From Candidatus Brocadia sinica JPN1 (GTDB lineage Bacteria; Planctomycetota; Brocadiia; Brocadiales; Brocadiaceae): DNA of 64,000 nt. Numbering within the stretch: the first letter of the stretch is position 1; each line of letters opens with the position of its first letter. Below are positions 1 to 64,000 of the stretch, piece by piece. The notes beneath the pieces are model-generated. The model was given only the letters and a program-made list of their open reading frames with translations. It had not been told where the DNA came from and searched no databases. The translations under genes were made by a program, and so were the position numbers. The stretch covers positions 1,116,001-1,180,000 of the forward strand of contig NZ_BAFN01000001.1 in NCBI RefSeq assembly GCF_000949635.1, written 5' to 3'.

Positions 1-1119
1 ATGTTGAAAGAATTTAACTGCCGTTTTTTTGTCTCGGAGAAGCCCTGCCGGTACAAACTCGATTGCCCCGTTGACGATACGTGTCCCAAATATCAGACGA
101 TGGGGAAGCGGATACTCATTATCAAATTGGCTGCCATTGGAGATGTACTGAGAACCACCCCTATCCTCCCTGCCCTAAAGGAAAAATATCCGCAATCCCA
201 TATTAGCTGGATTACGGATCAATCGTCTCTGTCTGTCCTTGAGGAAAACCCGTACATCGATCGCCTCCTGACGGCAAATTACGAAAATGCCTTGCGGCTT
301 CAGGTCGAGAAGTTTGATATAGTAATCTGCCTGGATAAGGATACCGTGGCTTCCAGCCTCGCATCCCTTGTGAAGGCAGACCAGAAGCTTGGATTTGCAC
401 TCTCCGGAAACGGACTCCTGTATCCCCTGAACAAGGAGGCGGATTATCTGTTCCGGTTAGGGGTATCCGACGAACTTAAGTTCCGGCAAAACCAGAAGAC
501 CTATCAGCAGCTTATCTTTGATGCCCTGGGATTGGATGAAAAATACGGGGAATATGTCATTCACCTGCCGCAGAAGTATACCACCTACGGTGAGCAATTG
601 ATGAAGCAATGGGGGATTCATAACGGCAGACTGGTTATCGGCCTGAATACGGGGGCGGGGAAAAGATTTGCTACAAAGCGATGGGAAACGGGAAGCTTTG
701 TCGAGCTTGCAGACCGGTTGTCAAAGGACATGAAGGCGCACGTGATGCTCCTGGGCGGACCCGAGGAAGTTGAACGGAATAAAGAAATTGCCTCCAGGAC
801 AAAGTCCAAAATAACTGACAGCGGGTGTCACCACAGCTTGAAGGAATTTATGGGATTAATAAGCCAATGTCATCTGATAGTTACGGGAGATACGCTTGCC
901 CTGCATCTTGCCATTGCATTGAAAAAACTGATTGTGACCTTTTTCGGGTCTACGTGCCACCAGGAGATCGACCTCTATGGCCGGGGGAAAAAGCTCGTTG
1001 CCGGCGTGGATTGCGCCCCGTGCTATAAAGGAAATTGCGATACGATGATTTGTATGAAAAGCATACACGCCAATGATGTATTTCGTGCGTGCAAAGAAGT
1101 ACTGGGGGAATTATTGTAA
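1..1119 (+). CDS. Glycosyltransferase family 9 (heptosyltransferase-like)
   Basis: A 372-residue protein of the ADP-heptose:LPS heptosyltransferase (GT9) type, which transfers sugars during cell-envelope glycan assembly in the cytoplasm. After about 35 residues it shows the classic GT-B entry motif ILIIKLAAIGDVLRTTPILPAL. The C-terminal half has GLNTGAGKRFATKRW and later VTGDTLALHLAIALKK followed by FFGST, which form the nucleotide-sugar pocket of the family. Two odd points: an N-terminal Cys-rich leader (DCPVDDTCPKY) not found in WaaC/WaaF, and a Cys-rich end (CAPCYKGNCDTMIC). The ATG is the very first base of the window, so an upstream start cannot be excluded. It runs convergent to the nuo operon. 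Confidence 0.85.
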   Translation: MLKEFNCRFFVSEKPCRYKLDCPVDDTCPKYQTMGKRILIIKLAAIGDVLRTTPILPALKEKYPQSHISWITDQSSLSVLEENPYIDRLLTANYENALRLQVEKFDIVICLDKDTVASSLASLVKADQKLGFALSGNGLLYPLNKEADYLFRLGVSDELKFRQNQKTYQQLIFDALGLDEKYGEYVIHLPQKYTTYGEQLMKQWGIHNGRLVIGLNTGAGKRFATKRWETGSFVELADRLSKDMKAHVMLLGGPEEVERNKEIASRTKSKITDSGCHHSLKEFMGLISQCHLIVTGDTLALHLAIALKKLIVTFFGSTCHQEIDLYGRGKKLVAGVDCAPCYKGNCDTMICMKSIHANDVFRACKEVLGELL

Positions 1120-1253
1120 TCGTTTACCGCTGTCATCACGCCTTTTTCGTAACACCCTGAAACCATGAAAATATTTCAGATGGCGAAAAAGATTGCTATC
1201 CATGAAAGATTTCCATTATATTTTGAATAGCTCTTCCACGAGTTTTTCCCTGG

Positions 1254-2717
1254 CTATTTGAACAGAAGGGTGGCCTGCTGGGCTATTTCCATGACCCTGG
1301 AGGGGAAGATACCCAACTGAAGTGTGCCAACCACCGAGATGACGATGGCTGCAACGATCAAAGGAGAGATGGTGAGGGGAGTGAATTCCCGGGTGGATTC
1401 CTTCATGTACATAATTACCGTAATTCTGAGGTAATAGTACACGGAAATGACGCTGTTAATCACGCCAATCACTGCAAGTCCGACATACCCTGATTTTATG
1501 GCGGCGCTGAAGATGTAAAATTTTCCCACAAAACCTGCCATGGGCGGAACACCTGCCATGGAAAGCATGAAGAGCGTCATCGCTATGGCCAGAAGCGGGT
1601 GCTTAAAGCCCAATCCTGCGTAGTCGTTGATCTGTATGAATTCATCTCCCTTATGGCTCAGCACAATGACAATGGCGAATGCCCCGATATTCATGAAGGT
1701 GTATGCCAGGATGTAGAACAATGTGCCCGGCACACCCATATTGTTTGCAGACACCAGGGCAATCAGGAGATAGCCGGCATGGGCGATACTGGAATATGCC
1801 AGCATCCGTTTGATATTCGTCTGTGCGATGGCTACGATGTTTCCCATTGTCATGGTCAGTACGGCAAGGATGAAAATAACCTTTTGCCATTCGTAATGGG
1901 ACGACCCGAACGCGGTCATAAAGATGCGCAAAAAGGCGGCGAAGCCTGCAGCCTTGGGTCCTACAGACATAAAGGCCGTTATCGCCGTAGGCGCCCCTTC
2001 GTAGACATCGGGTACCCACGCATGGAAGGGTACAGAAGCGACCTTGAATCCAAGTCCAATGATTATCAACCCCATTCCCATAAGTAACAGGGGGTCAGAG
2101 ATGCCTCCCTTACCTGCAATAAAACCAGCGATTTGTCTAAGGTTGATCGTGCCTGTCGTACCGTAAATAGCGGAGATACCATAGAGCAAAAAGCCCGTGG
2201 CGAATGCACCCAGTAAAAAATATTTCAGAGACGCCTCGTTTGAGATGAGTTTTGACCGTTTAAAACCTGTCAGGATGTAAATACTGATGGACATGACCTC
2301 CAGGCCGATGTAAATGTTCAGCAAATCGGCCCCGGATGCCATCAGCATCATGCCTATGGTTGAAAACATGATAAGGGCATAATATTCCCCGTGGTTGATC
2401 TCCTCGCGTTTAATGTAACTGTGTGAAATCAGGACCGTAAGCCCTGTACTAAGCAGGAAGATAAAGTTAAAAAACAGGGAATAATTATCTATGGTAAAGG
2501 TTTCATGAAAAGAGAAGAGTGTCGTTCCTGTAGGATTTCTGGCAAAGATGGCAGCAGTGACAATACCCATCAATGACAGATAGGCAAGGAGGTTCTTCTC
2601 CCCCAATCTCCTTGAAGATAAGACATCCACCAGGAGCACAATCATGGCAAAACCTGCCAGGATCAGGATCGGCAGGATGCTCAGGACATTAAACGTCATT
2701 ATGGAAACATTTGTCAT
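1254..2717 (-). CDS. nuoN: NADH-quinone oxidoreductase subunit N
   Basis: A 487-residue polytopic antiporter-like subunit of complex I (Proton_antipo_M family), about 14 membrane segments, of normal length. Diagnostic stretches include VASVPFHAWVPDVYEGAPTA, with the conserved Lys/Trp region of the half channel, and IKRMLAYSSIAHAGYLL. It is the last gene of the operon that starts at nuoA. A 141-bp spacer separates it from nuoM, much longer than the other junctions. That spacer contains a short AT-rich direct-repeat stretch (TTTCGGATTTCG) that recurs near 21.6 kb. Downstream, in the gap to the convergent gene, CTTTTTCG (1142) and CGAAAAAG (1184) can pair around a long loop, only a weak terminator candidate. 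Confidence 0.95.
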   Translation of the reverse strand: MTNVSIMTFNVLSILPILILAGFAMIVLLVDVLSSRRLGEKNLLAYLSLMGIVTAAIFARNPTGTTLFSFHETFTIDNYSLFFNFIFLLSTGLTVLISHSYIKREEINHGEYYALIMFSTIGMMLMASGADLLNIYIGLEVMSISIYILTGFKRSKLISNEASLKYFLLGAFATGFLLYGISAIYGTTGTINLRQIAGFIAGKGGISDPLLLMGMGLIIIGLGFKVASVPFHAWVPDVYEGAPTAITAFMSVGPKAAGFAAFLRIFMTAFGSSHYEWQKVIFILAVLTMTMGNIVAIAQTNIKRMLAYSSIAHAGYLLIALVSANNMGVPGTLFYILAYTFMNIGAFAIVIVLSHKGDEFIQINDYAGLGFKHPLLAIAMTLFMLSMAGVPPMAGFVGKFYIFSAAIKSGYVGLAVIGVINSVISVYYYLRITVIMYMKESTREFTPLTISPLIVAAIVISVVGTLQLGIFPSRVMEIAQQATLLFK

Positions 2718-2858
2718 ATCATATTACCTTGCAATACGTTATTTTTCAGCAACTCTCGTCTGAATGTAAAATTATTTGTGATAAATCCGATTCCTTTGGG
2801 CTTTATTCATTGGAGTTTGTTTTGGGTTTCGGATTTCGAGCTTCGAATCTATTTTTCA

Positions 2859-4436
2859 CTACCACTCTGTTTTGGCCTCAGGGATTATGTCAATCTTTGG
2901 CGCAACATTTTTCGGTAATTGCCCCAGGTTGCTTTGCTTTTGTACCCCGGACACCATATCTGTCTTTTCTCCCGCCTTCTTTAAGAGGTGGTTCACCGAG
3001 GCATCCATCTTTCTCAGGAACGAGTTGGGATAGATGCCTATCCAGAAGATTATCATTATGATGGGGATCAGGATAGCAAGTTCCCGTTTGTTCATATCAG
3101 GTAATGTCTTATTTTCCTCGTGGGTTATTTCATGAAACATGACCCTTTGAAACATCCAGAGCATGTACACCGCCGCAAGGATAATGCCCGATGTTGCGAT
3201 GGATGCGTACAGCATGCGTGACTTGAATGTACCCACCAGAATGAGAAATTCCCCGACAAAGCCGTTTAATCCCGGCAATCCTATCGAGGATAGGGTAACG
3301 ATCATAAAGAAAGTGGCAAAGACCGGTATCCGTTTGGTTAAACCTCCAAAGTCCGCAATCATGCGTGTGTGTCTTCTTTCATACAGCATGCCGACTACCA
3401 GGAAGAGTGCCCCGGTGCTGAGACCATGATTAACCATTTGGGTAATACCACCCTCGATGCCCTGGATATTGAAGGCAAAGATGCCCAGCATGACAAATCC
3501 CAGGTGGCTCACGCTGGAATAGGCGACGAGTTTTTTCAGATCATCCTGCACCATGGAGACCAGGGCACCATAAATGATACCCACAATTGCCATCCATGAA
3601 ATTACCGGTATGAATGCATGACTTGCCTCCGGGAACAGCGGGAGGCAGAACCTGACAAATCCGTACGTTCCCATCTTTAAGAGTACCCCCGCCAGGATCA
3701 CACTTCCGGCTGTGGGCGCTTCCACGTGGGCATCCGGCAGCCACGTGTGAAAGGGAAACATGGGTACTTTAATGGCAAAGGCAAAGGCAAATGCCAGGAA
3801 TAACCAGAACTGAACGGCAAAAGACAGATCGAGCCGGTAAAATTCCAGGAGATTAAAGGTGTATTCTCCCGTTGCCCGATAATTCAGAAAATACAAGGCA
3901 ATGATGGCCAGGAGCATGAACACGCTGCCGGCCATGGTATAAAGAAAGAATTTTACGGCTGCGTAAATCCTCCTCGGCCCTCCCCAGACGCCAATGAGGA
4001 GATACATGGGAATGAGCATGAGTTCCCAGAACACATAAAACAAAAATACATCCAGGGAAATAAACACGCCAATCATGCCCGTCTCCAGCACCAGCATGGC
4101 AACCATGTATTCCCTCACGTTCCTGGCGACATGCCATGAGGCCAGGATGGCAAGAGGTGTGATAAAGGTTGTCAGGAGTATCAGAAAGAGGCTGATCCCA
4201 TCGATTCCAACATGGTAATGAATTCCAAAGGATGGGATCCACCGCAGTTTTTCGACAAACTGCATCTCATACGTACGCGCGTCAAAGGCAAAGTATAAGG
4301 GCAGGGAAATGAAAAATACCACTATGGATACTAACAGGGCTGTCGCCCGAATGAGTTCAGCCCTTCTTGAATCCATCGAAAGGATAAAGAATACCCCGAT
4401 GATCGGAAGAAAGGCTATAAGTGAAAGAATAGGCAT
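2859..4436 (-). CDS. nuoM: NADH-quinone oxidoreductase subunit M
   Basis: A 525-residue antiporter-like membrane subunit of complex I. It contains VPMFPFHTWLPDAHVEAPTA and the canonical second half-channel helix LKKLVAYSSVSHLGFV, plus GLPGLNGFVGEFLIL near the end. About 14 transmembrane helices span the protein and a soluble tail of roughly 45 residues ends it (GVQKQSNLGQLPKN...), slightly longer than in E. coli. The gene lies between nuoL and nuoN, but a 264-bp spacer with a nested palindrome separates it from nuoL, so transcript processing or attenuation there is possible. Confidence 0.95.
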   Translation of the reverse strand: MPILSLIAFLPIIGVFFILSMDSRRAELIRATALLVSIVVFFISLPLYFAFDARTYEMQFVEKLRWIPSFGIHYHVGIDGISLFLILLTTFITPLAILASWHVARNVREYMVAMLVLETGMIGVFISLDVFLFYVFWELMLIPMYLLIGVWGGPRRIYAAVKFFLYTMAGSVFMLLAIIALYFLNYRATGEYTFNLLEFYRLDLSFAVQFWLFLAFAFAFAIKVPMFPFHTWLPDAHVEAPTAGSVILAGVLLKMGTYGFVRFCLPLFPEASHAFIPVISWMAIVGIIYGALVSMVQDDLKKLVAYSSVSHLGFVMLGIFAFNIQGIEGGITQMVNHGLSTGALFLVVGMLYERRHTRMIADFGGLTKRIPVFATFFMIVTLSSIGLPGLNGFVGEFLILVGTFKSRMLYASIATSGIILAAVYMLWMFQRVMFHEITHEENKTLPDMNKRELAILIPIIMIIFWIGIYPNSFLRKMDASVNHLLKKAGEKTDMVSGVQKQSNLGQLPKNVAPKIDIIPEAKTEW

Positions 4437-4502
4437 AGATATTCGGTTATTTCAAAATTACCGTCGTTATTAATTTGATATTTAAAAAAATTTCATTCAG
4501 TA

Positions 4503-4586
4503 GGGTGGATTAAGGCACTGTCTTTTACGCCGAATCCACCTTTCCACATTTTTCTAAATGGTGGATTCGCTTCGCTTAATCCACCC
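4503..4586. repeat. Nested palindromic repeat (GGGTGGATTAAG type)
   Basis: Outer arms GGGTGGATTAAG (4503-4514) and CTTAATCCACCC (4575-4586) and inner arms CGAATCCACC (4531-4540) and GGTGGATTCG (4560-4569) pair perfectly. The element sits in the nuoL-nuoM spacer. It looks like a REP/MITE-type sequence and could fold as a large hairpin in the nuo transcript. Confidence 0.8.
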
Positions 4587-4700
4587 TCCCCGCTAATGAT
4601 CTTAACTTTTTCTATAACAAGATTAAAATCCCTTTACACCCAGTTTCTCATGCGGCTGAGCGCTTACAGCGAAGCCCATGCCACCCAGCCCAGTTCAACC

Positions 4701-6632
4701 TTACTTTCCCCTGCCCAATACCATAAATACGATAATAAAGATGCAACCAATCACAATATAAAAAGCATAATTGCGTATATATCCCGTTTGTAAGAGACGC
4801 AGGACATTGCCAATTCCCCCGACAAGACGGGCAATGCCGTTTACAGAACCGTCGATCATCCCGCTATCCACACGCTTCCATAATTGGACTGAGATTTTTT
4901 TTGTAGGGTTTACAAAGAGGGCATCGTACATTTCATCGACATAATATTTATTCAGCAGCAGTTTATAAATTACCCGGAACCGCCCTGCCAGTTTTCCGGG
5001 CAGTTCAGTTTTTTTCCTGTACATTTGATACGCAAGGAATATGCCCGCAAGCGCGATAGCTGTGGAAATGACCATCATCAGATAGGGAAGCCATGCGCTG
5101 TGGTGCACACCGGCTTCAGCTGCAGAACTTTCAGCGTGGCCATGCTCACCAAACACCGGCGACAAAAAGCCGGTGATGGCGCTTGCACCGGGGATGCCCA
5201 GGAATCCGCCAAAAAAGGAAAGTCCCGCAAGTATCATTAACGGCAGTGTCATATTTTTGGGGGATTCATGGAGATGTTCCATGGCATGGTGATCCACACG
5301 GGATTCACCGTGAAACGTCATAAATAGCAAACGGAACATATAAAAGGCCGTTAAAAAGGCCGCAAAAGCCCCAATCATCCAGTATATGAAGTTTCCGCGG
5401 ACAAGCGATTCCAATAAAATTTCGTCTTTGCTGAAGAATCCTGCAAAGGGCGGAATGCCGGCAATGGCAACAGTGCCGATCAAAAATGTCTTGTAGGTAA
5501 CGGGAATATGATGCCTCAGTCCACCCATCTTTCTCATGTCCTGTTCACCGGACAGAGCATGAATAACGCTGCCAGAACCCAGGAATAACAATGCCTTGAA
5601 AAATGCGTGGATCATAAGATGAAAGACGCCTGCCGTAAAAGCACCCACACCGCACGCCAGAAACATATATCCCAGCTGACTGATGGTGGAATACGCCAAT
5701 ACACGCTTGATGTCGTTTTGCACCAGCCCTATGGATGCCGCAAAGAGCGCCGTTCCTGCGCCAATACTTGCCACCACGGTCATGGTGAACGGGGATAACA
5801 GATACAGGACGTTGCAGCGTGCGATCATATAGACGCCCGCCGTTACCATCGTTGCCGCATGGATAAGCGCGCTGACAGGCGTTGGGCCTTCCATGGCATC
5901 GGGTAACCAGGTATACAGGGGTATCTGGGCAGACTTACCCGTTGCACCCATGAACAGGAGAAGGGTAATGATCGTTACCGTGAAGCTACCCACTTCGAAA
6001 TTTCCATGAGAAGCGGCACTGAATACCTCCGTAAAATCGATGCTATGGAAAGTCAGGAAGATAAGCATGATGCCCAGGGCAAAGCCGAAATCGCCAACCC
6101 GGTTGACCACGAAGGCCTTTTTGGCCGCATTTGAGGCAGACTTTTTTTCAAACCAGAAACCGATAAGCAGATATGAACACAACCCTACCGCTTCCCATCC
6201 AATGAACATAAGGAGAAAATTATTGCCCAAAACGAGCAACAGCATAGAGAAGGTAAACAGATTCAGGTAGCAAAAATAGCGGTGGTAACCTTTATCCTCA
6301 TGCATATAGCCAATCGAATAGATGTGGATAAGGAATCCCACCCCGGTAACGACAAGGATCATGAGTGAAGACAGGGGATCTACCTGCAGACCTGCAGCCG
6401 ATTTGAATGAGCCTGATTCAATCCAGCTAAAGAGATGTTTTTCAAACAACCTTTCGCCGGGGGGAAGCTGAAGGAGTCCGCAAAAGACAAGTATCGACAC
6501 AAAGAAGGAAAGGCCAATTGCCCCGCAGGCAATGTAGCCAACGGTTTCCTTGCGCAGCCTTTTACCGATAAGACCGTTGATGGCAGCCCCAATTAAGGGA
6601 AATACCAGGATCAGCGCGACAAGATTGAGCAT
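4701..6632 (-). CDS. nuoL: NADH-quinone oxidoreductase subunit L
   Basis: A 643-residue antiporter-like subunit of complex I, including the C-terminal lateral-helix region seen in NuoL but not in NuoM or NuoN. Recognisable motifs are MFIGWEAVGLCSYLLIGFW, KSAQIPLYTWLPDAMEGPTP, SALIHAATMVTAGVYMI and IKRVLAYSTISQLGYM. These hold the conserved Glu, Lys and His residues of the proton path. The first residues (MLNLVALILVFPLIGAAING) form helix 1. Only 7 bp separate it from nuoK, consistent with co-translation in the nuo operon. Confidence 0.96.
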   Translation of the reverse strand: MLNLVALILVFPLIGAAINGLIGKRLRKETVGYIACGAIGLSFFVSILVFCGLLQLPPGERLFEKHLFSWIESGSFKSAAGLQVDPLSSLMILVVTGVGFLIHIYSIGYMHEDKGYHRYFCYLNLFTFSMLLLVLGNNFLLMFIGWEAVGLCSYLLIGFWFEKKSASNAAKKAFVVNRVGDFGFALGIMLIFLTFHSIDFTEVFSAASHGNFEVGSFTVTIITLLLFMGATGKSAQIPLYTWLPDAMEGPTPVSALIHAATMVTAGVYMIARCNVLYLLSPFTMTVVASIGAGTALFAASIGLVQNDIKRVLAYSTISQLGYMFLACGVGAFTAGVFHLMIHAFFKALLFLGSGSVIHALSGEQDMRKMGGLRHHIPVTYKTFLIGTVAIAGIPPFAGFFSKDEILLESLVRGNFIYWMIGAFAAFLTAFYMFRLLFMTFHGESRVDHHAMEHLHESPKNMTLPLMILAGLSFFGGFLGIPGASAITGFLSPVFGEHGHAESSAAEAGVHHSAWLPYLMMVISTAIALAGIFLAYQMYRKKTELPGKLAGRFRVIYKLLLNKYYVDEMYDALFVNPTKKISVQLWKRVDSGMIDGSVNGIARLVGGIGNVLRLLQTGYIRNYAFYIVIGCIFIIVFMVLGRGK

Positions 6633-6639
6633 GCAGTTC

Positions 6640-6942
6640 CTACCATTTCATAATATTTATATCGTCAATGTTTACGGTTTCTTTATTCCTGAACACGGCT
6701 ACGATGATTGCCAAACCGACAGCGGCCTCGGCTGCGGCAACGGTCATGGTAAAAAATACAAATAATTGACCCTGCATGGAATTGAGGTAGTGGGCAAATG
6801 CCACAAACGACAGATTGACGGCGTTCAGCATGAGCTCGATACACATAAAGATTATGATCGCGTTCCTCCGTATCATGACACCTACAACACCAAGCGTAAA
6901 CAGGATTGCGCTCAGTACGAGATAGTGGGTGATGGTAATCAT
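6640..6942 (-). CDS. nuoK: NADH-quinone oxidoreductase subunit K
   Basis: A 100-residue three-helix membrane subunit of complex I. The second helix carries the conserved Glu in [17 protein letters not shown] and the third ends in the family signature [17 protein letters not shown], including the second buried Glu. Length matches NuoK proteins exactly. Its start codon overlaps the end of nuoJ by one base, a sign of translational coupling. Confidence 0.96.
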
Positions 6943-7451
6943 TATAGTTTCCTCTTTGCCAGCATAATAGCTCCGATAGCCGCTACGAACAGGAGAATAG
7001 ACGTTATCTCGAACGGCAGCAGATAATCAGTGAATAATACATTGCCGATCAGTTTGGTGTTTCCAATGCTATTGATGTAAGCAGTGGTATATTCACCTTG
7101 TTTTCCCTGAAGGAGTTTTGACCTGAGAACTATACAAATGACGGTGAACAAGGCTATTCCCATAAGAATAGCAGGTATCCTTTGAAACGGTAATGCGTTC
7201 TTTGCCTCTTCCTTAATGTTCAGGTTTAACAGCATGATTACAAAGAGGAAGAGCACCATAATCGCCCCTGCATAGACAATGATCTGAACAGCAGCAATGA
7301 ATTGCGCCTCAAGCAATATATAGAGCACCGCGATGCTGACCATGGTCTGAATAAGATATAAAGCGCCGAAGACGGGGTTTTTCTCAAAGATAAGATAAAC
7401 CGCAGTGGTTACAGCAACCGCAGCCATGATATAAAATAAATAGGCTTCCAT
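6942..7451 (-). CDS. nuoJ: NADH-quinone oxidoreductase subunit J
   Basis: A 169-residue, five-helix membrane subunit of complex I. The third helix carries the conserved [20 protein letters not shown] motif, which includes the pi-bulge Tyr, and [11 protein letters not shown] precedes it. It overlaps nuoK by one base. A 125-bp spacer containing a palindromic repeat separates it from the upstream nuoI. Confidence 0.95.
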
Positions 7452-7488
7452 AGAAATCTCAAGCTCCCATTGCCAAACAATCTGTCAT

Positions 7489-7534
7489 AACCAACCCCTC
7501 AATCCCCTCCTGAGAAGGGACTCAGGGGTTGGTT
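7489..7534. repeat. Palindromic repeat in the nuoI-nuoJ spacer
   Basis: Arms AACCAACCCCT (7489-7499) and AGGGGTTGGTT (7524-7534) pair around CCCCTCCTGAGAAGGG. This CCCCTC...GAGGGG type of hairpin recurs in several spacers of the window (for example near 19.4, 26.5 and 56.8 kb). Confidence 0.75.
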
Positions 7535-7576
7535 CGCTTAGCCCGCCCTACCGCAAACTCATTCCCTCTTGAATTT

Positions 7577-8014
7577 TTAGCCGATGATTCCCCCCGGCAA
7601 ATTCCTCTTTCTCGTGAGGTCTAATAATTTTTCCTTATCAAAGACGTCCTTGTTCTGATAGGTAGCCAATTCAAAGGTATCCCTGAGTATGATGGCTCTT
7701 ACCGGACAAGCCTCTTCACAATAGCCGCAGTAAATGCAGCGAAAGGCATCCAATTCATACATTTTGGGATACCTCCTGTGCGTTTCATCCTCGCCTCCCT
7801 CGACAGTGATGCACTGTGAAGGGCACACCTTTGCGCACAGGCCGCATGCGACACACTTTTCCCTTCCATCCTTTCCTATCTGCAATTCAGGCAGCCCTCG
7901 AAACCTTGCAGAGAGTTTTGGCCGTTCGTCAGGATACTGTATTGTGGCGCAGGTGCCCGGACTAAGAAATCGTTTGAGTGTGAGTATCAGACCTTTAATG
8001 AGCGGTAAAATCAT
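7577..8014 (-). CDS. nuoI: NADH-quinone oxidoreductase subunit I
   Basis: A 145-residue peripheral-arm subunit that carries clusters N6a and N6b. Eight cysteines are seen in two CxxCxxCxxxC(P) motifs: C54-C57-C60-C64 (CVACGLCAKVCP) and C93-C96-C99-C103 (CIYCGYCEEACP). The N-terminus has the usual hydrophobic/amphipathic helix and the RPKLSARFRG stretch. Its start lies one base after the nuoH stop. Length is normal for bacterial NuoI. Confidence 0.96.
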   Translation of the reverse strand: MILPLIKGLILTLKRFLSPGTCATIQYPDERPKLSARFRGLPELQIGKDGREKCVACGLCAKVCPSQCITVEGGEDETHRRYPKMYELDAFRCIYCGYCEEACPVRAIILRDTFELATYQNKDVFDKEKLLDLTRKRNLPGGIIG

Positions 8015-8015
8015 G

Positions 8016-9011
8016 CTATCCCTTCAGAACCATGATAAGTCCTGTAATTATGATATTGAGCAGCGAAAGCGGCAACAGAAACTTCCAGCCAAAATGCATT
8101 AATTGATCGTATCTGAGCCTTGGGAACGTTGACCGTATCCAGATAAAGAAAAACAAGCAGGCTGACAATTTTACCATGAACCATACCACCGGAGGTAAAA
8201 ATGGCCCCTGCCATCCGCCCAGGAAAAAGGTTACGGCAATTGCAGATACCGTGATCATGTTGGCATATTCTGCCATGAAGAACATGGCAAATTTCATACT
8301 GCTGTATTCCGTATGATATCCCGCCACCAGTTCTGACTCTGCCTCAGGAAGGTCAAACGGGCAGCGATTGACCTCGGCTATGGCGCTTATGGCATAAATA
8401 AAAAATCCGACTGGTTGTAAGACAATGTTCCATAATTTCGCCTGGGCATTGACAACATCCACCAGACTTAACGATTCGGTTAACATAACCACTCCGATGA
8501 GCGACAGCCCAAGGGTCAATTCGTAACTGATCATCTGAGCTGAAGACCGTATCCCGCCCAATAATGAGTATTTGTTGTTTGATGCCCAGCCAGCCATAAC
8601 AACGCCGTAAATACCTAAAGAGGACACGGCAAAAACGTAAAGGAACCCGATATTGATATCGGTAATTACCAGATCTACGCTGTATCCGAAGATCTTTACC
8701 TTGTCCCCGAAAGGGATGACGGCAAAGGTCATCAGGGCGGGAATCATGGCCATGGCGGGCGCCAGTATAAAAAGCAGTTTACTTGCCTTTTCCGGAATAA
8801 TATCTTCCTTGAACAGCAGCTTTATGCCGTCGGCAATGGGTTGCAACAACCCGTGAGGTCCAACACGCATCGGCCCCAGCCGCACCTGCATGTGCGCCAT
8901 GATCTTTCTTTCGAGCCAGATCATGGAGATAACCATAAGCTGGATCGCGCCAAATACCAGAAAGATCTTTATGCAGGCAATAATAAGGTATACAAGCGAC
9001 TCTGTATTCAT
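8016..9011 (-). CDS. nuoH: NADH-quinone oxidoreductase subunit H
   Basis: A 331-residue eight-helix subunit of complex I at the quinone pocket. Family signatures are WLERKIMAHMQVRLGPMRVGPHG and AEVNRCPFDLPEAESELVAGY, the acidic loop lining the quinone chamber. It directly follows the small desulforedoxin gene in the operon (stop at 9012, start at 9011). Confidence 0.96.
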   Translation of the reverse strand: MNTESLVYLIIACIKIFLVFGAIQLMVISMIWLERKIMAHMQVRLGPMRVGPHGLLQPIADGIKLLFKEDIIPEKASKLLFILAPAMAMIPALMTFAVIPFGDKVKIFGYSVDLVITDINIGFLYVFAVSSLGIYGVVMAGWASNNKYSLLGGIRSSAQMISYELTLGLSLIGVVMLTESLSLVDVVNAQAKLWNIVLQPVGFFIYAISAIAEVNRCPFDLPEAESELVAGYHTEYSSMKFAMFFMAEYANMITVSAIAVTFFLGGWQGPFLPPVVWFMVKLSACLFFFIWIRSTFPRLRYDQLMHFGWKFLLPLSLLNIIITGLIMVLKG

Positions 9012-9293
9012 TTAGTGAACGTTTGCCTCTTTCTGTTGCATCCTCTGGCCGCAACATTCCAAGATACCGGTCGTTTCAACGATAACATCTATCTCCTGTC
9101 CGCATACATTGCATCTGAATTTTACACCATCTTCAGGCTTATGATGTGCAGTTGTCCAGGTGGCCATCATTCCCCTGGCACCTACAAAGCGCATCTCCTG
9201 ACCGCAGCATACCAGCACTCCGAAGCCTTCTTTGGTAACAACTACTTTTTGTCTGCAGATTTCGCAAAAATATGTTTGCCCTTTTTTCGCCAT
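9012..9293 (-). CDS. Tandem desulforedoxin-domain protein within the nuo operon
   Basis: A 93-residue protein made of two desulforedoxin-type (Dfx) domains. Each has the spacing CxxC-x15-CC: C10, C13, C29, C30 and C61, C64, C80, C81, which in this family bind one Fe(Cys)4 centre each. The repeats begin YFCEICRQKV and FRCNVCGQEI and end CCGQEM and CCGQRM. The ATG at 9293 follows the nuoG stop by a few bases and is preceded by GGAAACAGGG. An earlier in-frame start at 9344 would overlap nuoG and is less likely. The gene sits exactly between nuoG and nuoH, suggesting a redox or assembly partner of the electron-input arm. That role is inference. A superoxide reductase core domain is absent. Confidence 0.85.
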   Translation of the reverse strand: MAKKGQTYFCEICRQKVVVTKEGFGVLVCCGQEMRFVGARGMMATWTTAHHKPEDGVKFRCNVCGQEIDVIVETTGILECCGQRMQQKEANVH

Positions 9294-9297
9294 ATAT

Positions 9298-11943
9298 TTA
9301 CCCTGTTTCCTTGCAAATTTTGACGGGGGTGTACACCCTGTCACGCAGGAGATTTACCGGTACCCACTCATAATCTTCAGAAACAAAAATGGTGCCTTCG
9401 GGTGTTTTGCCGGCAACCTTTGCCTGGAGTTTTATCTTATTTTGCATAGATTCAATAACAATCATATCCCCGTCCTGGATATCCATTTTCCGGGCATCTT
9501 TTCTGTTTATTTCCACAAAACATTCCGGGGCAACCAGAGTAAGGGACTTTGAATGCCGGGAAAAAGCGCCCTGATGATTCAAACTGGCGCCGGTAAGCAG
9601 GATAAAAGGGAAATCCTTTCTCCTTATGATACTGAAAGATTCGGGTTGAATTATTTCAAACTTATATTTTACCGGTCTTTTCTTATCATAAACAAAAGAT
9701 ACCCATTGGAATTCTTTCCTCTTCAAACGGTCATAATTAACACCTGCATACAGGGGGGCTATGCTTCCTATTTCACTCAATATCTCTTTCACGGATGCGT
9801 ATGAATAGGATTGTCCCATCTTTTTGGCAAGGTCACAAATAATTTGCCAATCTGGTCTGGCGTCTCCCACTGGTGGTATAGCTTTGTTTAGCCGTTGTAC
9901 GGTCATCCCCATATTGGTGAAGGTTCCTTCCCGTTCGGCATAGGTAACTGCAGGGAGGACGACATCTGCCAATTGCGCGGTTTCCGTCAGGAATGTATCC
10001 TGGACAACAAGAAAGCCTACCCTTCTCAACGCCTCCCGGATATCTTTGCCGTAGGGATAATGCATGACGGGATTTTCTCCCATAACGTAGAGCGCTTTTA
10101 ATTTTCCATTGAGTGCAAGATCAATAACATTCGGGGAGTCTTTCTGGAAAATATCGTCAGCAAGTTTTACGCCCCATAATTTTCCCACCTTTTCCCTGCC
10201 GGATGTATCGTGGATATCACCGTATCCCGGAAAGAATCCGGGGACAACCCCCATATCATTTACACCCTGAGAATTGTTATGGGATCTTGAAAACAAAACC
10301 GAAATCTTACCAGGACTTGTCTTTTCATCATGAGCGGCGTTGATAAGTACGCAGAGGTTCATCAAGGTTCTTATGGTGATTTCTCCCAGAGGGTCTTCTT
10401 CAATGTCTTTACCGCAAATGATACAGCAATTTCCCGGTTTTGTTAATAATGCGGATACACTTCTCAAGGTTTCTTCAGAAATGCCGGTTGATTGAGAAGC
10501 ATCCCTTACACTGAACTTATCTAATGAGGAACACAGTTCATGAAAATTGTCCGCCGATATCTCTGCCTTCTTTAAGTCAACCAGGTTTTCATCAATAACG
10601 ATCTTCATCAAGGCGTTCATGAATATGGCCTGGCTTCCCAAGGTATATTGTAAACGGATATCATTTTTGGCCACGCTATTGAATTGAACGTTTCTTATAT
10701 TGGCAACAATGAGATTGGCGTTGTTCATCCTTATAGCTTTTCGGGCCATGCTTCCGGCTACAGGATGAGCCTCAGTCACGTCTGCACCAAAGAAGAATAA
10801 GGTATTTGCATTCTCAATTTCTTTCAATGATGCTGACGCAATCCCGTTCACAACAGATTGATACATCAGCCTGTTCAGATACGGTGATTTTATATTGGAC
10901 AGGTTGTCAATGTGGTTCGTTCCCAGCACAGACCGGCAGAATTTCTGGAAGAGATAGTTGTCCTCATTGGTGCATTTTTCAGAACCGATGCCTCCTACCG
11001 ATTTCCCGCCATGTTCCTGTATCACTTGCTGAAATCTTTTTGATACGTAATCAATGGCTTCATTCCACGAGACGGGATAGAATTCACCGTTTTTTCTGAT
11101 TAAAGGAGTCTTTATGCGTTCAGGAGAATGGATAAATTCATGACCGAATCTGCCTTTAACGCAGAGGTTACCCTCGTTTATTCCCAAACGGTCATGGGAT
11201 GTGATACGCCTCACACTTTCCGTCTTGGTATTTACCACGACCGTACAGCCAACGGAACAGTATGGACAAATCGTAGGCGTGTTTTTGAATTCCCATGGTC
11301 TGCCCCTGAACCCTAAGGTTCTATCCTGCCAGGCTCCGGTTGGACACACTGCGACACAGCCACCGCAGAAACTACACTCCAGCGGTCTGTCAAAGGCGGT
11401 GCCAATGACCGTTTTAAAGCCGCGGTTTTGGAAGTCGATGGCGCTGACCCCTTCAATCTCCTTGCAGGCGCTTACACACCGGCCGCACAAAATACACCGG
11501 TTCCGGTTTAATTCTAAAACCGGATTATCCCGGATCACCGGGTGATGCATCCTCACGGTCTTGAATCTGCCAGGACCCAGATTCAGTTCGCTGGTAATGT
11601 TTTGCAATCCGCATTCACCGGATTTGTCACAGGTAGGACAAGAGAGTTCATGATGGGCCAATAGATATTCCATAACGGACTTTCGGTACCGGATTACTTT
11701 CTGCGTATTTACTTTTACAATCATTCCCTCAGATACGGGGTGCGCACAGGCAAACCGGTGTCCGGTTCTTTTCCGTTCAGTGACTTCTACAAAACAAAGC
11801 CTGCAACCCCCAAATTGTGAGAGTTTGGGATGGTAGCACAGTCCGGGGACATAAATATCGTTGTCCAGGGCTGCCTGGAATATATTCGTACCTTCAGGGG
11901 CAACGATAGGTTTATCATCAATAACAAGGTGTATGATATTCAT
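9298..11943 (-). CDS. nuoG: NADH-quinone oxidoreductase subunit G, formate-dehydrogenase-like
   Basis: An 881-residue iron-sulfur protein of the electron-input arm. Visible clusters: [2Fe-2S] C35, C47, C50, C66; the His-ligated cluster H98, C102, C105, C111; two ferredoxin-type clusters C150/C153/C156/C160 and C190/C193/C196/C200; and a [4Fe-4S] site of molybdopterin enzymes, C226/C229/C233/C261. The rest is a full molybdopterin oxidoreductase domain and a C-terminal dinucleotide-binding domain. At the place where formate dehydrogenases carry the catalytic Cys/Sec (…DHCARLUHSP), this protein has GTNHIDNLSNIKSP, so formate oxidation is unlikely. The ATG overlaps the nuoF stop by 4 bases. Confidence 0.94.
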   Translation of the reverse strand: MNIIHLVIDDKPIVAPEGTNIFQAALDNDIYVPGLCYHPKLSQFGGCRLCFVEVTERKRTGHRFACAHPVSEGMIVKVNTQKVIRYRKSVMEYLLAHHELSCPTCDKSGECGLQNITSELNLGPGRFKTVRMHHPVIRDNPVLELNRNRCILCGRCVSACKEIEGVSAIDFQNRGFKTVIGTAFDRPLECSFCGGCVAVCPTGAWQDRTLGFRGRPWEFKNTPTICPYCSVGCTVVVNTKTESVRRITSHDRLGINEGNLCVKGRFGHEFIHSPERIKTPLIRKNGEFYPVSWNEAIDYVSKRFQQVIQEHGGKSVGGIGSEKCTNEDNYLFQKFCRSVLGTNHIDNLSNIKSPYLNRLMYQSVVNGIASASLKEIENANTLFFFGADVTEAHPVAGSMARKAIRMNNANLIVANIRNVQFNSVAKNDIRLQYTLGSQAIFMNALMKIVIDENLVDLKKAEISADNFHELCSSLDKFSVRDASQSTGISEETLRSVSALLTKPGNCCIICGKDIEEDPLGEITIRTLMNLCVLINAAHDEKTSPGKISVLFSRSHNNSQGVNDMGVVPGFFPGYGDIHDTSGREKVGKLWGVKLADDIFQKDSPNVIDLALNGKLKALYVMGENPVMHYPYGKDIREALRRVGFLVVQDTFLTETAQLADVVLPAVTYAEREGTFTNMGMTVQRLNKAIPPVGDARPDWQIICDLAKKMGQSYSYASVKEILSEIGSIAPLYAGVNYDRLKRKEFQWVSFVYDKKRPVKYKFEIIQPESFSIIRRKDFPFILLTGASLNHQGAFSRHSKSLTLVAPECFVEINRKDARKMDIQDGDMIVIESMQNKIKLQAKVAGKTPEGTIFVSEDYEWVPVNLLRDRVYTPVKICKETG

Positions 11944-13793
11944 TTTATTGCCAGAAAATTACATTTTTCATAACAGAGATTGCACTTAATGCATTTTTCT
12001 TTATTGATAAAAGCGACCTCCGTAGTACTCCCGCTAATTGCTTTTACCGGGCAGTTGCGAATACATGCCTGGCACTTGGTACACTTTTCCGGGGACACTT
12101 CATACTTGTGAAGGGCGACACACGTAGCAGTTGGACAAGTCTTATCGCGGATGTGCGCAATATATTCATCCTTAAAATACCGGATAGTGGATTTTACAGG
12201 ATTTGGCGCGGATTGTCCGAGACCACAAAGGGACATCACCTTGATCTCATCACTCATTTGTTCCAGCACTTCCAGATCCTTTTCTTCACCCTGCCCCATG
12301 GTAATGCGGGTGAGGATATCCAGCATAAGGGTAGTGCCAATCCGGCAGGGCGGACATTTTCCGCATGATTCATTGGCACAAAAGTTCATAAAAAACCGGG
12401 CCATCTCCACCATACAGGTAGTGTCGTCAACAACCACAAAACTTCCCGAACCCATCATTGCACCTGCCCCAACAAGCGATTCGTAATCAATTGGTGAATC
12501 CAGGAGGGACTCAGGAAGACATCCGCCAGAAGGCCCCCCGATCTGCACTGCCTTGAATTTTTTCTTTTTCGGAATACCGCCGCCCATGTCAAAGACAATT
12601 TGTCTGATCGTAGTGCCCATAGGGACTTCAACAAGACCGGCATTTTTTACTTTCCCGGTCAGGGAAAAGATTTTCGTTCCCTTGCTGTGTTCTGTACCAA
12701 TCCGGGAATACCAATCCGCACCTTTATTGATAATGAACGGTACATTAGCAAAGGTCTCTACATTGTTCAAACACGTCGGTTTGTCCCATAAACCCGCTTC
12801 TACAGATTGAGGAGGTCTTGTGCGGGGCATACCCCGTTTCCCTTCAATGGAATTTTGCAGTGCGGTCGATTCACCGCAGACAAAGGCGCCAGCCCCTTCC
12901 TTTACATAGATTTCCAGACTGTACCCGCTGTTTAGGATATTTTCACCCAGAAAGCCGCGCCTATTGGCTTCTTCAATGGTGTGTTTTAATCGTTTGACCG
13001 CCAGTGGATATTCAGCGCGAACATAGATGTAACCACTCGTAGCATTAATGGCATATCCCGCGATAATCATGCCTTCCAGGACGGCATGCGGATCCCCTTC
13101 CAAAAGGCTCCTGTCCATAAAGGCACCCGGGTCTCCTTCGTCGGCATTGCACAGGACAAACTTTTCTTCGGCGGAATACTTGGCACAGGATGCCCACTTT
13201 TCACCTGTTGGAAAACCACCACCTCCCCGGCCCCTGAGACCCGATTTGCTTATTTCATCAATCACGGCCTTCGGAGTCATGGTCCTGAGTACTTTTTCGA
13301 GCGCCGTATATCCGCCCCGCGCAATATATTCATCGATACTATCGGGGTCAATATATCCGCAATTCCTGAGGATGTGTTTTTTTTGACCCTTATTCATCTC
13401 CAGGTCGTCAAAAAAAGGCAACCCTTCATAAGGAATCACTGTTTTGTCGTCCAGGTACATCTGCGACATGACGAGTTTTTTTACCGCCTCTCCCTTTCCC
13501 ACGTGTTCTTCTAATATTTGTGGCACCATGGTGGTTTTTACATTTCCGTAAGTAACGCGTGTGCGGCCAGGAAAGATTACGTCCATGAGCACTTCGTGCG
13601 CACACATGCCGATACAACCAGTAGGCACTATGTCTGCATCGAGTTTTTGTTTTCCCAGCTCTTGTTCAACGCTTTTCAACACATTCCTGGCGCCAGCGCC
13701 CAAACCGCAAGAGGCCATGCCAATAATTATTTGCGGTTTTTGTGGATTGAATTTTTGTTGCTGGTGTATCGTTTCGTTACTAACCGTAGTCAT
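11940..13793 (-). CDS. nuoF: NADH-quinone oxidoreductase subunit F, long HndC-like form
   Basis: A 617-residue flavoprotein that oxidises NADH. It is longer than E. coli NuoF because of an N-terminal thioredoxin-like domain (residues 20-110; Cys at 29, 60, 64) and a C-terminal pair of [4Fe-4S] motifs (CTKCQACIRNCP and CIKCNLCYEKC). The core shows the NADH/FMN site (GLRGRGGGGFPTGEKW, GAGAFVCGESTAL) and the N3 cluster motif ESCGKCPPCRIG with a later Cys. This layout is that of HndC/HydB of NADP-reducing and bifurcating hydrogenases. It overlaps both nuoE and nuoG by 4 bases (ATGA), so the three are tightly coupled. Confidence 0.95.
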   Translation of the reverse strand: MTTVSNETIHQQQKFNPQKPQIIIGMASCGLGAGARNVLKSVEQELGKQKLDADIVPTGCIGMCAHEVLMDVIFPGRTRVTYGNVKTTMVPQILEEHVGKGEAVKKLVMSQMYLDDKTVIPYEGLPFFDDLEMNKGQKKHILRNCGYIDPDSIDEYIARGGYTALEKVLRTMTPKAVIDEISKSGLRGRGGGGFPTGEKWASCAKYSAEEKFVLCNADEGDPGAFMDRSLLEGDPHAVLEGMIIAGYAINATSGYIYVRAEYPLAVKRLKHTIEEANRRGFLGENILNSGYSLEIYVKEGAGAFVCGESTALQNSIEGKRGMPRTRPPQSVEAGLWDKPTCLNNVETFANVPFIINKGADWYSRIGTEHSKGTKIFSLTGKVKNAGLVEVPMGTTIRQIVFDMGGGIPKKKKFKAVQIGGPSGGCLPESLLDSPIDYESLVGAGAMMGSGSFVVVDDTTCMVEMARFFMNFCANESCGKCPPCRIGTTLMLDILTRITMGQGEEKDLEVLEQMSDEIKVMSLCGLGQSAPNPVKSTIRYFKDEYIAHIRDKTCPTATCVALHKYEVSPEKCTKCQACIRNCPVKAISGSTTEVAFINKEKCIKCNLCYEKCNFLAIK

Positions 13794-14299
13794 TTAGGAA
13801 ACCCTGACTCTTTTATCTCTTTTATGACCGTTGCAACGGTGTCCGGGGCTAGTTTTCCGTGGATATCTTCATCCACCATCATAACAGGCGCCAGCGAACA
13901 TGCACCCAGACATGCAACTTCTTCTAACGTGAATACATTATCCTTTGTTGTCATACCCGTGGAAACTTCTAATGTCTGACTCAGTTTTTCTAAGACCTTC
14001 TTTGCCCCTTTCACATGGCACGCAGTCCCGCAACACATCTTAATAATATGCTGTCCGCGCGGTTTTAAGTGAAACTGGGCGTAAAAAGTGGCAACTCCCA
14101 CAATTTCATGCGTGCTAATATGCAATCTTTCTGCAATAAGGTCAACGATGGGTTCGGGCAGATAACCATATTCGGCTTGCACCATTTGCAAAATAGGGAT
14201 CACTGCTCCTCTTGCGTTTTTATATTTCTCCAGTATCTTTTCTATCTTTGAAAGATCTACAGTTTCACTTCGCGCAGATTGTTCTTTTCTGGTATTCAT
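13790..14299 (-). CDS. nuoE: NADH-quinone oxidoreductase subunit E
   Basis: A 169-residue thioredoxin-fold [2Fe-2S] protein that carries cluster N1a next to the FMN of NuoF. The ligands are C89-x4-C94 (CCGTACHVKGAK) and C130-x3-C134 (CLGACSLAP). The helical N-terminal domain contains ILQMVQAEYGYLP and the conserved GVATFYAQF. Length is normal. It is followed by nuoF with a 4-base overlap, and a 71-bp gap separates it from nuoD. Confidence 0.95.
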   Translation of the reverse strand: MNTRKEQSARSETVDLSKIEKILEKYKNARGAVIPILQMVQAEYGYLPEPIVDLIAERLHISTHEIVGVATFYAQFHLKPRGQHIIKMCCGTACHVKGAKKVLEKLSQTLEVSTGMTTKDNVFTLEEVACLGACSLAPVMMVDEDIHGKLAPDTVATVIKEIKESGFPK

Positions 14300-14370
14300 G
14301 GTAAATTATGCTGCCACACGTAAAAGAGTTATAAAGGCAGTTTTGCACTATCATTCGTCATATTCAGATT

Positions 14371-15561
14371 TTAACGATCAATTTCTCCCAAAACAATATC
14401 TAAACTTCCAATGGTAGCGACGACGTCGGGAAGTAATCTGCCCTCTACCATTTTCGGTAATGCCTCCAGATTGACAAAAGAAGGAGGCCGTATTTTCAAT
14501 CGGTAAGGATTGCTGGAACCATCACTTACAATATAAAAACCCAATTCCCCCTTAGGGGCCTCAATGCTGGAGTAGACCTCTCCTTTCGGTGGATGAATAC
14601 CGTGCATGATGAGTTTAAAATGGCTGATCATGGATTCCATATTTGTCTCTACGTCCTCTTTTGGAGGCAAGGTAACATTCGGTATTCTTGCTATAAAATC
14701 CCCTTTAGGGAGAATATTTAGAGACTGACGAACGATACTATTGCTCTGACGCATCTCTTCTATGCGCACACGATACCGATCGTATACATCTCCTTTTTTC
14801 CCCAAAGGAACGGCAAAATGATATGTATCGTAGCCGGAATAAGGTTCTGACTTCCTGATATCCCAATTAACTCCTGATCCCCGTAAACTCGGGCCGCTAA
14901 GGCCATAATCAATGGCATCTTCAGCGGAAATAACACCGACACCGACCGTACGCTTTTTCCATATAGGATTGTCCGTCAGGAGCGTTTCATACTCATTGAG
15001 CCGCGCGGGAAATTCAGTGACAAATTTGTGGGTTTTTTCCAGGAATCCGCCGGGTAAATCGCGTGACACGCCACCTACCCTGATATAGGAGAGGTGCATC
15101 CTCGCCCCTGAAACCATTTCAAAGATATCATAAATTTCTTCGCGTTCCCGGAAGCAGTAAAAGAACACGGTCATAGCGCCAATATCCAGGGCGTGGGTTG
15201 CCAGCCACAACAGATGAGAGGCAATCCTGGTAAGTTCACAGAGAAGCACGCGGATATGTTTGGCCCTTTCAGGAACTTCAATATTAAGTAATTTCTCAAC
15301 TGCAAGGGCATAAGCCAGGTTGTTTGAGAAAGGGGCTACATAATCCAACCGGTCTGTGAGGGGAATACACTGATGATATGTTCTATATTCCGCAAGTTTT
15401 TCCACACCCCGATGGAGGAATCCCACGTGCGGCACTGCCTTTACGATCATCTCGCCATCCAGTTCCAGCAAAAGCCTCAGGACACCGTGTGTGCTGGGAT
15501 GTTGCGGCCCCATATTGATGGTCATCAGGTGGGTCGTAGTTGCTGTAGCGGTTTCTGTCAC
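14371..15561 (-). CDS. nuoD: NADH-quinone oxidoreductase subunit D
   Basis: A 396-residue 49-kDa-type subunit, related to the [NiFe]-hydrogenase large subunit, which forms the quinone site with NuoB and NuoH. It starts with the conserved MGPQHPSTHGVLRLLLELDGE and later has RIASHLLWLATHALDIGAMT and GSGVNWDIRKSEPYSGYD. The hydrogenase NiFe ligands are absent, as in all NuoD. It is separate from nuoC rather than fused, and its start overlaps the nuoC stop by 4 bases. Confidence 0.96.
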   Translation of the reverse strand: MTETATATTTHLMTINMGPQHPSTHGVLRLLLELDGEMIVKAVPHVGFLHRGVEKLAEYRTYHQCIPLTDRLDYVAPFSNNLAYALAVEKLLNIEVPERAKHIRVLLCELTRIASHLLWLATHALDIGAMTVFFYCFREREEIYDIFEMVSGARMHLSYIRVGGVSRDLPGGFLEKTHKFVTEFPARLNEYETLLTDNPIWKKRTVGVGVISAEDAIDYGLSGPSLRGSGVNWDIRKSEPYSGYDTYHFAVPLGKKGDVYDRYRVRIEEMRQSNSIVRQSLNILPKGDFIARIPNVTLPPKEDVETNMESMISHFKLIMHGIHPPKGEVYSSIEAPKGELGFYIVSDGSSNPYRLKIRPPSFVNLEALPKMVEGRLLPDVVATIGSLDIVLGEIDR

Positions 15562-16058
15562 GCCTCACCCCTTCGATAGGTGTCCCGGAGTGTGGCGGGT
15601 TGTCTTCCATCCACAGGATAGTCTTTTCGTAAGGGATGCCCTTCAAAATCTTCCGGCGTGAGAATTTTTCTCAGATCGGGGTGACCGACAAACTTAATAC
15701 CAAACATGTCATATGTCTCTCTTTCATGCCAATCAGCCGTCTTCCAGATGCCCGTTACCGTTGGTATGCAGGATTCATCTGACGGAACAGACACCTTGAT
15801 GCGCAGGCGATGATTTTTCTGTATAGAATAGAGATGGTACACCACCTCAAAAACATCATCTGTTTGAACCCGGTCAACACCACAGAGATCCGACAAAAAA
15901 TTAAAATCAAGCTCCTCATTTTCTTTCAGGAACCTGGCAATATCACCAATACAATCCCTCTCTACTATAAGGGTTAATTCATTACGAAATGTATGAGAAC
16001 CCAGTATTGCCTCTGGAAAACGTGTTTTTATGAATGCGAGTATAGAGTCATTATCCAT
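15558..16058 (-). CDS. nuoC: NADH-quinone oxidoreductase subunit C
   Basis: A 166-residue 30-kDa-type subunit of the peripheral arm. The signature WHERETYDMFGIKFVGHPDLRK is followed by LTPEDFEGHPLRKDYPVDGR. I place the start at the ATG at 16058 (MDNDSILAFIK), just after the nuoB stop, because an in-frame upstream ATG at 16139 would overlap nuoB by about 75 bases and add residues without family resemblance. It overlaps nuoD by 4 bases. Confidence 0.94.
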   Translation of the reverse strand: MDNDSILAFIKTRFPEAILGSHTFRNELTLIVERDCIGDIARFLKENEELDFNFLSDLCGVDRVQTDDVFEVVYHLYSIQKNHRLRIKVSVPSDESCIPTVTGIWKTADWHERETYDMFGIKFVGHPDLRKILTPEDFEGHPLRKDYPVDGRQPATLRDTYRRGEA

Positions 16059-16063
16059 GGTTT

Positions 16064-16552
16064 TTATAAAGCTTCTTTTCCAATCTTTTTCTGTATTTCC
16101 ATGATAGCGTGGATCAATGCCTCCGGTCTCGGTGGACATCCGGGGAGATATACATCTACAGGCATGACCTGATCCAGTCCCTGAACAACGCTGTAAGTGT
16201 TATAGACACCACCGGAGACTGCACAGGCGCCCATAGCGATAACCCACTTGGGCTCCGGCATCTGATCGTAAATTTTTCTTGCCACAGATGCCATTTTATA
16301 CGTAAGCGTACCGGCAACAATCATCAGGTCTGATTGTCTCGGTGAAAACCGAAAGACCTCTGCGCCGAATCGGGCAAGATCGTGACGGGGTGCAACCGCA
16401 GCCATCATTTCTATGGCACAGCAGGCCAATCCAAACGGCATGGGCCAGAGAGAGGACTTGCGTGCCCAATTTACCATGGTGGTTAAGGTTGTGGTAAGAA
16501 TGTTATCACCCAAGTGGCTTTCTAGTCCCATTCCAACCCTCCCCTTTTCCAT
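16064..16552 (-). CDS. nuoB: NADH-quinone oxidoreductase subunit B
   Basis: A 162-residue subunit that holds cluster N2 beside the quinone site. The four ligands are visible: the adjacent pair C44-C45 in [13 protein letters not shown]110 in [10 protein letters not shown] and C139 in [12 protein letters not shown]. Length is usual. The annotated ATG overlaps the end of nuoA by 31 bases; a second in-frame ATG seven codons later (16531) is an alternative start. Confidence 0.95.
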
Positions 16553-16875
16553 AGATAAAGATAGCAGACGAGCAGTATACCGATAAAGATGAGCATTTCA
16601 ATAAACCCAAAGAGCTTGAGTGACTTAAATGCCACTGCCCACGGGTAAAGAAAAATGACCTCAACGTCAAAGAGAACAAAAAACATGGCGATGAGATAGA
16701 ATTTTACCGAGAAACGTTCCCGCGCCGAACCTACCGGATCAATACCACACTCATACGGTGAAAGCTTTTCTGCGGTGGGTTTCCGCCTTCCCAAAATCGC
16801 CGAAAGCCCTATATTGGTAACAGCAAAGCCTCCAGCTATAATAAATAATATTAGTATAGGTAAATATTGCGTCAT
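16522..16875 (-). CDS. nuoA: NADH-quinone oxidoreductase subunit A
   Basis: A 117-residue three-helix membrane subunit, first gene of the operon. It shows the family motif [11 protein letters not shown], with the loop Cys next to the quinone chamber, and [12 protein letters not shown]. There is no room for a Shine-Dalgarno sequence: the TATAAT of a strong promoter ends seven bases upstream of the ATG, which suggests that the mRNA begins at or near the start codon. Confidence 0.95.
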
Positions 16876-16882
16876 AAAAAAG

Positions 16883-16910
16883 ATTATAGAATTATTTTTT
16901 TAAAAGTCAA
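16883..16910 (-). promoter_or_regulatory. Sigma70-type promoter of the nuo operon
   Basis: On the minus strand TTGACT (16905-16910) and TATAAT (16883-16888) are spaced by 16 bases. Only seven bases lie between the -10 box and the nuoA ATG, so transcription would start at about the A of the start codon. Confidence 0.75.
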
Positions 16911-17014
16911 AGAGATTTGCTGTGTCGAATCTTTCACAAGATAATCGGGATAAGCTTAAAAGTATATGCCATGTTCAGTTGAGGTCAGTAAGGTGCTTGA
17001 GGACAGCTACTTAC

Positions 17015-17689
17015 TTAACTAAATATTTTGGTAGAGTAGAAAAATGGAGCCTCGAATAAAGAGATTGCCCTCGTTGGAATACCGCGATCCATAAGCCAGG
17101 TGCGCCGGAATTTCCCATACTGCTTTTCGATCCGATCCAGAAATTTCTCCAGTGTCGCGGTATCTCTTGTATTCCCGGGATATACTTCGTAGGCCACGGG
17201 AAATCCTTCCGGCGTCAACACCAATGCCACTACCACTTGAACGCAATCCGAACGTTTGTCCCGGCTGTACCCAAACCGTTTTTTACCCCCAGATCCCGTC
17301 GATGGCGGATCACTTTCAAAATACGTGCTCGTCAAATCATACAGCAGCACATCATACTTCGCGCCAAGCAGCTTGCCCCATTGCCCTTTTAAAAAACCAA
17401 ACAGATCGTCGCGATGCTCAAGCAGCAAATCCAAACAACGATACGGCTTGTCCTTCTGTGCCAGCGAATCATCTTCCCCCGTCAGTTGTTTTACCTTGTT
17501 CTTCTCACCCCAAAGTGCCTCTATCGTCCGAACCCATCCCGCCCGTTGAGTATCATTGAATTCTTCCAAATAGAGAACTTGCCGCTGCACCACTCTTCTT
17601 CCGCTGACCCGGCGGTTCTCTACAACGCTCCAATACCGATGGGTTTTTTCCCATCTTTCGTCCGTGATTTTTCTCGGAGAAACATGCAA
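17015..17689 (-). pseudogene. IS1634-like transposase fragment
   Basis: A 224-residue N-terminal part of an IS4-superfamily (IS1634-like) transposase, the enzyme that cuts and pastes an insertion sequence. It begins like family members (HRYWSVVENRRVSGRRVVQRQVLYL) and carries two catalytic aspartates, in YDLTSTYFE and in DRGIPT. Immediately after DRGIPT the reading frame departs from the family (AISLFEAPFFYSTKIFS) and ends, so the last half with the catalytic Glu is missing. I saw no terminal inverted repeats. It is a remnant at the left border of the accessory region. Confidence 0.8.
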
Positions 17690-17971
17690 GCATTTTCGCA
17701 GTTTCCCGTGATTGCGTCAATAGGGTGGGTCGGCACTACAAACCGTTTTGAAAATTCACTCCTTTAATATCAAGGGTCTCCCGGTGATACATGCCCAAAA
17801 ATAACCATTTTTTGGGTGTGAATTGCGAAAGTCGGGTTAAGTCCCCCTAAATAAGAGGGGACTTCGTCGTGAGCGTTCGACCGTGTGCTCACGCCGAGAT
17901 CTCAGTCGAACGATCCATGGGGTTGTTACCCCTTTTAATGGGGATTTGGTTGCGGCTTCGCCGCGGCTATG

Positions 17972-18595
17972 TTACAGATAAGATGACCAATGTCTTATGG
18001 CGTAAAGGGCGAGTTGGAGCCTGTCGGTAATCCCTGCCTTTTTATAGAGATTGTTCAGGTGTTTTTTACGGCTTGTTCAGTCATATTCAGGCATTTCATA
18101 ATTACCTTGTTCCGGTAACCCTTGCAGATCATTTTAATCACTTCTCTCTCTTTTTTTTGGTAAGCTCGTGTATTTCCTCTGCGACGTTTTTCACACACGA
18201 GAGGATGTCTTTGAGCTTCTTCCGGTTGAACCAGAGTTCGCCTGCAGCAACACTCTTTATTGCCTTTCTTAACTCTGAAGGGCTGGCTTCAGTAGATAAG
18301 ATACCAATCACCCCTTGTGAGATAAATCCCAGGAGATTTTCATCTTCCAGCCCGGGAAGGCAACCCGTCCACAAGAGCAGAATGCCTATCTTGTGTTTGA
18401 AGAGGGTGTCAGGAGACATGGCTGAGAGGGCATGAAAATCGGTAATGAGGATATCCGGGTTTGTCTTTATCACTTCTTTCTGACTGGAGACGTGTTAATA
18501 GTGCAATCAATTTCAGGACCATCTTCTTTTATTAATCGTGTGATGCCCTCTCCGAAGAGGTTGTTACAGCAACAGATCGTTATTCTGAATGGCAT
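17972..18595 (-). pseudogene. LuxR-family response regulator, frameshifted
   Basis: Reading three frames in turn gives one regulator. It starts at the ATG at 18595 (MPFRITICCCNNLFGEGITR), shifts near 18480 into TNPDILITDFHALSAMSPDTL, then shifts near 18150 into EREVIKMICKGYRNKVIMKC, a LuxR-type helix-turn-helix. A last one-base loss near 18058 leads to LNNLYKKAGITDRLQLALYA and a stop at 17972. The receiver-like domain has poor conservation of the phosphorylation pocket. The middle segment (18138-18473) alone is open for 111 codons. Three indels argue for a dead gene. A second copy of the C-terminal end lies near 26.75 kb. Confidence 0.75.
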
Positions 18596-18716
18596 CGTTT
18601 TTACCTCAAACCAGGCATTATCCAAACACAGCTTTAGGGGATCAAATCTTTGAAATGCGACCCTTTCGGTCCTTCCAACTGATTATTTTTCTTTTTCTCA
18701 TTGAGATTCCCTGGGA

Positions 18717-19025
18717 TTACAAGGCCGCCGTCAATGGTCGTACTTCACGTGCTACCTGTTCGGATAATAAATCTTCAGCAATATCCATATCATACCTGCT
18801 TTGCAAGTTCATCCAGTAGCGGGGGCTTTGGCCAAAATAACGCCCTAAACGCAAAGCAAGCTCCGCCGTTACCGGGCGTTTGCCATGTACCACGTGATTG
18901 ATCCGCATAGCGGGCACACCTAAATCCTGTGCCAGCCGGTATTGTGATATGTTTAATTCATCGAGTAATTCTTTCAGATATACCCCGGGGTGCACGGGTG
19001 CAATACGGTGCTTAGCCATACTCAA
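18717..19025 (-). CDS. higA: HigA-type antitoxin
   Basis: A 102-residue XRE-family DNA-binding antitoxin that neutralises HigB and represses the pair. The opening HPGVYLKELLDELNISQYRLA and the helix-turn-helix AQDLGVPAMRINHVVHGKRP, followed by TAELALRLGRYFGQSPRYWMNLQ, are hallmarks of the HigA addiction-module antidote family. Its start is four bases after the higB stop, the usual toxin-first order of higBA. It looks intact in a region otherwise full of broken genes. Confidence 0.9.
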   Translation of the reverse strand: MSMAKHRIAPVHPGVYLKELLDELNISQYRLAQDLGVPAMRINHVVHGKRPVTAELALRLGRYFGQSPRYWMNLQSRYDMDIAEDLLSEQVAREVRPLTAAL

Positions 19026-19029
19026 CTCC

Positions 19030-19311
19030 TTAATGATAATCGACGACTTCTACCTGTTCTGCGTTACCGCTGCGCCACTCAAAACAAATTCGCCACCGAT
19101 CGTTGATTCTGATACTATACTGTCCCTTACGTTCTCCCTTCAACGCCTCAAGCCGATTGGATGGTGGTAAACGTAAATCTTTAAGATGAACGGCCGCATC
19201 AATCGCGTTGAGCTTAACAAAGACGCGCATTTGAATTTCGCGTGGAAACTTTCGTGAATATGCGCGGTTAAACATTTTTTGAGTCTCACCGCAACGGAAC
19301 GATTTTATCAC
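19030..19311 (-). CDS. higB: HigB-type mRNA interferase toxin
   Basis: A 93-residue RelE-superfamily toxin that would cut mRNA on the ribosome. The C-terminal block LRLPPSNRLEALKGERKGQYS and IRINDRWRICFEW is typical of HigB, including the basic and aromatic residues used in catalysis. The family N-terminus IKSFRC supports the GTG start at 19311. No Shine-Dalgarno sequence is possible: the -10 box ends six bases upstream, so this looks like a leaderless mRNA. It is transcribed before higA. Confidence 0.9.
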   Translation of the reverse strand: MIKSFRCGETQKMFNRAYSRKFPREIQMRVFVKLNAIDAAVHLKDLRLPPSNRLEALKGERKGQYSIRINDRWRICFEWRSGNAEQVEVVDYH

Positions 19312-19315
19312 AGAA

Positions 19316-19342
19316 CAATAATAAACATAATGTTTATTATTG
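19316..19342 (-). promoter_or_regulatory. Palindromic operator of higBA
   Basis: A perfect inverted repeat with 13-base arms (CAATAATAAACAT and its complement) around one central base. It covers the -10 box and spacer of the higB promoter, the position expected for autorepression by HigA. Confidence 0.75.
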
Positions 19343-19346
19343 TCAA
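19318..19346 (-). promoter_or_regulatory. Near-consensus promoter of higBA
   Basis: On the minus strand TTGACA (19341-19346) and TATTAT (19318-19323) are spaced by exactly 17 bases. The predicted start of transcription coincides with the GTG of higB. Confidence 0.75.
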
Positions 19347-19374
19347 CAAAAATAATGGTTCAGATTTATAATCC

Positions 19375-19472
19375 AATGTCATTAAGTTAAGCTACCTGCC
19401 GGACGAATCCCCCTTAGAAAAGGGGGATAAAGGGGGTTGTTTGGATAAAATAAACCTTAACTTAATGACATT
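19375..19472. mobile_element. 98-bp MITE-like element with 17-bp terminal inverted repeats
   Basis: Perfect 17-base terminal inverted repeats AATGTCATTAAGTTAAG (19375-19391) and its complement (19456-19472) bound a core that itself contains a CCCCCTTAGAAAAGGGGG hairpin. The element forms the truncated 3' end of the neighbouring PKD/NHL gene, which acquires its stop codon inside the right-hand repeat. No transposase and no target-site duplication is visible. Confidence 0.7.
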
Positions 19473-21127
19473 AGGCTGCCGTCTGCACCCATAGCCATTC
19501 CAAAAGGACCATTTAGTCTCGCCTCGATGGCCGGGCCGCCATCGCCACTATATCCCGCCTCGCCGTTCCCTGCCACGGTGGTGATAATACCGAATTCCAT
19601 ATTGATAGTGCTGATGCTCACGGTATCTGGAGCACTGTCCACCGTACCGTCATTGACGATCAGGCTCACCACATACGTGCCTACCTCATCCACCGTGAAG
19701 GTCGGATTTACTGCATGCGCATCGCTCAGGGTCGCCGTGCTGCCATCAGGTTTCGAGGTGAACGCCCACGTGTAGGTCAGCAGATCGCCGTCCACGTCTG
19801 TACTACCGCTGCCGTCCAGGGTCACCGTCTCGTTCACACATGCCGATTGGTTTGCCCCTGCGTTGGCTATCGGTGGTGAGTTTGATAGATCGCCAGAGAA
19901 CAGGAACCGCCTTCCGTCTTCCGTAAATGCCAGGATCTTACCGGAGGCGTCCGGGAAATACGCCACGGCGACCACTCGAGCATTACTGGCAAACCCATCC
20001 ATCGGAAGAGGCGACCACGTGGCTCCACAATTACGAGTCACAGAGAAGGTTGTGCCTCCAGTCTGGACAACCCAGGTGCAGGGGTCAGTCGGATGAGCCA
20101 ATAGATTTCTACCTTCTGGATCATCGAGAGTCACACCGTTGATTAGTACCGCAGAAGAAACGCCCGGCGCATCTCCCGCCGCATAGTAGGGAGGCTGTGC
20201 TCCAGAATAGTAGGCGATGGAATAAATGAACCCACCATCTGCGGTATATCGTCCCAAGATTCCTCCCGCCCTCTTTTGAAGCCCTCTGACTGGAATATCA
20301 GTCGTGATTCCACCGACTGGTAATCCTTCTGTGGGAACGCCTGGGAAGTTAATCTGAGTTGAGTTACTCCCGTCCAGATTCATACTCATGGGAGGGAGAA
20401 AATAATGTTTATTGATGAGCAATCCCGCCACGAAATCGATCGTAATGGTTGCGAAGCTCCATGCGTCGTTACCAGTCTTGGCCACGTTGTTGTGACCCTG
20501 GAGGATTGAGAAAGTCACACCAGCGTCTGTGCTCACAGACACATTGCCGTAATCATAGCCTCGTCCAATAAATACTTTGTCCTGATTATCAGGATCGGGA
20601 ATAACCACATTGATCTCACCACTTTCTCCCGGCTGTCCTGCCATCAGATTTTCAGTCTAGGAAGCACCATTATCATCGGAACGCCACAACCCTCCTTTGG
20701 ACGCAGGAGACCCCCATGGATGTCCATTCGCAGCAAACCAGATACGATTGGGGTTGGCTGCCGAGCGGGCAACAGCGCGGTCTTTCCAATTATTTCCCCA
20801 CCCCAGCGTCTCGATTTGATCGAAATTCGCTGAATCATGAACAACCCAAGACACACCTTGGTCGGTAGACGTGGCTGGACGGCATGCAACATTTGTACGG
20901 TTAGTTCCTAGTGGACCCACGATTCCAGTCAGCAAATTAAGCTGATCCTTGTCGGCAAATGTGACTGAATAAACGTAACCAGGGTTTCCATTTTTATCGA
21001 TAATCGGGATTCCGATACCGATTTCAGTCCAACTAGCCCCCGAAGCCACTGTCATCACGCTGCTGAGCACCAGCACTAAAACCAAACTTCCAATCAACGC
21101 TTTCATCATTTTGCTTATGCGCTTCAT
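19457..21127 (-). pseudogene. Secreted Asp-box/PKD/NHL protein, interrupted by an in-frame TAG and truncated
   Basis: A secreted protein of about 555 codons. The ATG at 21127 follows AGGAGGG and encodes a signal peptide (MKRISKMMKALIGSLVLVLV...ASG). The first 157 residues hold BNR/Asp-box sequence and stop at a TAG (20657-20659). The reading frame continues without shift into GESGEINVVIPDPDNQDKVF, more propeller-like sequence, a PKD domain (PPIANAGANQSA...TVSIS) and the first NHL repeat (ITTVAGNGEAGYSGDGGPA). The TAG replaces the Trp of an Asp box (SDDNGAS-W). The NHL part is cut off at the MITE-like element. The intact form probably bound carbohydrate or surface partners outside the cell, which is inference. 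Confidence 0.75.
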
Positions 21128-21148
21128 AACACCCTCCTTTTTGCCCAT

Positions 21149-22055
21149 CTTCGGCGATGGTAGATAACAATAATTAAATTGATCCGTATAATGTGCAGAT
21201 CAACGGTTTCTGATCCATAGAACACGCCTTTGAAACAGCGAATGCTGCTATGATAAAGATTGTATGCTTAACCACTTGCGTCGCCTGGTATTTGTTATCA
21301 CAGTGTCTTATGCGGATCGGCATAAAAATCTTCCCCGCCTGCCGCAGGCAGGTTAGTCCATTTCAAAGCCCGTCGACAGGGCTGCGAACCCCCGCCGGGC
21401 CAAGGTTGTTGACAAGTATTTGAGATAGATACTATGTGTTTTCACGACTACTTCTTTCTTACAATGCCTTGTTAAAAAATAAAAAAGCCTTAATTCACAA
21501 ATGTTATTCATAAAAAAACCGCTAAATCCGAAGCACGAAATCCGAAATTCGAAGCAATTTCAAAATTACAATTTCAAATGTTTTAAATCTTGTTTCTCAC
21601 TTCTGACATTTAATATTAGAATTTGTTTCGGATTTCGATATTCGAATTTTGAATTTGTGAAAAAAACAAAAACGTGAGTATTGTAATTCAGCATTGAGTA
21701 ACTCTTTTTGGTTGCAGCCATGCTACTCCAGGCAATCCAAATCCGTGATTTCGTGTCGTTCATTGGTGTGAGATAATGGCCACATAGTACTATTCCGAGA
21801 GGGGGGCGATCAAAAGAACAAAGGTTTACTTTTTAAATATTTTTGGTTTACCAAAAAAGTAAACTTTTGGGATGAATTGCCTCTGGTTAACTCTGACAGG
21901 TTCAAATGTGTAATTGAAACCCACTATTTATTGTGCCCACGCTGCAATACCTTTACTCTCTTTTTCCCGCTCTTTCTAATTAGCTTGATTTATAAAACAA
22001 TTCCCAATAAAATAGCCAAATTAATAGGAGTTTAGATTTTTAAAACAGTAGGTTT
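21149..22055. other. Gene-free spacer with relics and repeats
   Basis: No intact gene is seen in about 900 bases. At 21420-21500 a stretch closely resembles the 5' end and upstream region of the secreted protein gene that starts at 25800 (shared GTTTTCA-GACTACT-CTTTCTTA and TTGTTAAAAAATAAAAAAGCCTTA). It includes a decayed start (GTG at 21445, then KTHSI). At 21525-21560 ATCCGAA/TTCGAA motifs recur in tandem. At 21811-21868 there is a hairpin repeat described separately. Confidence 0.6.
21811..21868. repeat. AT-rich hairpin repeat, copy 1
   Basis: The stretch AACAAAGGTTTACTTTT ... GGTTTACCAAAAAAGTAAAC folds back on itself (GTTTACTTTTT pairs with AAAAAAGTAAAC). A second copy, about 58 bases and close in sequence, lies at 26373-26430. 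Confidence 0.7.
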
Positions 22056-22297
22056 ATGATGAAGACATTGGTTTTAAAAGTTACTTTAACCGAAGAAGCG
22101 GATGGTCGATGGAGCGCTTCAATTCCTGTCCTGCCTGGTTGTTCCAGTTGGGGATATACCAAACAAGAAGCCCTGGAAAATATAAAAGATGCCGCAGAAA
22201 TATACATGAAGATATGTTAGCCGCCAGTGAGAGCTTGCCAACCCCATCAGATGCCATGGAAGTTATACATGAACCTGCTATCGCAATTTCTCTATGA
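22056..22297 (+). pseudogene. HicB-family antitoxin, frameshifted and without hicA
   Basis: From the ATG at 22059 the frame reads KTLVLKVTLTEEADGRWSA, then IPVLPGCSSWGYTKQEALEN, the HicB/UPF0150 partial RNase-H-like antitoxin fold. It stops at TAG near 22220. Shifting one base at about 22208 restores the family C-terminus (EDMLAASESLPTPSDAMEV, ending at TGA 22295-22297). No HicA toxin gene is seen on either side. This is therefore probably a dead orphan antitoxin, or a one-base sequence error in an orphan HicB. Confidence 0.65.
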
Positions 22298-22518
22298 TTC
22301 ACAAAAAGACTCGGATTAATAATGTAATTCAGTTACATTTCGTTTTTGTTATCTGGAGCGCAGCCGAAGGATCTTATTTGTTGGGTTTCGTGCCTCAACA
22401 CAACCAACTAATGTAGACTTGCATTGCCATATGGCATATGCTAAACTTTTTTCATTCATTACACCTCGTGTATAAATCACATAATATTGTAAATGAAGTA
22501 TTTAAGAGGAATATCAAA

Positions 22519-22815
22519 ATGATAAAACTACAAATAGAGTCCGACACAACAGATAATGTTTTGGATATTATCAAGACGGCTATTTCTGCCGAAATTAAAA
22601 GACTTGAAATTGGCCTATGTAAAACAAACGAGCAAATAAAAAAATTTGAAACGGAGTATAATGTATCTTCTGAAACATTTCAAAAAGAGTTCACCGCCGA
22701 AAATCTAAAAAAAGGAGACCAGGAATACATTGAATGGGCAGGTGAGTTAAAGATTAAAGAAAAGATAATGGCAGATCTAAAAAAGTTAAAAGAAATAGAA
22801 TATGTTGCTTGCTGA
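22519..22815 (+). CDS. Small coiled-coil protein, likely antitoxin of a decayed pair
   Basis: A 98-residue acidic/basic helical protein (MIKLQIESDTTDNVLDIIKT...), with a predicted long helix around EIKRLEIGLCKTNEQIKKFE and the segment YNVSSETFQKEF followed by EYIEWAGELKIKEKI. This pattern resembles small antitoxin-like proteins that sit in front of a short toxin gene. I chose the ATG at 22519, preceded by AAGAGGAAT, over the ATG at 22438. Its stop overlaps the start of a disrupted partner ORF by 14 bases. I do not recognise a named family with certainty. Confidence 0.55.
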   Translation: MIKLQIESDTTDNVLDIIKTAISAEIKRLEIGLCKTNEQIKKFETEYNVSSETFQKEFTAENLKKGDQEYIEWAGELKIKEKIMADLKKLKEIEYVAC

Positions 22816-22920
22816 ATACTTTGCCCGATATGTAAAAGTCATCGAAGAATATTCCAAAACCAATCGGATGTGCCAGAATTAGACAATATTTTACAAGAAA
22901 TAATGAAGTATCTTTTATAA
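22802..22920 (+). pseudogene. Remnant of a short toxin-like gene with internal deletion
   Basis: The ATG at 22802 overlaps the upstream small gene and encodes MLLAEYFARYVKVIEEYSKT, then stops after 26 codons. In the next frame the DNA continues as SDVPELDNILQEIMKYLL with a stop at 22918-22920, which looks like the natural C-terminus. The middle of the protein therefore seems to be deleted. The head and tail recall the DUF6516-type small toxins paired with coiled-coil antitoxins. That family assignment is tentative. Confidence 0.4.
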
Positions 22921-23070
22921 TTTAAATTAAGTTTTCAGTTGTTACATAACATATAATCCCCCTCCCTGGTTGATGGGAGGGGGATTAATTTTGGTCGGTG
23001 ACTATAAATTCTCCACCTCAACAATACCACTTGAATACGTGGGCATACAGTCTCCCTTCATAATCCTTCG

Positions 23071-25800
23071 TCATGGTAAAGAATTGTAATTCTGGCCGTC
23101 ATCGATACATTCAGACTGGCTACTGTGGGGAACACATACGTTAACGGTTCCGGTACAATTTTCACCAGCACCGTCATCGGCCGTGAAGGTGATCCGGTAG
23201 ACCCTTCCATTACCGTTTCCTGATCGTTCGGCCCGCAGAAGTACCTTGTCACCCTGGATCACCGCGTCCGGACTTGTATCGCCATCACCAAGTCCATCGA
23301 CCGGTTCATCCTGAGTCACCCCGGTTATGGTAATGGTCACCTGATTGTTATCCGGGTCAGTTACTCCCGTAATCCCCACCTCTACGAGCTTGTGGTTCGG
23401 TGGCCAGAGCAATCCAGGGCTTGCCTGTGCAAGGTCACACGCAGGTAGACCGTTCAAGTCTAATATGGTAATGGTTACTTCAGCATCATTTTCGTTGTTA
23501 CACAAGCCGTCATTCACAACGAGCCGGAATACCAGTTCTTCTCTCTGACTTACTGACGGGGCTACAAAGGCAGGATCGGGGCTATGGGCATCAGACAGGG
23601 TAACAGGTATGCCACTCACTTGCGTCCAGGTGTAGGTGAGCGTATCACCGTCCGGGTCACTGCTTTCTATACCATTTAGCGTTACCTGACTGCCTTCGTC
23701 TCTCGTTTGATCATCCCCAGCGTCCGCTGTCGGACAATGATTGATGTTTTCAACAATCACATTCACCGTGTCTGTTCCGTCAGAAAGTCCATCGCTTACC
23801 GTTAATTCAAAGGTAAGGGTTTCCCCTGCTTGGCCAACAAGAGGTGCAGTAAATGATGTTTGTGTACCGATTGGATCGGACAGAGTCACCATTGTGCCTG
23901 GGGTTTGCACCCAACTGTAGGTAATACTATCGCCGTCAGGGTCGTAACTGTATGAACCATCCAGCGTCACGGGGCTGTCTTCCTGCACTGTTTGATCGGA
24001 TCCCGCAATGGCGACGGGAGGATGGTTTACGTCCTTAACAGTAATATTCACCGAATCGTCACTGGTTAAGCATCCATCACTGACGGTGAGCTGGAAGGTA
24101 AGGGTTTCACCGCCGCGGGGCACATTGGGTGCGGTAAAGGTGGGATGGACGGGGTCACTGAGGTTCAGGGTAACTGATGTGCCTGCTAGCTGTACCCAGG
24201 TATACGTCAAGGGATCGTCTCGGGGTCGTTACTGCCCGATCCGTCCAATGCAACCAGAGTCAGTTCATCCACTGTCTGATCGCTACCGGCATTCGCCACC
24301 GGCGCTGAATTGCCGATTGCAAACTTTGTAACAAAGGCATCTTGAATTCCTTGTTTACTTCCTTGGTATGCAGAGGTCGTGGGAAAGTCCATAGACTCTG
24401 TTATGCCAGCTACATAGGCATTGTCAGAGCCGTCCACCTCCATGCCCCAACCTTCATCTTTAGCACCTCCGCCCAGATATGTGGAATAAATCAGAGCGCT
24501 CCCGGTGGAACTAATCTTCGTGACAAAGGCATCAAAGCTTCCTCCTGCATGACTTACCTGGTATGCGGAAACTATAGGAAAGTTCGTGGAGCCAGTAGAT
24601 CCGGAAACATACGCGTTGCCAGAACTGTCCACCGCTATGCCGTAACCCCATAATCATAAGAACTTCCACCCAGATACGTAGAATAGACAAGGCCGCTGCC
24701 CGATGCATCCAGCTTGGTCACAAAAACATCATCGATACCGTTAAAGCTTCCATCATACGGTGAGACTGTGGGAAAGTTCGTGGAATTAGTATACCCCGCC
24801 ACATAGGCATTGCCAGAGCCATCCACTGCTATGCCCCAGCAATTTTCAGCACCACTTCCACCCAGATACGTGGAATATTCAAGGGCAGGATCTATGATAA
24901 GGGGGGGTACCGTTTGTCATAAGAAGCGACCTGGAAACCGTAGATGAATTTACGATTTCGGATTTTAGATTTTGCGGTTGAACCCCTAACTCTGAACTTT
25001 CCATCTACCTCGACTCTTTTCCCGTCTATTTCCTGATACACATACGGTCTTTTCTTGATGATCTTGCCGTCTTTGAGACTAACTTCAAGGTCTCCACCTT
25101 CGGTTACGCGTAATCCCTCTATCCCATGATATGCAAGCTGTACACGGGATGGACGTGCACCGGGTTTGACGACGATGTCATATTCCATCTGCCGGTTATT
25201 CCCATAAAATTTCATATCAATGTTTTTATAAATGGCTTTGTAAACAACCGCCTTGTACGTGAGGATATTGGACTTCCACTTCTTCGGGTCGTTGCCAATG
25301 AAATAATTGACCTTGCCCTCCTGCAATCCCTCTGTAATTATTTCAGGATTGTTGTTGGCGCTTAAGGGGATAAGTTTTATGAGTTGAGGAGATGTCAGTG
25401 GAGAGTTGCAAGTTGAAACCTCGGGTTTCGGGTTTGAGGATTGCGGATTTGCAAGAGACACGGACAAACCAGTTTGTCCGTGCCACCTTGCCTCTTGCTT
25501 GGGATGAAGCCCAGCACTACCACCGTCCCTGACCTCTGACTGCTGACCGCCAACTAATGACAGAGATACACCACGTTTCGTAAAAAATGTCGCATGCCCA
25601 CTGCCCTTCTCATAAAACTGTACCTTTTCATCCATCTGTCCGTCATTCTGGATGAAATACAACGGCAGCTTGCCATAGGTGGCGTCCATTTGCACGTGGG
25701 TTGGCCTGCCTGATTGAACCGGGCCGGCCCAGGCGGCAACAGAAACGAAACACAGAATAAGACAGAACAGATAACTGAGACAAATGCTATGCGTTTTCAT
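23071..25800 (-). pseudogene. Secreted SBBP-repeat/PKD protein with three frameshifts
   Basis: One large exported protein is spread over three frames. The ATG at 25800 follows AAGGAG and encodes a signal peptide (MKTHSICLSYLFCLILCFVS...AWA). A conserved N-terminal domain (PLYFIQNDGQMDEKVQFYE ... VNYFIGNDPKKWKSN) leads to SBBP propeller repeats (LEYSTYLGG, GNAYVAGYT, DAFVTK). Then come at least three PKD/cadherin-like domains with DPDGD calcium-type motifs and a C-terminal WPPNHKLVEV domain. Frame changes lie in a C run near 24901, near 24645 (GGGG) and near 24212. It probably was a cell-surface adhesin-like protein. Three indels suggest decay, though two are at homopolymers and could be sequence errors. 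Confidence 0.75.
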
Positions 25801-25896
25801 GACTACTCCTTTCTTAAACAAGATCTTGTTAAAAAATAAAAAAGCCTTACTGCAAAGATTTTCACATAAAAAATTCCTTGAGGCGCCGGGATTCAA

Positions 25897-26720
25897 TAGA
25901 AAAGATTTGGTAACTATTTTATTTTTTGCAAAAAAACATCCGATGAATTTATTATATTACAGCAAGACCGATGTATTTCCTGAATAAAACACACCCCCTA
26001 CCCCCTCTTTTTAGAGGGGAGAGCAAAAGCCTCCTCTAACGGTAGGACATGCGTCCTCGCTTGTCATTATGATGTCAACCGGGGACGGTTAACCTGCCCT
26101 AGGGATTAAAGGGGTGTGTTTGATGCGGATAAATTCTTTACCTGTACCCAGCATGTTGAAACTTGATTTTTCCTGAGATTTTTTCAGAAAAACTATAGTA
26201 ACCGTAATCAATAAGTATATATGCAAGTGTCATTGCGAGGACGATAGCCCGAAGCAATCTCCACAGTTTGGATTGCTTCGCGGAGTTTATACTGAGCAAA
26301 GCAAATGTGCCCGCAATGGCAACTTTCTTTTTACGTTTACTACTGATAGAGAATATTATTGCAGAAGTGGAAAGTCAAAGGAACAAAGGTTTACTTTTGA
26401 AAAGATTTTGGTTTACCAAAAAGGTAAACTATTTTTCGTTTGTAAAAGTATTGCCGTGTAAAATCTTCTTTTTCCCATTTTCATGAGGACAAGTTTATGC
26501 AAGTTTCTTACAACCCCCTTCATCCCCTTTCCTAAGGGGGATTTACAACCCACGGCATCGAGGCAGAAATGGGGGTAAAGATACGCTTTGACAAGGGAGA
26601 ATTTGTGTGCACCCACCTTTGCTAACGGGTTTCTTAAGTCCCCCTTAATAAAGGGGGATCCAGGGGGTTGTCATCCTTTTCAATAGTGTTGCAGAGAGTT
26701 GTAACTCTTTGGTAAGGGGG
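25897..26720. other. Repeat-rich spacer without genes
   Basis: No convincing gene in this stretch. It contains an inverted repeat AAACACACCCC (25988) / GGGGTGTGTTT (26111-26121), a GAAGCAATC/GATTGCTTC hairpin (26251-26279) next to CATTGCGAGGACGATAGC of the widespread REP type, and hairpin copy 2 at 26373-26430. Several CCCCCTT...AAGGGGG hairpins follow between 26510 and 26670. Short open frames here are low-complexity. Confidence 0.6.
26373..26430. repeat. AT-rich hairpin repeat, copy 2
   Basis: GGAACAAAGGTTTACTTTTG ... GGTTTACCAAAAAGGTAAAC. It is about 58 bases and close in sequence to the copy at 21811-21868. Both copies are in spacers next to secreted-protein pseudogenes. Confidence 0.7.
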
Positions 26721-26835
26721 ATTTGATACGGCTTCGCTGCGGATATGTTACAGGCAAGAGGACCAGTGCCTGATAGCGTAAAGGGCGAGTTGGAGCCTGT
26801 CGGTAATCCCTGCTTTTTACAGAGATTGTTATTGT
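26721..26835 (-). pseudogene. Second relic of the LuxR helix-turn-helix C-terminus
   Basis: About 110 bases strongly resemble 17938-18052: they encode KKAGITDRLQLALYAIRHW-type sequence in a shifted frame, end in the same stop region, and share the flank GGCTTCGC-GCGG-TATGTTACAG. Nothing of the receiver domain is left here. The fragment is a dispersed duplication of the regulator end together with its downstream sequence. Confidence 0.65.
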
Positions 26836-26910
26836 AATGACTTCTCAATTATCTTTCTCTTTAAAAAAGCGGAATCATAATATAATCATCCGCACAAGAC
26901 CACGGGGATC

Positions 26911-29900
26911 TTAGCTATGCCAATTTCTCACAATCCATTTTCTGCCTTCCTCTACGAGGAAGAGAACCGGAGTAAAGGCGAACAGGAATCCCCATTGCTT
27001 TAATCCTATGGGCGCAAGACCGAATATTTTTTGTAAAAATGGGGTGTAAATAAGGGTTGTAATAATTGCTAATTCTGAAACTATTCCCAATAAAACCAGC
27101 TTGTTCTTAAAGAAACCAACCGTAAAGACCGATTCCCTTTCGGTCCTGCATGCAAAGACGTTTCCGATCTGGGTCGCCACGATCCCTGCAAGGGACATGG
27201 TTGTAGCGGTAAGATAAATAACCCCTGAATCCGGCATTGCCATCCCTGGCACCCAACCATATTGGAAGTAAATAAAGAAAAATCCTGCCATGCAAGCGGC
27301 CGCCTCCATGGGACCCAGAAAACAGTACGCCCTGAGGAGCAAAGGTATATCTAAAAGCCTTTGATTCATCGGCCTTGGAGGTTTATCCATTACCCCGGGT
27401 TCCGGGGGTTCGGCTCCGAGCCCAAGGGCCGGGACCATATCAGTTCCGAGGTCAACAGCGAGTATCTGCATCACCGTTAGTGGCAGTGGTATCTTGAATA
27501 AGGCAAAGGCTATGAACGGAACTATTTCCGGGATATTGCTGGCAAATATATAGGTCACAAACTTCTTTATATTTGCATAGACCGCCCTGCCTTCTTCTAT
27601 AGCTGCCATGATGGAAGCAAAATTGTCATCGGTCAGGATCATGGCTGCGGCCTCTTTAGCCACGTCTGAGCCCCGTATCCCCATAGCAACCCCGATGTCA
27701 GCCTTTTTAAGGGCCGGGGCATCGTTCACGCCGTCACCTGTAACTGCCACGATCTCATCCATATCTTTAAAGGCCGTAACTACTCGCATTTTGTGTTCAG
27801 GAGATACCCGCGCAAATACAACCTCTTCCTCTCTCAATAACTTCCTGAGGACTTCATCATCCATCTCAGAGAGTTCATTACCGGTAACAATCTTTGGATT
27901 TACGGTTTTTGTAAGCCGTATCTTTTTGGCTATCGAAAGGGCTGTCAAGCCATAGTCCCCGGTAATCATAACCACCCTTATTCCCGCCCTGTGACACAAC
28001 TCTATAGCCTTCGGCACCTCCGGCCTTGGCGGGTCCATCATTCCTACCAAACCTAAAAATATAAGGTCCTTTTCCGTATTCTCTATAGTAAATCCTTCTG
28101 AAAAATCCAGGGGTCGGTAGGTAATGCCTAAAACCCTCAAACCGTCTTTTGCCATCGAATCATTCTTCGATAAGATCATCTCCCGCAGAGGATCCGTTAA
28201 AGATTCCACTTTCCCATTTGTAAGAATATGGGTGCAGAGATCCAGTATTTCCCTGGGCGCCCCCTTCACATAAGCCCGGGGCTTTCCATCAGAAAGATTT
28301 ATGGACGCCATTCTCTTCCTTACCGCCTCAAATGGAAGCTGACCAAGCCTCGGCAAGGCGTTCCGCCTCTCCTCAATATCCACTCCACCTTTGGCTGCCA
28401 TAACGAGCAAGGCCGCTTCAGTAGGATCGCCAAGGATACCCCATCTTTCCCTCTCTGTCCCGGGAGGAAGCAAGCCCGCATTATTGCAAAGCACACACGC
28501 GTCAAAAAGGGTGTGTCCATGCCGTTTTCCATCATTTCCCGCCTGGAAAGGCTTATCCCTTTGAAATAGAAACTACCTGCAGGTTCGTACCTTGTACCGC
28601 TAACATGTATGATCTTTCCGTTAACAAATATCTTCGTTACGCTAATCTCGTTTGTAGTAAGGGTGCCCGTCTTGTCCGTACAGATCACCGTAGTGCAACC
28701 GAGGGTCTCTACCGACGAAAGCCTTTTTATAAGGGCATTTCTTCTGGCCATCCTTTGAACCGCCATGGCTAATGATAAGGACACCGTAGGTAACAGCCCC
28801 TCCGGGACATTGGCAACAATAATACCGATAGCGAATACAAATGCAGCCGCCACATTGAGCTTTCCTATATAAGTGCCAAGGAAAAAGAAGCCAACACCCA
28901 TCGTTACGGAAAGAATGGTAACTATCTTTGTGACTTTTTCTAGTTCCTGCTGGAGTGGACTTTTCTCTCCCTTGAGTTCCTGGGTAAGAGAAGCTATCCT
29001 GCCGATATGCTGTCGCCCTCTTCCAGGAAAATGATGTCGCCCGGGACAAGCTCCTCAGCAGATATCTCCCTTTCCTTGCCATCCCTTAAAACTGTTGCCT
29101 TCCGGGGCAGTAATTTCTTTAGAGCCTCAAGGGCCCGCTCTGCCTTATATTCCTGCCAGAAACTGAAAACGGCATTAATGAGGATTACGGCAAATATGGC
29201 CCATCCCAATTCAGGCATATCGGCTACAAAGGCAAGGGCTCCACCGACCCACAGGAGAATGGCAAGGAGATTGTACAAATTTTCCATAAATCTCAGGAAG
29301 AGGGGCTTGCCCTTTAGCTCTTTGAGGGCGTTTCGGCCGTATCTCTCGAGCCTCCTTTTTGCCTCATCTTCAGATAGTCCCGAAGGGCTTGTTTCGAGTT
29401 CCTTGTATATTTCACCTATTGAGTGCGGAAAGAAGACCTCCTTTCCGCCTTTTTCATGGTGCAGGAGGAGGCTTAAGGCAGCCTGAGGCGTCTTTGCCTT
29501 TCGAAGAGAATAATAAAGGGATTTGTCTGTAAAGATTGCTGCCGCCCGCGAAAGGATTTGGAGGTGGAGTGTTGTTTCTTTTACCGGAGTTAAAAAGAGA
29601 AAGAATAGATGGACAGGGTGTCCGTCTTTTGCCTTGAAATCGACACCCCGTTGTGAGATGGCAAGCAAGGCAACCGGTTCTTTCAGTCCTTCGATACTTG
29701 CATGAGGAAAGGCAACTCCCTGGCCAATGCCCGTTGTATCAATTGTTTCGTGTTCCCAAAGGGTCTTCAGAACCGTGCCGGGGTCGCTGATCCTCCTAGC
29801 CTTGAGAAGGATCTCCATCATCTCTTTCAATGCGCTGCTCTTGTCCTTTGCCCTCACGATAAGAATTTGAATGGAGCCCCGTGTGACAAGCATCAATATT

Positions 29901-31030
29901 AATGCCGCAATCCCCATGAATAAGACCCCGTTCTTCGTCACTAAACGATCACTGAGTACGGCGAACCGCGTTGGAAACCAGCGGTCGAGAGCCATATTTG
30001 CTATTACCCTTGGACCATCCAAAAAACCCGCCTGTGCTGCAACTAAAAGTAGCATTGCTTCGGAAACGAGCGTCACAATCACAAACCAGGTCTTCGACCT
30101 ATCTCCCCAATTTCCTGTGACATGTTCAAAGAGAACTGCATTCAGGGTTTTTCCAGATTGCGGTTCAACCTTGTAAAGAAGATATGAAAACATTAATCCC
30201 AACACCATGACGGATAATGAAATTGCCATATAGCGCATGGTGCGTTTAGCAGTCCTCACCCGTGGCTCCCGAAGTATGGGAAGTCCGTTGCTGACAGCCT
30301 CTATTCCCGTAAATGTTCCGGCACCCATGCTATATGCACGTAAAATCAGTAAAAACATTCCTGCGAGCCCAATCTTGGAACTTACCGTGTGAACGTCAGA
30401 CATCGTTGTTTTTACTACTTCTTGAACATTTGTCAAATGCGTGACCGGCACATAGACGATTACAAACGCATGAGTGATGACAAATATCAAGAATATCGGC
30501 ACCAAAGGGGCAACCGCTTCTTTCACCCCTCGCAGGTTCAATATGGTAAGGATCATAATACCGGCAATAGCAAACTGCTGTTTGTATGCATGCCATTCTA
30601 CAGGAAGAAAGCTGAAAACGGCGTCAGTGCCACTCGCAATAGAAACTGCGATTGTAAGTACATAGTCTACAATGAGTGCACAGCCAGAAAACATTCCTAA
30701 AGTAGGGGATAGCAACTTGCTGGCAACGAGATACCCACCGCCACCTGATGGGAAGAGCTCGACGATCTGCGAGTAACTGGCGCTGATCACAAAAATTGTC
30801 AGCACCGAACCCAAAGCCACAAAGACACTCAGATAAGAATGTCCCTGTAATGCCCGAAAGGCTTCCTCGGGACCATAGCAGGAAGAGGAGAGGCCATCTG
30901 CTCCTAATCCAACCCATGCAAAAAACGCTATCAGTGATAGCTTATGAAAAATTGTACGATCGTGAGGGCTACGGGCGTCACCTATGATCAGGGTTTTCAA
31001 CCGTCGGGTTAATGCTGTTTTGAATTCCAT
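26911..31030 (-). pseudogene. Chimeric APC permease / PTS EIIA / P-type cation ATPase, disrupted
   Basis: From the ATG at 31030 one open frame encodes an APC/KUP-like permease (LGADGLSSSCYGPEEAFRAL, LFPSGGGGYLVASKLL, about nine helices). It then passes directly into a PTS type-2 EIIA domain (GIGQGVAFPHASIEGLKEP, with the phosphorylatable His) and then the N-terminus of a P-type ATPase (YGRNALKELKGKP ... VPGDIIFLEEGDSIS). At about 28998 roughly 80 codons with the TGES actuator motif are missing and the frame changes to IASLTQELKGEKSPL. The DKTGTLTTNE phosphorylation site follows, then another shift near 28508 into the nucleotide and hinge domains (TGDGVNDAPALKKAD) and the C-terminal helices. 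Loss of TGES means no working pump. Confidence 0.7.
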
Positions 31031-31072
31031 GTGTGAGAATCTACCTTTTTCCGATATTCCTGGCCATTTCAA

Positions 31073-31322
31073 ATAACTCTTTCACATTGCCACCTTTTTT
31101 TCCTTTCCGTCAGTCTCACGTCGATGGAATAGAGATGAATCCTGCCAGTTACTATCGGCCTGCAAAGGTACGTTTTGGATTGGATGTCTATAGAATCTCC
31201 TCTTATAGACACTGTATCCTTAGATATGCCCGAAGCAGAAAAAAGAGGTAAGGGAATTGAAAGGCCGGATGATTGCTTGCGATCCTATTTTACATAAAAT
31301 CTCTTATGATATGCAATATTTT
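31073..31322. other. Spacer with a short hairpin upstream of the chimeric permease
   Basis: Perfect arms TGTCTATA (31185-31192) and TATAGACA (31204-31211) lie in the presumed leader of the permease gene. On the minus strand a 14-codon GTG frame (KELFEMARNIGKR) preceded by AAAGGTGGCAAT ends just before the permease start; it could be a leader peptide or chance. No known riboswitch was recognised. Confidence 0.35.
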
Positions 31323-32342
31323 TTATGGGGATTGCCAACTGATTTCCATTAACTTCTTTAGTGCGCTTTTTGCATTACCAGTGTCGATAGATTGTGCGGC
31401 GATTACCAGCCCTTCCTTGAAATCTTCTGCCAATCCTCCTGCAATGATTGCAGCCGCTGCGTTCAAAAGCACCACATCCCTTTTTGGACTGCGAATACCA
31501 TCCAGTACTTCTCTGATCGCCATGGCGCTTTCGTCGGGCGTATTTACTGTCAGATCCGATAGCTTAGACTTTTTTATGCCAAAGTCTTCCGGATTTAAAT
31601 AATAACTTTTTATGGTATTCCCGGTGAGCTCACAAACTTTCGTTTTGTCTGTTGTTGTGATTTCATCCAAACCGTCCAATCCATGCACAACAAATGCATG
31701 TTGATCCCCAAGCATTTTCAATGCCTCTGTCATAATGAGGGTCATGTGTTCGCTATATACACCAAGGATCCGGTGGGTGGCTCCGGCAGGATTAGCTAAA
31801 GGGCCAATGATGTTGAATATGGTACGAATTCCAATTTCTTTTCGGGGACCGGTAGCATATTTCATTGCCTGATGTAATAGAGGAGCGTAGAGGAATCCAA
31901 TATTGGCCACCTCAATGCATTTTTCTACAACCTTGACATCTGCTTCAATATTAACGCCTAACCGTTTCAGTACATCTGCACTTCCGCATTGGCCGGAGGA
32001 TGCTTTGTTGCCGTGCTTGGCTACTTTCAGGCCGGCGCCTGCAACGACAAAGGCGGCTGCTGTTGAGATATTGAATGTGTTTTTAGCGTCTCCCCCTGTT
32101 CCGCAGGTATCGACTACAGTATTGTCACCAACCTTTATCTTGACAACCTTTTTTCGCATGGCAATGGTGCATCCGGTAATTTCTTCAACAGTTTCACCCT
32201 TCATGCGCAAGGCGGTGATAAAAGAGGCAATCTGTGCATCAGTGGCATTCCCTTCCATTATTTGTGTCATTGCAGTCAGACTTTCTTCAGTACTGAGATT
32301 TTGTTTATTTACTAACTTGGATATGGCTTCTTTTATAGGCAT
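31323..32342 (-). CDS. trpD: Anthranilate phosphoribosyltransferase
   Basis: A 339-residue enzyme of tryptophan biosynthesis that joins anthranilate to phosphoribosyl pyrophosphate. The PRPP-binding motif VDTCGTGGDAKNTFNIST, the KHGNKASSGQCGSAD loop and the metal-binding DGLDEIT region are all present. I place the start at the ATG at 32342 (MPIKEAISKLV). An upstream in-frame start at 32438 would add a non-conserved stretch that runs into the divergent rpsU promoter. No other trp gene is adjacent. Confidence 0.93.
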   Translation of the reverse strand: MPIKEAISKLVNKQNLSTEESLTAMTQIMEGNATDAQIASFITALRMKGETVEEITGCTIAMRKKVVKIKVGDNTVVDTCGTGGDAKNTFNISTAAAFVVAGAGLKVAKHGNKASSGQCGSADVLKRLGVNIEADVKVVEKCIEVANIGFLYAPLLHQAMKYATGPRKEIGIRTIFNIIGPLANPAGATHRILGVYSEHMTLIMTEALKMLGDQHAFVVHGLDGLDEITTTDKTKVCELTGNTIKSYYLNPEDFGIKKSKLSDLTVNTPDESAMAIREVLDGIRSPKRDVVLLNAAAAIIAGGLAEDFKEGLVIAAQSIDTGNAKSALKKLMEISWQSP

Positions 32343-32367
32343 AGGCGTATTAAATGAGAGTTTTTCC

Positions 32368-32396
32368 TTGACGTAGAACGTAATATAAATTATAAT
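32368..32396 (+). promoter_or_regulatory. Promoter of rpsU
   Basis: TTGACG (32368-32373) and TATAAT (32391-32396) are spaced by 17 bases. A start of transcription near 32403 would leave a leader of about 60 bases before the rpsU ATG. Confidence 0.7.
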
Positions 32397-32465
32397 GATT
32401 TTTTGAAATTTTTGACGGATAACAATACCATAGGACATTTTACAGAAAGGATTCGTGATCTATTT

Positions 32466-32720
32466 ATGGCGAAAATACAAATAACATCAGATGAAAATAT
32501 ACGAGAAGCATTGAGGCGATTTAAAAAAATGTGTGATAAAGAAGGTATCATTAATCAATCGAAGCGTATAGCCTATTTCGAAAAACCTTCGGAAAGAAGA
32601 CGCCGCGAGGAAAGCCGAAGGATTAAAAATATTAAAAGGGCGCAAAAATTGGGCATTTCTGGTCTGACAAGTCCTGTACGTACTCAAAAGAACACGTATT
32701 CTAAATATTCATCATTTTAG
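32466..32720 (+). CDS. rpsU: 30S ribosomal protein S21
   Basis: An 84-residue bS21 protein, the last small-subunit protein to bind near the anti-Shine-Dalgarno end of 16S rRNA. The sequence MAKIQITSDENIREALRRFK followed by KEGIINQSKRIAYFEKPSERRRREE is typical, with a basic tail somewhat longer than in E. coli (ending NTYSKYSSF). The ATG at 32466 is preceded by AAAGGA. It overlaps the convergent rsfS stop by 4 bases. Confidence 0.9.
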   Translation: MAKIQITSDENIREALRRFKKMCDKEGIINQSKRIAYFEKPSERRRREESRRIKNIKRAQKLGISGLTSPVRTQKNTYSKYSSF

Positions 32721-33070
32721 GTATTGTCTTTCCACGGTAACTTTCGCGCATCGCCCCACAAGAGTTCCAAATCGTAAAAATGGCGCATATCTCTGTCAAA
32801 AAGATGCACGACCACATCACCATAGTCCATGAGTATCCATCGGGCCTCCGAGTATCCTTCGATACCTACCCAATGGATACCATAGCTATGTAACTTTAGC
32901 TCTATTTCATTAGCAACGCTCTGTAATTGCCGCTTATTGAAGCCGCTGCAAATAACAAAGAAATCCGTAACAAAAGTTAACCCATGCACATCAAATATCA
33001 AAATATCTTCAGCTTTCTTGTCGTCGGCAATTCTCGCGCACAGGATTGCAATCTCTTTCGGATTTAACGT
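32717..33070 (-). CDS. rsfS: Ribosomal silencing factor RsfS (Iojap family), apparent ACG start
   Basis: A 117-residue protein that binds uL14 and blocks subunit joining under starvation. The family core is clear: AEDILIFDVHGLTFVTDFFV, ICSGFNKRQLQSVANEIE, EGYSEARWILMDYGDVVVHL and FYDLELLWGDA. The conserved N-terminal helix (NPKEIAILCARIADDKKA) lies upstream of the first usable standard codon, a TTG at 33001. A perfect AGGAGG (33079-33084) stands eight bases before an ACG at 33068-33070, which would give the expected length. Either ACG is the initiator or an ATG has been changed (mutation or sequence error). It follows the zinc-ribbon gene by 20 bases. Confidence 0.85.
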   Translation of the reverse strand, partial: TLNPKEIAILCARIADDKKAEDILIFDVHGLTFVTDFFVICSGFNKRQLQSVANEIELKLHSYGIHWVGIEGYSEARWILMDYGDVVVHLFDRDMRHFYDLELLWGDARKLPWKDNT

Positions 33071-33090
33071 TTCTCTTCCCTCCTGAAAGT

Positions 33091-33351
33091 CTACCGCCGT
33101 TGTTGTGTACCGAAATTTTCGCCAAAATCTGCCTCATATTGCACAGATGGCTTGACTTCCGACAGACTGCTTCCGCAATAGTAACAAAATCTCGCGTATC
33201 GTGGGTTCACATCGAGACAATTTTCACACCTATGGTATAAAAGCGTACCACACAGGATGCAGAAATTTGCGCCTTTTACATGATTATCATATTGACAATT
33301 TGTGTTAGGGCATACCCTGTCATCCTTTTCTGTAATTGTATTGTCGGACAT
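33091..33351 (-). CDS. Small double zinc-ribbon protein
   Basis: An 86-residue soluble protein with zinc-binding cysteine pairs: CPNTNC ... CILCG, then CENC ... CYYCGSSL. It belongs to the broad zinc-ribbon group and has no enzymatic motif; its role is unknown. The ATG at 33351 follows GGGAGGAGTT and is preferred over one ten codons upstream. It lies just ahead of rsfS and may be co-transcribed with it. Confidence 0.75.
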   Translation of the reverse strand: MSDNTITEKDDRVCPNTNCQYDNHVKGANFCILCGTLLYHRCENCLDVNPRYARFCYYCGSSLSEVKPSVQYEADFGENFGTQQRR

Positions 33352-33402
33352 AACTCCTCCCATTTTTAAGGGTATTTTCAAACCATAACCACAGTCCAGC
33401 GG

Positions 33403-33430
33403 GTAGGGGCGAACGGCCGTTCGCCCCTAC
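33403..33430. repeat. 28-bp perfect palindrome
   Basis: GTAGGGGCGAACG is followed directly by GC-rich sequence and its exact complement CGTTCGCCCCTAC. The palindrome lies between the zinc-ribbon gene and hppA. It resembles a REP-type sequence found in many bacteria and could also work as a transcription terminator for hppA, although no clear T run follows in that direction. Confidence 0.7.
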
Positions 33431-33469
33431 ATTTTGATTGCTTCCTCTGTGGTTTGTCTTTTCCTCTTG

Positions 33470-35902
33470 TTAGTGAAGGTGCAAAAGGGCACCTATCTTG
33501 GGTGAAAATTTAATGATAATTCCAGCAAAGACGACCGATACAATTGACATAAGTTTCAACAGGATATTCAAAGAAGGGCCGGATGTATCTTTGAATGGGT
33601 CTCCCACCGTATCACCAACGACAGCCGCCTTATGTGCAGGCGAACCCTTTCCACCTAATACGCCACTTTCAATGTACTTTTTCGCATTATCCCAGGCTCC
33701 GCCTGCGTTTGCCATAAAAACTGCCAGCAAGAAACCTACCGTCAAGCTTCCCGCCAAAAGTCCTACCACACCGGGCACGCCCAATACCAAACCGGAAACA
33801 ATAGGTACCAGCAAGGCCAGGAGAGAAGGGACGAACATCTCACGCTGCGCTCCCTTGGTGCTGATTGCCACACAGGCGGCATAATCTGGTTTTCCCGTTC
33901 CTTCCATAATCCCTGCGATTTCTCTGAATTGTCTTCTGACTTCTTCCACCATACTTCCAGCAGCGCGGCCTACCGCCTTCATTGTCATAGCGCTGAAAAT
34001 AAACGATGACATACCACCAATAAACAAACCGATAAGCACCTTTGGGTTAATTAAAGTAATATCCAGGTAGTCCATGAGATCAGATAATTTTGCATTGGCC
34101 AGATTGATAGAAGTACCGGCAATCTGGATAGCGTGTACCCCTGACCTCTCTAACCCTACTTTTATTTGCTCAACGAAAGAAGCTATCAGCGCCATGGCGG
34201 TTAATGCAGCGGAACCAATGGCAAAACCCTTTCCTGTCGCTGCAGTTGTATTCCCCAAAGCATCGAGTGCATCTGTTCTTTCCCTGACGTAGGGCTCAAG
34301 ACCACTCATTTCCGCGTTACCGCCGGCATTATCCGCAATGGGTCCGTAGGCATCCGTTGCCAGTGTTAACCCCAATGTGGAAAGCATACCGACTGCCGCA
34401 ATGGCAATTCCGTAAAGACCGAGTGAAATATTTGAAAAACCACCTGCAAATGCGTAACTTAACAAGATTGCTGCAGAAATAGTAATGACGGGTATAATCG
34501 TAGACATCATGCCCGTGGCAATACCATCAATAATCACCGTTGCGGGACCCGTCTTTGCCTGTCCGGCAATACCCTTTGTCGGTGAATAATTGGAAGATGT
34601 ATAGTATTCTGTACCCTTACCGATAATAACACCCGCTATCAATCCTGTCACGATTGAACCCCAGATGCCAAAATTTTGAGGCAGCATGAACTTGATAACA
34701 ACGGCTGAGGTAATCAAGATCAGGATTGAACTAAGGTTGATTCCCTTTCCCAATGCCTTCAGGAGCTCTTTCTGCGATGCCTCTTCCTTTGTTTTAACGG
34801 CATAGATACCGATAATGGAAAGTAAGATACCTATCCCTGCCAAAATCATAGGGACCACCATTCCGGCAATACCAAGACCGGCAGTTACACCAAGAGCCGC
34901 GCAGGCAAGCATGGAGTTATAATACGATTCATACAAGTCTGCACCCATACCCGCTACGTCACCGACGTTATCACCGACGTTATCAGCAATGGTAGCAGGG
35001 TTCCTTGGATCGTCTTCAGGTATGCCTGCCTCTACTTTACCCACTAAATCGGCTCCCACGTCGGCAGCCTTTGTGAATATTCCACCGCCCACCCTTGCAA
35101 ATAAGGCCTGGGAACTGGCACCAATGCCAAAACACGGCAGCATCATGGCCATATCGAGCAACGAGATATTTGTGAATTTACGGAACACAAAGAACCATAT
35201 GGAAATGTCCAGCAGCCCCATACCAACCACAATCAGTCCCATGACGGCGCCGCTTCTGAATGCGACTTGCAACCCTTGGTTCAAGGATTTCCTTGCACCT
35301 TCTGCCGTCCTTGAACTGGCGCTGGTTGCTGTCTTCATTCCCAGGAAACCAGCAAGACCGGATAAGAAACCACTGGAGAGGAATGCAAAAGGAACTACCT
35401 TGGACTGTGCATGCAATCCAAAGGAGATCAAAAGGAGGACAAGAAAGGCGCCGATAAAGAACATACCTACGACCTTGTATTGTTGTTTCAGATAGGCATA
35501 GGCGCCTTCCCTAACATGACCTGCTATCGAGATCATTTTCTCGTTACCCTCAGGCGCCCTCATGACTTCTTTGTAGAATTTCCGTGCATATAAAAGGGCA
35601 AACAGCGCGCCAATCGGCGCAATCCACCACAGGTTGGGTATTGTATGCGATGTTTCCTCACTTACCTTGCGTGCCGGAGCTTCCAATTCGAACAGAGGTC
35701 TTTCTTTTTGAGTGGATTCTCCAAGTTCAAACACGGGCTTTTCCTCAGCGCTCTTTACTGCATTCTGCGCGTGAGCGCTGTGGGAAAATAATCCCGATTT
35801 TGATATCCCCAAGATCAGGACCGCTAGCATCAAGAGTATCGTTACAATGCTAACTCGGTTATTTTTAAAAATAGGTCTACACTTACGCAAAAGACTGTTC
35901 AT
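33470..35902 (-). CDS. hppA: Membrane-bound pyrophosphatase, K+-dependent type
   Basis: An 810-residue ion-pumping pyrophosphatase with about 16 helices. It couples pyrophosphate hydrolysis to H+ and/or Na+ transport. Substrate-site motifs are seen: DVGADLVGKVEAGIPEDDPR, DNVGDNVGDVAG, DAYGPIADNAGGNAEMS and VVGDTVGDPFKDTSGPS. The segment GNTTAATGKGFAIGSA has Ala at the position where K+-independent enzymes have Lys, so K+ dependence is predicted. It carries an extra N-terminus: a hydrophobic segment, then about 45 polar residues with a PVFELGE/PLFELEA repeat before the usual first helix. In anammox bacteria such pumps may sit in the anammoxosome membrane. That location is inference. Confidence 0.95.
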   Translation of the reverse strand: MNSLLRKCRPIFKNNRVSIVTILLMLAVLILGISKSGLFSHSAHAQNAVKSAEEKPVFELGESTQKERPLFELEAPARKVSEETSHTIPNLWWIAPIGALFALLYARKFYKEVMRAPEGNEKMISIAGHVREGAYAYLKQQYKVVGMFFIGAFLVLLLISFGLHAQSKVVPFAFLSSGFLSGLAGFLGMKTATSASSRTAEGARKSLNQGLQVAFRSGAVMGLIVVGMGLLDISIWFFVFRKFTNISLLDMAMMLPCFGIGASSQALFARVGGGIFTKAADVGADLVGKVEAGIPEDDPRNPATIADNVGDNVGDVAGMGADLYESYYNSMLACAALGVTAGLGIAGMVVPMILAGIGILLSIIGIYAVKTKEEASQKELLKALGKGINLSSILILITSAVVIKFMLPQNFGIWGSIVTGLIAGVIIGKGTEYYTSSNYSPTKGIAGQAKTGPATVIIDGIATGMMSTIIPVITISAAILLSYAFAGGFSNISLGLYGIAIAAVGMLSTLGLTLATDAYGPIADNAGGNAEMSGLEPYVRERTDALDALGNTTAATGKGFAIGSAALTAMALIASFVEQIKVGLERSGVHAIQIAGTSINLANAKLSDLMDYLDITLINPKVLIGLFIGGMSSFIFSAMTMKAVGRAAGSMVEEVRRQFREIAGIMEGTGKPDYAACVAISTKGAQREMFVPSLLALLVPIVSGLVLGVPGVVGLLAGSLTVGFLLAVFMANAGGAWDNAKKYIESGVLGGKGSPAHKAAVVGDTVGDPFKDTSGPSLNILLKLMSIVSVVFAGIIIKFSPKIGALLHLH

Positions 35903-35994
35903 CGACTTAAATCAATCTCCTTTCTATTTTCTAACTTTATTTAAGTATCAGCCATCATACCGCCAAAACGGTACCCTGAAACCATAAAAATACA

Positions 35995-36056
35995 GTAACT
36001 CAAGGCTTTAGCCTTATAGACACATTAAGATGTTCAAATCTAAAGGTTTGAGTTAC
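35995..36056. repeat. Inverted repeat GTAACTCAA / TTGAGTTAC
   Basis: Arms at 35995-36003 and 36048-36056, extended by AAGGCTTTAG / CTAAAGGTT. It is a REP-like hairpin in the spacer between hppA and the upstream ABC exporter operon and may end that transcript. Confidence 0.65.
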
Positions 36057-36090
36057 AAATTTTCGTATCAAACATATTCATCTGATTTTA

Positions 36091-36903
36091 CTACCATGTG
36101 CTTTTCAATGATAAACTTTGTAAAAATTCCCTTTTCTTTTCCATCATACTGATAAATTCAGTCACCTTGGTCGAGGTATCCTCCGGATGGTTTGTACGAT
36201 ACGCCTCCCATTCATGCATGGCCGATTCTGTATATTGAAGCGCCCTGTCAAAATTTCCTTCTTTTTCAGCACAGAGTGCTGCATGCCATAACGCGTGACA
36301 AATGGTTCTTTCTATAGCTAAAGTATTATGCAATTTAGGGTCATTTGCGAGGGACCTCCGTAACCAGTAAATCGATGCCTCATAATTGTCTTCCCCATCT
36401 TCTTTCTTCAAATGCTCCCTGTAATAAGGCGCATATTTAAAAATACGTTGATCAAATAGATGCAGATACATATACCCCAGTTCAAAAAAAAGGTCTCCAC
36501 TAGTGGGATTTTTTATAGCCCCCTTCTTTGCAAAGCTTAATCCGTTGTGTATCCATTTCCATTTGTTTTGTGGCGCATCCCATTCATGAGCAATATTATA
36601 GGCCATATTCCATGCCTGAAAAATCCAAACCGCAGGGAAGTTAGGTTGCAATTTAGCTATGAGATTGTTGATCGTTACTAATTCATAATATTTTTTTTCT
36701 TCGTGTCGGGCAATAGCCCTTGCCCAGAGAAAATCTACTGCAATTCCCCGAAAGCTTCCCAATAAAAGTAATGGAATACTTTCCGTTGGGTCATAGTGAA
36801 TTGCCTTGGTTCTTGATGTATTACGGAAAGAGATAATGCATACGTTGACAAAAAAAATAGCACAAAGCAATACTAATAGAAAAATATACCTCTTCCCGGA
36901 CAT
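36091..36903 (-). CDS. Membrane-anchored TPR-like protein, third gene of the ABC operon
   Basis: A 270-residue protein with one N-terminal membrane segment (YIFLLVLLCAIFFVNVCIIS) and an outer helical domain rich in Trp and Tyr (FLWARAIARHEEKKYYE, PAVWIFQAWNMAYNIAHEW, NYEASIYWLRRSLANDP, REKEGN-like repeats). The pattern resembles tetratricopeptide helices. I know no named family for it. It follows the ABC permease gene by 7 bases, so it likely works with that exporter, perhaps as an envelope partner. Confidence 0.7.
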   Translation of the reverse strand: MSGKRYIFLLVLLCAIFFVNVCIISFRNTSRTKAIHYDPTESIPLLLLGSFRGIAVDFLWARAIARHEEKKYYELVTINNLIAKLQPNFPAVWIFQAWNMAYNIAHEWDAPQNKWKWIHNGLSFAKKGAIKNPTSGDLFFELGYMYLHLFDQRIFKYAPYYREHLKKEDGEDNYEASIYWLRRSLANDPKLHNTLAIERTICHALWHAALCAEKEGNFDRALQYTESAMHEWEAYRTNHPEDTSTKVTEFISMMEKKREFLQSLSLKSTW

Positions 36904-36910
36904 CAGATGT

Positions 36911-38194
36911 TTAAAAAAACTCTCTCTTTTTAAATATTATGGCGGATATAAAGAGGCAGATGCTTGCATAAATGGCAGTATATCCTAAAGAATATCCAAC
37001 GGTTTCTAAAGGGATGTTTACGCCTTTCAGGAGAAATTTCAAACTGTCGAATCTTTTAAAATCCGGTAAAATAAAAGAAATCCATTCCAAAGGTTTTTTC
37101 ATAAGGTAATCCATATATAAGAAAAGGATATTTGGTTTTTTTAACACCGACGGCAGGCCATGGTTATGTACATCCTGGTGTTGCATCAGCAAAGAGAAAT
37201 CTTTGATGAATCCTAGGATATGCCCGCACAGGAAAACAACCAGGGCAGAAACGATACTCACAGGCGCAGAGAGATAGGTAGAACCCATCACTGCAATAAT
37301 TACGATTAGCAAAAATTTTAAAAAGGTTATCGCAACGGCCTTTACATAATTAGATACAAAACCTTTTTGTGTGGAGAATACCGTAACATCATCGTGTCTT
37401 GCACCGATATAATCGGTCATGTGTACGGGGAAGACGGTGACATTTACGGCGCCATTCTCCTGCAAAATTTCAGGATCCAGCTTTACGGTTAACGGTTTAT
37501 CTACCTTTGCCGATAAAACCTGAGTTTTACATCGGCCAGAAATAGTATTTTCTGTCCCTACAACTAGCGGTACCGCGTCAATAAACCCCCTGCCACACTC
37601 AATCTTCAGTTTTAACTCTATTTCAAAGGTAGATTTATTCTCGGGCTTTTTGCATAAATCAGAAAAACTCCAGGATGCAATTCCGGTTCTCCCCCCCCCA
37701 ACCCATAGAATTCCCTCACGGGTATGGTGAGGTTTGCCTTTGATGGAGAACTGCGATGCCTTAAACTCTTTTCTCGCCTTTAATATACCTTTATATTCTT
37801 CCGGTAATTTTGATGCAATCCGTTGAATGGTTACCATGTTCAACAGGCTCAAAATTATTAATAAGAAGGCGGATAATGAGGCGAAACCAGCGATTTTACC
37901 CACAATAATTTTCAGTCTCGATATGGGTTTTGATAAAATGCCATAAATTGTCCTGTCTTCTATTTCGTGCGGTAACGATGTGGCAGAGAGGAAAATCACT
38001 CCCAGGATACTCAACAGCATCACTACCTGAAAAAACACTACCAACATCATTTTTATCCTGGCATCAGGCTCATCTGTCGTTGGGACTACAAGTAAAACGG
38101 CCATAATGAGGACACAAAGCCCGGTCAGTATGTGTAGTGTTTTTTTCCGGATTGCCTCTCGAAAGGTATGACTGGCAATGGTTAGTATCATCAT
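36911..38194 (-). CDS. ABC transporter permease (ABC-2 type)
   Basis: A 427-residue membrane protein. It opens with ILTIASHTFREAIRKKTLHI and the ABC-2 hallmark SLPHEIEDRTIYGILSKPISR. A soluble domain of about 170 residues is inserted between the first helices and the last group (residues about 130-300), and the C-terminal part has four or so helices. Such permeases pair with one ATPase for export of envelope components or toxic compounds. Spacing to the upstream ATPase gene is 18 bases. The substrate is unknown. Confidence 0.85.
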   Translation of the reverse strand: MMILTIASHTFREAIRKKTLHILTGLCVLIMAVLLVVPTTDEPDARIKMMLVVFFQVVMLLSILGVIFLSATSLPHEIEDRTIYGILSKPISRLKIIVGKIAGFASLSAFLLIILSLLNMVTIQRIASKLPEEYKGILKARKEFKASQFSIKGKPHHTREGILWVGGGRTGIASWSFSDLCKKPENKSTFEIELKLKIECGRGFIDAVPLVVGTENTISGRCKTQVLSAKVDKPLTVKLDPEILQENGAVNVTVFPVHMTDYIGARHDDVTVFSTQKGFVSNYVKAVAITFLKFLLIVIIAVMGSTYLSAPVSIVSALVVFLCGHILGFIKDFSLLMQHQDVHNHGLPSVLKKPNILFLYMDYLMKKPLEWISFILPDFKRFDSLKFLLKGVNIPLETVGYSLGYTAIYASICLFISAIIFKKREFF

Positions 38195-38212
38195 AAATAA
38201 AGAAAAGACCGT

Positions 38213-39061
38213 TTATGAGCGATGTTGAATGATATTTACAAACAGCTCTTCCAAGGTGGAGGAAGGGTGGTTGATAGATAACACATCACCATTTCTGCTT
38301 TTAATAAAAGCTGCGACTGCTTGGATGTCATTGCCTGAAAGATTCTTCACCATAAATTCTACGACGTCTTTTTGAGACAACAATTCTTTCACGCTACCCA
38401 TTACCTGCACAACACCCTTGTTGAAGATGGCTATCCGGTCGCAAATATCTTGCACATCAGACAACAAGTGCGAGCAGAGGACAACGGTCTTTCCCTGCCT
38501 TTTAAATTCCAGAATAAGGTCCTTCATCTCGCGGCTGCCAATGGGATCCAGCCCGCTTGTGGGCTCATCCAGTATCACCAGCTCAGGGTCATTGATAATG
38601 GCCTGTGCCAGCCCAATTCTCCGTAACATCCCTTTTGAATATTGGTTTAACGGACGTTTGCGATAGTGTCCCAATCCCACATCGTGGAGCAAAACATCAA
38701 TCCGTCTTTTTCTTTCTTTTTTGGAAATATCAAAGAGCTTTGCGTAAAAATCCAGAATTTCTTCCGCATTGAGGAATTTATATAAATACGATTCCTCTGG
38801 TAAAAAACCTATCTTGCTTTTCGTCTGTAAATCGCTTGAAGGATATCCCAACAACCAGGATTTACCGCTGGTGGGAAAGAGGAGGCCGAGCAATAATTTT
38901 ACGGTGGTAGTCTTACCTGAGCCATTCGGACCAAGTAATCCAAATATCTCTCCCCGCTCAATAGTCAGATTAAGATTTGTTAAGGCTGAGGTACTTTTGC
39001 GTCTCCAGAAATCTTTGTAGACCTTAGTAAGTCCTTCTGTTCTAACTGCGAAACTATCCAA
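38213..39061 (-). CDS. ABC transporter ATP-binding protein
   Basis: A 282-residue nucleotide-binding subunit of an ABC-2 exporter. It has a Walker A GLLGPNGSGKTTTVK, Q-loop region KIGFLPEESYLYKFL, signature YSKGMLRRIGLAQA, Walker B LVILDEPTSGLDP and the switch His in VVLCSHLLSD. It is the first gene of a three-gene minus-strand operon with the permease and a membrane-anchored helical protein. Confidence 0.92.
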   Translation of the reverse strand: MDSFAVRTEGLTKVYKDFWRRKSTSALTNLNLTIERGEIFGLLGPNGSGKTTTVKLLLGLLFPTSGKSWLLGYPSSDLQTKSKIGFLPEESYLYKFLNAEEILDFYAKLFDISKKERKRRIDVLLHDVGLGHYRKRPLNQYSKGMLRRIGLAQAIINDPELVILDEPTSGLDPIGSREMKDLILEFKRQGKTVVLCSHLLSDVQDICDRIAIFNKGVVQVMGSVKELLSQKDVVEFMVKNLSGNDIQAVAAFIKSRNGDVLSINHPSSTLEELFVNIIQHRS

Positions 39062-39192
39062 AATATTGTTAATCTTCCCACCTTAATAAAATACGTATAT
39101 TTATTAAAAGTATGGAATAAATGTTTATCAATTTAATCAAAATTATTGGATAAGTCAAATACTATTTGGGGATTAAAACTTATCGAACAATT

Positions 39193-39232
39193 AGTATTAT
39201 AGTATTATAGTATTATAGTATTATAGTATTAC
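39193..39232. repeat. Five tandem copies of an 8-bp unit
   Basis: AGTATTAT is repeated five times (the last copy ends in C) and directly abuts the end of the group II intron RT relic. It could be a slippage-prone microsatellite. Confidence 0.85.
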
Positions 39233-39735
39233 AAGGATTCTGCATAGTTGTTCAAAGATACAGGTGCCAACACGGATGAATGCTTCCGATGATACAACAT
39301 GCCTGTGATAATTAGCCCAATCTCGAAGAACAGAGTTGAGCTTTTCAAACAAGGCTTCATAGGAGCACTCATCTGTTTACGTATAATATATCCACCTTTT
39401 CTGAAGAGAGATTGAACACCCTCTTTGGATGGGGTAATATGTAATCTATTACCCTGTTTGCGAAAAGTTTGCCCCATGGACGTAAATCCCTGTTTGATAT
39501 AAGTGATACAGGTCTTCTCCACAGAGAGTTTGAGATCTCTTTCAGTCAGGAACTTTTCCAGAGCGGGTTTTATCTTCTATTCCAGAATCTTTTTAGATTT
39601 TCCGGAATAGTATCCAGCATCCACTCTTTGGCTTTATTGCCTTTCTACAGGTGCCGTCTATACCGGGAGTTTTCTTGCCTTGCTTTGAGGTCACTCTTTT
39701 AACAGCACTGATGGGAATACATCAGGTATAACCAA
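39230..39735 (-). pseudogene. Group II intron reverse transcriptase/maturase relic
   Basis: Fragments in several frames match a group II intron-encoded protein. At the 5' end KRVTSKQGKKTPGIDG is the start of the RT domain. After a large deletion, PALEKFLTERDLKLSVEKTC and ITYIKQGFTSMGQTFRKQGN correspond to the thumb region, followed by HITPSKEGVQSL. In a shifted frame FEKLNSVLRDWANYHRHVVS is the maturase domain X signature. The catalytic YADD region is missing. I could not identify the intron RNA domains V/VI. Confidence 0.7.
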
Positions 39736-39937
39736 AGATATAACTCCTTGTTATACAATCAATTATGCAACATCAAATCGCAAATAATGGGCGAAAATCG
39801 GCAGCCATACTTTTTACGGTCGGCCGGATTTTTCTTGTTAGGTATTTTTGTCTTTTTGATTCTTCCGTGGTATATCAGGGGGATTTTGTTTTCTTCACTC
39901 ATACCTCTAATGACAACACCTCTGACCACACCGCCTG

Positions 39938-40354
39938 CTATCGATGAAAATCGCCAGATGCTTCGGGCTGGTATAGAATCTCCTCGATGCTGATTCGGCG
40001 TACTCCATACGGAACTGGCCACTCAATAACATCTCCTTTGGCATAACCTAGAATAGCTGTGCCGATAGGCGCCAGAATCGAGATAGCGCCCGCATTGATA
40101 TTGGCGTCTTTGGGAAAAACCAGAACACAGGTCATTTCCTCGGAAGTGTCGATGTCGCGAAGAACGACCTTCGAGTTCATCGTTACCACGTCCGGCGGCA
40201 CGTCTTTGGGTAACACAATTTCTGCGCGTGACAGTTCTTTTCCCAAAGCCTCTATATCCCTCCTGTCATGGCCGCCGAACTCTTCAACCACCACGATGAG
40301 TTCCTCAAGTCGTGTTTTGTCAAATTCGGTAATGTATATCTTTCTTTCCGTCAT
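39938..40354 (-). CDS. GreA/GreB-C-terminal family protein, Rnk-like
   Basis: A 138-residue protein of the Rnk (regulator of nucleoside diphosphate kinase) type, related to transcript-cleavage factors but with a short N-terminal helix pair. It reads ITEFDKTRLEELIVVVEEF, then the beta-sandwich domain VTMNSKVVLRDIDTSEEMTC and ISILAPIGTAILGYAKGDVI, ending in the GRISIEEI-like VRRISIEEILYQPEA. It is predicted to bind RNA polymerase near the secondary channel. It is monocistronic and sits next to the intron relic. Confidence 0.88.
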   Translation of the reverse strand: MTERKIYITEFDKTRLEELIVVVEEFGGHDRRDIEALGKELSRAEIVLPKDVPPDVVTMNSKVVLRDIDTSEEMTCVLVFPKDANINAGAISILAPIGTAILGYAKGDVIEWPVPYGVRRISIEEILYQPEASGDFHR

Positions 40355-40642
40355 GGTCCCCTCCCGTACTTATTACCAACTCTATATTAGGCTTCCCAAT
40401 TATCATAATTATACGTCATTTGCTAAATTTACTTTCATATTATACAGTAATATAGCTAAAATCGATAACACATTATTCTATATATTAGGATAAGCTTTAT
40501 GAGGAATTTTAAAATTTCTACGCGGGAAAAATATCTCGTAGACTTGCATTCTCCGTTTTAACTTACTATAATGTCTTTCGATTTTCCTGGCGACTCAGTT
40601 CTGGAGTAAATACTTTGATTTAATGTGAGGTAACGGTGTGAG

Positions 40643-41893
40643 ATGAATGCAAACAATATCCTTTATGAAACAGCACTCAAGCAATTTGATACCGTAGCAG
40701 ATATGCTGAATATAGAAGATGGCATAAGGGGGCGTATGAGGAATCCAAAACGCTCCCTTATCGTTTCCGTGCCCGTTAAAATGGATAATGGTAAAACAAA
40801 GGTATTCAAAGGCTATCGGGTACAACATGATATTACGCTGGGCCCCTCCAAAGGTGGGATTCGGTACCATCCTAACGTCGACCTTGAAGAAGTTTCAGCC
40901 CTTGCCATGTTGATGACGTGGAAGTGCGCCCTCATGCACATGCCCTATGGGGGTGCCAAAGGCGGCGTTCAATGTAATCCGGAAGAAATGTCAGAAAACG
41001 AGCTGGAACGTATGACCCGGCGTTATACTACGGAAATCGTTCAGATTATAGGACCGGACAAGGATATTCCCGCCCCTGATCTTTATACCAACGCACAGAC
41101 CATGGCCTGGATGATGGATACGTATAGCATGCAGCAAGGCAACACGATTCCCGGTGTCGTTACCGGTAAACCCTTATTGTTAGGCGGTTCGCTGGGAAGG
41201 GCGGAAGGAACAGGACGCGGGGTTGCCTATATGGTTATGGAGGCGGCACGGGTTTTATATAAAGAACTCCGCGGTTTGCGTGTGGCCATTCAGGGTATGG
41301 GAAATGTTGGTTCCGTGGCTGCACGCCTCCTGTACGATCAGGGCTGCAACATTGTAGCCGTAAGTGATGTTAGCGGTGGCGCATACAATCCGAAGGGTAT
41401 TCTTGTTCCCTATCTTTTACATCATATTAAAGAGCATAGACATGTTACTGGTCTCAGGGAAGCAGATTCCATTACAAATGAAGAGCTTTTTGAACTGGAT
41501 TGCGATGTCATTGTCCCTGCTGCCATAGAGGGACAGATTACCGAAAAAAATGCGGATAAGGTCAGGGCCAAAATTGTCGTTGAAGGCGCCAATGGTCCGA
41601 CAACACCCGAGGCCGATAAGGTATTACAGGCAAAAAAAGTGTTTTTAGTGCCCGATATCCTTGCCAATGCAGGTGGTGTGACGGTTTCGTATTTTGAATG
41701 GGTGCAGGACATTCAGTATTATTTCTGGAGTGAAGAAGACATTCAGAAGAAATTAAAGGATGTCATGGTTGGTACATTCAACCGGGTGCTGGCACTTTCT
41801 AACAAGCAGGGTGTGGATATGAGAACCGCCGCATTAATGCTGGGCATAGGACGTGTGGCAGAAGCCAAGAAGATGCGTGGATTATACCCTTAA
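40643..41893 (+). CDS. gdhA: Glutamate dehydrogenase (Glu/Leu/Phe/Val family)
   Basis: A 416-residue hexameric-type dehydrogenase that interconverts glutamate with 2-oxoglutarate and ammonium. The substrate region shows GPSKGGIRYHPNVD, the catalytic Lys in PYGGAKGGVQ (K106) and the Asp in DIPAPD (about D146). The nucleotide-binding fold begins VAIQGMGNVGSVAARLL (about 217-230), and NAGGVTVSYFEWVQD closes the core. A weak GTGAGG lies upstream of the ATG. In an ammonium-rich organism this would be the ammonium entry or release step. Confidence 0.95.
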   Translation: MNANNILYETALKQFDTVADMLNIEDGIRGRMRNPKRSLIVSVPVKMDNGKTKVFKGYRVQHDITLGPSKGGIRYHPNVDLEEVSALAMLMTWKCALMHMPYGGAKGGVQCNPEEMSENELERMTRRYTTEIVQIIGPDKDIPAPDLYTNAQTMAWMMDTYSMQQGNTIPGVVTGKPLLLGGSLGRAEGTGRGVAYMVMEAARVLYKELRGLRVAIQGMGNVGSVAARLLYDQGCNIVAVSDVSGGAYNPKGILVPYLLHHIKEHRHVTGLREADSITNEELFELDCDVIVPAAIEGQITEKNADKVRAKIVVEGANGPTTPEADKVLQAKKVFLVPDILANAGGVTVSYFEWVQDIQYYFWSEEDIQKKLKDVMVGTFNRVLALSNKQGVDMRTAALMLGIGRVAEAKKMRGLYP

Positions 41894-42253
41894 TGAACAG
41901 CACTATACGGCTTCAATATTTGTGATGTACAAGAACTTTAGTTTGTTTAATTGTTCTTATTCTAACCCTCATCCACAATAAGTCTAATCACGATTATTTA
42001 CGCTGATCTCAAATTGACATGGTACATTGGCTCTTCGTTCCTTTTGTGCCACCTTCCCTATTTCTCTATTAATAAATCATCTCCATAAAATTTAATACCG
42101 GTAAAAACCATCTATAATCTATTAAACCCTTATTTTTGTCTCTATCTTAATCTTGATTTAGTATTGTATTCAAATATCTTTTTTTGTATATTCTGCATCG
42201 AACTTTAGAGATTAATAAGAGAATAATAAAACATTGCCTTTAAGAGCCATTAT
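41894..42253. other. AT-rich spacer upstream of the defence island
   Basis: No gene seen in 360 bases. A TTGACA occurs at about 42015 but no matching -10 box follows. The last 100 bases before the helicase start are A/T-rich (AGATTAATAAGAGAATAATA) and probably hold its promoter. Confidence 0.5.
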
Positions 42254-45200
42254 ATGAGCGCGAATCAACCTATCCATGAAGGGCAAGTTTTAACCAGTGC
42301 GCTGTTTAGCGAACCAATGCGCGTGGAAACTGTAAAGGCCAGCGGCACCGATAGCTGGATTATCGGATTAGTAGGAATACAATCGGAACAATTTCGTAGA
42401 GTTACTCTCAATTGCCAGGATATTAAAACCCTTACCATCCTTGACTCAAAATTCAGTTACAAAGGCGATGGGGCTCTTTTGCGTCTCGGTCTTCAGGCGT
42501 ACTCTCTTGGAATTGCATACGAATTCGATCCCTATTTCGGACTTTCAATATCCCGCGTTGATCCCCTTCCCCATCAGCTTGAAGCAGTCTACGATTACTT
42601 ACTGAAACTTGCCCGTGTGAGATTCCTGCTGGCAGATGATGCAGGGGCCGGCAAAACAATCATGGCTGGCCTTCTTATTAAAGAACTCAAGCTTAGAGGC
42701 CTTATAGAACGTATCCTCATTGTATGCCCGGCTAACCTTACATTTCAGTGGCAGCGTGAACTTAAAGAAAAATTTGATGAAAAATTTTTGGCCCTGAAAG
42801 GACAAGACATTCGTGAACAATTCGGCGTAAATCAATGGCTGGAACAAAAGACAGTATTAACGTCCCTTGACCTTGCCAAACGCACTGAAATTCTGCCCGG
42901 CCTCCAGCAGGTACACTGGGATCTGGTCATCATAGATGAATCTCATCGCATGTCGTGGACACCACCTGCCCGCAAAACTGCACGGTACGCCCTGGGTGAA
43001 CTCCTGAGAGACCAATCTGACCATATCATGCTTCTTACTGCCACTCCCCATAAAGGAGACCCGGTCAATTTCAGCCTTTTTCTCCAACTCTTGGATAAAG
43101 ATGCGTATGCCGACGTGAAATCCATACGCGAGGCAATGACTCGCCGACGCGCACCCTTTTATCTCCGCCGCACGAAAGAGGCAATGGTGTATTTCCCTGA
43201 ACGCAGGTCAGATGGCACATGGGCAGCCAAAAAGATTTTTACCCGACGTATCCCTCACACCGTGGACTTTCAGATAGATGGGCAGGAATTTGAGCTTTAC
43301 CGTGATATCACCAGGTTTGTGAAACAGCAGAGTACACAAGCAGCTGCGCAGGGTGACGACCCACGGGCCAGGGCTATAGGCTTTCTTATGTCACTTTACC
43401 AGCGCCGTCTTGCCTCAAGTACCTACGCAATCCGGCATTCCCTTGAGAATCGCACCAGAAGACTGAAAGAAGGGTTAAAACGAGCACAGGAACTAACCCG
43501 TATGTCACCACCAGAACTCCCTTCACCGGAAGAGCTTGAAGAAATGGAAGAAGGGGAACGTGAACGGCTCGAAGAAATACTGGAAGCTATCACGCTTGCA
43601 GGCAATGCCGAACAGATCCATAAGGAAATCGAAGAGCTTCATAGCCTTGCTTTAAAGGCAAAGGCAGTAGAAGATGCGGAAGCAGAGGCAAAGCTTTTCC
43701 GCCTTAAAGAGCTTCTCCACAAAGAGGGTTTTTTCGATCACCCTGAAAAGAGGCTCCTTATTTTCACGGAATTCAAAGATACGCTTGATTATCTCATGGC
43801 GCGCTTCAAGACGTGGGGCTTCCGGGTTGGTTGTATCCATGGTAGCATGAGGTCTGGCTCGCGGGATGAGCCGGGAACCCGTCTTTATGCAGAACAACAA
43901 TTTAAGGAAGGGAATATCCAGATCCTTGTTGCAACTGAGGCGGCAGGAGAAGGCATCAACCTGCAATGCTGCAATGTCTTGTTCAACTACGATATCCCGT
44001 GGAACCCGAATCGCCTTGAACAACGCATGGGACGAATCCACCGTTACGGGCAGCAAGAGAATTGTCTTATCTTTAATTTTGTTGCTACGAATACCATCGA
44101 GGGACGAGTATTACAACGGTTACTCGAAAAACTGCAGGAAATCCGTGATGCCCTTGACGATGACGCCGTTTTCAATGTCGTTGGGGAAATCCTTCCTGCT
44201 GCCCATATAGAAAAGGTACTCCGGGATTATTATGCAGGCCGTCTGGGTGATGAAGACCTGGAAGACCGTCTCCTGAAAAATGTTGATGAGGCACAGTTTC
44301 GTGCTATTTGTCAGAACGCTCTCGAAGGACTTGCATCCAAGAAACTCAACTTAGAAATGCTTATCGAACGTCGCGCCAGGGCGCAGGAATGTCGTGTCGT
44401 CCCGGAAACGATTGCACGCTTCCTGCGTGAGGCATCTGAATACGTACCGCTTCATTTGAAATTTGTCCCAACTATTCCTCACGCCTTCGAACCTGGGAAA
44501 ACACCTGCTGTGTTGAGAAGATACGAAACACATTCCAACTGGAAACTGCCATACCTTGCAAACAAGTATCCGCTCAGTTCAACAGACCGCGAAACTGCTG
44601 AAAATAACAAGCTCGAATGGGTAACGCCAGGCCACCCATTATTTGAAGCCGTAAGACGTCATATTTGCTTTCTTGCCCAGGATAGCTTCGCAAAAGGCGC
44701 ATGCTTCTATTCGCTCAAACATGATACACCGTCGCGTCTGGACTTCTACCGCGCCCGCATTGTGGACGGTCTTGGCCAGGTAATACATGAGCGGTTATTT
44801 GTTATAGAGATGAAAGAAAATGGCGACCTCCATCTTCAGGAACCTAGCTTGCTTGGGAATCTTATTCCTGCAGATGCCCCGGAAGGCCTGCCTGCTGTTG
44901 CATCTGTTCCGGAGTCATTGGCATGGCTCAACGAACATGCGCTTATGCCGTTTCTTGAAGAAACCCGTTCAGGGCGTATTGCTGAGGTCGAACGTATCGC
45001 TGCACACATTGAACTATCACTTACCGAATTACTTCAGAAGGCAGATGAAGAAATTGGTAAAGCCGCATCAGATATGGAGCAAAAGGTACACGGCGCAGAA
45101 GGGCGTCTTGCACAGGCAGAAGCGCGTCATGCAGAAATCCTCAATCGTCGCGAAAACCGTAGGCAGGAGCTTGAGCGCCAAAAATCGCTTTCCTTGCAGG

Positions 45201-45691
45201 CAGTAGAAAGGATAACGAGCGTTCTTATCCTTCCTCACCCTGAAAGAGAAGCCCCGGAAGTCCGGCGTTTGAGACCCGACTTTGAAGTAGAGGCTGCTGC
45301 CATGCAGGTTGTCCTTGAGTATGAAAAGTCTCAAAATCGTCAGGTATTTGATGTCCATGAAAAGAATCTCGGTTATGACATTACCAGTCTTGACCTGAAT
45401 TCCGGTGAACTAAGACTCATAGAGGTTAAAGGCATTGGCAGTTCTACAGGACAAATCCTGCTTACGCCCAACGAGCGCCGTGTTGCCGAAGATCGCAGGG
45501 ACTGTTACTGGCTCTATGTAGTTACCGATTGTAACACAAAGCCACAACTACAGGAACCAATCAAGGACCCCGCACGGTTTGAATGGCGAGAAGTAACCAA
45601 GGTTGCGCACTATTATCTTTCTGTTGATGCACTAAAGCAACCGATGCAGGTAAGGGAAGAATCGCATCCGTTTGGAGAGAAAAAAGGATAA
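42254..45691 (+). CDS. SNF2-type helicase with DUF3883-like nuclease tail (candidate defence helicase)
   Basis: An 1145-residue superfamily 2 DNA translocase. Motif I is ADDAGAGKT (about 128-135), motif II DESH (228-231), motif III LTATPHKGD and motif VI QRMGRIHRYGQ (590-600). An insertion rich in Glu separates the two RecA lobes. The C-terminal part contains a coiled-coil (LAQAEARHAEILNRRENRRQ) and ends in a DUF3883-like domain with NLGYDITSLD and ELRLIEVKGIG, an arrangement like the D...ExK core of restriction nucleases. Genes of this type accompany DUF1156 methylases and DUF499 ATPases in predicted anti-phage cassettes. The ATG at 42254 has only a weak ribosome site. Confidence 0.85.
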   Translation: MSANQPIHEGQVLTSALFSEPMRVETVKASGTDSWIIGLVGIQSEQFRRVTLNCQDIKTLTILDSKFSYKGDGALLRLGLQAYSLGIAYEFDPYFGLSISRVDPLPHQLEAVYDYLLKLARVRFLLADDAGAGKTIMAGLLIKELKLRGLIERILIVCPANLTFQWQRELKEKFDEKFLALKGQDIREQFGVNQWLEQKTVLTSLDLAKRTEILPGLQQVHWDLVIIDESHRMSWTPPARKTARYALGELLRDQSDHIMLLTATPHKGDPVNFSLFLQLLDKDAYADVKSIREAMTRRRAPFYLRRTKEAMVYFPERRSDGTWAAKKIFTRRIPHTVDFQIDGQEFELYRDITRFVKQQSTQAAAQGDDPRARAIGFLMSLYQRRLASSTYAIRHSLENRTRRLKEGLKRAQELTRMSPPELPSPEELEEMEEGERERLEEILEAITLAGNAEQIHKEIEELHSLALKAKAVEDAEAEAKLFRLKELLHKEGFFDHPEKRLLIFTEFKDTLDYLMARFKTWGFRVGCIHGSMRSGSRDEPGTRLYAEQQFKEGNIQILVATEAAGEGINLQCCNVLFNYDIPWNPNRLEQRMGRIHRYGQQENCLIFNFVATNTIEGRVLQRLLEKLQEIRDALDDDAVFNVVGEILPAAHIEKVLRDYYAGRLGDEDLEDRLLKNVDEAQFRAICQNALEGLASKKLNLEMLIERRARAQECRVVPETIARFLREASEYVPLHLKFVPTIPHAFEPGKTPAVLRRYETHSNWKLPYLANKYPLSSTDRETAENNKLEWVTPGHPLFEAVRRHICFLAQDSFAKGACFYSLKHDTPSRLDFYRARIVDGLGQVIHERLFVIEMKENGDLHLQEPSLLGNLIPADAPEGLPAVASVPESLAWLNEHALMPFLEETRSGRIAEVERIAAHIELSLTELLQKADEEIGKAASDMEQKVHGAEGRLAQAEARHAEILNRRENRRQELERQKSLSLQAVERITSVLILPHPEREAPEVRRLRPDFEVEAAAMQVVLEYEKSQNRQVFDVHEKNLGYDITSLDLNSGELRLIEVKGIGSSTGQILLTPNERRVAEDRRDCYWLYVVTDCNTKPQLQEPIKDPARFEWREVTKVAHYYLSVDALKQPMQVREESHPFGEKKG

Positions 45692-46044
45692 TACCTTTAA
45701 AAGAGGATAGTAATAAATGTGTGATAAGATAATTTGACAAGATATGCAATTGTATGAACGACCAAACGCTAAAATAGGTAATACCAAATTAAAAGGGTAG
45801 CAAATTGAATAATACCAGAATTCATAAAATTAGCTACTCTTCAGGAAATTATGTGGACATCAAGGCTTATTATAATTACATTAACTGTATGGAAAAAACC
45901 CGCCTGCCAATAGGTAGAATGCTCAAGCAGACAATTTATTGCCTGTTTATTGGTGTTTTAAAAATTTTTTATTGACTGTTAAATGCAATTTAATTACAAG
46001 ATTAAAAAACTATTTCTAAAATCCGATTGAATTAAGGTAATTAA
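45692..46044. other. Spacer separating the helicase from the rest of the island
   Basis: 353 bases, A/T-rich and without a gene. TTGACT at about 45970 with ATTACAAGAT about 17 bases later is a weak promoter candidate for the six-gene block that follows. Confidence 0.45.
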
Positions 46045-46794
46045 ATGGGAGAAATACTTAAAAATCCACCACTCGTTGAAGCAGTATGTGAGTTTCAGTT
46101 TGACCCAGAATCAAAATGGGATTGGACGATTCCTGGCCTCTTATTTGAAAAAATAGGTGGAGAGTTTTCCGAACGGGCAGAGGTGCATCGTTTAGGAGTA
46201 ACAGTTCAGCAGTTAAGCAGAAAAATTACACAGCCATCTGTCATTGAATCGGGACCTGAAAGGATTCAGCTAAAGCGTTCAGATAGTAGCGCCATGGTCC
46301 AGGTTGGCCCAAGGCAACTAATTATTAACCATTTACGACCTTATAAGAATTGGGACACATTCTGTGAGTTAATACTTCGGATTTATTCAACATATTTAAG
46401 CGTAATCCAAAGTGGACGAATATCACGACTCGGCCTACGATACGTCAACCAAATAGAGCTCACAGAATTTAGTTCTGATTGGAAAAACATAATTTCCATA
46501 TGGCCATCATTTCCGAATAAACTTAAACGGGATGTTGCTACTTTTTTTCAAAGATATGAATTAAAACACAATAAGCCGGAAGGAGTACTTATCCATCAGA
46601 CTGGTCTCATTCAGTCCGATGATAAATCCATGGTTGTGTTAGATCTTGATTTTATCTCAACTGCGGTTTCTGAATTAGTCGAAAAAGATCAAGTTGCAGA
46701 ATGGCTTAATCAGGCACACGATCGAATTGAAGAGTCTTTTATTGACTCATTGACGCCGGATGCTTATACATGGCTCAAGGAAGGGAAAAAATGA
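46045..46794 (+). CDS. TIGR04255-family-like protein
   Basis: A 249-residue protein that opens with KNPPLVEAVCEFQFDPESKW, the hallmark of TIGR04255 proteins (NPPLVEAVxEFRF...). It has the further conserved elements RIQLKRSDSSAMVQVGPRQL, INHLRPYKNWDTF and RISRLGLRYVNQIEL. The function of the family is unknown; members are frequent in defence and toxin-antitoxin neighbourhoods. AAGG precedes the ATG. Its TGA overlaps the next ATG (ATGA), so it is translationally coupled to the small protein downstream. Confidence 0.8.
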   Translation: MGEILKNPPLVEAVCEFQFDPESKWDWTIPGLLFEKIGGEFSERAEVHRLGVTVQQLSRKITQPSVIESGPERIQLKRSDSSAMVQVGPRQLIINHLRPYKNWDTFCELILRIYSTYLSVIQSGRISRLGLRYVNQIELTEFSSDWKNIISIWPSFPNKLKRDVATFFQRYELKHNKPEGVLIHQTGLIQSDDKSMVVLDLDFISTAVSELVEKDQVAEWLNQAHDRIEESFIDSLTPDAYTWLKEGKK

Positions 46795-47162
46795 ATATGG
46801 GTACTTATTCTATCAAAAATTATCCTGAAGTTATAAAAGGTGAACACTTAGATGATGATGTACAGAAATGTAACATCAAATTACGGAGTATACCTCCGCA
46901 TAGAACCTGTACCAGCGTTTTATCAACGGTGGCGATTAGTCTAATGCTTACGGCTCAGACCCCAAGCACCTATGTTATCGACCCATTCCCGGAATTTAAT
47001 GTCATAGAAGAGTGGCAGTTATTACGTCAGCGTCCTGCAAAGACTCCTCTTGGTGAGCGACTTATGCGCATACGGGAACGTATAATTAAATCTGGAGTAC
47101 CGCTTTTGGATTGGGATGGCATTGAGCATGAAGTAGTTGAACGCCGCGGTGAAAAAGCATGA
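46791..47162 (+). CDS. Small protein preceding the PIN nuclease, likely antitoxin
   Basis: A 123-residue protein of unrecognised family (MNMGTYSIKNYPEVIKGEHL ... GERLMRIRERIIKSGVPLLD). The ATG at 46791 overlaps the upstream stop and follows AAGGAAGGG, which is better than an in-frame ATG at 46770. Its own TGA overlaps the ATG of the PIN-domain gene. Both couplings and its C-terminal helix with LDWDGIEHEVVERRG suggest that it is a partner, probably a VapB-like antitoxin, of the PIN protein. A conserved hydrophobic stretch (VLSTVAISLMLTAQT) is unusual for that role. Confidence 0.6.
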   Translation: MNMGTYSIKNYPEVIKGEHLDDDVQKCNIKLRSIPPHRTCTSVLSTVAISLMLTAQTPSTYVIDPFPEFNVIEEWQLLRQRPAKTPLGERLMRIRERIIKSGVPLLDWDGIEHEVVERRGEKA

Positions 47163-47578
47163 CAGAAAATAAAATCTTAACGTATGTTGATGCAAATATA
47201 TTGATAGCAGCAGCACGTGGAAGAGATGATATTCATCAGCGTGCAATGAAAATACTTGATGATCCCAATCGGGAATTTACGGCAAGTGAATTTCTCCGAC
47301 TTGAAGTGCTACCCAAACCATTATTCAATAAATTAAACGACGAAGCGGAATTCTACGAGGCATTTTTTGAAACTATAGAAAAATGGGCTAGTAATTTTCA
47401 AGACATCGTTAAAGATGCTTACAAATATGCGGTTCGTCACGGTCTCAGTGCGCTAGACGCTTTGCACGTTGCCTCAGCGTTAACCGTTGGCGCTGACGAG
47501 TTTGTTACAGGAGAAAAACCTACAAAACCTATCAATAGTGTATCCGCATTAAAGATCCATTCTATCCATAGCGAATAA
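47159..47578 (+). CDS. PIN-domain ribonuclease, VapC-like
   Basis: A 139-residue PIN-fold protein. The acidic metal-binding residues are in place: D10 in TYVDANILIAA, E44 in SEFLRLEVLP, the Asp of GLSALDALHVASAL and the Asp in GADEFVTGEKP. Such proteins cut tRNA or other RNA. It is coupled by ATGA to the upstream small protein and followed after five bases by the methylase GTG start, so it is embedded in the defence operon instead of standing alone. Confidence 0.85.
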   Translation: MTENKILTYVDANILIAAARGRDDIHQRAMKILDDPNREFTASEFLRLEVLPKPLFNKLNDEAEFYEAFFETIEKWASNFQDIVKDAYKYAVRHGLSALDALHVASALTVGADEFVTGEKPTKPINSVSALKIHSIHSE

Positions 47579-47583
47579 ACATC

Positions 47584-50500
47584 GTGATCCCCAAAGAATG
47601 CAAACGGTTGGCGGAGGTGGATTTCCCGATTGCTGTTGTTTCAAAACATTCGGCAAGAGAAAAGTCTATTCGTCACGGGCATCCGTCAACGCTCCACCTA
47701 TGGTGGGCAAGGCGTCCATTGGCGGCGTGCCGGGCGATGCTCTTAGGACTCTTGCTTCCTGACCCATGTGATAAACTTTGTCCAGAAGACTTCAAGGAAA
47801 AGGCACGAAACTTACTGCCGGCGGTACAGGGACAGGTTGGCGCAAAAGATGAAGACCTGCGGCGTGCGCTCCTCCAGTTTATCGGCGATTTTGCCAATTG
47901 GGACCTTTCAACAAACAGAAAATATCTGGAAATCAGCAGAGGTTTGGTAAAGGCAGCACATCCGGAAGAGACACCGCTGGTGGTTGATCCCTTTGCAGGC
48001 GGTGGTTCAATCCCGCTTGAGGCACTGAGGCTTGGTTGTGAAACCTTTGCCAGCGACCTGAATCCTGTGGCTTGCCTGATTCTCAAGGTGATGCTTGAGG
48101 ACATACCACGACACGGTCCTGAGCTTGCAGAGGAACTTCGTTGGGTAGGTGCAAAGATTAAGCAGGAAGCGGAAAAGGAACTTGCCGAATTTTATCCTGC
48201 GGATTCTGATGGAGCAAAACCAATTGCCTATCTCTGGGCAAGGACGGTAAGGTGTGAGACGCCCGGTTGTGGTGCTGAAATTCCCTTGGTACGTTCCTTT
48301 TGGTTATCAAGGAAACAAGGACGAAAATACGCTTTACGATATAATTTAAAGCGATCAATTGAAAAACCTCCTTATCTCATATTCGAAATATTTGAACCAA
48401 AAGATGACTCAGAAGTACCTATGGGAACAATTTCTAATGCCAGAGCACTTTGTGTGGCATGTAAAAGCGTTCTCTCTCCAGAACGAGTAAGATATCAATT
48501 GTCAAATCAAAAGGGAGGCGCAGAATGTTTTTTTGATAATAGCGGAAAAAGATTAAATGGTTCAACACCTCTTGTAGTAATAACAACTTCTGGAGAGAAA
48601 GCAGGCAAGAAATATAGAGTTCCACGCGATGAAGATATACAGGCATTTGCTCGTATTCAAGATAGAATAGAGAAAAAAGAGGCGGTACTAATGGGGAAAG
48701 GAATTATTTCTCCAATTCCAAATGAACCAATCAGCGAGATACGACCGTCGCCAAATGCAAGAGGATTAACGGCTGTTACAAGATACGGTATAAAACGATT
48801 TGGTGATTTATTTACACAAAGGCAAAAACTATCGCTTTTAACCTTCGTAGACAAAATTACTTCTATTGACTTATCAGAAAGTAAATTTCCCAATGTTTTA
48901 AAAGAACTTTTAGCAATGGCCTTTGGAAAATTAATAATGCATCATAATACCCAGTGCAGGTGGAATCCTCACGGTGAAAGCGCGCCTGGTGCATTTGGAA
49001 GACAAGCACTGCCGATGATTTGGGATTTTATTGAGTTGATACCATTAGGTGAAAGTATGGGAAGCTTTTACTCTACTGTTGAGTTGATATCTGAAACAAG
49101 TGAAAAGATTGGTACATGGCAAAAGACAATTGGTACAGTTGAGCAATCAGATGCCGTTAAACATCCTTTGTCTGATTCAAGTGCTTCATTATGGTTTACG
49201 GACCCACCATATTATGATGCTATACCTTATGCTGACTTATCTGACTTCTTTTATGTATGGCTTAAAAGAATTTTACCAAATCACAAAATAACAAAGGGAG
49301 ATAATAATGATTCCGGCAATCCTCTAACACCAAAAATTCCAGAATGTGTGTGGAATCAGGCTCATATTGTCAATGGTAAGGTTAAATCTCAAAAGTTTTT
49401 CGAAGAAACTGTTACAAAAGCCTTCATAGAAGGAAGAAGAATTCTGAAGAATGATGGTATCGCTTCAATTGTTTTTGCACATAAATCTACAGAAGGCTGG
49501 GAAGCCTTACTTAATGGTATCATAAATGCGAGCTTTGTTATACTTGCTTCTTGGCCTATAACAACTGAAGCAAAAGGTAGATTAAATGCACAAGATGCTG
49601 CTGCTTTATCTGCAAGCATCCACCTCGTCTGCCGCCCCCGTCCCGAAGATGCCCCTGTGGGAGATTGGGGAGATGTTCTACAGGAACTGCCCAAACGTGT
49701 CGGCGACTGGATGGAAAGGCTGCAATCTGAAGGGATTCGCGGGGCAGACTTGGTCTTTGCCTGTATTGGACCAGCGCTTGAAATCTATAGCAAATTTTCA
49801 AAGGTGGTAGACGCACAGGAACGTGAGATTCCCCTCGGTGGAGACCCGGAGGATCAGGAACCCCACAAACGGGGTTTTCTCGCATACGTCTGGGAGGCGG
49901 TGGGTCGCGCTGCGCTTGAGCAAGTTCTTGGAACCGCTGAGGCGAAGGCCAGAAATGGTGCATCAGGCTCGTTGGAAGAAGATGCCCGTTTAACTGCCCT
50001 ATTTCTCTGGACACTGCAAAGCACAAATGGAGAGAAAAACGCCCCCTCACCCCAACCCTCTCCCACAAGGGGAGAAGGAGAGATGTCCCTAGAAGGTGAA
50101 ATTGAAGTCGAAGCTGAAGACGAAGAGGCTGAAGCGCCAAAAGGGAAAACGAGGGGTTTCAGCCTTGTCTTTGATGTCGCCCGACGCTTTGCACAGCCAC
50201 TCGGTATCCACCTGGCGGAATGGGAAGGTCGCATCATAGAGACGAGCAAAGGCGTCGTCAGACTCCTATCCGTATCAGAACGTGCAGGACAACTCTTTGG
50301 CAAAGCTGGTACACAGGCATTTTCTGAACATGTTGAAGAACATCCGAAAGGTCCTGTACAGTTAAAATTATTTCCTGTAGAAGAGGAACGAACATTGCCT
50401 GAAATCAAAGGCCGCAGCAAACGACATAAAAAAAGCGGCGCTCATGTTTCTGATGATTCACTCAAGACACAGCATGATGCAACAACGCTTGACAGGGTGC

Positions 50501-50679
50501 ACGCCGCTATGTTGTTACAGGCAGACGGCAGGACAAATGCCCTTCGAGCGTTACTTAAGGCAGAGCAGGAGAAAAGTCCTGATTTTTTAAGACTTGCAAA
50601 TGCCCTTTCAGCATTGTATCCTAAAAACAGCGAGGAGAAACGACTTATTGACGCCATGCTTTTAGCTGTGCCAAAATAG
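47584..50679 (+). CDS. DUF1156-type adenine-specific DNA methylase
   Basis: A 1031-residue methyltransferase of the COG1743/DUF1156 type. The N-terminus LAEVDFPIAVVSKHSAREKS and STLHLWWARRPLAACRAMLL is the DUF1156 signature. SAM-binding motif I is VVDPFAGGGSIPLEALRLGC, and the catalytic motif is TDPPYYDAIPYADLSDFFYV. Cysteine pairs (CETPGCG ... CVACKS) form a zinc ribbon. The start is GTG, with no clear ribosome site, five bases after the PIN stop. Near residues 820-835 the protein contains PSPQPSPTRGEGE, the in-frame translation of a CCCCTCACCCC-type genomic repeat. It likely marks host DNA for the neighbouring helicase and ATPase, or acts directly in defence. Confidence 0.88.
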   Translation: MIPKECKRLAEVDFPIAVVSKHSAREKSIRHGHPSTLHLWWARRPLAACRAMLLGLLLPDPCDKLCPEDFKEKARNLLPAVQGQVGAKDEDLRRALLQFIGDFANWDLSTNRKYLEISRGLVKAAHPEETPLVVDPFAGGGSIPLEALRLGCETFASDLNPVACLILKVMLEDIPRHGPELAEELRWVGAKIKQEAEKELAEFYPADSDGAKPIAYLWARTVRCETPGCGAEIPLVRSFWLSRKQGRKYALRYNLKRSIEKPPYLIFEIFEPKDDSEVPMGTISNARALCVACKSVLSPERVRYQLSNQKGGAECFFDNSGKRLNGSTPLVVITTSGEKAGKKYRVPRDEDIQAFARIQDRIEKKEAVLMGKGIISPIPNEPISEIRPSPNARGLTAVTRYGIKRFGDLFTQRQKLSLLTFVDKITSIDLSESKFPNVLKELLAMAFGKLIMHHNTQCRWNPHGESAPGAFGRQALPMIWDFIELIPLGESMGSFYSTVELISETSEKIGTWQKTIGTVEQSDAVKHPLSDSSASLWFTDPPYYDAIPYADLSDFFYVWLKRILPNHKITKGDNNDSGNPLTPKIPECVWNQAHIVNGKVKSQKFFEETVTKAFIEGRRILKNDGIASIVFAHKSTEGWEALLNGIINASFVILASWPITTEAKGRLNAQDAAALSASIHLVCRPRPEDAPVGDWGDVLQELPKRVGDWMERLQSEGIRGADLVFACIGPALEIYSKFSKVVDAQEREIPLGGDPEDQEPHKRGFLAYVWEAVGRAALEQVLGTAEAKARNGASGSLEEDARLTALFLWTLQSTNGEKNAPSPQPSPTRGEGEMSLEGEIEVEAEDEEAEAPKGKTRGFSLVFDVARRFAQPLGIHLAEWEGRIIETSKGVVRLLSVSERAGQLFGKAGTQAFSEHVEEHPKGPVQLKLFPVEEERTLPEIKGRSKRHKKSGAHVSDDSLKTQHDATTLDRVHAAMLLQADGRTNALRALLKAEQEKSPDFLRLANALSALYPKNSEEKRLIDAMLLAVPK
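50038..50090 (+). repeat. REP-like repeat inside the methylase coding sequence
   Basis: CCCCCTCACCCCAACCCTCT and CCCACAAGGGGAGAAGG form a C-rich/G-rich hairpin of a type very common in bacterial intergenic DNA. Here it is inside an open reading frame, where it codes for a Pro/Gly-rich linker. Confidence 0.75.
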
Positions 50680-50725
50680 CGGGTCTTATACTAAAATTAA
50701 ATTTAAAATTCAGGAATTTCAAACT

Positions 50726-50800
50726 GGTAGCCGCAGACTTTAGTCTGCGCAATTCTCTGATTGTGGGTAAGTTCACGCAGGCTAAAAGCCTGCGGCTACC
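50726..50800. repeat. REP-type double hairpin
   Basis: Outer arms GGTAGCCGCAG (50726-50736) and CTGCGGCTACC (50790-50800) pair perfectly. Each side also forms its own hairpin, CGCAGACT-TT-AGTCTGCG and CGCAGGCT-AAA-AGCCTGCG. It lies between the methylase stop and the DUF433 gene, where it could act as attenuator or mRNA stabiliser. Confidence 0.8.
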
Positions 50801-50849
50801 CAAAATGTTGCTGCCAAGGCAACCTAATTTAAAGGAGGTTATATCTGTA

Positions 50850-51068
50850 ATGATGTTTGACAGAATTACATTTGACCCTAAAATAATGGGTGGCAGGGCT
50901 TGCATCCGGGGAATGCGGATTCCTGTTTCTGTGATTGTGGGTCAAATAGCCCATGGTGCAACTGTAGAAGAAATCTTTGCTGATTATCCTGACCTTGAGG
51001 CAGAGGATATCCGTCAGGCGCTCGAATATGCAGCGTGGCTTACCCAGGAAGAAGTTTTTACAGCATAA
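50850..51068 (+). CDS. DUF433 family protein
   Basis: A 72-residue helix-turn-helix-like protein: RITFDPKIMGGRACIRGMRI, then PVSVIVGQIAHGATVEEIFA and DYPDLEAEDIRQALEYAAW. The DUF433 family is typically the antitoxin next to a DUF5615 PIN-like toxin. No DUF5615 gene is adjacent here; the only PIN gene of the island is 3.3 kb upstream. AAAGGAGG at 50831-50838 supports the ATG at 50850 (a second ATG follows immediately). It precedes the DUF499 ATPase by 53 bases and might regulate the operon. Confidence 0.85.
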   Translation: MMFDRITFDPKIMGGRACIRGMRIPVSVIVGQIAHGATVEEIFADYPDLEAEDIRQALEYAAWLTQEEVFTA

Positions 51069-51121
51069 TAGAGATGAAATTCCTTATCAGACGTATGAAA
51101 TAAGATTAATAAGGGCTGTCC

Positions 51122-53899
51122 ATGGAACCATGGTATAAAGTAGTAACACCGCGCAAGGAAGTCAGGGAAGGCCGATCATTCAATCCTGATGAGTTCGCCA
51201 TTGCCCTCGAACAAGTTGTTGCAGGCACGGCACCTGAAGATTATTGTAATCCCGAGCAGTTTTTCAAACGCACCTGTTTTACCAGGGCACTCAGGGAAAA
51301 TGCAGGAATGGCGCTCAGGCGGCTGGCGGGAAAGACTGAGAATACAGCGCCTGCCCTTACCCTCATCACACAATTTGGTGGTGGCAAGACACACACACTA
51401 ACGGCGCTCTATCACCTAGCAAGAAATGGAGAAAAGGCGGCACGGTACACAGGCGCCTCTGAACTCCAGAAAGAAGCGGGTCTTTCTATAATTCCTGAAG
51501 CAAAGGTGGCAATATTTGTTGGAAACGCATGGGACCCTCAGGAAGGGCGTGAAACCCCGTGGATTGACATTGCCCGGCAGCTTGCTGGAGACAAAGGTGT
51601 AATCGAACTCGGACCAGCAGCCAGAACCACTCCTCCGGGGACTGAGGCGCTTCTTCGACTCTTTAAGGTGTCAAATGGCCCGGTACTTATCCTGATGGAC
51701 GAGGTATTGAACTTCTTTAACCGCCACCGGAACTTAGCAGATCATTGTTATGCATTCTTTGATAATCTCTGCAGGGCAATGATAGGAACCACCCATGGGG
51801 CTGTGTTGATCAGCCTTCCCCGAAGCCGGGTAGAGATGACGGATTGGGACCTTCAGTGGCAGGACAGGATTACTAAGGTCGTCCGGCGTGTTGCCAAAGA
51901 CCTTATTGTGAATGATGAAGCGGAGATTAGCGAGGTAGTGCGCCGGAGGCTATTCGAAGACCTTGGGGGCGAACGGACTTTTAAGAACACCGCCAGGGTT
52001 TATGCTGATTGGTGCTATGAACGAAGGGCACAGCTTCCTTCTGAATGGACGGCAGTGGACACCGCCTCTACGGAGTCAAAAGCGCGGGAATTCCTGCGAA
52101 GCCGATTTGAGGTATGCTACCCGTTTCATCCTGCAACGCTTTCCGTCTTCCAGAGAAAATGGCAGGCGCTTACTCAATATCAGCAGACGCGTGGGACGCT
52201 GGCAATGCTGGCTCAGTGGATTTCGTGGGCGTATCGTGAAGGCTATCAACGGGCGCGGCGTGAGCCCCTTATCACGCTTGGCTCAGCGCCGTTAGAGGTG
52301 CCGGAATTTCGTAGCATCATTCTCGGACAACTTGGTGAGACAAAGCTTATTGCTGCTATTGATTCAGATATTTCTGGTGAACAGTCACATGCCCGGGCGC
52401 TTGATGCAGATACAAAAGGACCGCTTCGCAATATTCATAGAAGAACTGCAACTGCTATCCTCTTTGAATCTTCAGGTGGACAGAAGGACAAGATGGCCCA
52501 TCTTCCTGAGTTGCGATTTGCACTTGGAGAACCAGAGATCGATACCACGTCAATAGACAATGCGGCGCTAGCCCTTGAATCCAGGGCTTTCTTCATCAGA
52601 AAAGTAGGTACGGACGGCTTTCAAATACGGCATCAACCTACCCTGAGAAAGGCAGTAAACGACAGGCGGGCATCCCTTGATTACGAAACAGAAATTAAGC
52701 CAACGATGCGAAGTATTGTCCAGAAGGAGTTTGAACGCGGCGCAAGCATTCCTCTGGTATTTTTCCCTGAGGACAGTGTTGCTATTCAGGATTCCCCACG
52801 GTTGACGTTTGTGATAATGGAACCTGAATGTGAGTGGAGAGGAAATGGCACACTTCGCCAGCAAATTGCCGAATGGACCAGGCAGCGTGGCAAAACACCA
52901 AGGCTTTATCCCGGCTCCCTCATCTGGTGTATAAAAAAACCCGGGAGAGAACTGCGCGAGAAGGTGGAACTCTGGCTTGCATGGAAACGCGTTTCGAGAG
53001 AAATCGCAGAGGGGACTTTAGGAGGTGACTTTGACCGTACAGACCGTGCCGAAATTCAATCCAGGGTTGCAGATGCCGATGAATCAGTGAAGGACGAGGT
53101 GTGGGGTGGATACCGATTCGTGGTACTTGCTGATAACAAAGAACCTGACGGGCTGAGTAAACCTATTGACCTGGGCGCAGGGCATTCCAGCGGTAGTGAG
53201 ACCCTTTGCGGAAGGGTGATAAGCGCTTTAAAAGCCGGAGCGCTCTTGAACGAATCAATAGGGGCCGGATATATTGACCGTAACTGGCCTCCGGCACTGA
53301 AAGATTGCGGCGCCTGGTCTCTCACAAGCCTCAGGCAAAGTTTTCTGAACGGGTCTCTGACAAGACTGCTTGACCCGGATGCGATATTAAGAGGCAAGCT
53401 AGTTGAGTTCGTAGGAAAGGGTGATTTTGGCCTGGCATCAGGACAAAAACCCGATGGCACATACGAGCGTGCCTGGTATATGGAACTCATTTCTCCCGAA
53501 GAGGTGGCATTTGAATCCGGCGTATTTCTTCTGAAAAAAGACAGGGTCAAGGCTCTTAAAGCAGGGATAGAAGTTCAGCCATCGCCAGAATTGCCACTTA
53601 AATCCTTTTCACAGCCAGAACCGAAGCCAATACCAGACTATGAACCGGGTGTTGAAACTATTATCAAAAAGCAGACCTGTACCATCCGTTTAGCAGGTAC
53701 AATTCCTCCAGAGGTCTGGAATCGTCTCGGAACGAAAATATTACCAAAACTCAGGTCCGGAATAGAACTACAAATCGGGGTAGATTTCAGGGTTACTCTA
53801 AAGTCAGATATGGCTCAAAGCATAAAATCTGAACTCCGTCAAATTCTCGATGATCTAAGCTTGACTGGTAAAGTGGTAATTGAGGAACGGACATCATAA
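51122..53899 (+). CDS. DUF499-type AAA+ ATPase of the defence island
   Basis: A 925-residue ATPase of the COG1483/DUF499 kind. It opens EPWYKVVTPRKEVREGRSFN and has Walker A QFGGGKTHTLTALYHLAR (about 84-101) and Walker B PVLILMDEVLNFF (about 187-199). The middle has the conserved CYPFHPATLSVFQRKW and YQQTRGTLAMLAQWI stretches. The C-terminal 100 residues resemble a small alpha/beta module (TIRLAGTIPPEVWNRLGTKI). These proteins are neighbours of DUF1156 methylases and SNF2-type helicases in candidate anti-phage clusters. It is the last gene of the island; the next gene is a transporter. Confidence 0.87.
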   Translation: MEPWYKVVTPRKEVREGRSFNPDEFAIALEQVVAGTAPEDYCNPEQFFKRTCFTRALRENAGMALRRLAGKTENTAPALTLITQFGGGKTHTLTALYHLARNGEKAARYTGASELQKEAGLSIIPEAKVAIFVGNAWDPQEGRETPWIDIARQLAGDKGVIELGPAARTTPPGTEALLRLFKVSNGPVLILMDEVLNFFNRHRNLADHCYAFFDNLCRAMIGTTHGAVLISLPRSRVEMTDWDLQWQDRITKVVRRVAKDLIVNDEAEISEVVRRRLFEDLGGERTFKNTARVYADWCYERRAQLPSEWTAVDTASTESKAREFLRSRFEVCYPFHPATLSVFQRKWQALTQYQQTRGTLAMLAQWISWAYREGYQRARREPLITLGSAPLEVPEFRSIILGQLGETKLIAAIDSDISGEQSHARALDADTKGPLRNIHRRTATAILFESSGGQKDKMAHLPELRFALGEPEIDTTSIDNAALALESRAFFIRKVGTDGFQIRHQPTLRKAVNDRRASLDYETEIKPTMRSIVQKEFERGASIPLVFFPEDSVAIQDSPRLTFVIMEPECEWRGNGTLRQQIAEWTRQRGKTPRLYPGSLIWCIKKPGRELREKVELWLAWKRVSREIAEGTLGGDFDRTDRAEIQSRVADADESVKDEVWGGYRFVVLADNKEPDGLSKPIDLGAGHSSGSETLCGRVISALKAGALLNESIGAGYIDRNWPPALKDCGAWSLTSLRQSFLNGSLTRLLDPDAILRGKLVEFVGKGDFGLASGQKPDGTYERAWYMELISPEEVAFESGVFLLKKDRVKALKAGIEVQPSPELPLKSFSQPEPKPIPDYEPGVETIIKKQTCTIRLAGTIPPEVWNRLGTKILPKLRSGIELQIGVDFRVTLKSDMAQSIKSELRQILDDLSLTGKVVIEERTS

Positions 53900-54061
53900 A
53901 GTATGTGATATCTAAATGATCGAAGTGCCACCGAAAAATCAATCCCTCTAAAGAAGTTTATCCACATCGTAAAACAAGAATTAAATCCCCTTGAACACCA
54001 TAAAATTACTGGTAAAATCAATGACTATTTAAAAACAAAAAATACAGAAAAAGTGCTAATA

Positions 54062-55333
54062 ATGGCGTATAATTCTATTCCTGATAGACAACACGAAGAA
54101 ATTGCTGTTAAAAAAAGTCTTGACCTTTCCATCAAAGACGGTGTGGCATTTGCTGCAACTGCCGGATTTGGAGACAATTATATAAACCCTTTTGCCGTAG
54201 CCCTCGGTGCAAGTAATTTCCAGATTGGTTTGTTAAGTTCCATACCGCAGTTCCTTCCCGCGCTTATACAACTGAAGGTTGCCGATGTGACCGAGCGGCT
54301 TGGGAGTCGCAAGAAGATTATCGTACGTTCAGTCTTTTTCCAGGCCTTTATGTTGCTCCCCATTGCATTCATCCCATATCTGCCTGAATTTGTTCAGGTC
54401 GGTGCGCTTATTGGTTTTTGCACAGTGTATATGCTCTTTGCCTCTCTTGCTGGTCCGGCATGGGGTTCTCTTATGGCAGACCTTGTACCCGTGAGAAGAA
54501 GAGGGGCTTTTTTCAGTAAGCGTTCAAGGCTTATTGGTATCGTTACTTTAGCCACCACATTTTTGGCGGGCTATATCCTGCATCTATCCAAGACCCAGTT
54601 GCTTATTGGTTTTACCGTCATTTTCTTCCTCGCCATGATTTCACGATACATCTCATGTTATTTTTTAAGCAGGATGTATGAACCACCTCTGGAAGTAAAG
54701 CGCGAGCACTACTTCTCGTTTGGGGCATTTTTGCGAAGGCTCAATATCGGAAATTTTGGGAAATATGTGATCTTCCAGAGTGCTTTTAACTTTGCAGTAT
54801 TCATTGCCTCGCCATTTTTCCCGGTATTTATGCTCCGCGATCTGGGGTTTTCATACCTTACCTATACCATTGTTGTAACAACCGTTCCTCTCGCTACGAT
54901 CTTATCAATAAGTTACTGGGGGCGGTACTCAGATGTCCTTGGGAATCGCCGGGTTATGGGGATATGCAGTATCGTCGTATCCGTTTTACCGGCCCTCTGG
55001 CTCGTTTCTCATCAGGTATACTTCCTGATAGGAATTCAGGTACTGGCTGGCTTTTTCTGGGGAGGGTTTAATTTATGTTCTTCCAATTTTATCTATGAAT
55101 CTGCAATCCCTGAAAAGCGGACCCGCTGCATTTCCTACTTTAACACCATCAATGGTCTTGCCATTTGCCTGGGAAATCTGCTTGGTGGTTTTCTGGCCAC
55201 CCACATACCGCCTGTTTTTGGATATCGGTTGCTTACCCTTTTCGCCATTTCATCATGCCTGAGAATTATTTTATCCACTACCCTGCTAAGCCGGGTAAAG
55301 GAGATCAGAAAAGTTGTTAGCAATTCCATGTAG
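54062..55333 (+). CDS. Major facilitator superfamily transporter
   Basis: A 423-residue MFS permease with about 12 membrane helices. It opens with LDLSIKDGVAFAATAGFGDN, followed by helices such as NFQIGLLSSIPQFLPALIQL and the loop DVTERLGSRKKIIVRS, equivalent to the family cytoplasmic motif A. A second such loop is GRYSDVLGNRRVMGIC. I prefer the ATG at 54062 to a GTG three codons upstream; neither has a strong ribosome site. The substrate is unknown. It is separate from the defence operon by 160 bases without a recognisable gene. Confidence 0.85.
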   Translation: MAYNSIPDRQHEEIAVKKSLDLSIKDGVAFAATAGFGDNYINPFAVALGASNFQIGLLSSIPQFLPALIQLKVADVTERLGSRKKIIVRSVFFQAFMLLPIAFIPYLPEFVQVGALIGFCTVYMLFASLAGPAWGSLMADLVPVRRRGAFFSKRSRLIGIVTLATTFLAGYILHLSKTQLLIGFTVIFFLAMISRYISCYFLSRMYEPPLEVKREHYFSFGAFLRRLNIGNFGKYVIFQSAFNFAVFIASPFFPVFMLRDLGFSYLTYTIVVTTVPLATILSISYWGRYSDVLGNRRVMGICSIVVSVLPALWLVSHQVYFLIGIQVLAGFFWGGFNLCSSNFIYESAIPEKRTRCISYFNTINGLAICLGNLLGGFLATHIPPVFGYRLLTLFAISSCLRIILSTTLLSRVKEIRKVVSNSM

Positions 55334-55451
55334 CATTGCGTGTTTAGCTTATGTTTGCATTTTTTTATTTTTGACGGTATCCTTATCTTGATTTTTATTG
55401 CGACGAGAAAAATATGGTTAATGACTGATTAAAGAATTACCAAATCTACCA

Positions 55452-56738
55452 TTGAATAAGCCACCCACGCCTGGTTTGATGAACCGGGATATTCTGTACC
55501 TTTTCTCAAATACTCCATTGCTTATTAAATCACTACTTATTTTTATCCTCACCTATTTCATCATTTCTGCCCAGAAGATGAAATGGCACAAACTGGATAG
55601 GCCTTCTGGGGCCTTGTTCGGTGCCGTACTAATGGTGCTATCCGGCGTATTAACACTGGACGAGGCGTACCGGGCAGTAGATTTTAATACCATTTTGTTG
55701 TTACTTGGCATGATGATCCTCATTGGCTATCTCAAGATAGCGAATTGTTTCAGATATCTCTCGTATTTGCTGATTACCCATGCCAGAAATTCCTTTCTTT
55801 TGTTATGTTTTGTATCCTTTTCCAGTGGTATCTTATCGGCGCTATTTGTCAATGATACCATCTGCCTGATGTTTACTCCTCTTTTGATACTTGCCTTAAA
55901 CCAGACAAAACTCAATCCAGTCCCGTACCTCATAGCCCTGGCAACGTCATCCAATATCGGAAGCGTAGTTACCTTAACCGGAAATCCTCAAAATATGCTT
56001 ATTGGCGTTTTTTCAAAGATATCCTATCTGGATTTCACCCTGCATCTTATACCTATCGGGATAGTAAGCCTTATGGCCAATGTACTCATCATTTATGGAG
56101 TATTTAGAAAGGATATTAACTTTAAAAAATTGGAGCCGATTGTACTGGTAAAACCAGAACTTGATGGAAAGCTTACCACGAAATCTCTTGTTGTACTCTT
56201 CTGCATTTTTTTGGGATTCGTATTTACGGGAAATCTTCCATTATCGGCAATAACCGGTGGACTTGCATTGATTATCATATCAGGGACAAAACCGCAATAT
56301 GTGCTGGAAAAGGTCGATTGGACGCTTTTATTGTTTTTCAGCGGATTATTTATTGTGGTAGGTGGTATCAATAAGGCCGGTTTTTTAACCCTGGCACATA
56401 ATGCCGTTGAACCCTATCTGGGAAAGACCGAATCCAGCCAGGTTGTTCATTTCAGCATCTTTTCCGTGATTGCCTCCAACCTTGTCTCTAATGTGCCTTT
56501 TGTCTTGTTATCGGCTGCCTGGATTGAGAAATTTATTGATCCAAAGACCATGTGGTATGTGCTGGCCATGAGCAGCACGTTTGCCGGAAATCTTACTGTT
56601 ATGGGTTCTGTGGCTAATATGATTGTCTTAGAACTTTCGAAGGAATACGTTCACGTGGGATTCTGGGATTTTTTTAAGGTGGGGTTTACAACGACCGTAG
56701 TTTCTACCATTATTGGGATCATTCTTTTGATTCATTAA
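55452..56738 (+). CDS. Ion transporter superfamily permease (ArsB/NhaD/SLC13-like)
   Basis: A 428-residue membrane protein with about 11-12 helices. The loop pair TNIGSVVTLTGNPQNMLIG-type (here SNIGSVVTLTGNPQNMLIGV) and, in the second half, SNLVSNVPFVLLSAAW and AGNLTVMGSVANMI is diagnostic for the IT superfamily that includes ArsB, NhaD and the sodium-dicarboxylate carriers. The annotated first codon is TTG; an ATG at 55479 (MNRDILYLF) is an equally good start. The transported ion cannot be told from sequence. Confidence 0.85.
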   Translation: MNKPPTPGLMNRDILYLFSNTPLLIKSLLIFILTYFIISAQKMKWHKLDRPSGALFGAVLMVLSGVLTLDEAYRAVDFNTILLLLGMMILIGYLKIANCFRYLSYLLITHARNSFLLLCFVSFSSGILSALFVNDTICLMFTPLLILALNQTKLNPVPYLIALATSSNIGSVVTLTGNPQNMLIGVFSKISYLDFTLHLIPIGIVSLMANVLIIYGVFRKDINFKKLEPIVLVKPELDGKLTTKSLVVLFCIFLGFVFTGNLPLSAITGGLALIIISGTKPQYVLEKVDWTLLLFFSGLFIVVGGINKAGFLTLAHNAVEPYLGKTESSQVVHFSIFSVIASNLVSNVPFVLLSAAWIEKFIDPKTMWYVLAMSSTFAGNLTVMGSVANMIVLELSKEYVHVGFWDFFKVGFTTTVVSTIIGIILLIH

Positions 56739-56789
56739 TGCAGATTTTTGTTTTTGGTTAAAGTAAATCTCCATAGCAGGGCTATTTCG

Positions 56790-56826
56790 CAACCCCCTGA
56801 GTCCCCTTTTTCTCAGGGGGAGATTT
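56790..56826. repeat. CCCCCTGAGTCCCC hairpin
   Basis: AACCCCCTGAGTCCCC is followed by TTTTTCTCAGGGGGAGATTTT. The stem-loop with flanking T residues lies between two convergent genes and may terminate both transcripts. Confidence 0.6.
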
Positions 56827-56884
56827 TTATGCACTACACCACTAAAACCCGCATGAAGAAAATGCAAATTCTTGAACTATTGGG

Positions 56885-57478
56885 TTAAACGCCCTTATCT
56901 TGCTTCTTCATAAATTCATCGATTTTTTTCCTGATCCTTTTGGCTTCTTCCTTCCCTAAAACGAGTTCAGCAAAATCCGTGGCAATCCCTGCTGCCTGGT
57001 CCGAAGAAATACCCTTGATCCTTGAAATCTTCCAGACACCATCTTCTACCACCAAGGTGCACTCCCCGAATCTTTCTTTCATAGGTAATCCACCGCTATT
57101 CAGGAGGAATTTTATATCTTCAGGATGCTGGTTAACCCTCAGGGTTTCCTCCATATCGGGAATCCTTGAGCGGATTTTTACAAGAGCGGTGTTACCGCCG
57201 ACTGATGTACTTATAATCTCCTGTCGTGCCGCATTGTGCGCGAGGTCAATAACTTCGATGAGCCTTGTCGGTGTGATCTTTTTTACATACTGTATGAGTT
57301 TCAGCCAATTGATAATCGTAGTATCAACTTTTGAGATGAAGGAATATGCCTTATTGTAGTCGTTGGTGCGTACTGCATTGAGGTACTTTTCTACTACTAC
57401 CCGCGGAGAGTCCTGGGCATAGCTAACTCTACAAAAGGCAATTATGGCAACAAAAAGAACGGAAATCAATTTTCTCAT
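56885..57478 (-). CDS. Exported NTF2-like protein of unknown function
   Basis: A 197-residue protein with a signal peptide (MRKLISVLFVAIIAFCRVSYAQ) and a DUF4878-like or NTF2-like domain: DSPRVVVEKYLNAVRTNDYN, KAYSFISKVD, then a C-terminal beta strand pair (CTLVVEDGVWKISRIKG). The domain binds small ligands in other families; no catalytic residues are apparent. The last 30 residues are highly charged and helical. It stands alone. Confidence 0.7.
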   Translation of the reverse strand: MRKLISVLFVAIIAFCRVSYAQDSPRVVVEKYLNAVRTNDYNKAYSFISKVDTTIINWLKLIQYVKKITPTRLIEVIDLAHNAARQEIISTSVGGNTALVKIRSRIPDMEETLRVNQHPEDIKFLLNSGGLPMKERFGECTLVVEDGVWKISRIKGISSDQAAGIATDFAELVLGKEEAKRIRKKIDEFMKKQDKGV

Positions 57479-57847
57479 ATTTTTCCCTCCTCATGAAAAT
57501 ACCGTACAAATTACTCAACTTGTTTTAATTTTATCATCATCAACCAATTTTGCAATGTTTCAGTTCAATAGGGAACGATTGAATCAGCGAAGACAAACTT
57601 GTTTGACCGTATTTCATGTAAAAATGCATCTGTTTGCAAACCGAAAGGATTTGTAAACCCTTTTCCCTGATCATTTTCTTGTTATTCAACTATGGATTTT
57701 TCTATTTTACCCAAAGATAAAGGATGTGTTATAATGTTTATAGAAATATAGGTTGCGGATATGTAAGAAAAAAGTGAGCCGGAGAAACAAAGTGACATAA
57801 ACGACCGATACAACAATTTTTTAATCAATCACAAAAGGAGGGGAAAA
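57479..57847. other. Divergent upstream region of two exported proteins
   Basis: No gene in 369 bases. TGTGTTATAAT at 57725-57735 is a good -10 box, without a clear -35, pointing to the DUF1264 gene. Directly before that gene lies the strong ribosome site AAAAGGAGGGG. Confidence 0.5.
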
Positions 57848-58603
57848 ATGCGTCGATATTCATGCAAGACGATGGTGAATAATGGAGCTTTCGTTGTGGT
57901 AATGGCGTTTCTCACTTTGATACTCACTCCATCAAAAGGCGCCATGGCGGAAAAAGGTGACCATGGTGTGGAAAATGTTAATAAGCTGAAGTATGCTGAT
58001 CCCGTCAAAGATATTCATCTCTACCTTTGCGCATTTCATATCGCCAAGAACAATCCGAAATTGGAGATAGAGGCACACCATTATTGTTCGATGCGGAATC
58101 TCAATATTAAGGGTGGCGACATCCATCAGTGTGTCATCTATGACTCCAAGGAAGTGCCCGCCAAGCTCCTTGGTATTGAGTACATTATCAGCAATGAGAC
58201 TTATCAAACACTCCCGGAAGGTGAAAAGAAGTTTTGGCATCCACATGCGTATGAGATAGTATCCGGACAGCTCATCGTGCCCGATTTAGCTGACATGGGT
58301 GACAAGGCTCTTGAAGGTTTTTTAACGAGTTGGGGGAAGACATTCCATACATGGCCTGATCCAACCACTGAGATCCCAATGGGCGAGCCGCTCCTCATGT
58401 GGTCTGCAGGGGCCGATGGACAGATCAGCAAAGAGATGATAGACAAACGCGACAAGCAGTTTGGCATCTCTGCTGACGCTCTCCGTGAACGAAGGAAGAT
58501 CTATGGCTACCAGGTCCCGAACGTAGATGTGCCGAAGTCAATTGATGAGATTGGCCGGCAATGGACGAGTAAGGGGCCGGATAAGCCGGAGAAATTAAAA
58601 TAA
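57848..58603 (+). CDS. Exported DUF1264 protein (OBAP1-like)
   Basis: A 251-residue protein of the DUF1264 family, related to plant oil-body-associated protein 1. A signal peptide (hydrophobic core AFVVVMAFLTLILTP, cleavage after AMA) is followed by the family motifs IHLYLCAFHIAKNNPKLEIE, AHHYCSMRNLN, CVIYDSKEVPAKLLGIEYII, EKKFWHPHAYEIVSGQL and GKTFHTWPDP. The conserved His residues may bind a metal. The function in bacteria is unknown. AAAAGGAGGGG precedes the ATG. Confidence 0.9.
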   Translation: MRRYSCKTMVNNGAFVVVMAFLTLILTPSKGAMAEKGDHGVENVNKLKYADPVKDIHLYLCAFHIAKNNPKLEIEAHHYCSMRNLNIKGGDIHQCVIYDSKEVPAKLLGIEYIISNETYQTLPEGEKKFWHPHAYEIVSGQLIVPDLADMGDKALEGFLTSWGKTFHTWPDPTTEIPMGEPLLMWSAGADGQISKEMIDKRDKQFGISADALRERRKIYGYQVPNVDVPKSIDEIGRQWTSKGPDKPEKLK

Positions 58604-58708
58604 AGAACCACGTTGGCATAAATAAACTGGAAATACCTCTTTAAACCAATACCGAAGAAGGAAGACTCCGCGAAGCCTCTGCCATATCTGAAGATATTAC
58701 ACGGTACC

Positions 58709-58861
58709 TTAAGGCGGTAATTGTAGATAGTTTTGAAACTCCTGTGGGTTCACTTTATCAATATGAAACTCATAGCTGAGATCTTTGATAAAATTCTTTA
58801 CCTGACAGTCTGAATTGTAGGAAGCGAAGATTTCATCCTTGGTTTCGTTATCAATCGGCAT
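58709..58861 (-). CDS. Possible 50-residue protein
   Basis: A short frame with ATG at 58861 preceded by GAGGCGATCG. It encodes MPIDNETKDEIFASYNSDCQ followed by VKNFIKDLSYEFHIDKVNPQ and a natural-looking stop at 58709. No family is recognised. The composition is protein-like, but the opposite strand is also open over part of the region, so the call is weak. Confidence 0.3.
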   Translation of the reverse strand: MPIDNETKDEIFASYNSDCQVKNFIKDLSYEFHIDKVNPQEFQNYLQLPP

Positions 58862-59001
58862 TGGTAACGATCGCCTCATACAGGGGTGGCAGCTCGAAGA
58901 GCGGTTTTTGGCATTTGTCCATCACTCTGACAGGGGTACATTTCCGTATTACGATAAATCCCCGTTCCCTACCCCATACAAATGTCTTTCAAACCCCTTT
59001 T

Positions 59002-59196
59002 TTAGAGATTTTTAAGAGATATCAAAATTTCTCCGGCATCGATACATCTGCAGATGGGGCATTTTTCTTTTGAAACAAGAGACCCGCGCTCTTTCAGCAG
59101 CGTAAATGCTTCCTTAAAAGAGCGAGATGTTATCTGCCAATTACCTCCATATTCTTTTAGATTCCCGCAAGCACAATATATTACTGGCTCAAACAT
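59002..59196 (-). CDS. Small Cys-containing protein
   Basis: A 64-residue frame with ATG at 59196, preceded by GAGGTGAACG. Cysteines in VIYCACG and KEKCPICRC could form one zinc site. No family is recognised. It may be a real small protein or a relic of a larger one. Confidence 0.4.
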   Translation of the reverse strand: MFEPVIYCACGNLKEYGGNWQITSRSFKEAFTLLKERGSLVSKEKCPICRCIDAGEILISLKNL

Positions 59197-59513
59197 GAGC
59201 GTTCACCTCTAAATGTATGTATGAAGTTATAAAGTTATCTTTGTAATAATACACCCTAAAAATGAAAAGTCAAAAGTCAAAAATTTCGATTCTTTCACGA
59301 TTATATTCAATGATGGGAGAAGCAGATGGAATCGGTGCGGATAGCAGATTCAGAGGAAAGCGCAATCTCATTCGTTGCAATATTGAAACACGACACAATA
59401 GCTGCGAGAACGAATGAAACAAATTACCCACCCTTTGCCATCTCTAAAAACACAAGGCAAATAGGCTACCCGTAAGATCCAAAGCTAAGGACTCAAATTG
59501 TGCCGTCGATTGG
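59197..59513. other. Spacer downstream of dabB, nothing recognised
   Basis: 317 bases with no gene, tRNA or clear terminator that I can support. Confidence 0.5.
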
Positions 59514-61475
59514 TTACGATGACCGGTATGCCATTTCATAGACTGATTTTGAATGCGGACCGAGAAACACGCGCGCATACATCCGGATGAGGGAAAGTCC
59601 GTCAATGACATAGCTCAGCGAAACCATGATAGCTAATACGACCTGGTCTTCACGAATGTGGATAAAGATCAGGTCTTCTCCCACAAAGGTCGGTGAAATT
59701 GGGAAACCTGATGCCCCCAAACATGCCAGCAGAAAAACAAAGGCAAATTTTGGATGGCGGTACGAATGACCGTGAAACTGATCCATGTCAATGCTGCCTT
59801 CGTGAGAACGCAGCCACCAGAGAATGATAAACCCTACGATTCCAGCAATGACAATACCGCTTAAATAAAGGCGGTCCTCGTTGAAATAGAAGCGTTCATT
59901 GACGGAAATCGCCAGCGCAATCCAAAAGTGATGCATGATCACCAGCAGCCAGCTCATGCGCGCCAGTTTTCTTTCGGCGAATGATTTCAATACCATCATC
60001 AGGGCAATGGAACAAAACAGGTAAGGAAGAGATTTTTCGAAGGGTTCCCAAAGCAGTTCCCGGTAGTAAACAAGGGCTACACCTGCAAAATAAGCCGGGA
60101 TACCGTAATAGACAACACGGTTTAAGGTAAGGAAATCCAGCCATTTCCCCAACCACTTTAATGGGTTCCACATATAGCGGTACATCAGGTTGTCAAGATT
60201 CCATTCTTTCAAGCAGAGCATGTAAATGGTGTATGCAGTCTTTCTGGAAAAGGAATCTTCAAAGGTGTGCTCGCGGGGTTTAAAGTTGTAAAACTGTTCC
60301 CGTATCAGATAACTCACCACCGAAGGAGAAACCAGGAGCTGGTACGCCCGCAGGAAGGCATTTCCGGCAAAGTGAACCAGGGCAACTTCCTCAAAACCGG
60401 CTGCTACTTCAATAAACATGATCCCGATTTGTGCGGCAGACGCATAAGCGATCTGGGTTTTTATTGTTGACTGTACCCGCGCAATACCCGTGGCAATGAT
60501 ACTGGTCGTTAACCCGATCACACCGATAACAATCCGAACGGCTAACTGATGCTCCCAAAAGGGAAATGTACGTAATAGCACAAAAACCCCTATGTGAACG
60601 GAAAGACTACCGTAAAAAATGGCACTGGATGGAGTGGGCCCTTCCATGGCGCGTGGCAACCACGAGGTAACCGGAAGTTGCGCCGACTTTGCTACTGCTG
60701 ACATTAATATCGTCAAGGAGATAAACAGGCCCATGAGGGTGTTTGCTTGAAGATGTGCGCTTACCAATTCATGATTAAGCAACTGCAAAAAGGAGACATT
60801 TCCGTGCCACAGGTGATGGCTCAGCCACATGGCCAGTATTAGCCCCACGTCGCCGAGCCGGTAAACGGAAACTACTTTTACGGCATTTTTTGCAGGCAGA
60901 TAGCGGTCACGGTAGAAGGCGATCAGCAGGAAGGAAGAGATACCAAGCATTTCCCACCCGATAAAAAGTGTTTCCAGATTACCGGAAAAAATGGTGATGT
61001 TATACCCCAGGTAAAATAAAAGAATCGTACTGAAAAACCTTTTATAACCTTCTTCGCGATGCAGGTAGTAGCGGCTGTAAGCAGCTACCTGGAAGAGGAT
61101 GATATCGCCTACGATCAGATAGGTAGCTGTGACGTTGTCAAAATAAAAACTAAGAAAAAATGAATATTTGGAAGTCTGGTAGAGCACCCATCCAGGCAGG
61201 TTCAGGTAATGATGATGTTGCAAAAGCCAATATATAATAAATCCGGCAGCCGTCAGCAAATGCAAACCCACGGTGACAAAAGCTACCCAGGAAATGACCT
61301 TTTCGTTTTTCTTCGGAATTGACCAGCTTATCAAAAATCCTAGTATCGGGATGAGAATAAAATACGGAAGAAACATTGCCATGTCTCCCGTTTTATACAT
61401 TGTCGCTAGATAAAACGATAAACTCTCATTCGGTATTTGAGATGATTGCATAGCTCCCTTCTCCGCGGAAAACAT
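59514..61475 (-). CDS. dabB: NuoL-like membrane subunit of inorganic carbon transporter
   Basis: A 653-residue Proton_antipo_M-type membrane protein with the half-channel motifs LETLFIGWEMLGISSFLLIA, SAVAKSAQLPVTSWLPRAM, EGPTPSSAIFYGSLSVHIGV and IKTQIAYASAAQIGIMF. It is NuoL-related, but the pairing with the downstream-encoded DUF2309 protein, the missing nuo neighbours and the SIHIG-type replacement of the usual HAATMV region identify it as DabB. DabB passes cations to drive CO2 hydration by DabA. The C-terminal part (about 400-653) is longer and more divergent than in complex I. It follows dabA after 147 bases. Confidence 0.85.
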   Translation of the reverse strand: MFSAEKGAMQSSQIPNESLSFYLATMYKTGDMAMFLPYFILIPILGFLISWSIPKKNEKVISWVAFVTVGLHLLTAAGFIIYWLLQHHHYLNLPGWVLYQTSKYSFFLSFYFDNVTATYLIVGDIILFQVAAYSRYYLHREEGYKRFFSTILLFYLGYNITIFSGNLETLFIGWEMLGISSFLLIAFYRDRYLPAKNAVKVVSVYRLGDVGLILAMWLSHHLWHGNVSFLQLLNHELVSAHLQANTLMGLFISLTILMSAVAKSAQLPVTSWLPRAMEGPTPSSAIFYGSLSVHIGVFVLLRTFPFWEHQLAVRIVIGVIGLTTSIIATGIARVQSTIKTQIAYASAAQIGIMFIEVAAGFEEVALVHFAGNAFLRAYQLLVSPSVVSYLIREQFYNFKPREHTFEDSFSRKTAYTIYMLCLKEWNLDNLMYRYMWNPLKWLGKWLDFLTLNRVVYYGIPAYFAGVALVYYRELLWEPFEKSLPYLFCSIALMMVLKSFAERKLARMSWLLVIMHHFWIALAISVNERFYFNEDRLYLSGIVIAGIVGFIILWWLRSHEGSIDMDQFHGHSYRHPKFAFVFLLACLGASGFPISPTFVGEDLIFIHIREDQVVLAIMVSLSYVIDGLSLIRMYARVFLGPHSKSVYEMAYRSS

Positions 61476-61622
61476 TCCGGACGAGATTCATGGTAGAAAA
61501 TTCCCAATCGGTTACCTTGATACCCATTTGGTAAAGACCACAATTGCGTTCTGCACTGCCTTTTGTCCAATTGCTGGTTGTAACATACTATTGCTCTATT
61601 GCTTTGGCAGAAATACGTATAA

Positions 61623-64000
61623 CTATTTCAATACGTAGACTGGTAAATTATCAATATTCTCTTCTATCAGCGGCGTTATGTCCGAAACCGTCTCGATTGT
61701 TTGCCTGAGTGGCTTATACGGAAAGAAAGCCCCATCCTTAAAACGGAAAAGTTCCTGCGTTTCAGGATTGATTGCAACGAGATGTACCCACTCATTGACA
61801 AACCATTCATAGGTTGCCGGTACCGTTTGGATTGTTTTCAGCACCACGTGGGGAAAATGCTCCACGATGACCAGGAGCCGGACGGGGTCATGCACTTCAA
61901 TCATCTGGCTGGGAAGCCCCGGCCGCAAATCCCCGTCAGCGCCATTGGCGACGGCAAATAGTCCCATGACATTGTGGGGAAGTTTTGTCCCTGCTCCCAA
62001 TTTCTGGTTATCAACCCGCGAGAAAAAATATTCAAGGTTAATGCCGCCGCACACGGGGGCAACGGCATTTAAAATATTGAGCAGATATTTTCCCTCCGGA
62101 TCGACCCGGTAATCAAATGAGTTAAAAAATGCCCGCCTGTCCAAAAACAGGTGCGAGGTCAGTGACCTTCTGCCCACAACGCACAGGGCGTTCGTGGCAT
62201 GGTTTAGCTCCGGGCGCGGTTCAAACAGAGATACCGAACGCCGGAGAATTTTTTTATGAATGGTTTTTGGTTTTTGTCTGGTATTAATGGAAACAAACCT
62301 TCTCGATCGTTCCTTGGCATTAAGGTCCAGTGCCTTTTCAAAGGTTTTCAGGTTGATTTGATGTCTTTTCTGGTTGCCAAGCGATAGAATGCCTTCATCA
62401 AAAAAGATAATTTCATCTCGGGTGGTATCATGCAGACCGCCCACAAACTGGGTCTCAGGCGGAATGGCAATTCCCCGCGTGCTCAGAATCTTTCTCACCC
62501 CGGAATGATTAAGGATATGGCACATAACGCGTGAGTTGGCAGAGCCGGCCTTTCCGGAACAAGCACCGCAATCATATGCTGCAAAGTGGGGATTGTTCAC
62601 ACTGCTCGCTCCATGTCCTAAGATATACACAATCGGGGAAAAATCTTTCACCAGTCCAATCATTTTCAGAAGCCCTTCAGCGCGGTTTGCCATCTCCTCA
62701 ATGGTGTACCCTATTTGCAGGCCATTTTCCGTATCACCCGGATGGATATTTTCGATGGTGAGCTTTGAAAACTTGTCCATATGGCGGAAGGAATATGACG
62801 CAGCAGGTCCCATGGTTGGCCTGAAAATGTTGAAAAATAAACGAACTGCCGACCAGAACCCGATCGTATGGGCGATCAATGCTCCGCCAAAAAAAGAGTG
62901 GGCATGTTTAGAGAAATGCACATCCTTTTTCCGTTCGCTTTTGCTCTCGACCTGCTTGATTAAATGTTTGGGCGTCACAGGCCAGGGGCACAGCTTCGTA
63001 TAAAACTTTCCTCCTTCGGGCTGGTAGAAAAACTCCGCACTAAAGAATCCGGGCGCACCGAAGGTTTCACTGTCGGGATCCAATTCTTCAACGTAACGAC
63101 GGAACGAACATTCCCGGTCGTCAATGCAAAAAACCGCCTGGAAACTGGCGTAATGTATCTTCTTTACTTCTTGTTTTTTTGCAATGAGACCTGCGAGAAC
63201 TTCATCATAATAGCTCCATTCAAACGCCTCCTGCCAAATCTGTCTCATTGCATGCAGCTCCCGTTCCGGAATCTCTGCGAATAGGTCAACAGGTTTTTCC
63301 GTAAGACTTTTGCAGAGCGGCTGCCAGTTTTTGCCAAAACGAAAATCGAGCGCATCTATTTCCAGCAGGAGTTCAAATATAATCAGTTCCTGGAGGGTAA
63401 TTTTCTTTCGGTCCAGTAGGGTTTGTGGTATGTCCTCCACCAGGGAAGCCATCCCTGACCAGCCCTGGTGGGCAAACTGCTGGTCAAACAAGTATTGCTT
63501 ATAGAGAGATTTATTTCCAATCAAGATGTCCAGCAACGCTTCGATTTTACAGTCGCTTTTCAGTAAAAGCCTTCTTGGCCAGTCTGTTCTGAAAAAGCTG
63601 GTGAAACTGAGTCGTTCCATTTCTCTGATTGAGGTGAGAAAGCCCTCATTCCGGACGGGAAAACTCCATATGGAAATGCCCTGGTCCAGATAACTGCAAA
63701 GGACACGGAAGAGCAGTGGATGCACCAGCGAATCCAGATCAATCTTATAATGCCTTTTCCAGTTGGCGCGCAAGGAACCTATCCGGGGTGACGGGAGTTC
63801 GCCGTATTGCTTGAAAATCGCATTCTCCTTCCATTCTTGCATAAGGGCAGGACTCTTTCGCTCGACAATAACTTTTTCAAGTATATCTTCCCGGATGCGG
63901 CCCGATTTGTAAAGGGAGCGGAATTCATCAATGGAGAAACTCACGCTATAACCAAAGATTTCTGAGGCGCGGCTGAGGCCGTTGTGAAATTTCAGATTCT
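61623..64000 (-). CDS. dabA: DUF2309 carbonic-anhydrase-like subunit of inorganic carbon transporter, partial
   Basis: A DabA protein (DUF2309) that, with DabB, converts CO2 to bicarbonate vectorially. Counting from a GTG at 63944, the zinc-site residues are C273 and D275 (VFCIDDRE), H444 (ILGHGASS) and C459 (AAYDCGACSG). The His-to-Cys distance of 15 equals that of the studied Halothiobacillus protein (H524/C539). The frame stays open from 63944 to the window edge and encodes KFHNGLSRASEIFGYS, which matches the usual DabA N-terminal region. The gene therefore continues beyond 64000 and the GTG is probably not the start. Confidence 0.88.
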   Translation of the reverse strand, partial: NLKFHNGLSRASEIFGYSVSFSIDEFRSLYKSGRIREDILEKVIVERKSPALMQEWKENAIFKQYGELPSPRIGSLRANWKRHYKIDLDSLVHPLLFRVLCSYLDQGISIWSFPVRNEGFLTSIREMERLSFTSFFRTDWPRRLLLKSDCKIEALLDILIGNKSLYKQYLFDQQFAHQGWSGMASLVEDIPQTLLDRKKITLQELIIFELLLEIDALDFRFGKNWQPLCKSLTEKPVDLFAEIPERELHAMRQIWQEAFEWSYYDEVLAGLIAKKQEVKKIHYASFQAVFCIDDRECSFRRYVEELDPDSETFGAPGFFSAEFFYQPEGGKFYTKLCPWPVTPKHLIKQVESKSERKKDVHFSKHAHSFFGGALIAHTIGFWSAVRLFFNIFRPTMGPAASYSFRHMDKFSKLTIENIHPGDTENGLQIGYTIEEMANRAEGLLKMIGLVKDFSPIVYILGHGASSVNNPHFAAYDCGACSGKAGSANSRVMCHILNHSGVRKILSTRGIAIPPETQFVGGLHDTTRDEIIFFDEGILSLGNQKRHQINLKTFEKALDLNAKERSRRFVSINTRQKPKTIHKKILRRSVSLFEPRPELNHATNALCVVGRRSLTSHLFLDRRAFFNSFDYRVDPEGKYLLNILNAVAPVCGGINLEYFFSRVDNQKLGAGTKLPHNVMGLFAVANGADGDLRPGLPSQMIEVHDPVRLLVIVEHFPHVVLKTIQTVPATYEWFVNEWVHLVAINPETQELFRFKDGAFFPYKPLRQTIETVSDITPLIEENIDNLPVYVLK

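Follow-up and report, generated by a model that had tools for sequence, protein, structure and literature searches.

A tandem desulforedoxin gene inside the complex I operon of anammox bacteria, possibly encoding an electron carrier for oxygen defence

Why does Candidatus Brocadia sinica encode a small two-domain desulforedoxin in the middle of the operon for complex I? The gene, named dsr2 here, lies between nuoG and nuoH in the window, which is the whole 64,000-nucleotide stretch of DNA analysed in this work. Its product is the 93-residue protein MAKKGQTYFCEICRQKVVVTKEGFGVLVCCGQEMRFVGARGMMATWTTAHHKPEDGVKFRCNVCGQEIDVIVETTGILECCGQRMQQKEANVH, for which an initial annotation had offered three roles: an electron outlet, a guard against oxidative stress, and an assembly factor for complex I. 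The operon and the parts of the gene are laid out as follows, with the stop codon included in the coordinates of dsr2.

1254-16875, minus strand: whole nuo operon, in the order A-B-C-D-E-F-G-dsr2-H-I-J-K-L-M-N
13790-14299, minus strand: nuoE, assigned in part by synteny
11940-13793, minus strand: nuoF, 617 aa, with a C-terminal 2x[4Fe-4S] domain
9298-11943, minus strand: nuoG, 881 aa, upstream neighbour of dsr2, 4 nt from the dsr2 ATG
9012-9293, minus strand: dsr2, two-domain (tandem) desulforedoxin gene, 93 aa
9189-9290, minus strand: desulforedoxin domain 1, residues 2-35 (C10, C13, C29, C30), a PF06397 match
9138-9188, minus strand: inter-domain linker, residues 36-52, modelled with low confidence and holding the invariant MMxxWT (residues 42-47, at 9153-9170)
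9036-9137, minus strand: desulforedoxin domain 2, residues 53-86 (C61, C64, C80, C81), a PF06397 match
8016-9011, minus strand: nuoH, downstream neighbour of dsr2, gap of 0 nt

The two CxxC-x15-CC sites that had been read in the 93 residues are both exact, at C10/C13/C29/C30 and C61/C64/C80/C81. The tight packing described earlier is also real: the gaps are 4 nt and 0 nt, with the TAA stop of dsr2 directly abutting the ATG of nuoH, and the strand, which the initial annotation had not named, is the minus strand. A chance open reading frame is ruled out by homology and synteny, with orthologs in 43 genomes including the source genome. A promoter scan of the nuo operon gave 21 promoter-like sites against 17.5 expected, which is chance level. 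Just 5' of nuoA there is a DDE transposase ORF (PF01609; window 17015-17689, minus strand), and at 18717-19311 on the minus strand a HigB-like toxin (PF05015) adjoins an HTH_3 protein, the two forming a probable HigBA toxin-antitoxin pair.

The protein belongs to the desulforedoxin family by its ligand pattern, by profile scores above the cut-off and by its fold, the last taken from a predicted model. Pfam PF06397 (Desulfoferrod_N) matches it twice (E 2.8e-19; 68.9 bits for the whole protein, 43.8 and 34.7 bits for the single matches, cut-off 23), as does TIGR00319 desulf_FeS4 (E 2e-14), and these two PF06397 matches are the only ones in the whole 4.08 Mb genome. It is neither a superoxide reductase or desulfoferrodoxin nor a rubredoxin: profile searches gave no match to PF01880, the superoxide reductase catalytic domain, or to the rubredoxin profile PF00301, and TIGR00320 reached 40.9 bits, far under its cut-off of 146.9. 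The Pfam search matched no DNA-binding or enzymatic domain in dsr2 either. The AlphaFold2 model (mean pLDDT 76, domains about 75-89) shows two small beta domains but leaves the linker between them poorly defined, and the placement of the domains relative to each other is unreliable. One of these domains superposes on the desulforedoxin of Desulfovibrio gigas (1dxg) at 0.4 A over 36 residues with 50% identity, and Foldseek matches the same pair with probability 1.00, TMt 0.97 and an E value of 0.12, which is that high because the domain is so short. Each unit probably holds one Fe(Cys)4 site. Cys4 knuckles can also bind Zn, there are Zn-substituted desulforedoxin structures among the PDB relatives, and Zn might take the place of Fe in vivo.

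The nearest solved relatives are desulforedoxin itself (1cfw/1dxg) and the N-terminal domain of desulfoferrodoxins. D. gigas desulforedoxin (PF06397/TIGR00319) has the same 36-residue fold and the same CxxC-x15-CC ligands (phmmer E 7.8e-7), but it is a single domain, whereas dsr2 carries two units in one chain, joined by the conserved MMxxWT linker and encoded in a complex I operon. Desulfoferrodoxin (TIGR00320, PF01880) shares its N-terminal desulforedoxin domain with dsr2, which lacks the superoxide reductase domain. A precedent for pairing a desulforedoxin centre with rubrerythrin is the desulforubrerythrin of Campylobacter jejuni (PMC7482061), although there the centre is fused to the enzyme, while dsr2 is a separate protein and lies beside rubrerythrins in one clade only. 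No paper linking desulforedoxin to anammox or to nuoG was found in the open-licence literature.

The distribution of the gene was surveyed in 75 genomes of the class; each stands for a single species, and many are metagenome assemblies. The two-domain desulforedoxin is present in 43 of the 75, comprising 29 of 33 Brocadiaceae (f1) and 14 of 17 Scalinduaceae (f4), and its presence at the nuo locus of close relatives, on which the initial annotation had staked its claim, was found in Brocadiaceae and most Scalinduaceae. Of the seven genomes of these two families without it, four (G008, G016, G017, G048) give no NuoH hit either, two (G011, G057) have NuoH cut at a contig edge, and one (G061) has a nuo operon that lacks nuoE, F and G. 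The gene is likewise absent from f2 (which we take to be Bathyanammoxibiaceae-like), f3, f5 (presumably Anammoxibacter-like) and the other families of the class that were examined, including other Brocadiales families. A sample of about 350 genomes from elsewhere in the phylum (392 drawn) did not yield it either, the one exception being a different tandem desulforedoxin in G213, and a search of genome contigs with patterns made from dsr2 returned only anammox-type loci. A strict tie to anammox metabolism was rejected, since f2 and f5 genomes bear hydrazine synthase yet lack dsr2, and a recent insertion was rejected because the gene is present in two families.

The gene is ancient and constrained. 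All eight cysteines are invariant in 36 aligned orthologs, together with M42, M43, W46, T47, P53 and G56, and between families it keeps 69-73% identity in the operons of G055 and G046, where the Nuo subunits keep 50-79%. It stands 3' of nuoG in 30 of the 30 first loci with a visible nuo flank, and nuoH follows where the contig reaches; the order nuoG-dsr2-nuoH holds at every nuo junction examined, the exceptions being one relocated Scalindua clade and one operon without nuoEFG. The end of dsr2 overlaps the start of nuoH by 4-8 nt in several operons (L108, L109, L115, L119). One genome (G030) has a PIN-domain ORF between dsr2 and nuoH (L117 10256-10630), so the junction tolerates inserts; the linkage is also interrupted by a PDZ-domain ORF in L118 and by a gap of 1.2 kb in L108. 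In G019 the C-terminal half of dsr2 occurs in partial extra copies, at L118 (G019:C187) 1-198, beyond the PDZ-domain ORF, and at G019:C4:6174-6281.

The relocated clade is the most informative part of this survey for function. In six Scalinduaceae genomes (G038, G041, G056, G058, G059, G060) the ortholog, at 62-66% identity and with its cysteines and MMxxWT kept, lies away from nuo and directly 3' of an NADH:rubredoxin oxidoreductase (NROR)-type flavoprotein. On its own 3' side follow a 77-aa rubredoxin-plus-desulforedoxin protein, two rubrerythrins and a 40-aa desulforedoxin, and beyond that, in most of the loci, a P-type ATPase and CcoNO, with a cytochrome c' in between in 4 of the 6. A superoxide-reductase-like gene with a TAT signal stands 5' of the NROR gene in five loci, those whose contig reaches that far. 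The nuo junction could be seen in five of the six genomes (G041, G058, G038, G060, G059), and in those five nuoG and the nuoH behind it are about 24 to 157 nt apart with no desulforedoxin between them, the rest of the operon being intact where seen. Seven nuo-linked Scalinduaceae have the NROR-rubredoxin/desulforedoxin-rubrerythrin group without dsr2. The gene is therefore not always encoded with nuo: the six relocated genomes carry the nuo operon or related genes elsewhere, and the nuo operons of f2 and f5 have no dsr2.

In a tree built from seven Nuo proteins (2,301 columns) the relocated clade falls within Scalinduaceae, with nuo-linked Scalindua as its sister group (support 1.000), and the relocated dsr2 proteins are themselves monophyletic with support 0.994. 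Because nuo-linked genomes surround the relocated clade in the complex I tree, the nuo position is taken as ancestral and the direction of the move as from nuo to the stress operon, and one single move would be the simplest history. A reading of the MMxxWT linker as a nuo-specific docking motif was rejected, since the motif survives relocation. Positions fixed in nuo-linked genomes and changed in the relocated clade were counted against the control direction (6 vs 2 in NuoH, 3 vs 1 in NuoF, 3 vs 3 in NuoG; NuoN was left out, one sequence being truncated). With these small counts the test is weak; no subunit stands out, and NuoE/F/G/I have no special burst of fixed changes.

Based on these two contexts, the best explanation, in which we have moderate confidence, is that dsr2 is a small soluble rubredoxin-like carrier running from an NADH dehydrogenase (NuoEFG or NROR) to reductases of peroxide, superoxide and O2, and is not an obligatory subunit of complex I. 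We infer its electron source and its electron acceptors from gene neighbourhood and chemistry. The protein would take electrons from an NADH-oxidising enzyme and would hand them singly to non-haem iron enzymes that reduce peroxide, superoxide or O2/NO, namely rubrerythrins, superoxide reductase and flavodiiron proteins. In Brocadiaceae and most Scalinduaceae it would be co-transcribed with complex I, and the proposed electron source in these nuo-linked genomes is the NADH module NuoEFG; in the relocated Scalindua clade NROR would be the source, with rubrerythrins nearby.

Both contexts pair dsr2 with an NADH-oxidising enzyme and the second adds reductases, and together with two further genomes, G040 and G213, this is why we read it as a one-electron carrier for oxygen defence. 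In G040 (Bathyanammoxibiaceae-like) a single desulforedoxin stands 16 nt 3' of a rubrerythrin. The distant planctomycete G213 has an independent tandem desulforedoxin of 86 aa and of the CxxC-x16-CC type (L262 2697-2957), beside a thioredoxin-reductase-like NAD(P)H flavoprotein (L262 3021-4055). Linkage to both an NADH reductase and peroxide or superoxide reductases is seen in the relocated clade, and the linkage in the window is to complex I only. Desulforedoxin centres usually lie near 0 mV (PMC7482061), and at that potential flow from NADH would be downhill, whereas donation to NAD+ or ferredoxin would be uphill. Published anammox models accept rubredoxin as the electron donor to both superoxide reductase and rubrerythrin (PMC10156729). 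The role proposed for dsr2 is the one given to rubredoxin (PF00301) with NROR in a published scheme, that of a one-electron carrier from an NADH reductase to oxygen-defence enzymes (PMC10156729), although rubredoxin has another cysteine pattern and belongs to another family, and the NADH dehydrogenase linked to dsr2 in most species is complex I. Of the three roles first offered, the Scalindua relocation thus favours the electron outlet and the oxidative-stress guard, combined into one, and leaves the assembly factor less favoured.

Some observations count against a carrier. Ordinary rubredoxins are present in the same genomes, which leaves the need for a second carrier unexplained. Many Brocadiaceae hold both NROR and a nuo-linked dsr2, which also speaks against the carrier, and being encoded side by side does not by itself prove that electrons pass from NuoEFG to dsr2. 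The inventory of the source genome (listed completeness 100) speaks for the carrier instead: it includes a single superoxide reductase, two rubredoxins and ten matches to the rubrerythrin family, and a profile search with PF18267 found no recognisable NROR. G001, G002, G009 and G018 (completeness 99-100) lack NROR as well. Published surveys of oxygen defence in anammox bacteria name NROR, rubredoxin, rubrerythrin and superoxide reductase, and the dsr2 protein does not appear in the passages searched; they find no NROR in Kuenenia and list one for Jettenia, Scalindua and two Brocadia species (PMC10156729). The presence of NROR is thus patchy across genomes and does not mirror the position of dsr2 exactly.

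The strongest competing idea, though an unlikely one in our judgement, is that dsr2 is a genuine accessory subunit of anammox complex I, docked near NuoG/NuoH/NuoI with a structural or intramolecular electron-transfer role. Apart from the relocated clade, its position is kept wherever a nuo junction was seen, with a spacing of 0-8 nt or an overlap with nuoH in several genomes, and it is kept between families about as well as the core subunits (about 70% vs 50-79%). It is also missing from the one Scalinduaceae operon that lacks nuoEFG. Such a joint loss agrees with a functional tie to the NADH module, though deletion of all these genes as one block would look no different. In that operon (L100, G061:C154, 8226-8274) nuoD is followed by nuoH after 48 nt, and NuoEFG-like proteins of this genome are encoded on other contigs. 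Against a subunit, the relocated clade retains its nuo operon with no burst of fixed changes in NuoE/F/G/I while its dsr2 sits in a stress operon, the persistence of the linker motif there means that nuo linkage does not explain the motif, and it is not obvious where a centre near 0 mV would fit into the low-potential chain of NuoEFG.

Two other proposals seem improbable to a similar degree. In one, dsr2 would help to assemble complex I, deliver metal to it or protect its clusters, perhaps as a chaperone that binds Zn or Fe. The synteny with nuo and the affinity of Cys4 knuckles for Zn agree with this, but dsr2 moved into an NROR/rubrerythrin operon while nuoEFG stayed, and f5 and f2 genomes assemble nuo without it. 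The other makes it a positional hitchhiker, a stress carrier expressed with nuo by chance and having no functional link to complex I. The gene did leave nuo without visible consequence for complex I, and its neighbours in other genomes are those of a stress operon; the tight linkage across two families and the translational overlap in several genomes argue the other way, yet some operons (L117, L118, L108) carry inserts. That dsr2 is a sensor of O2, NO or redox state or an iron store, and not a carrier, is very improbable, for although Fe(Cys)4 sites react with NO and O2 and anammox cells handle NO, the protein has no DNA-binding or enzymatic domain and its neighbours are redox enzymes, not regulators.

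The soluble-carrier reading has a bolder form, which we offer only tentatively and consider doubtful: complex I of most anammox bacteria may double as an NADH:desulforedoxin oxidoreductase, in which a twin desulforedoxin is the dedicated exit for electrons of the NADH module, which then serve to detoxify peroxide, superoxide or NO, and one Scalindua lineage may have swapped this branch for a separate NROR. If so, complex I would have a side exit for electrons that ties respiration directly to oxygen defence, which would help to explain how strict anaerobes in wastewater treatment survive pulses of O2. The relocation in Scalindua is a natural experiment and makes the carrier idea directly testable.

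NuoF and NuoG had been called hydrogenase-style, and the description is partly right for the window, where NuoF is extended at its C-terminus by a ferredoxin domain with two clusters and NuoG has a full set of molybdopterin-oxidoreductase domains. As a predictor of the desulforedoxin it fails, however: f5 has a similar NuoF and no desulforedoxin, so the hydrogenase style alone does not predict dsr2, and a tie of dsr2 to the extended NuoF alone was rejected because the f5 protein has a similar extra ferredoxin domain. The f5 operons have an ORF of ~320 aa between nuoG and nuoF (L101 8146-9108, L102 7903-8856), which in L101 gives GAF domain matches and a weak PAS match. One Scalindua nuo operon (L147, G038:C19, 8791-12513) has two different nuoF genes in tandem, their products 74% and 66% identical to the NuoF of the window.
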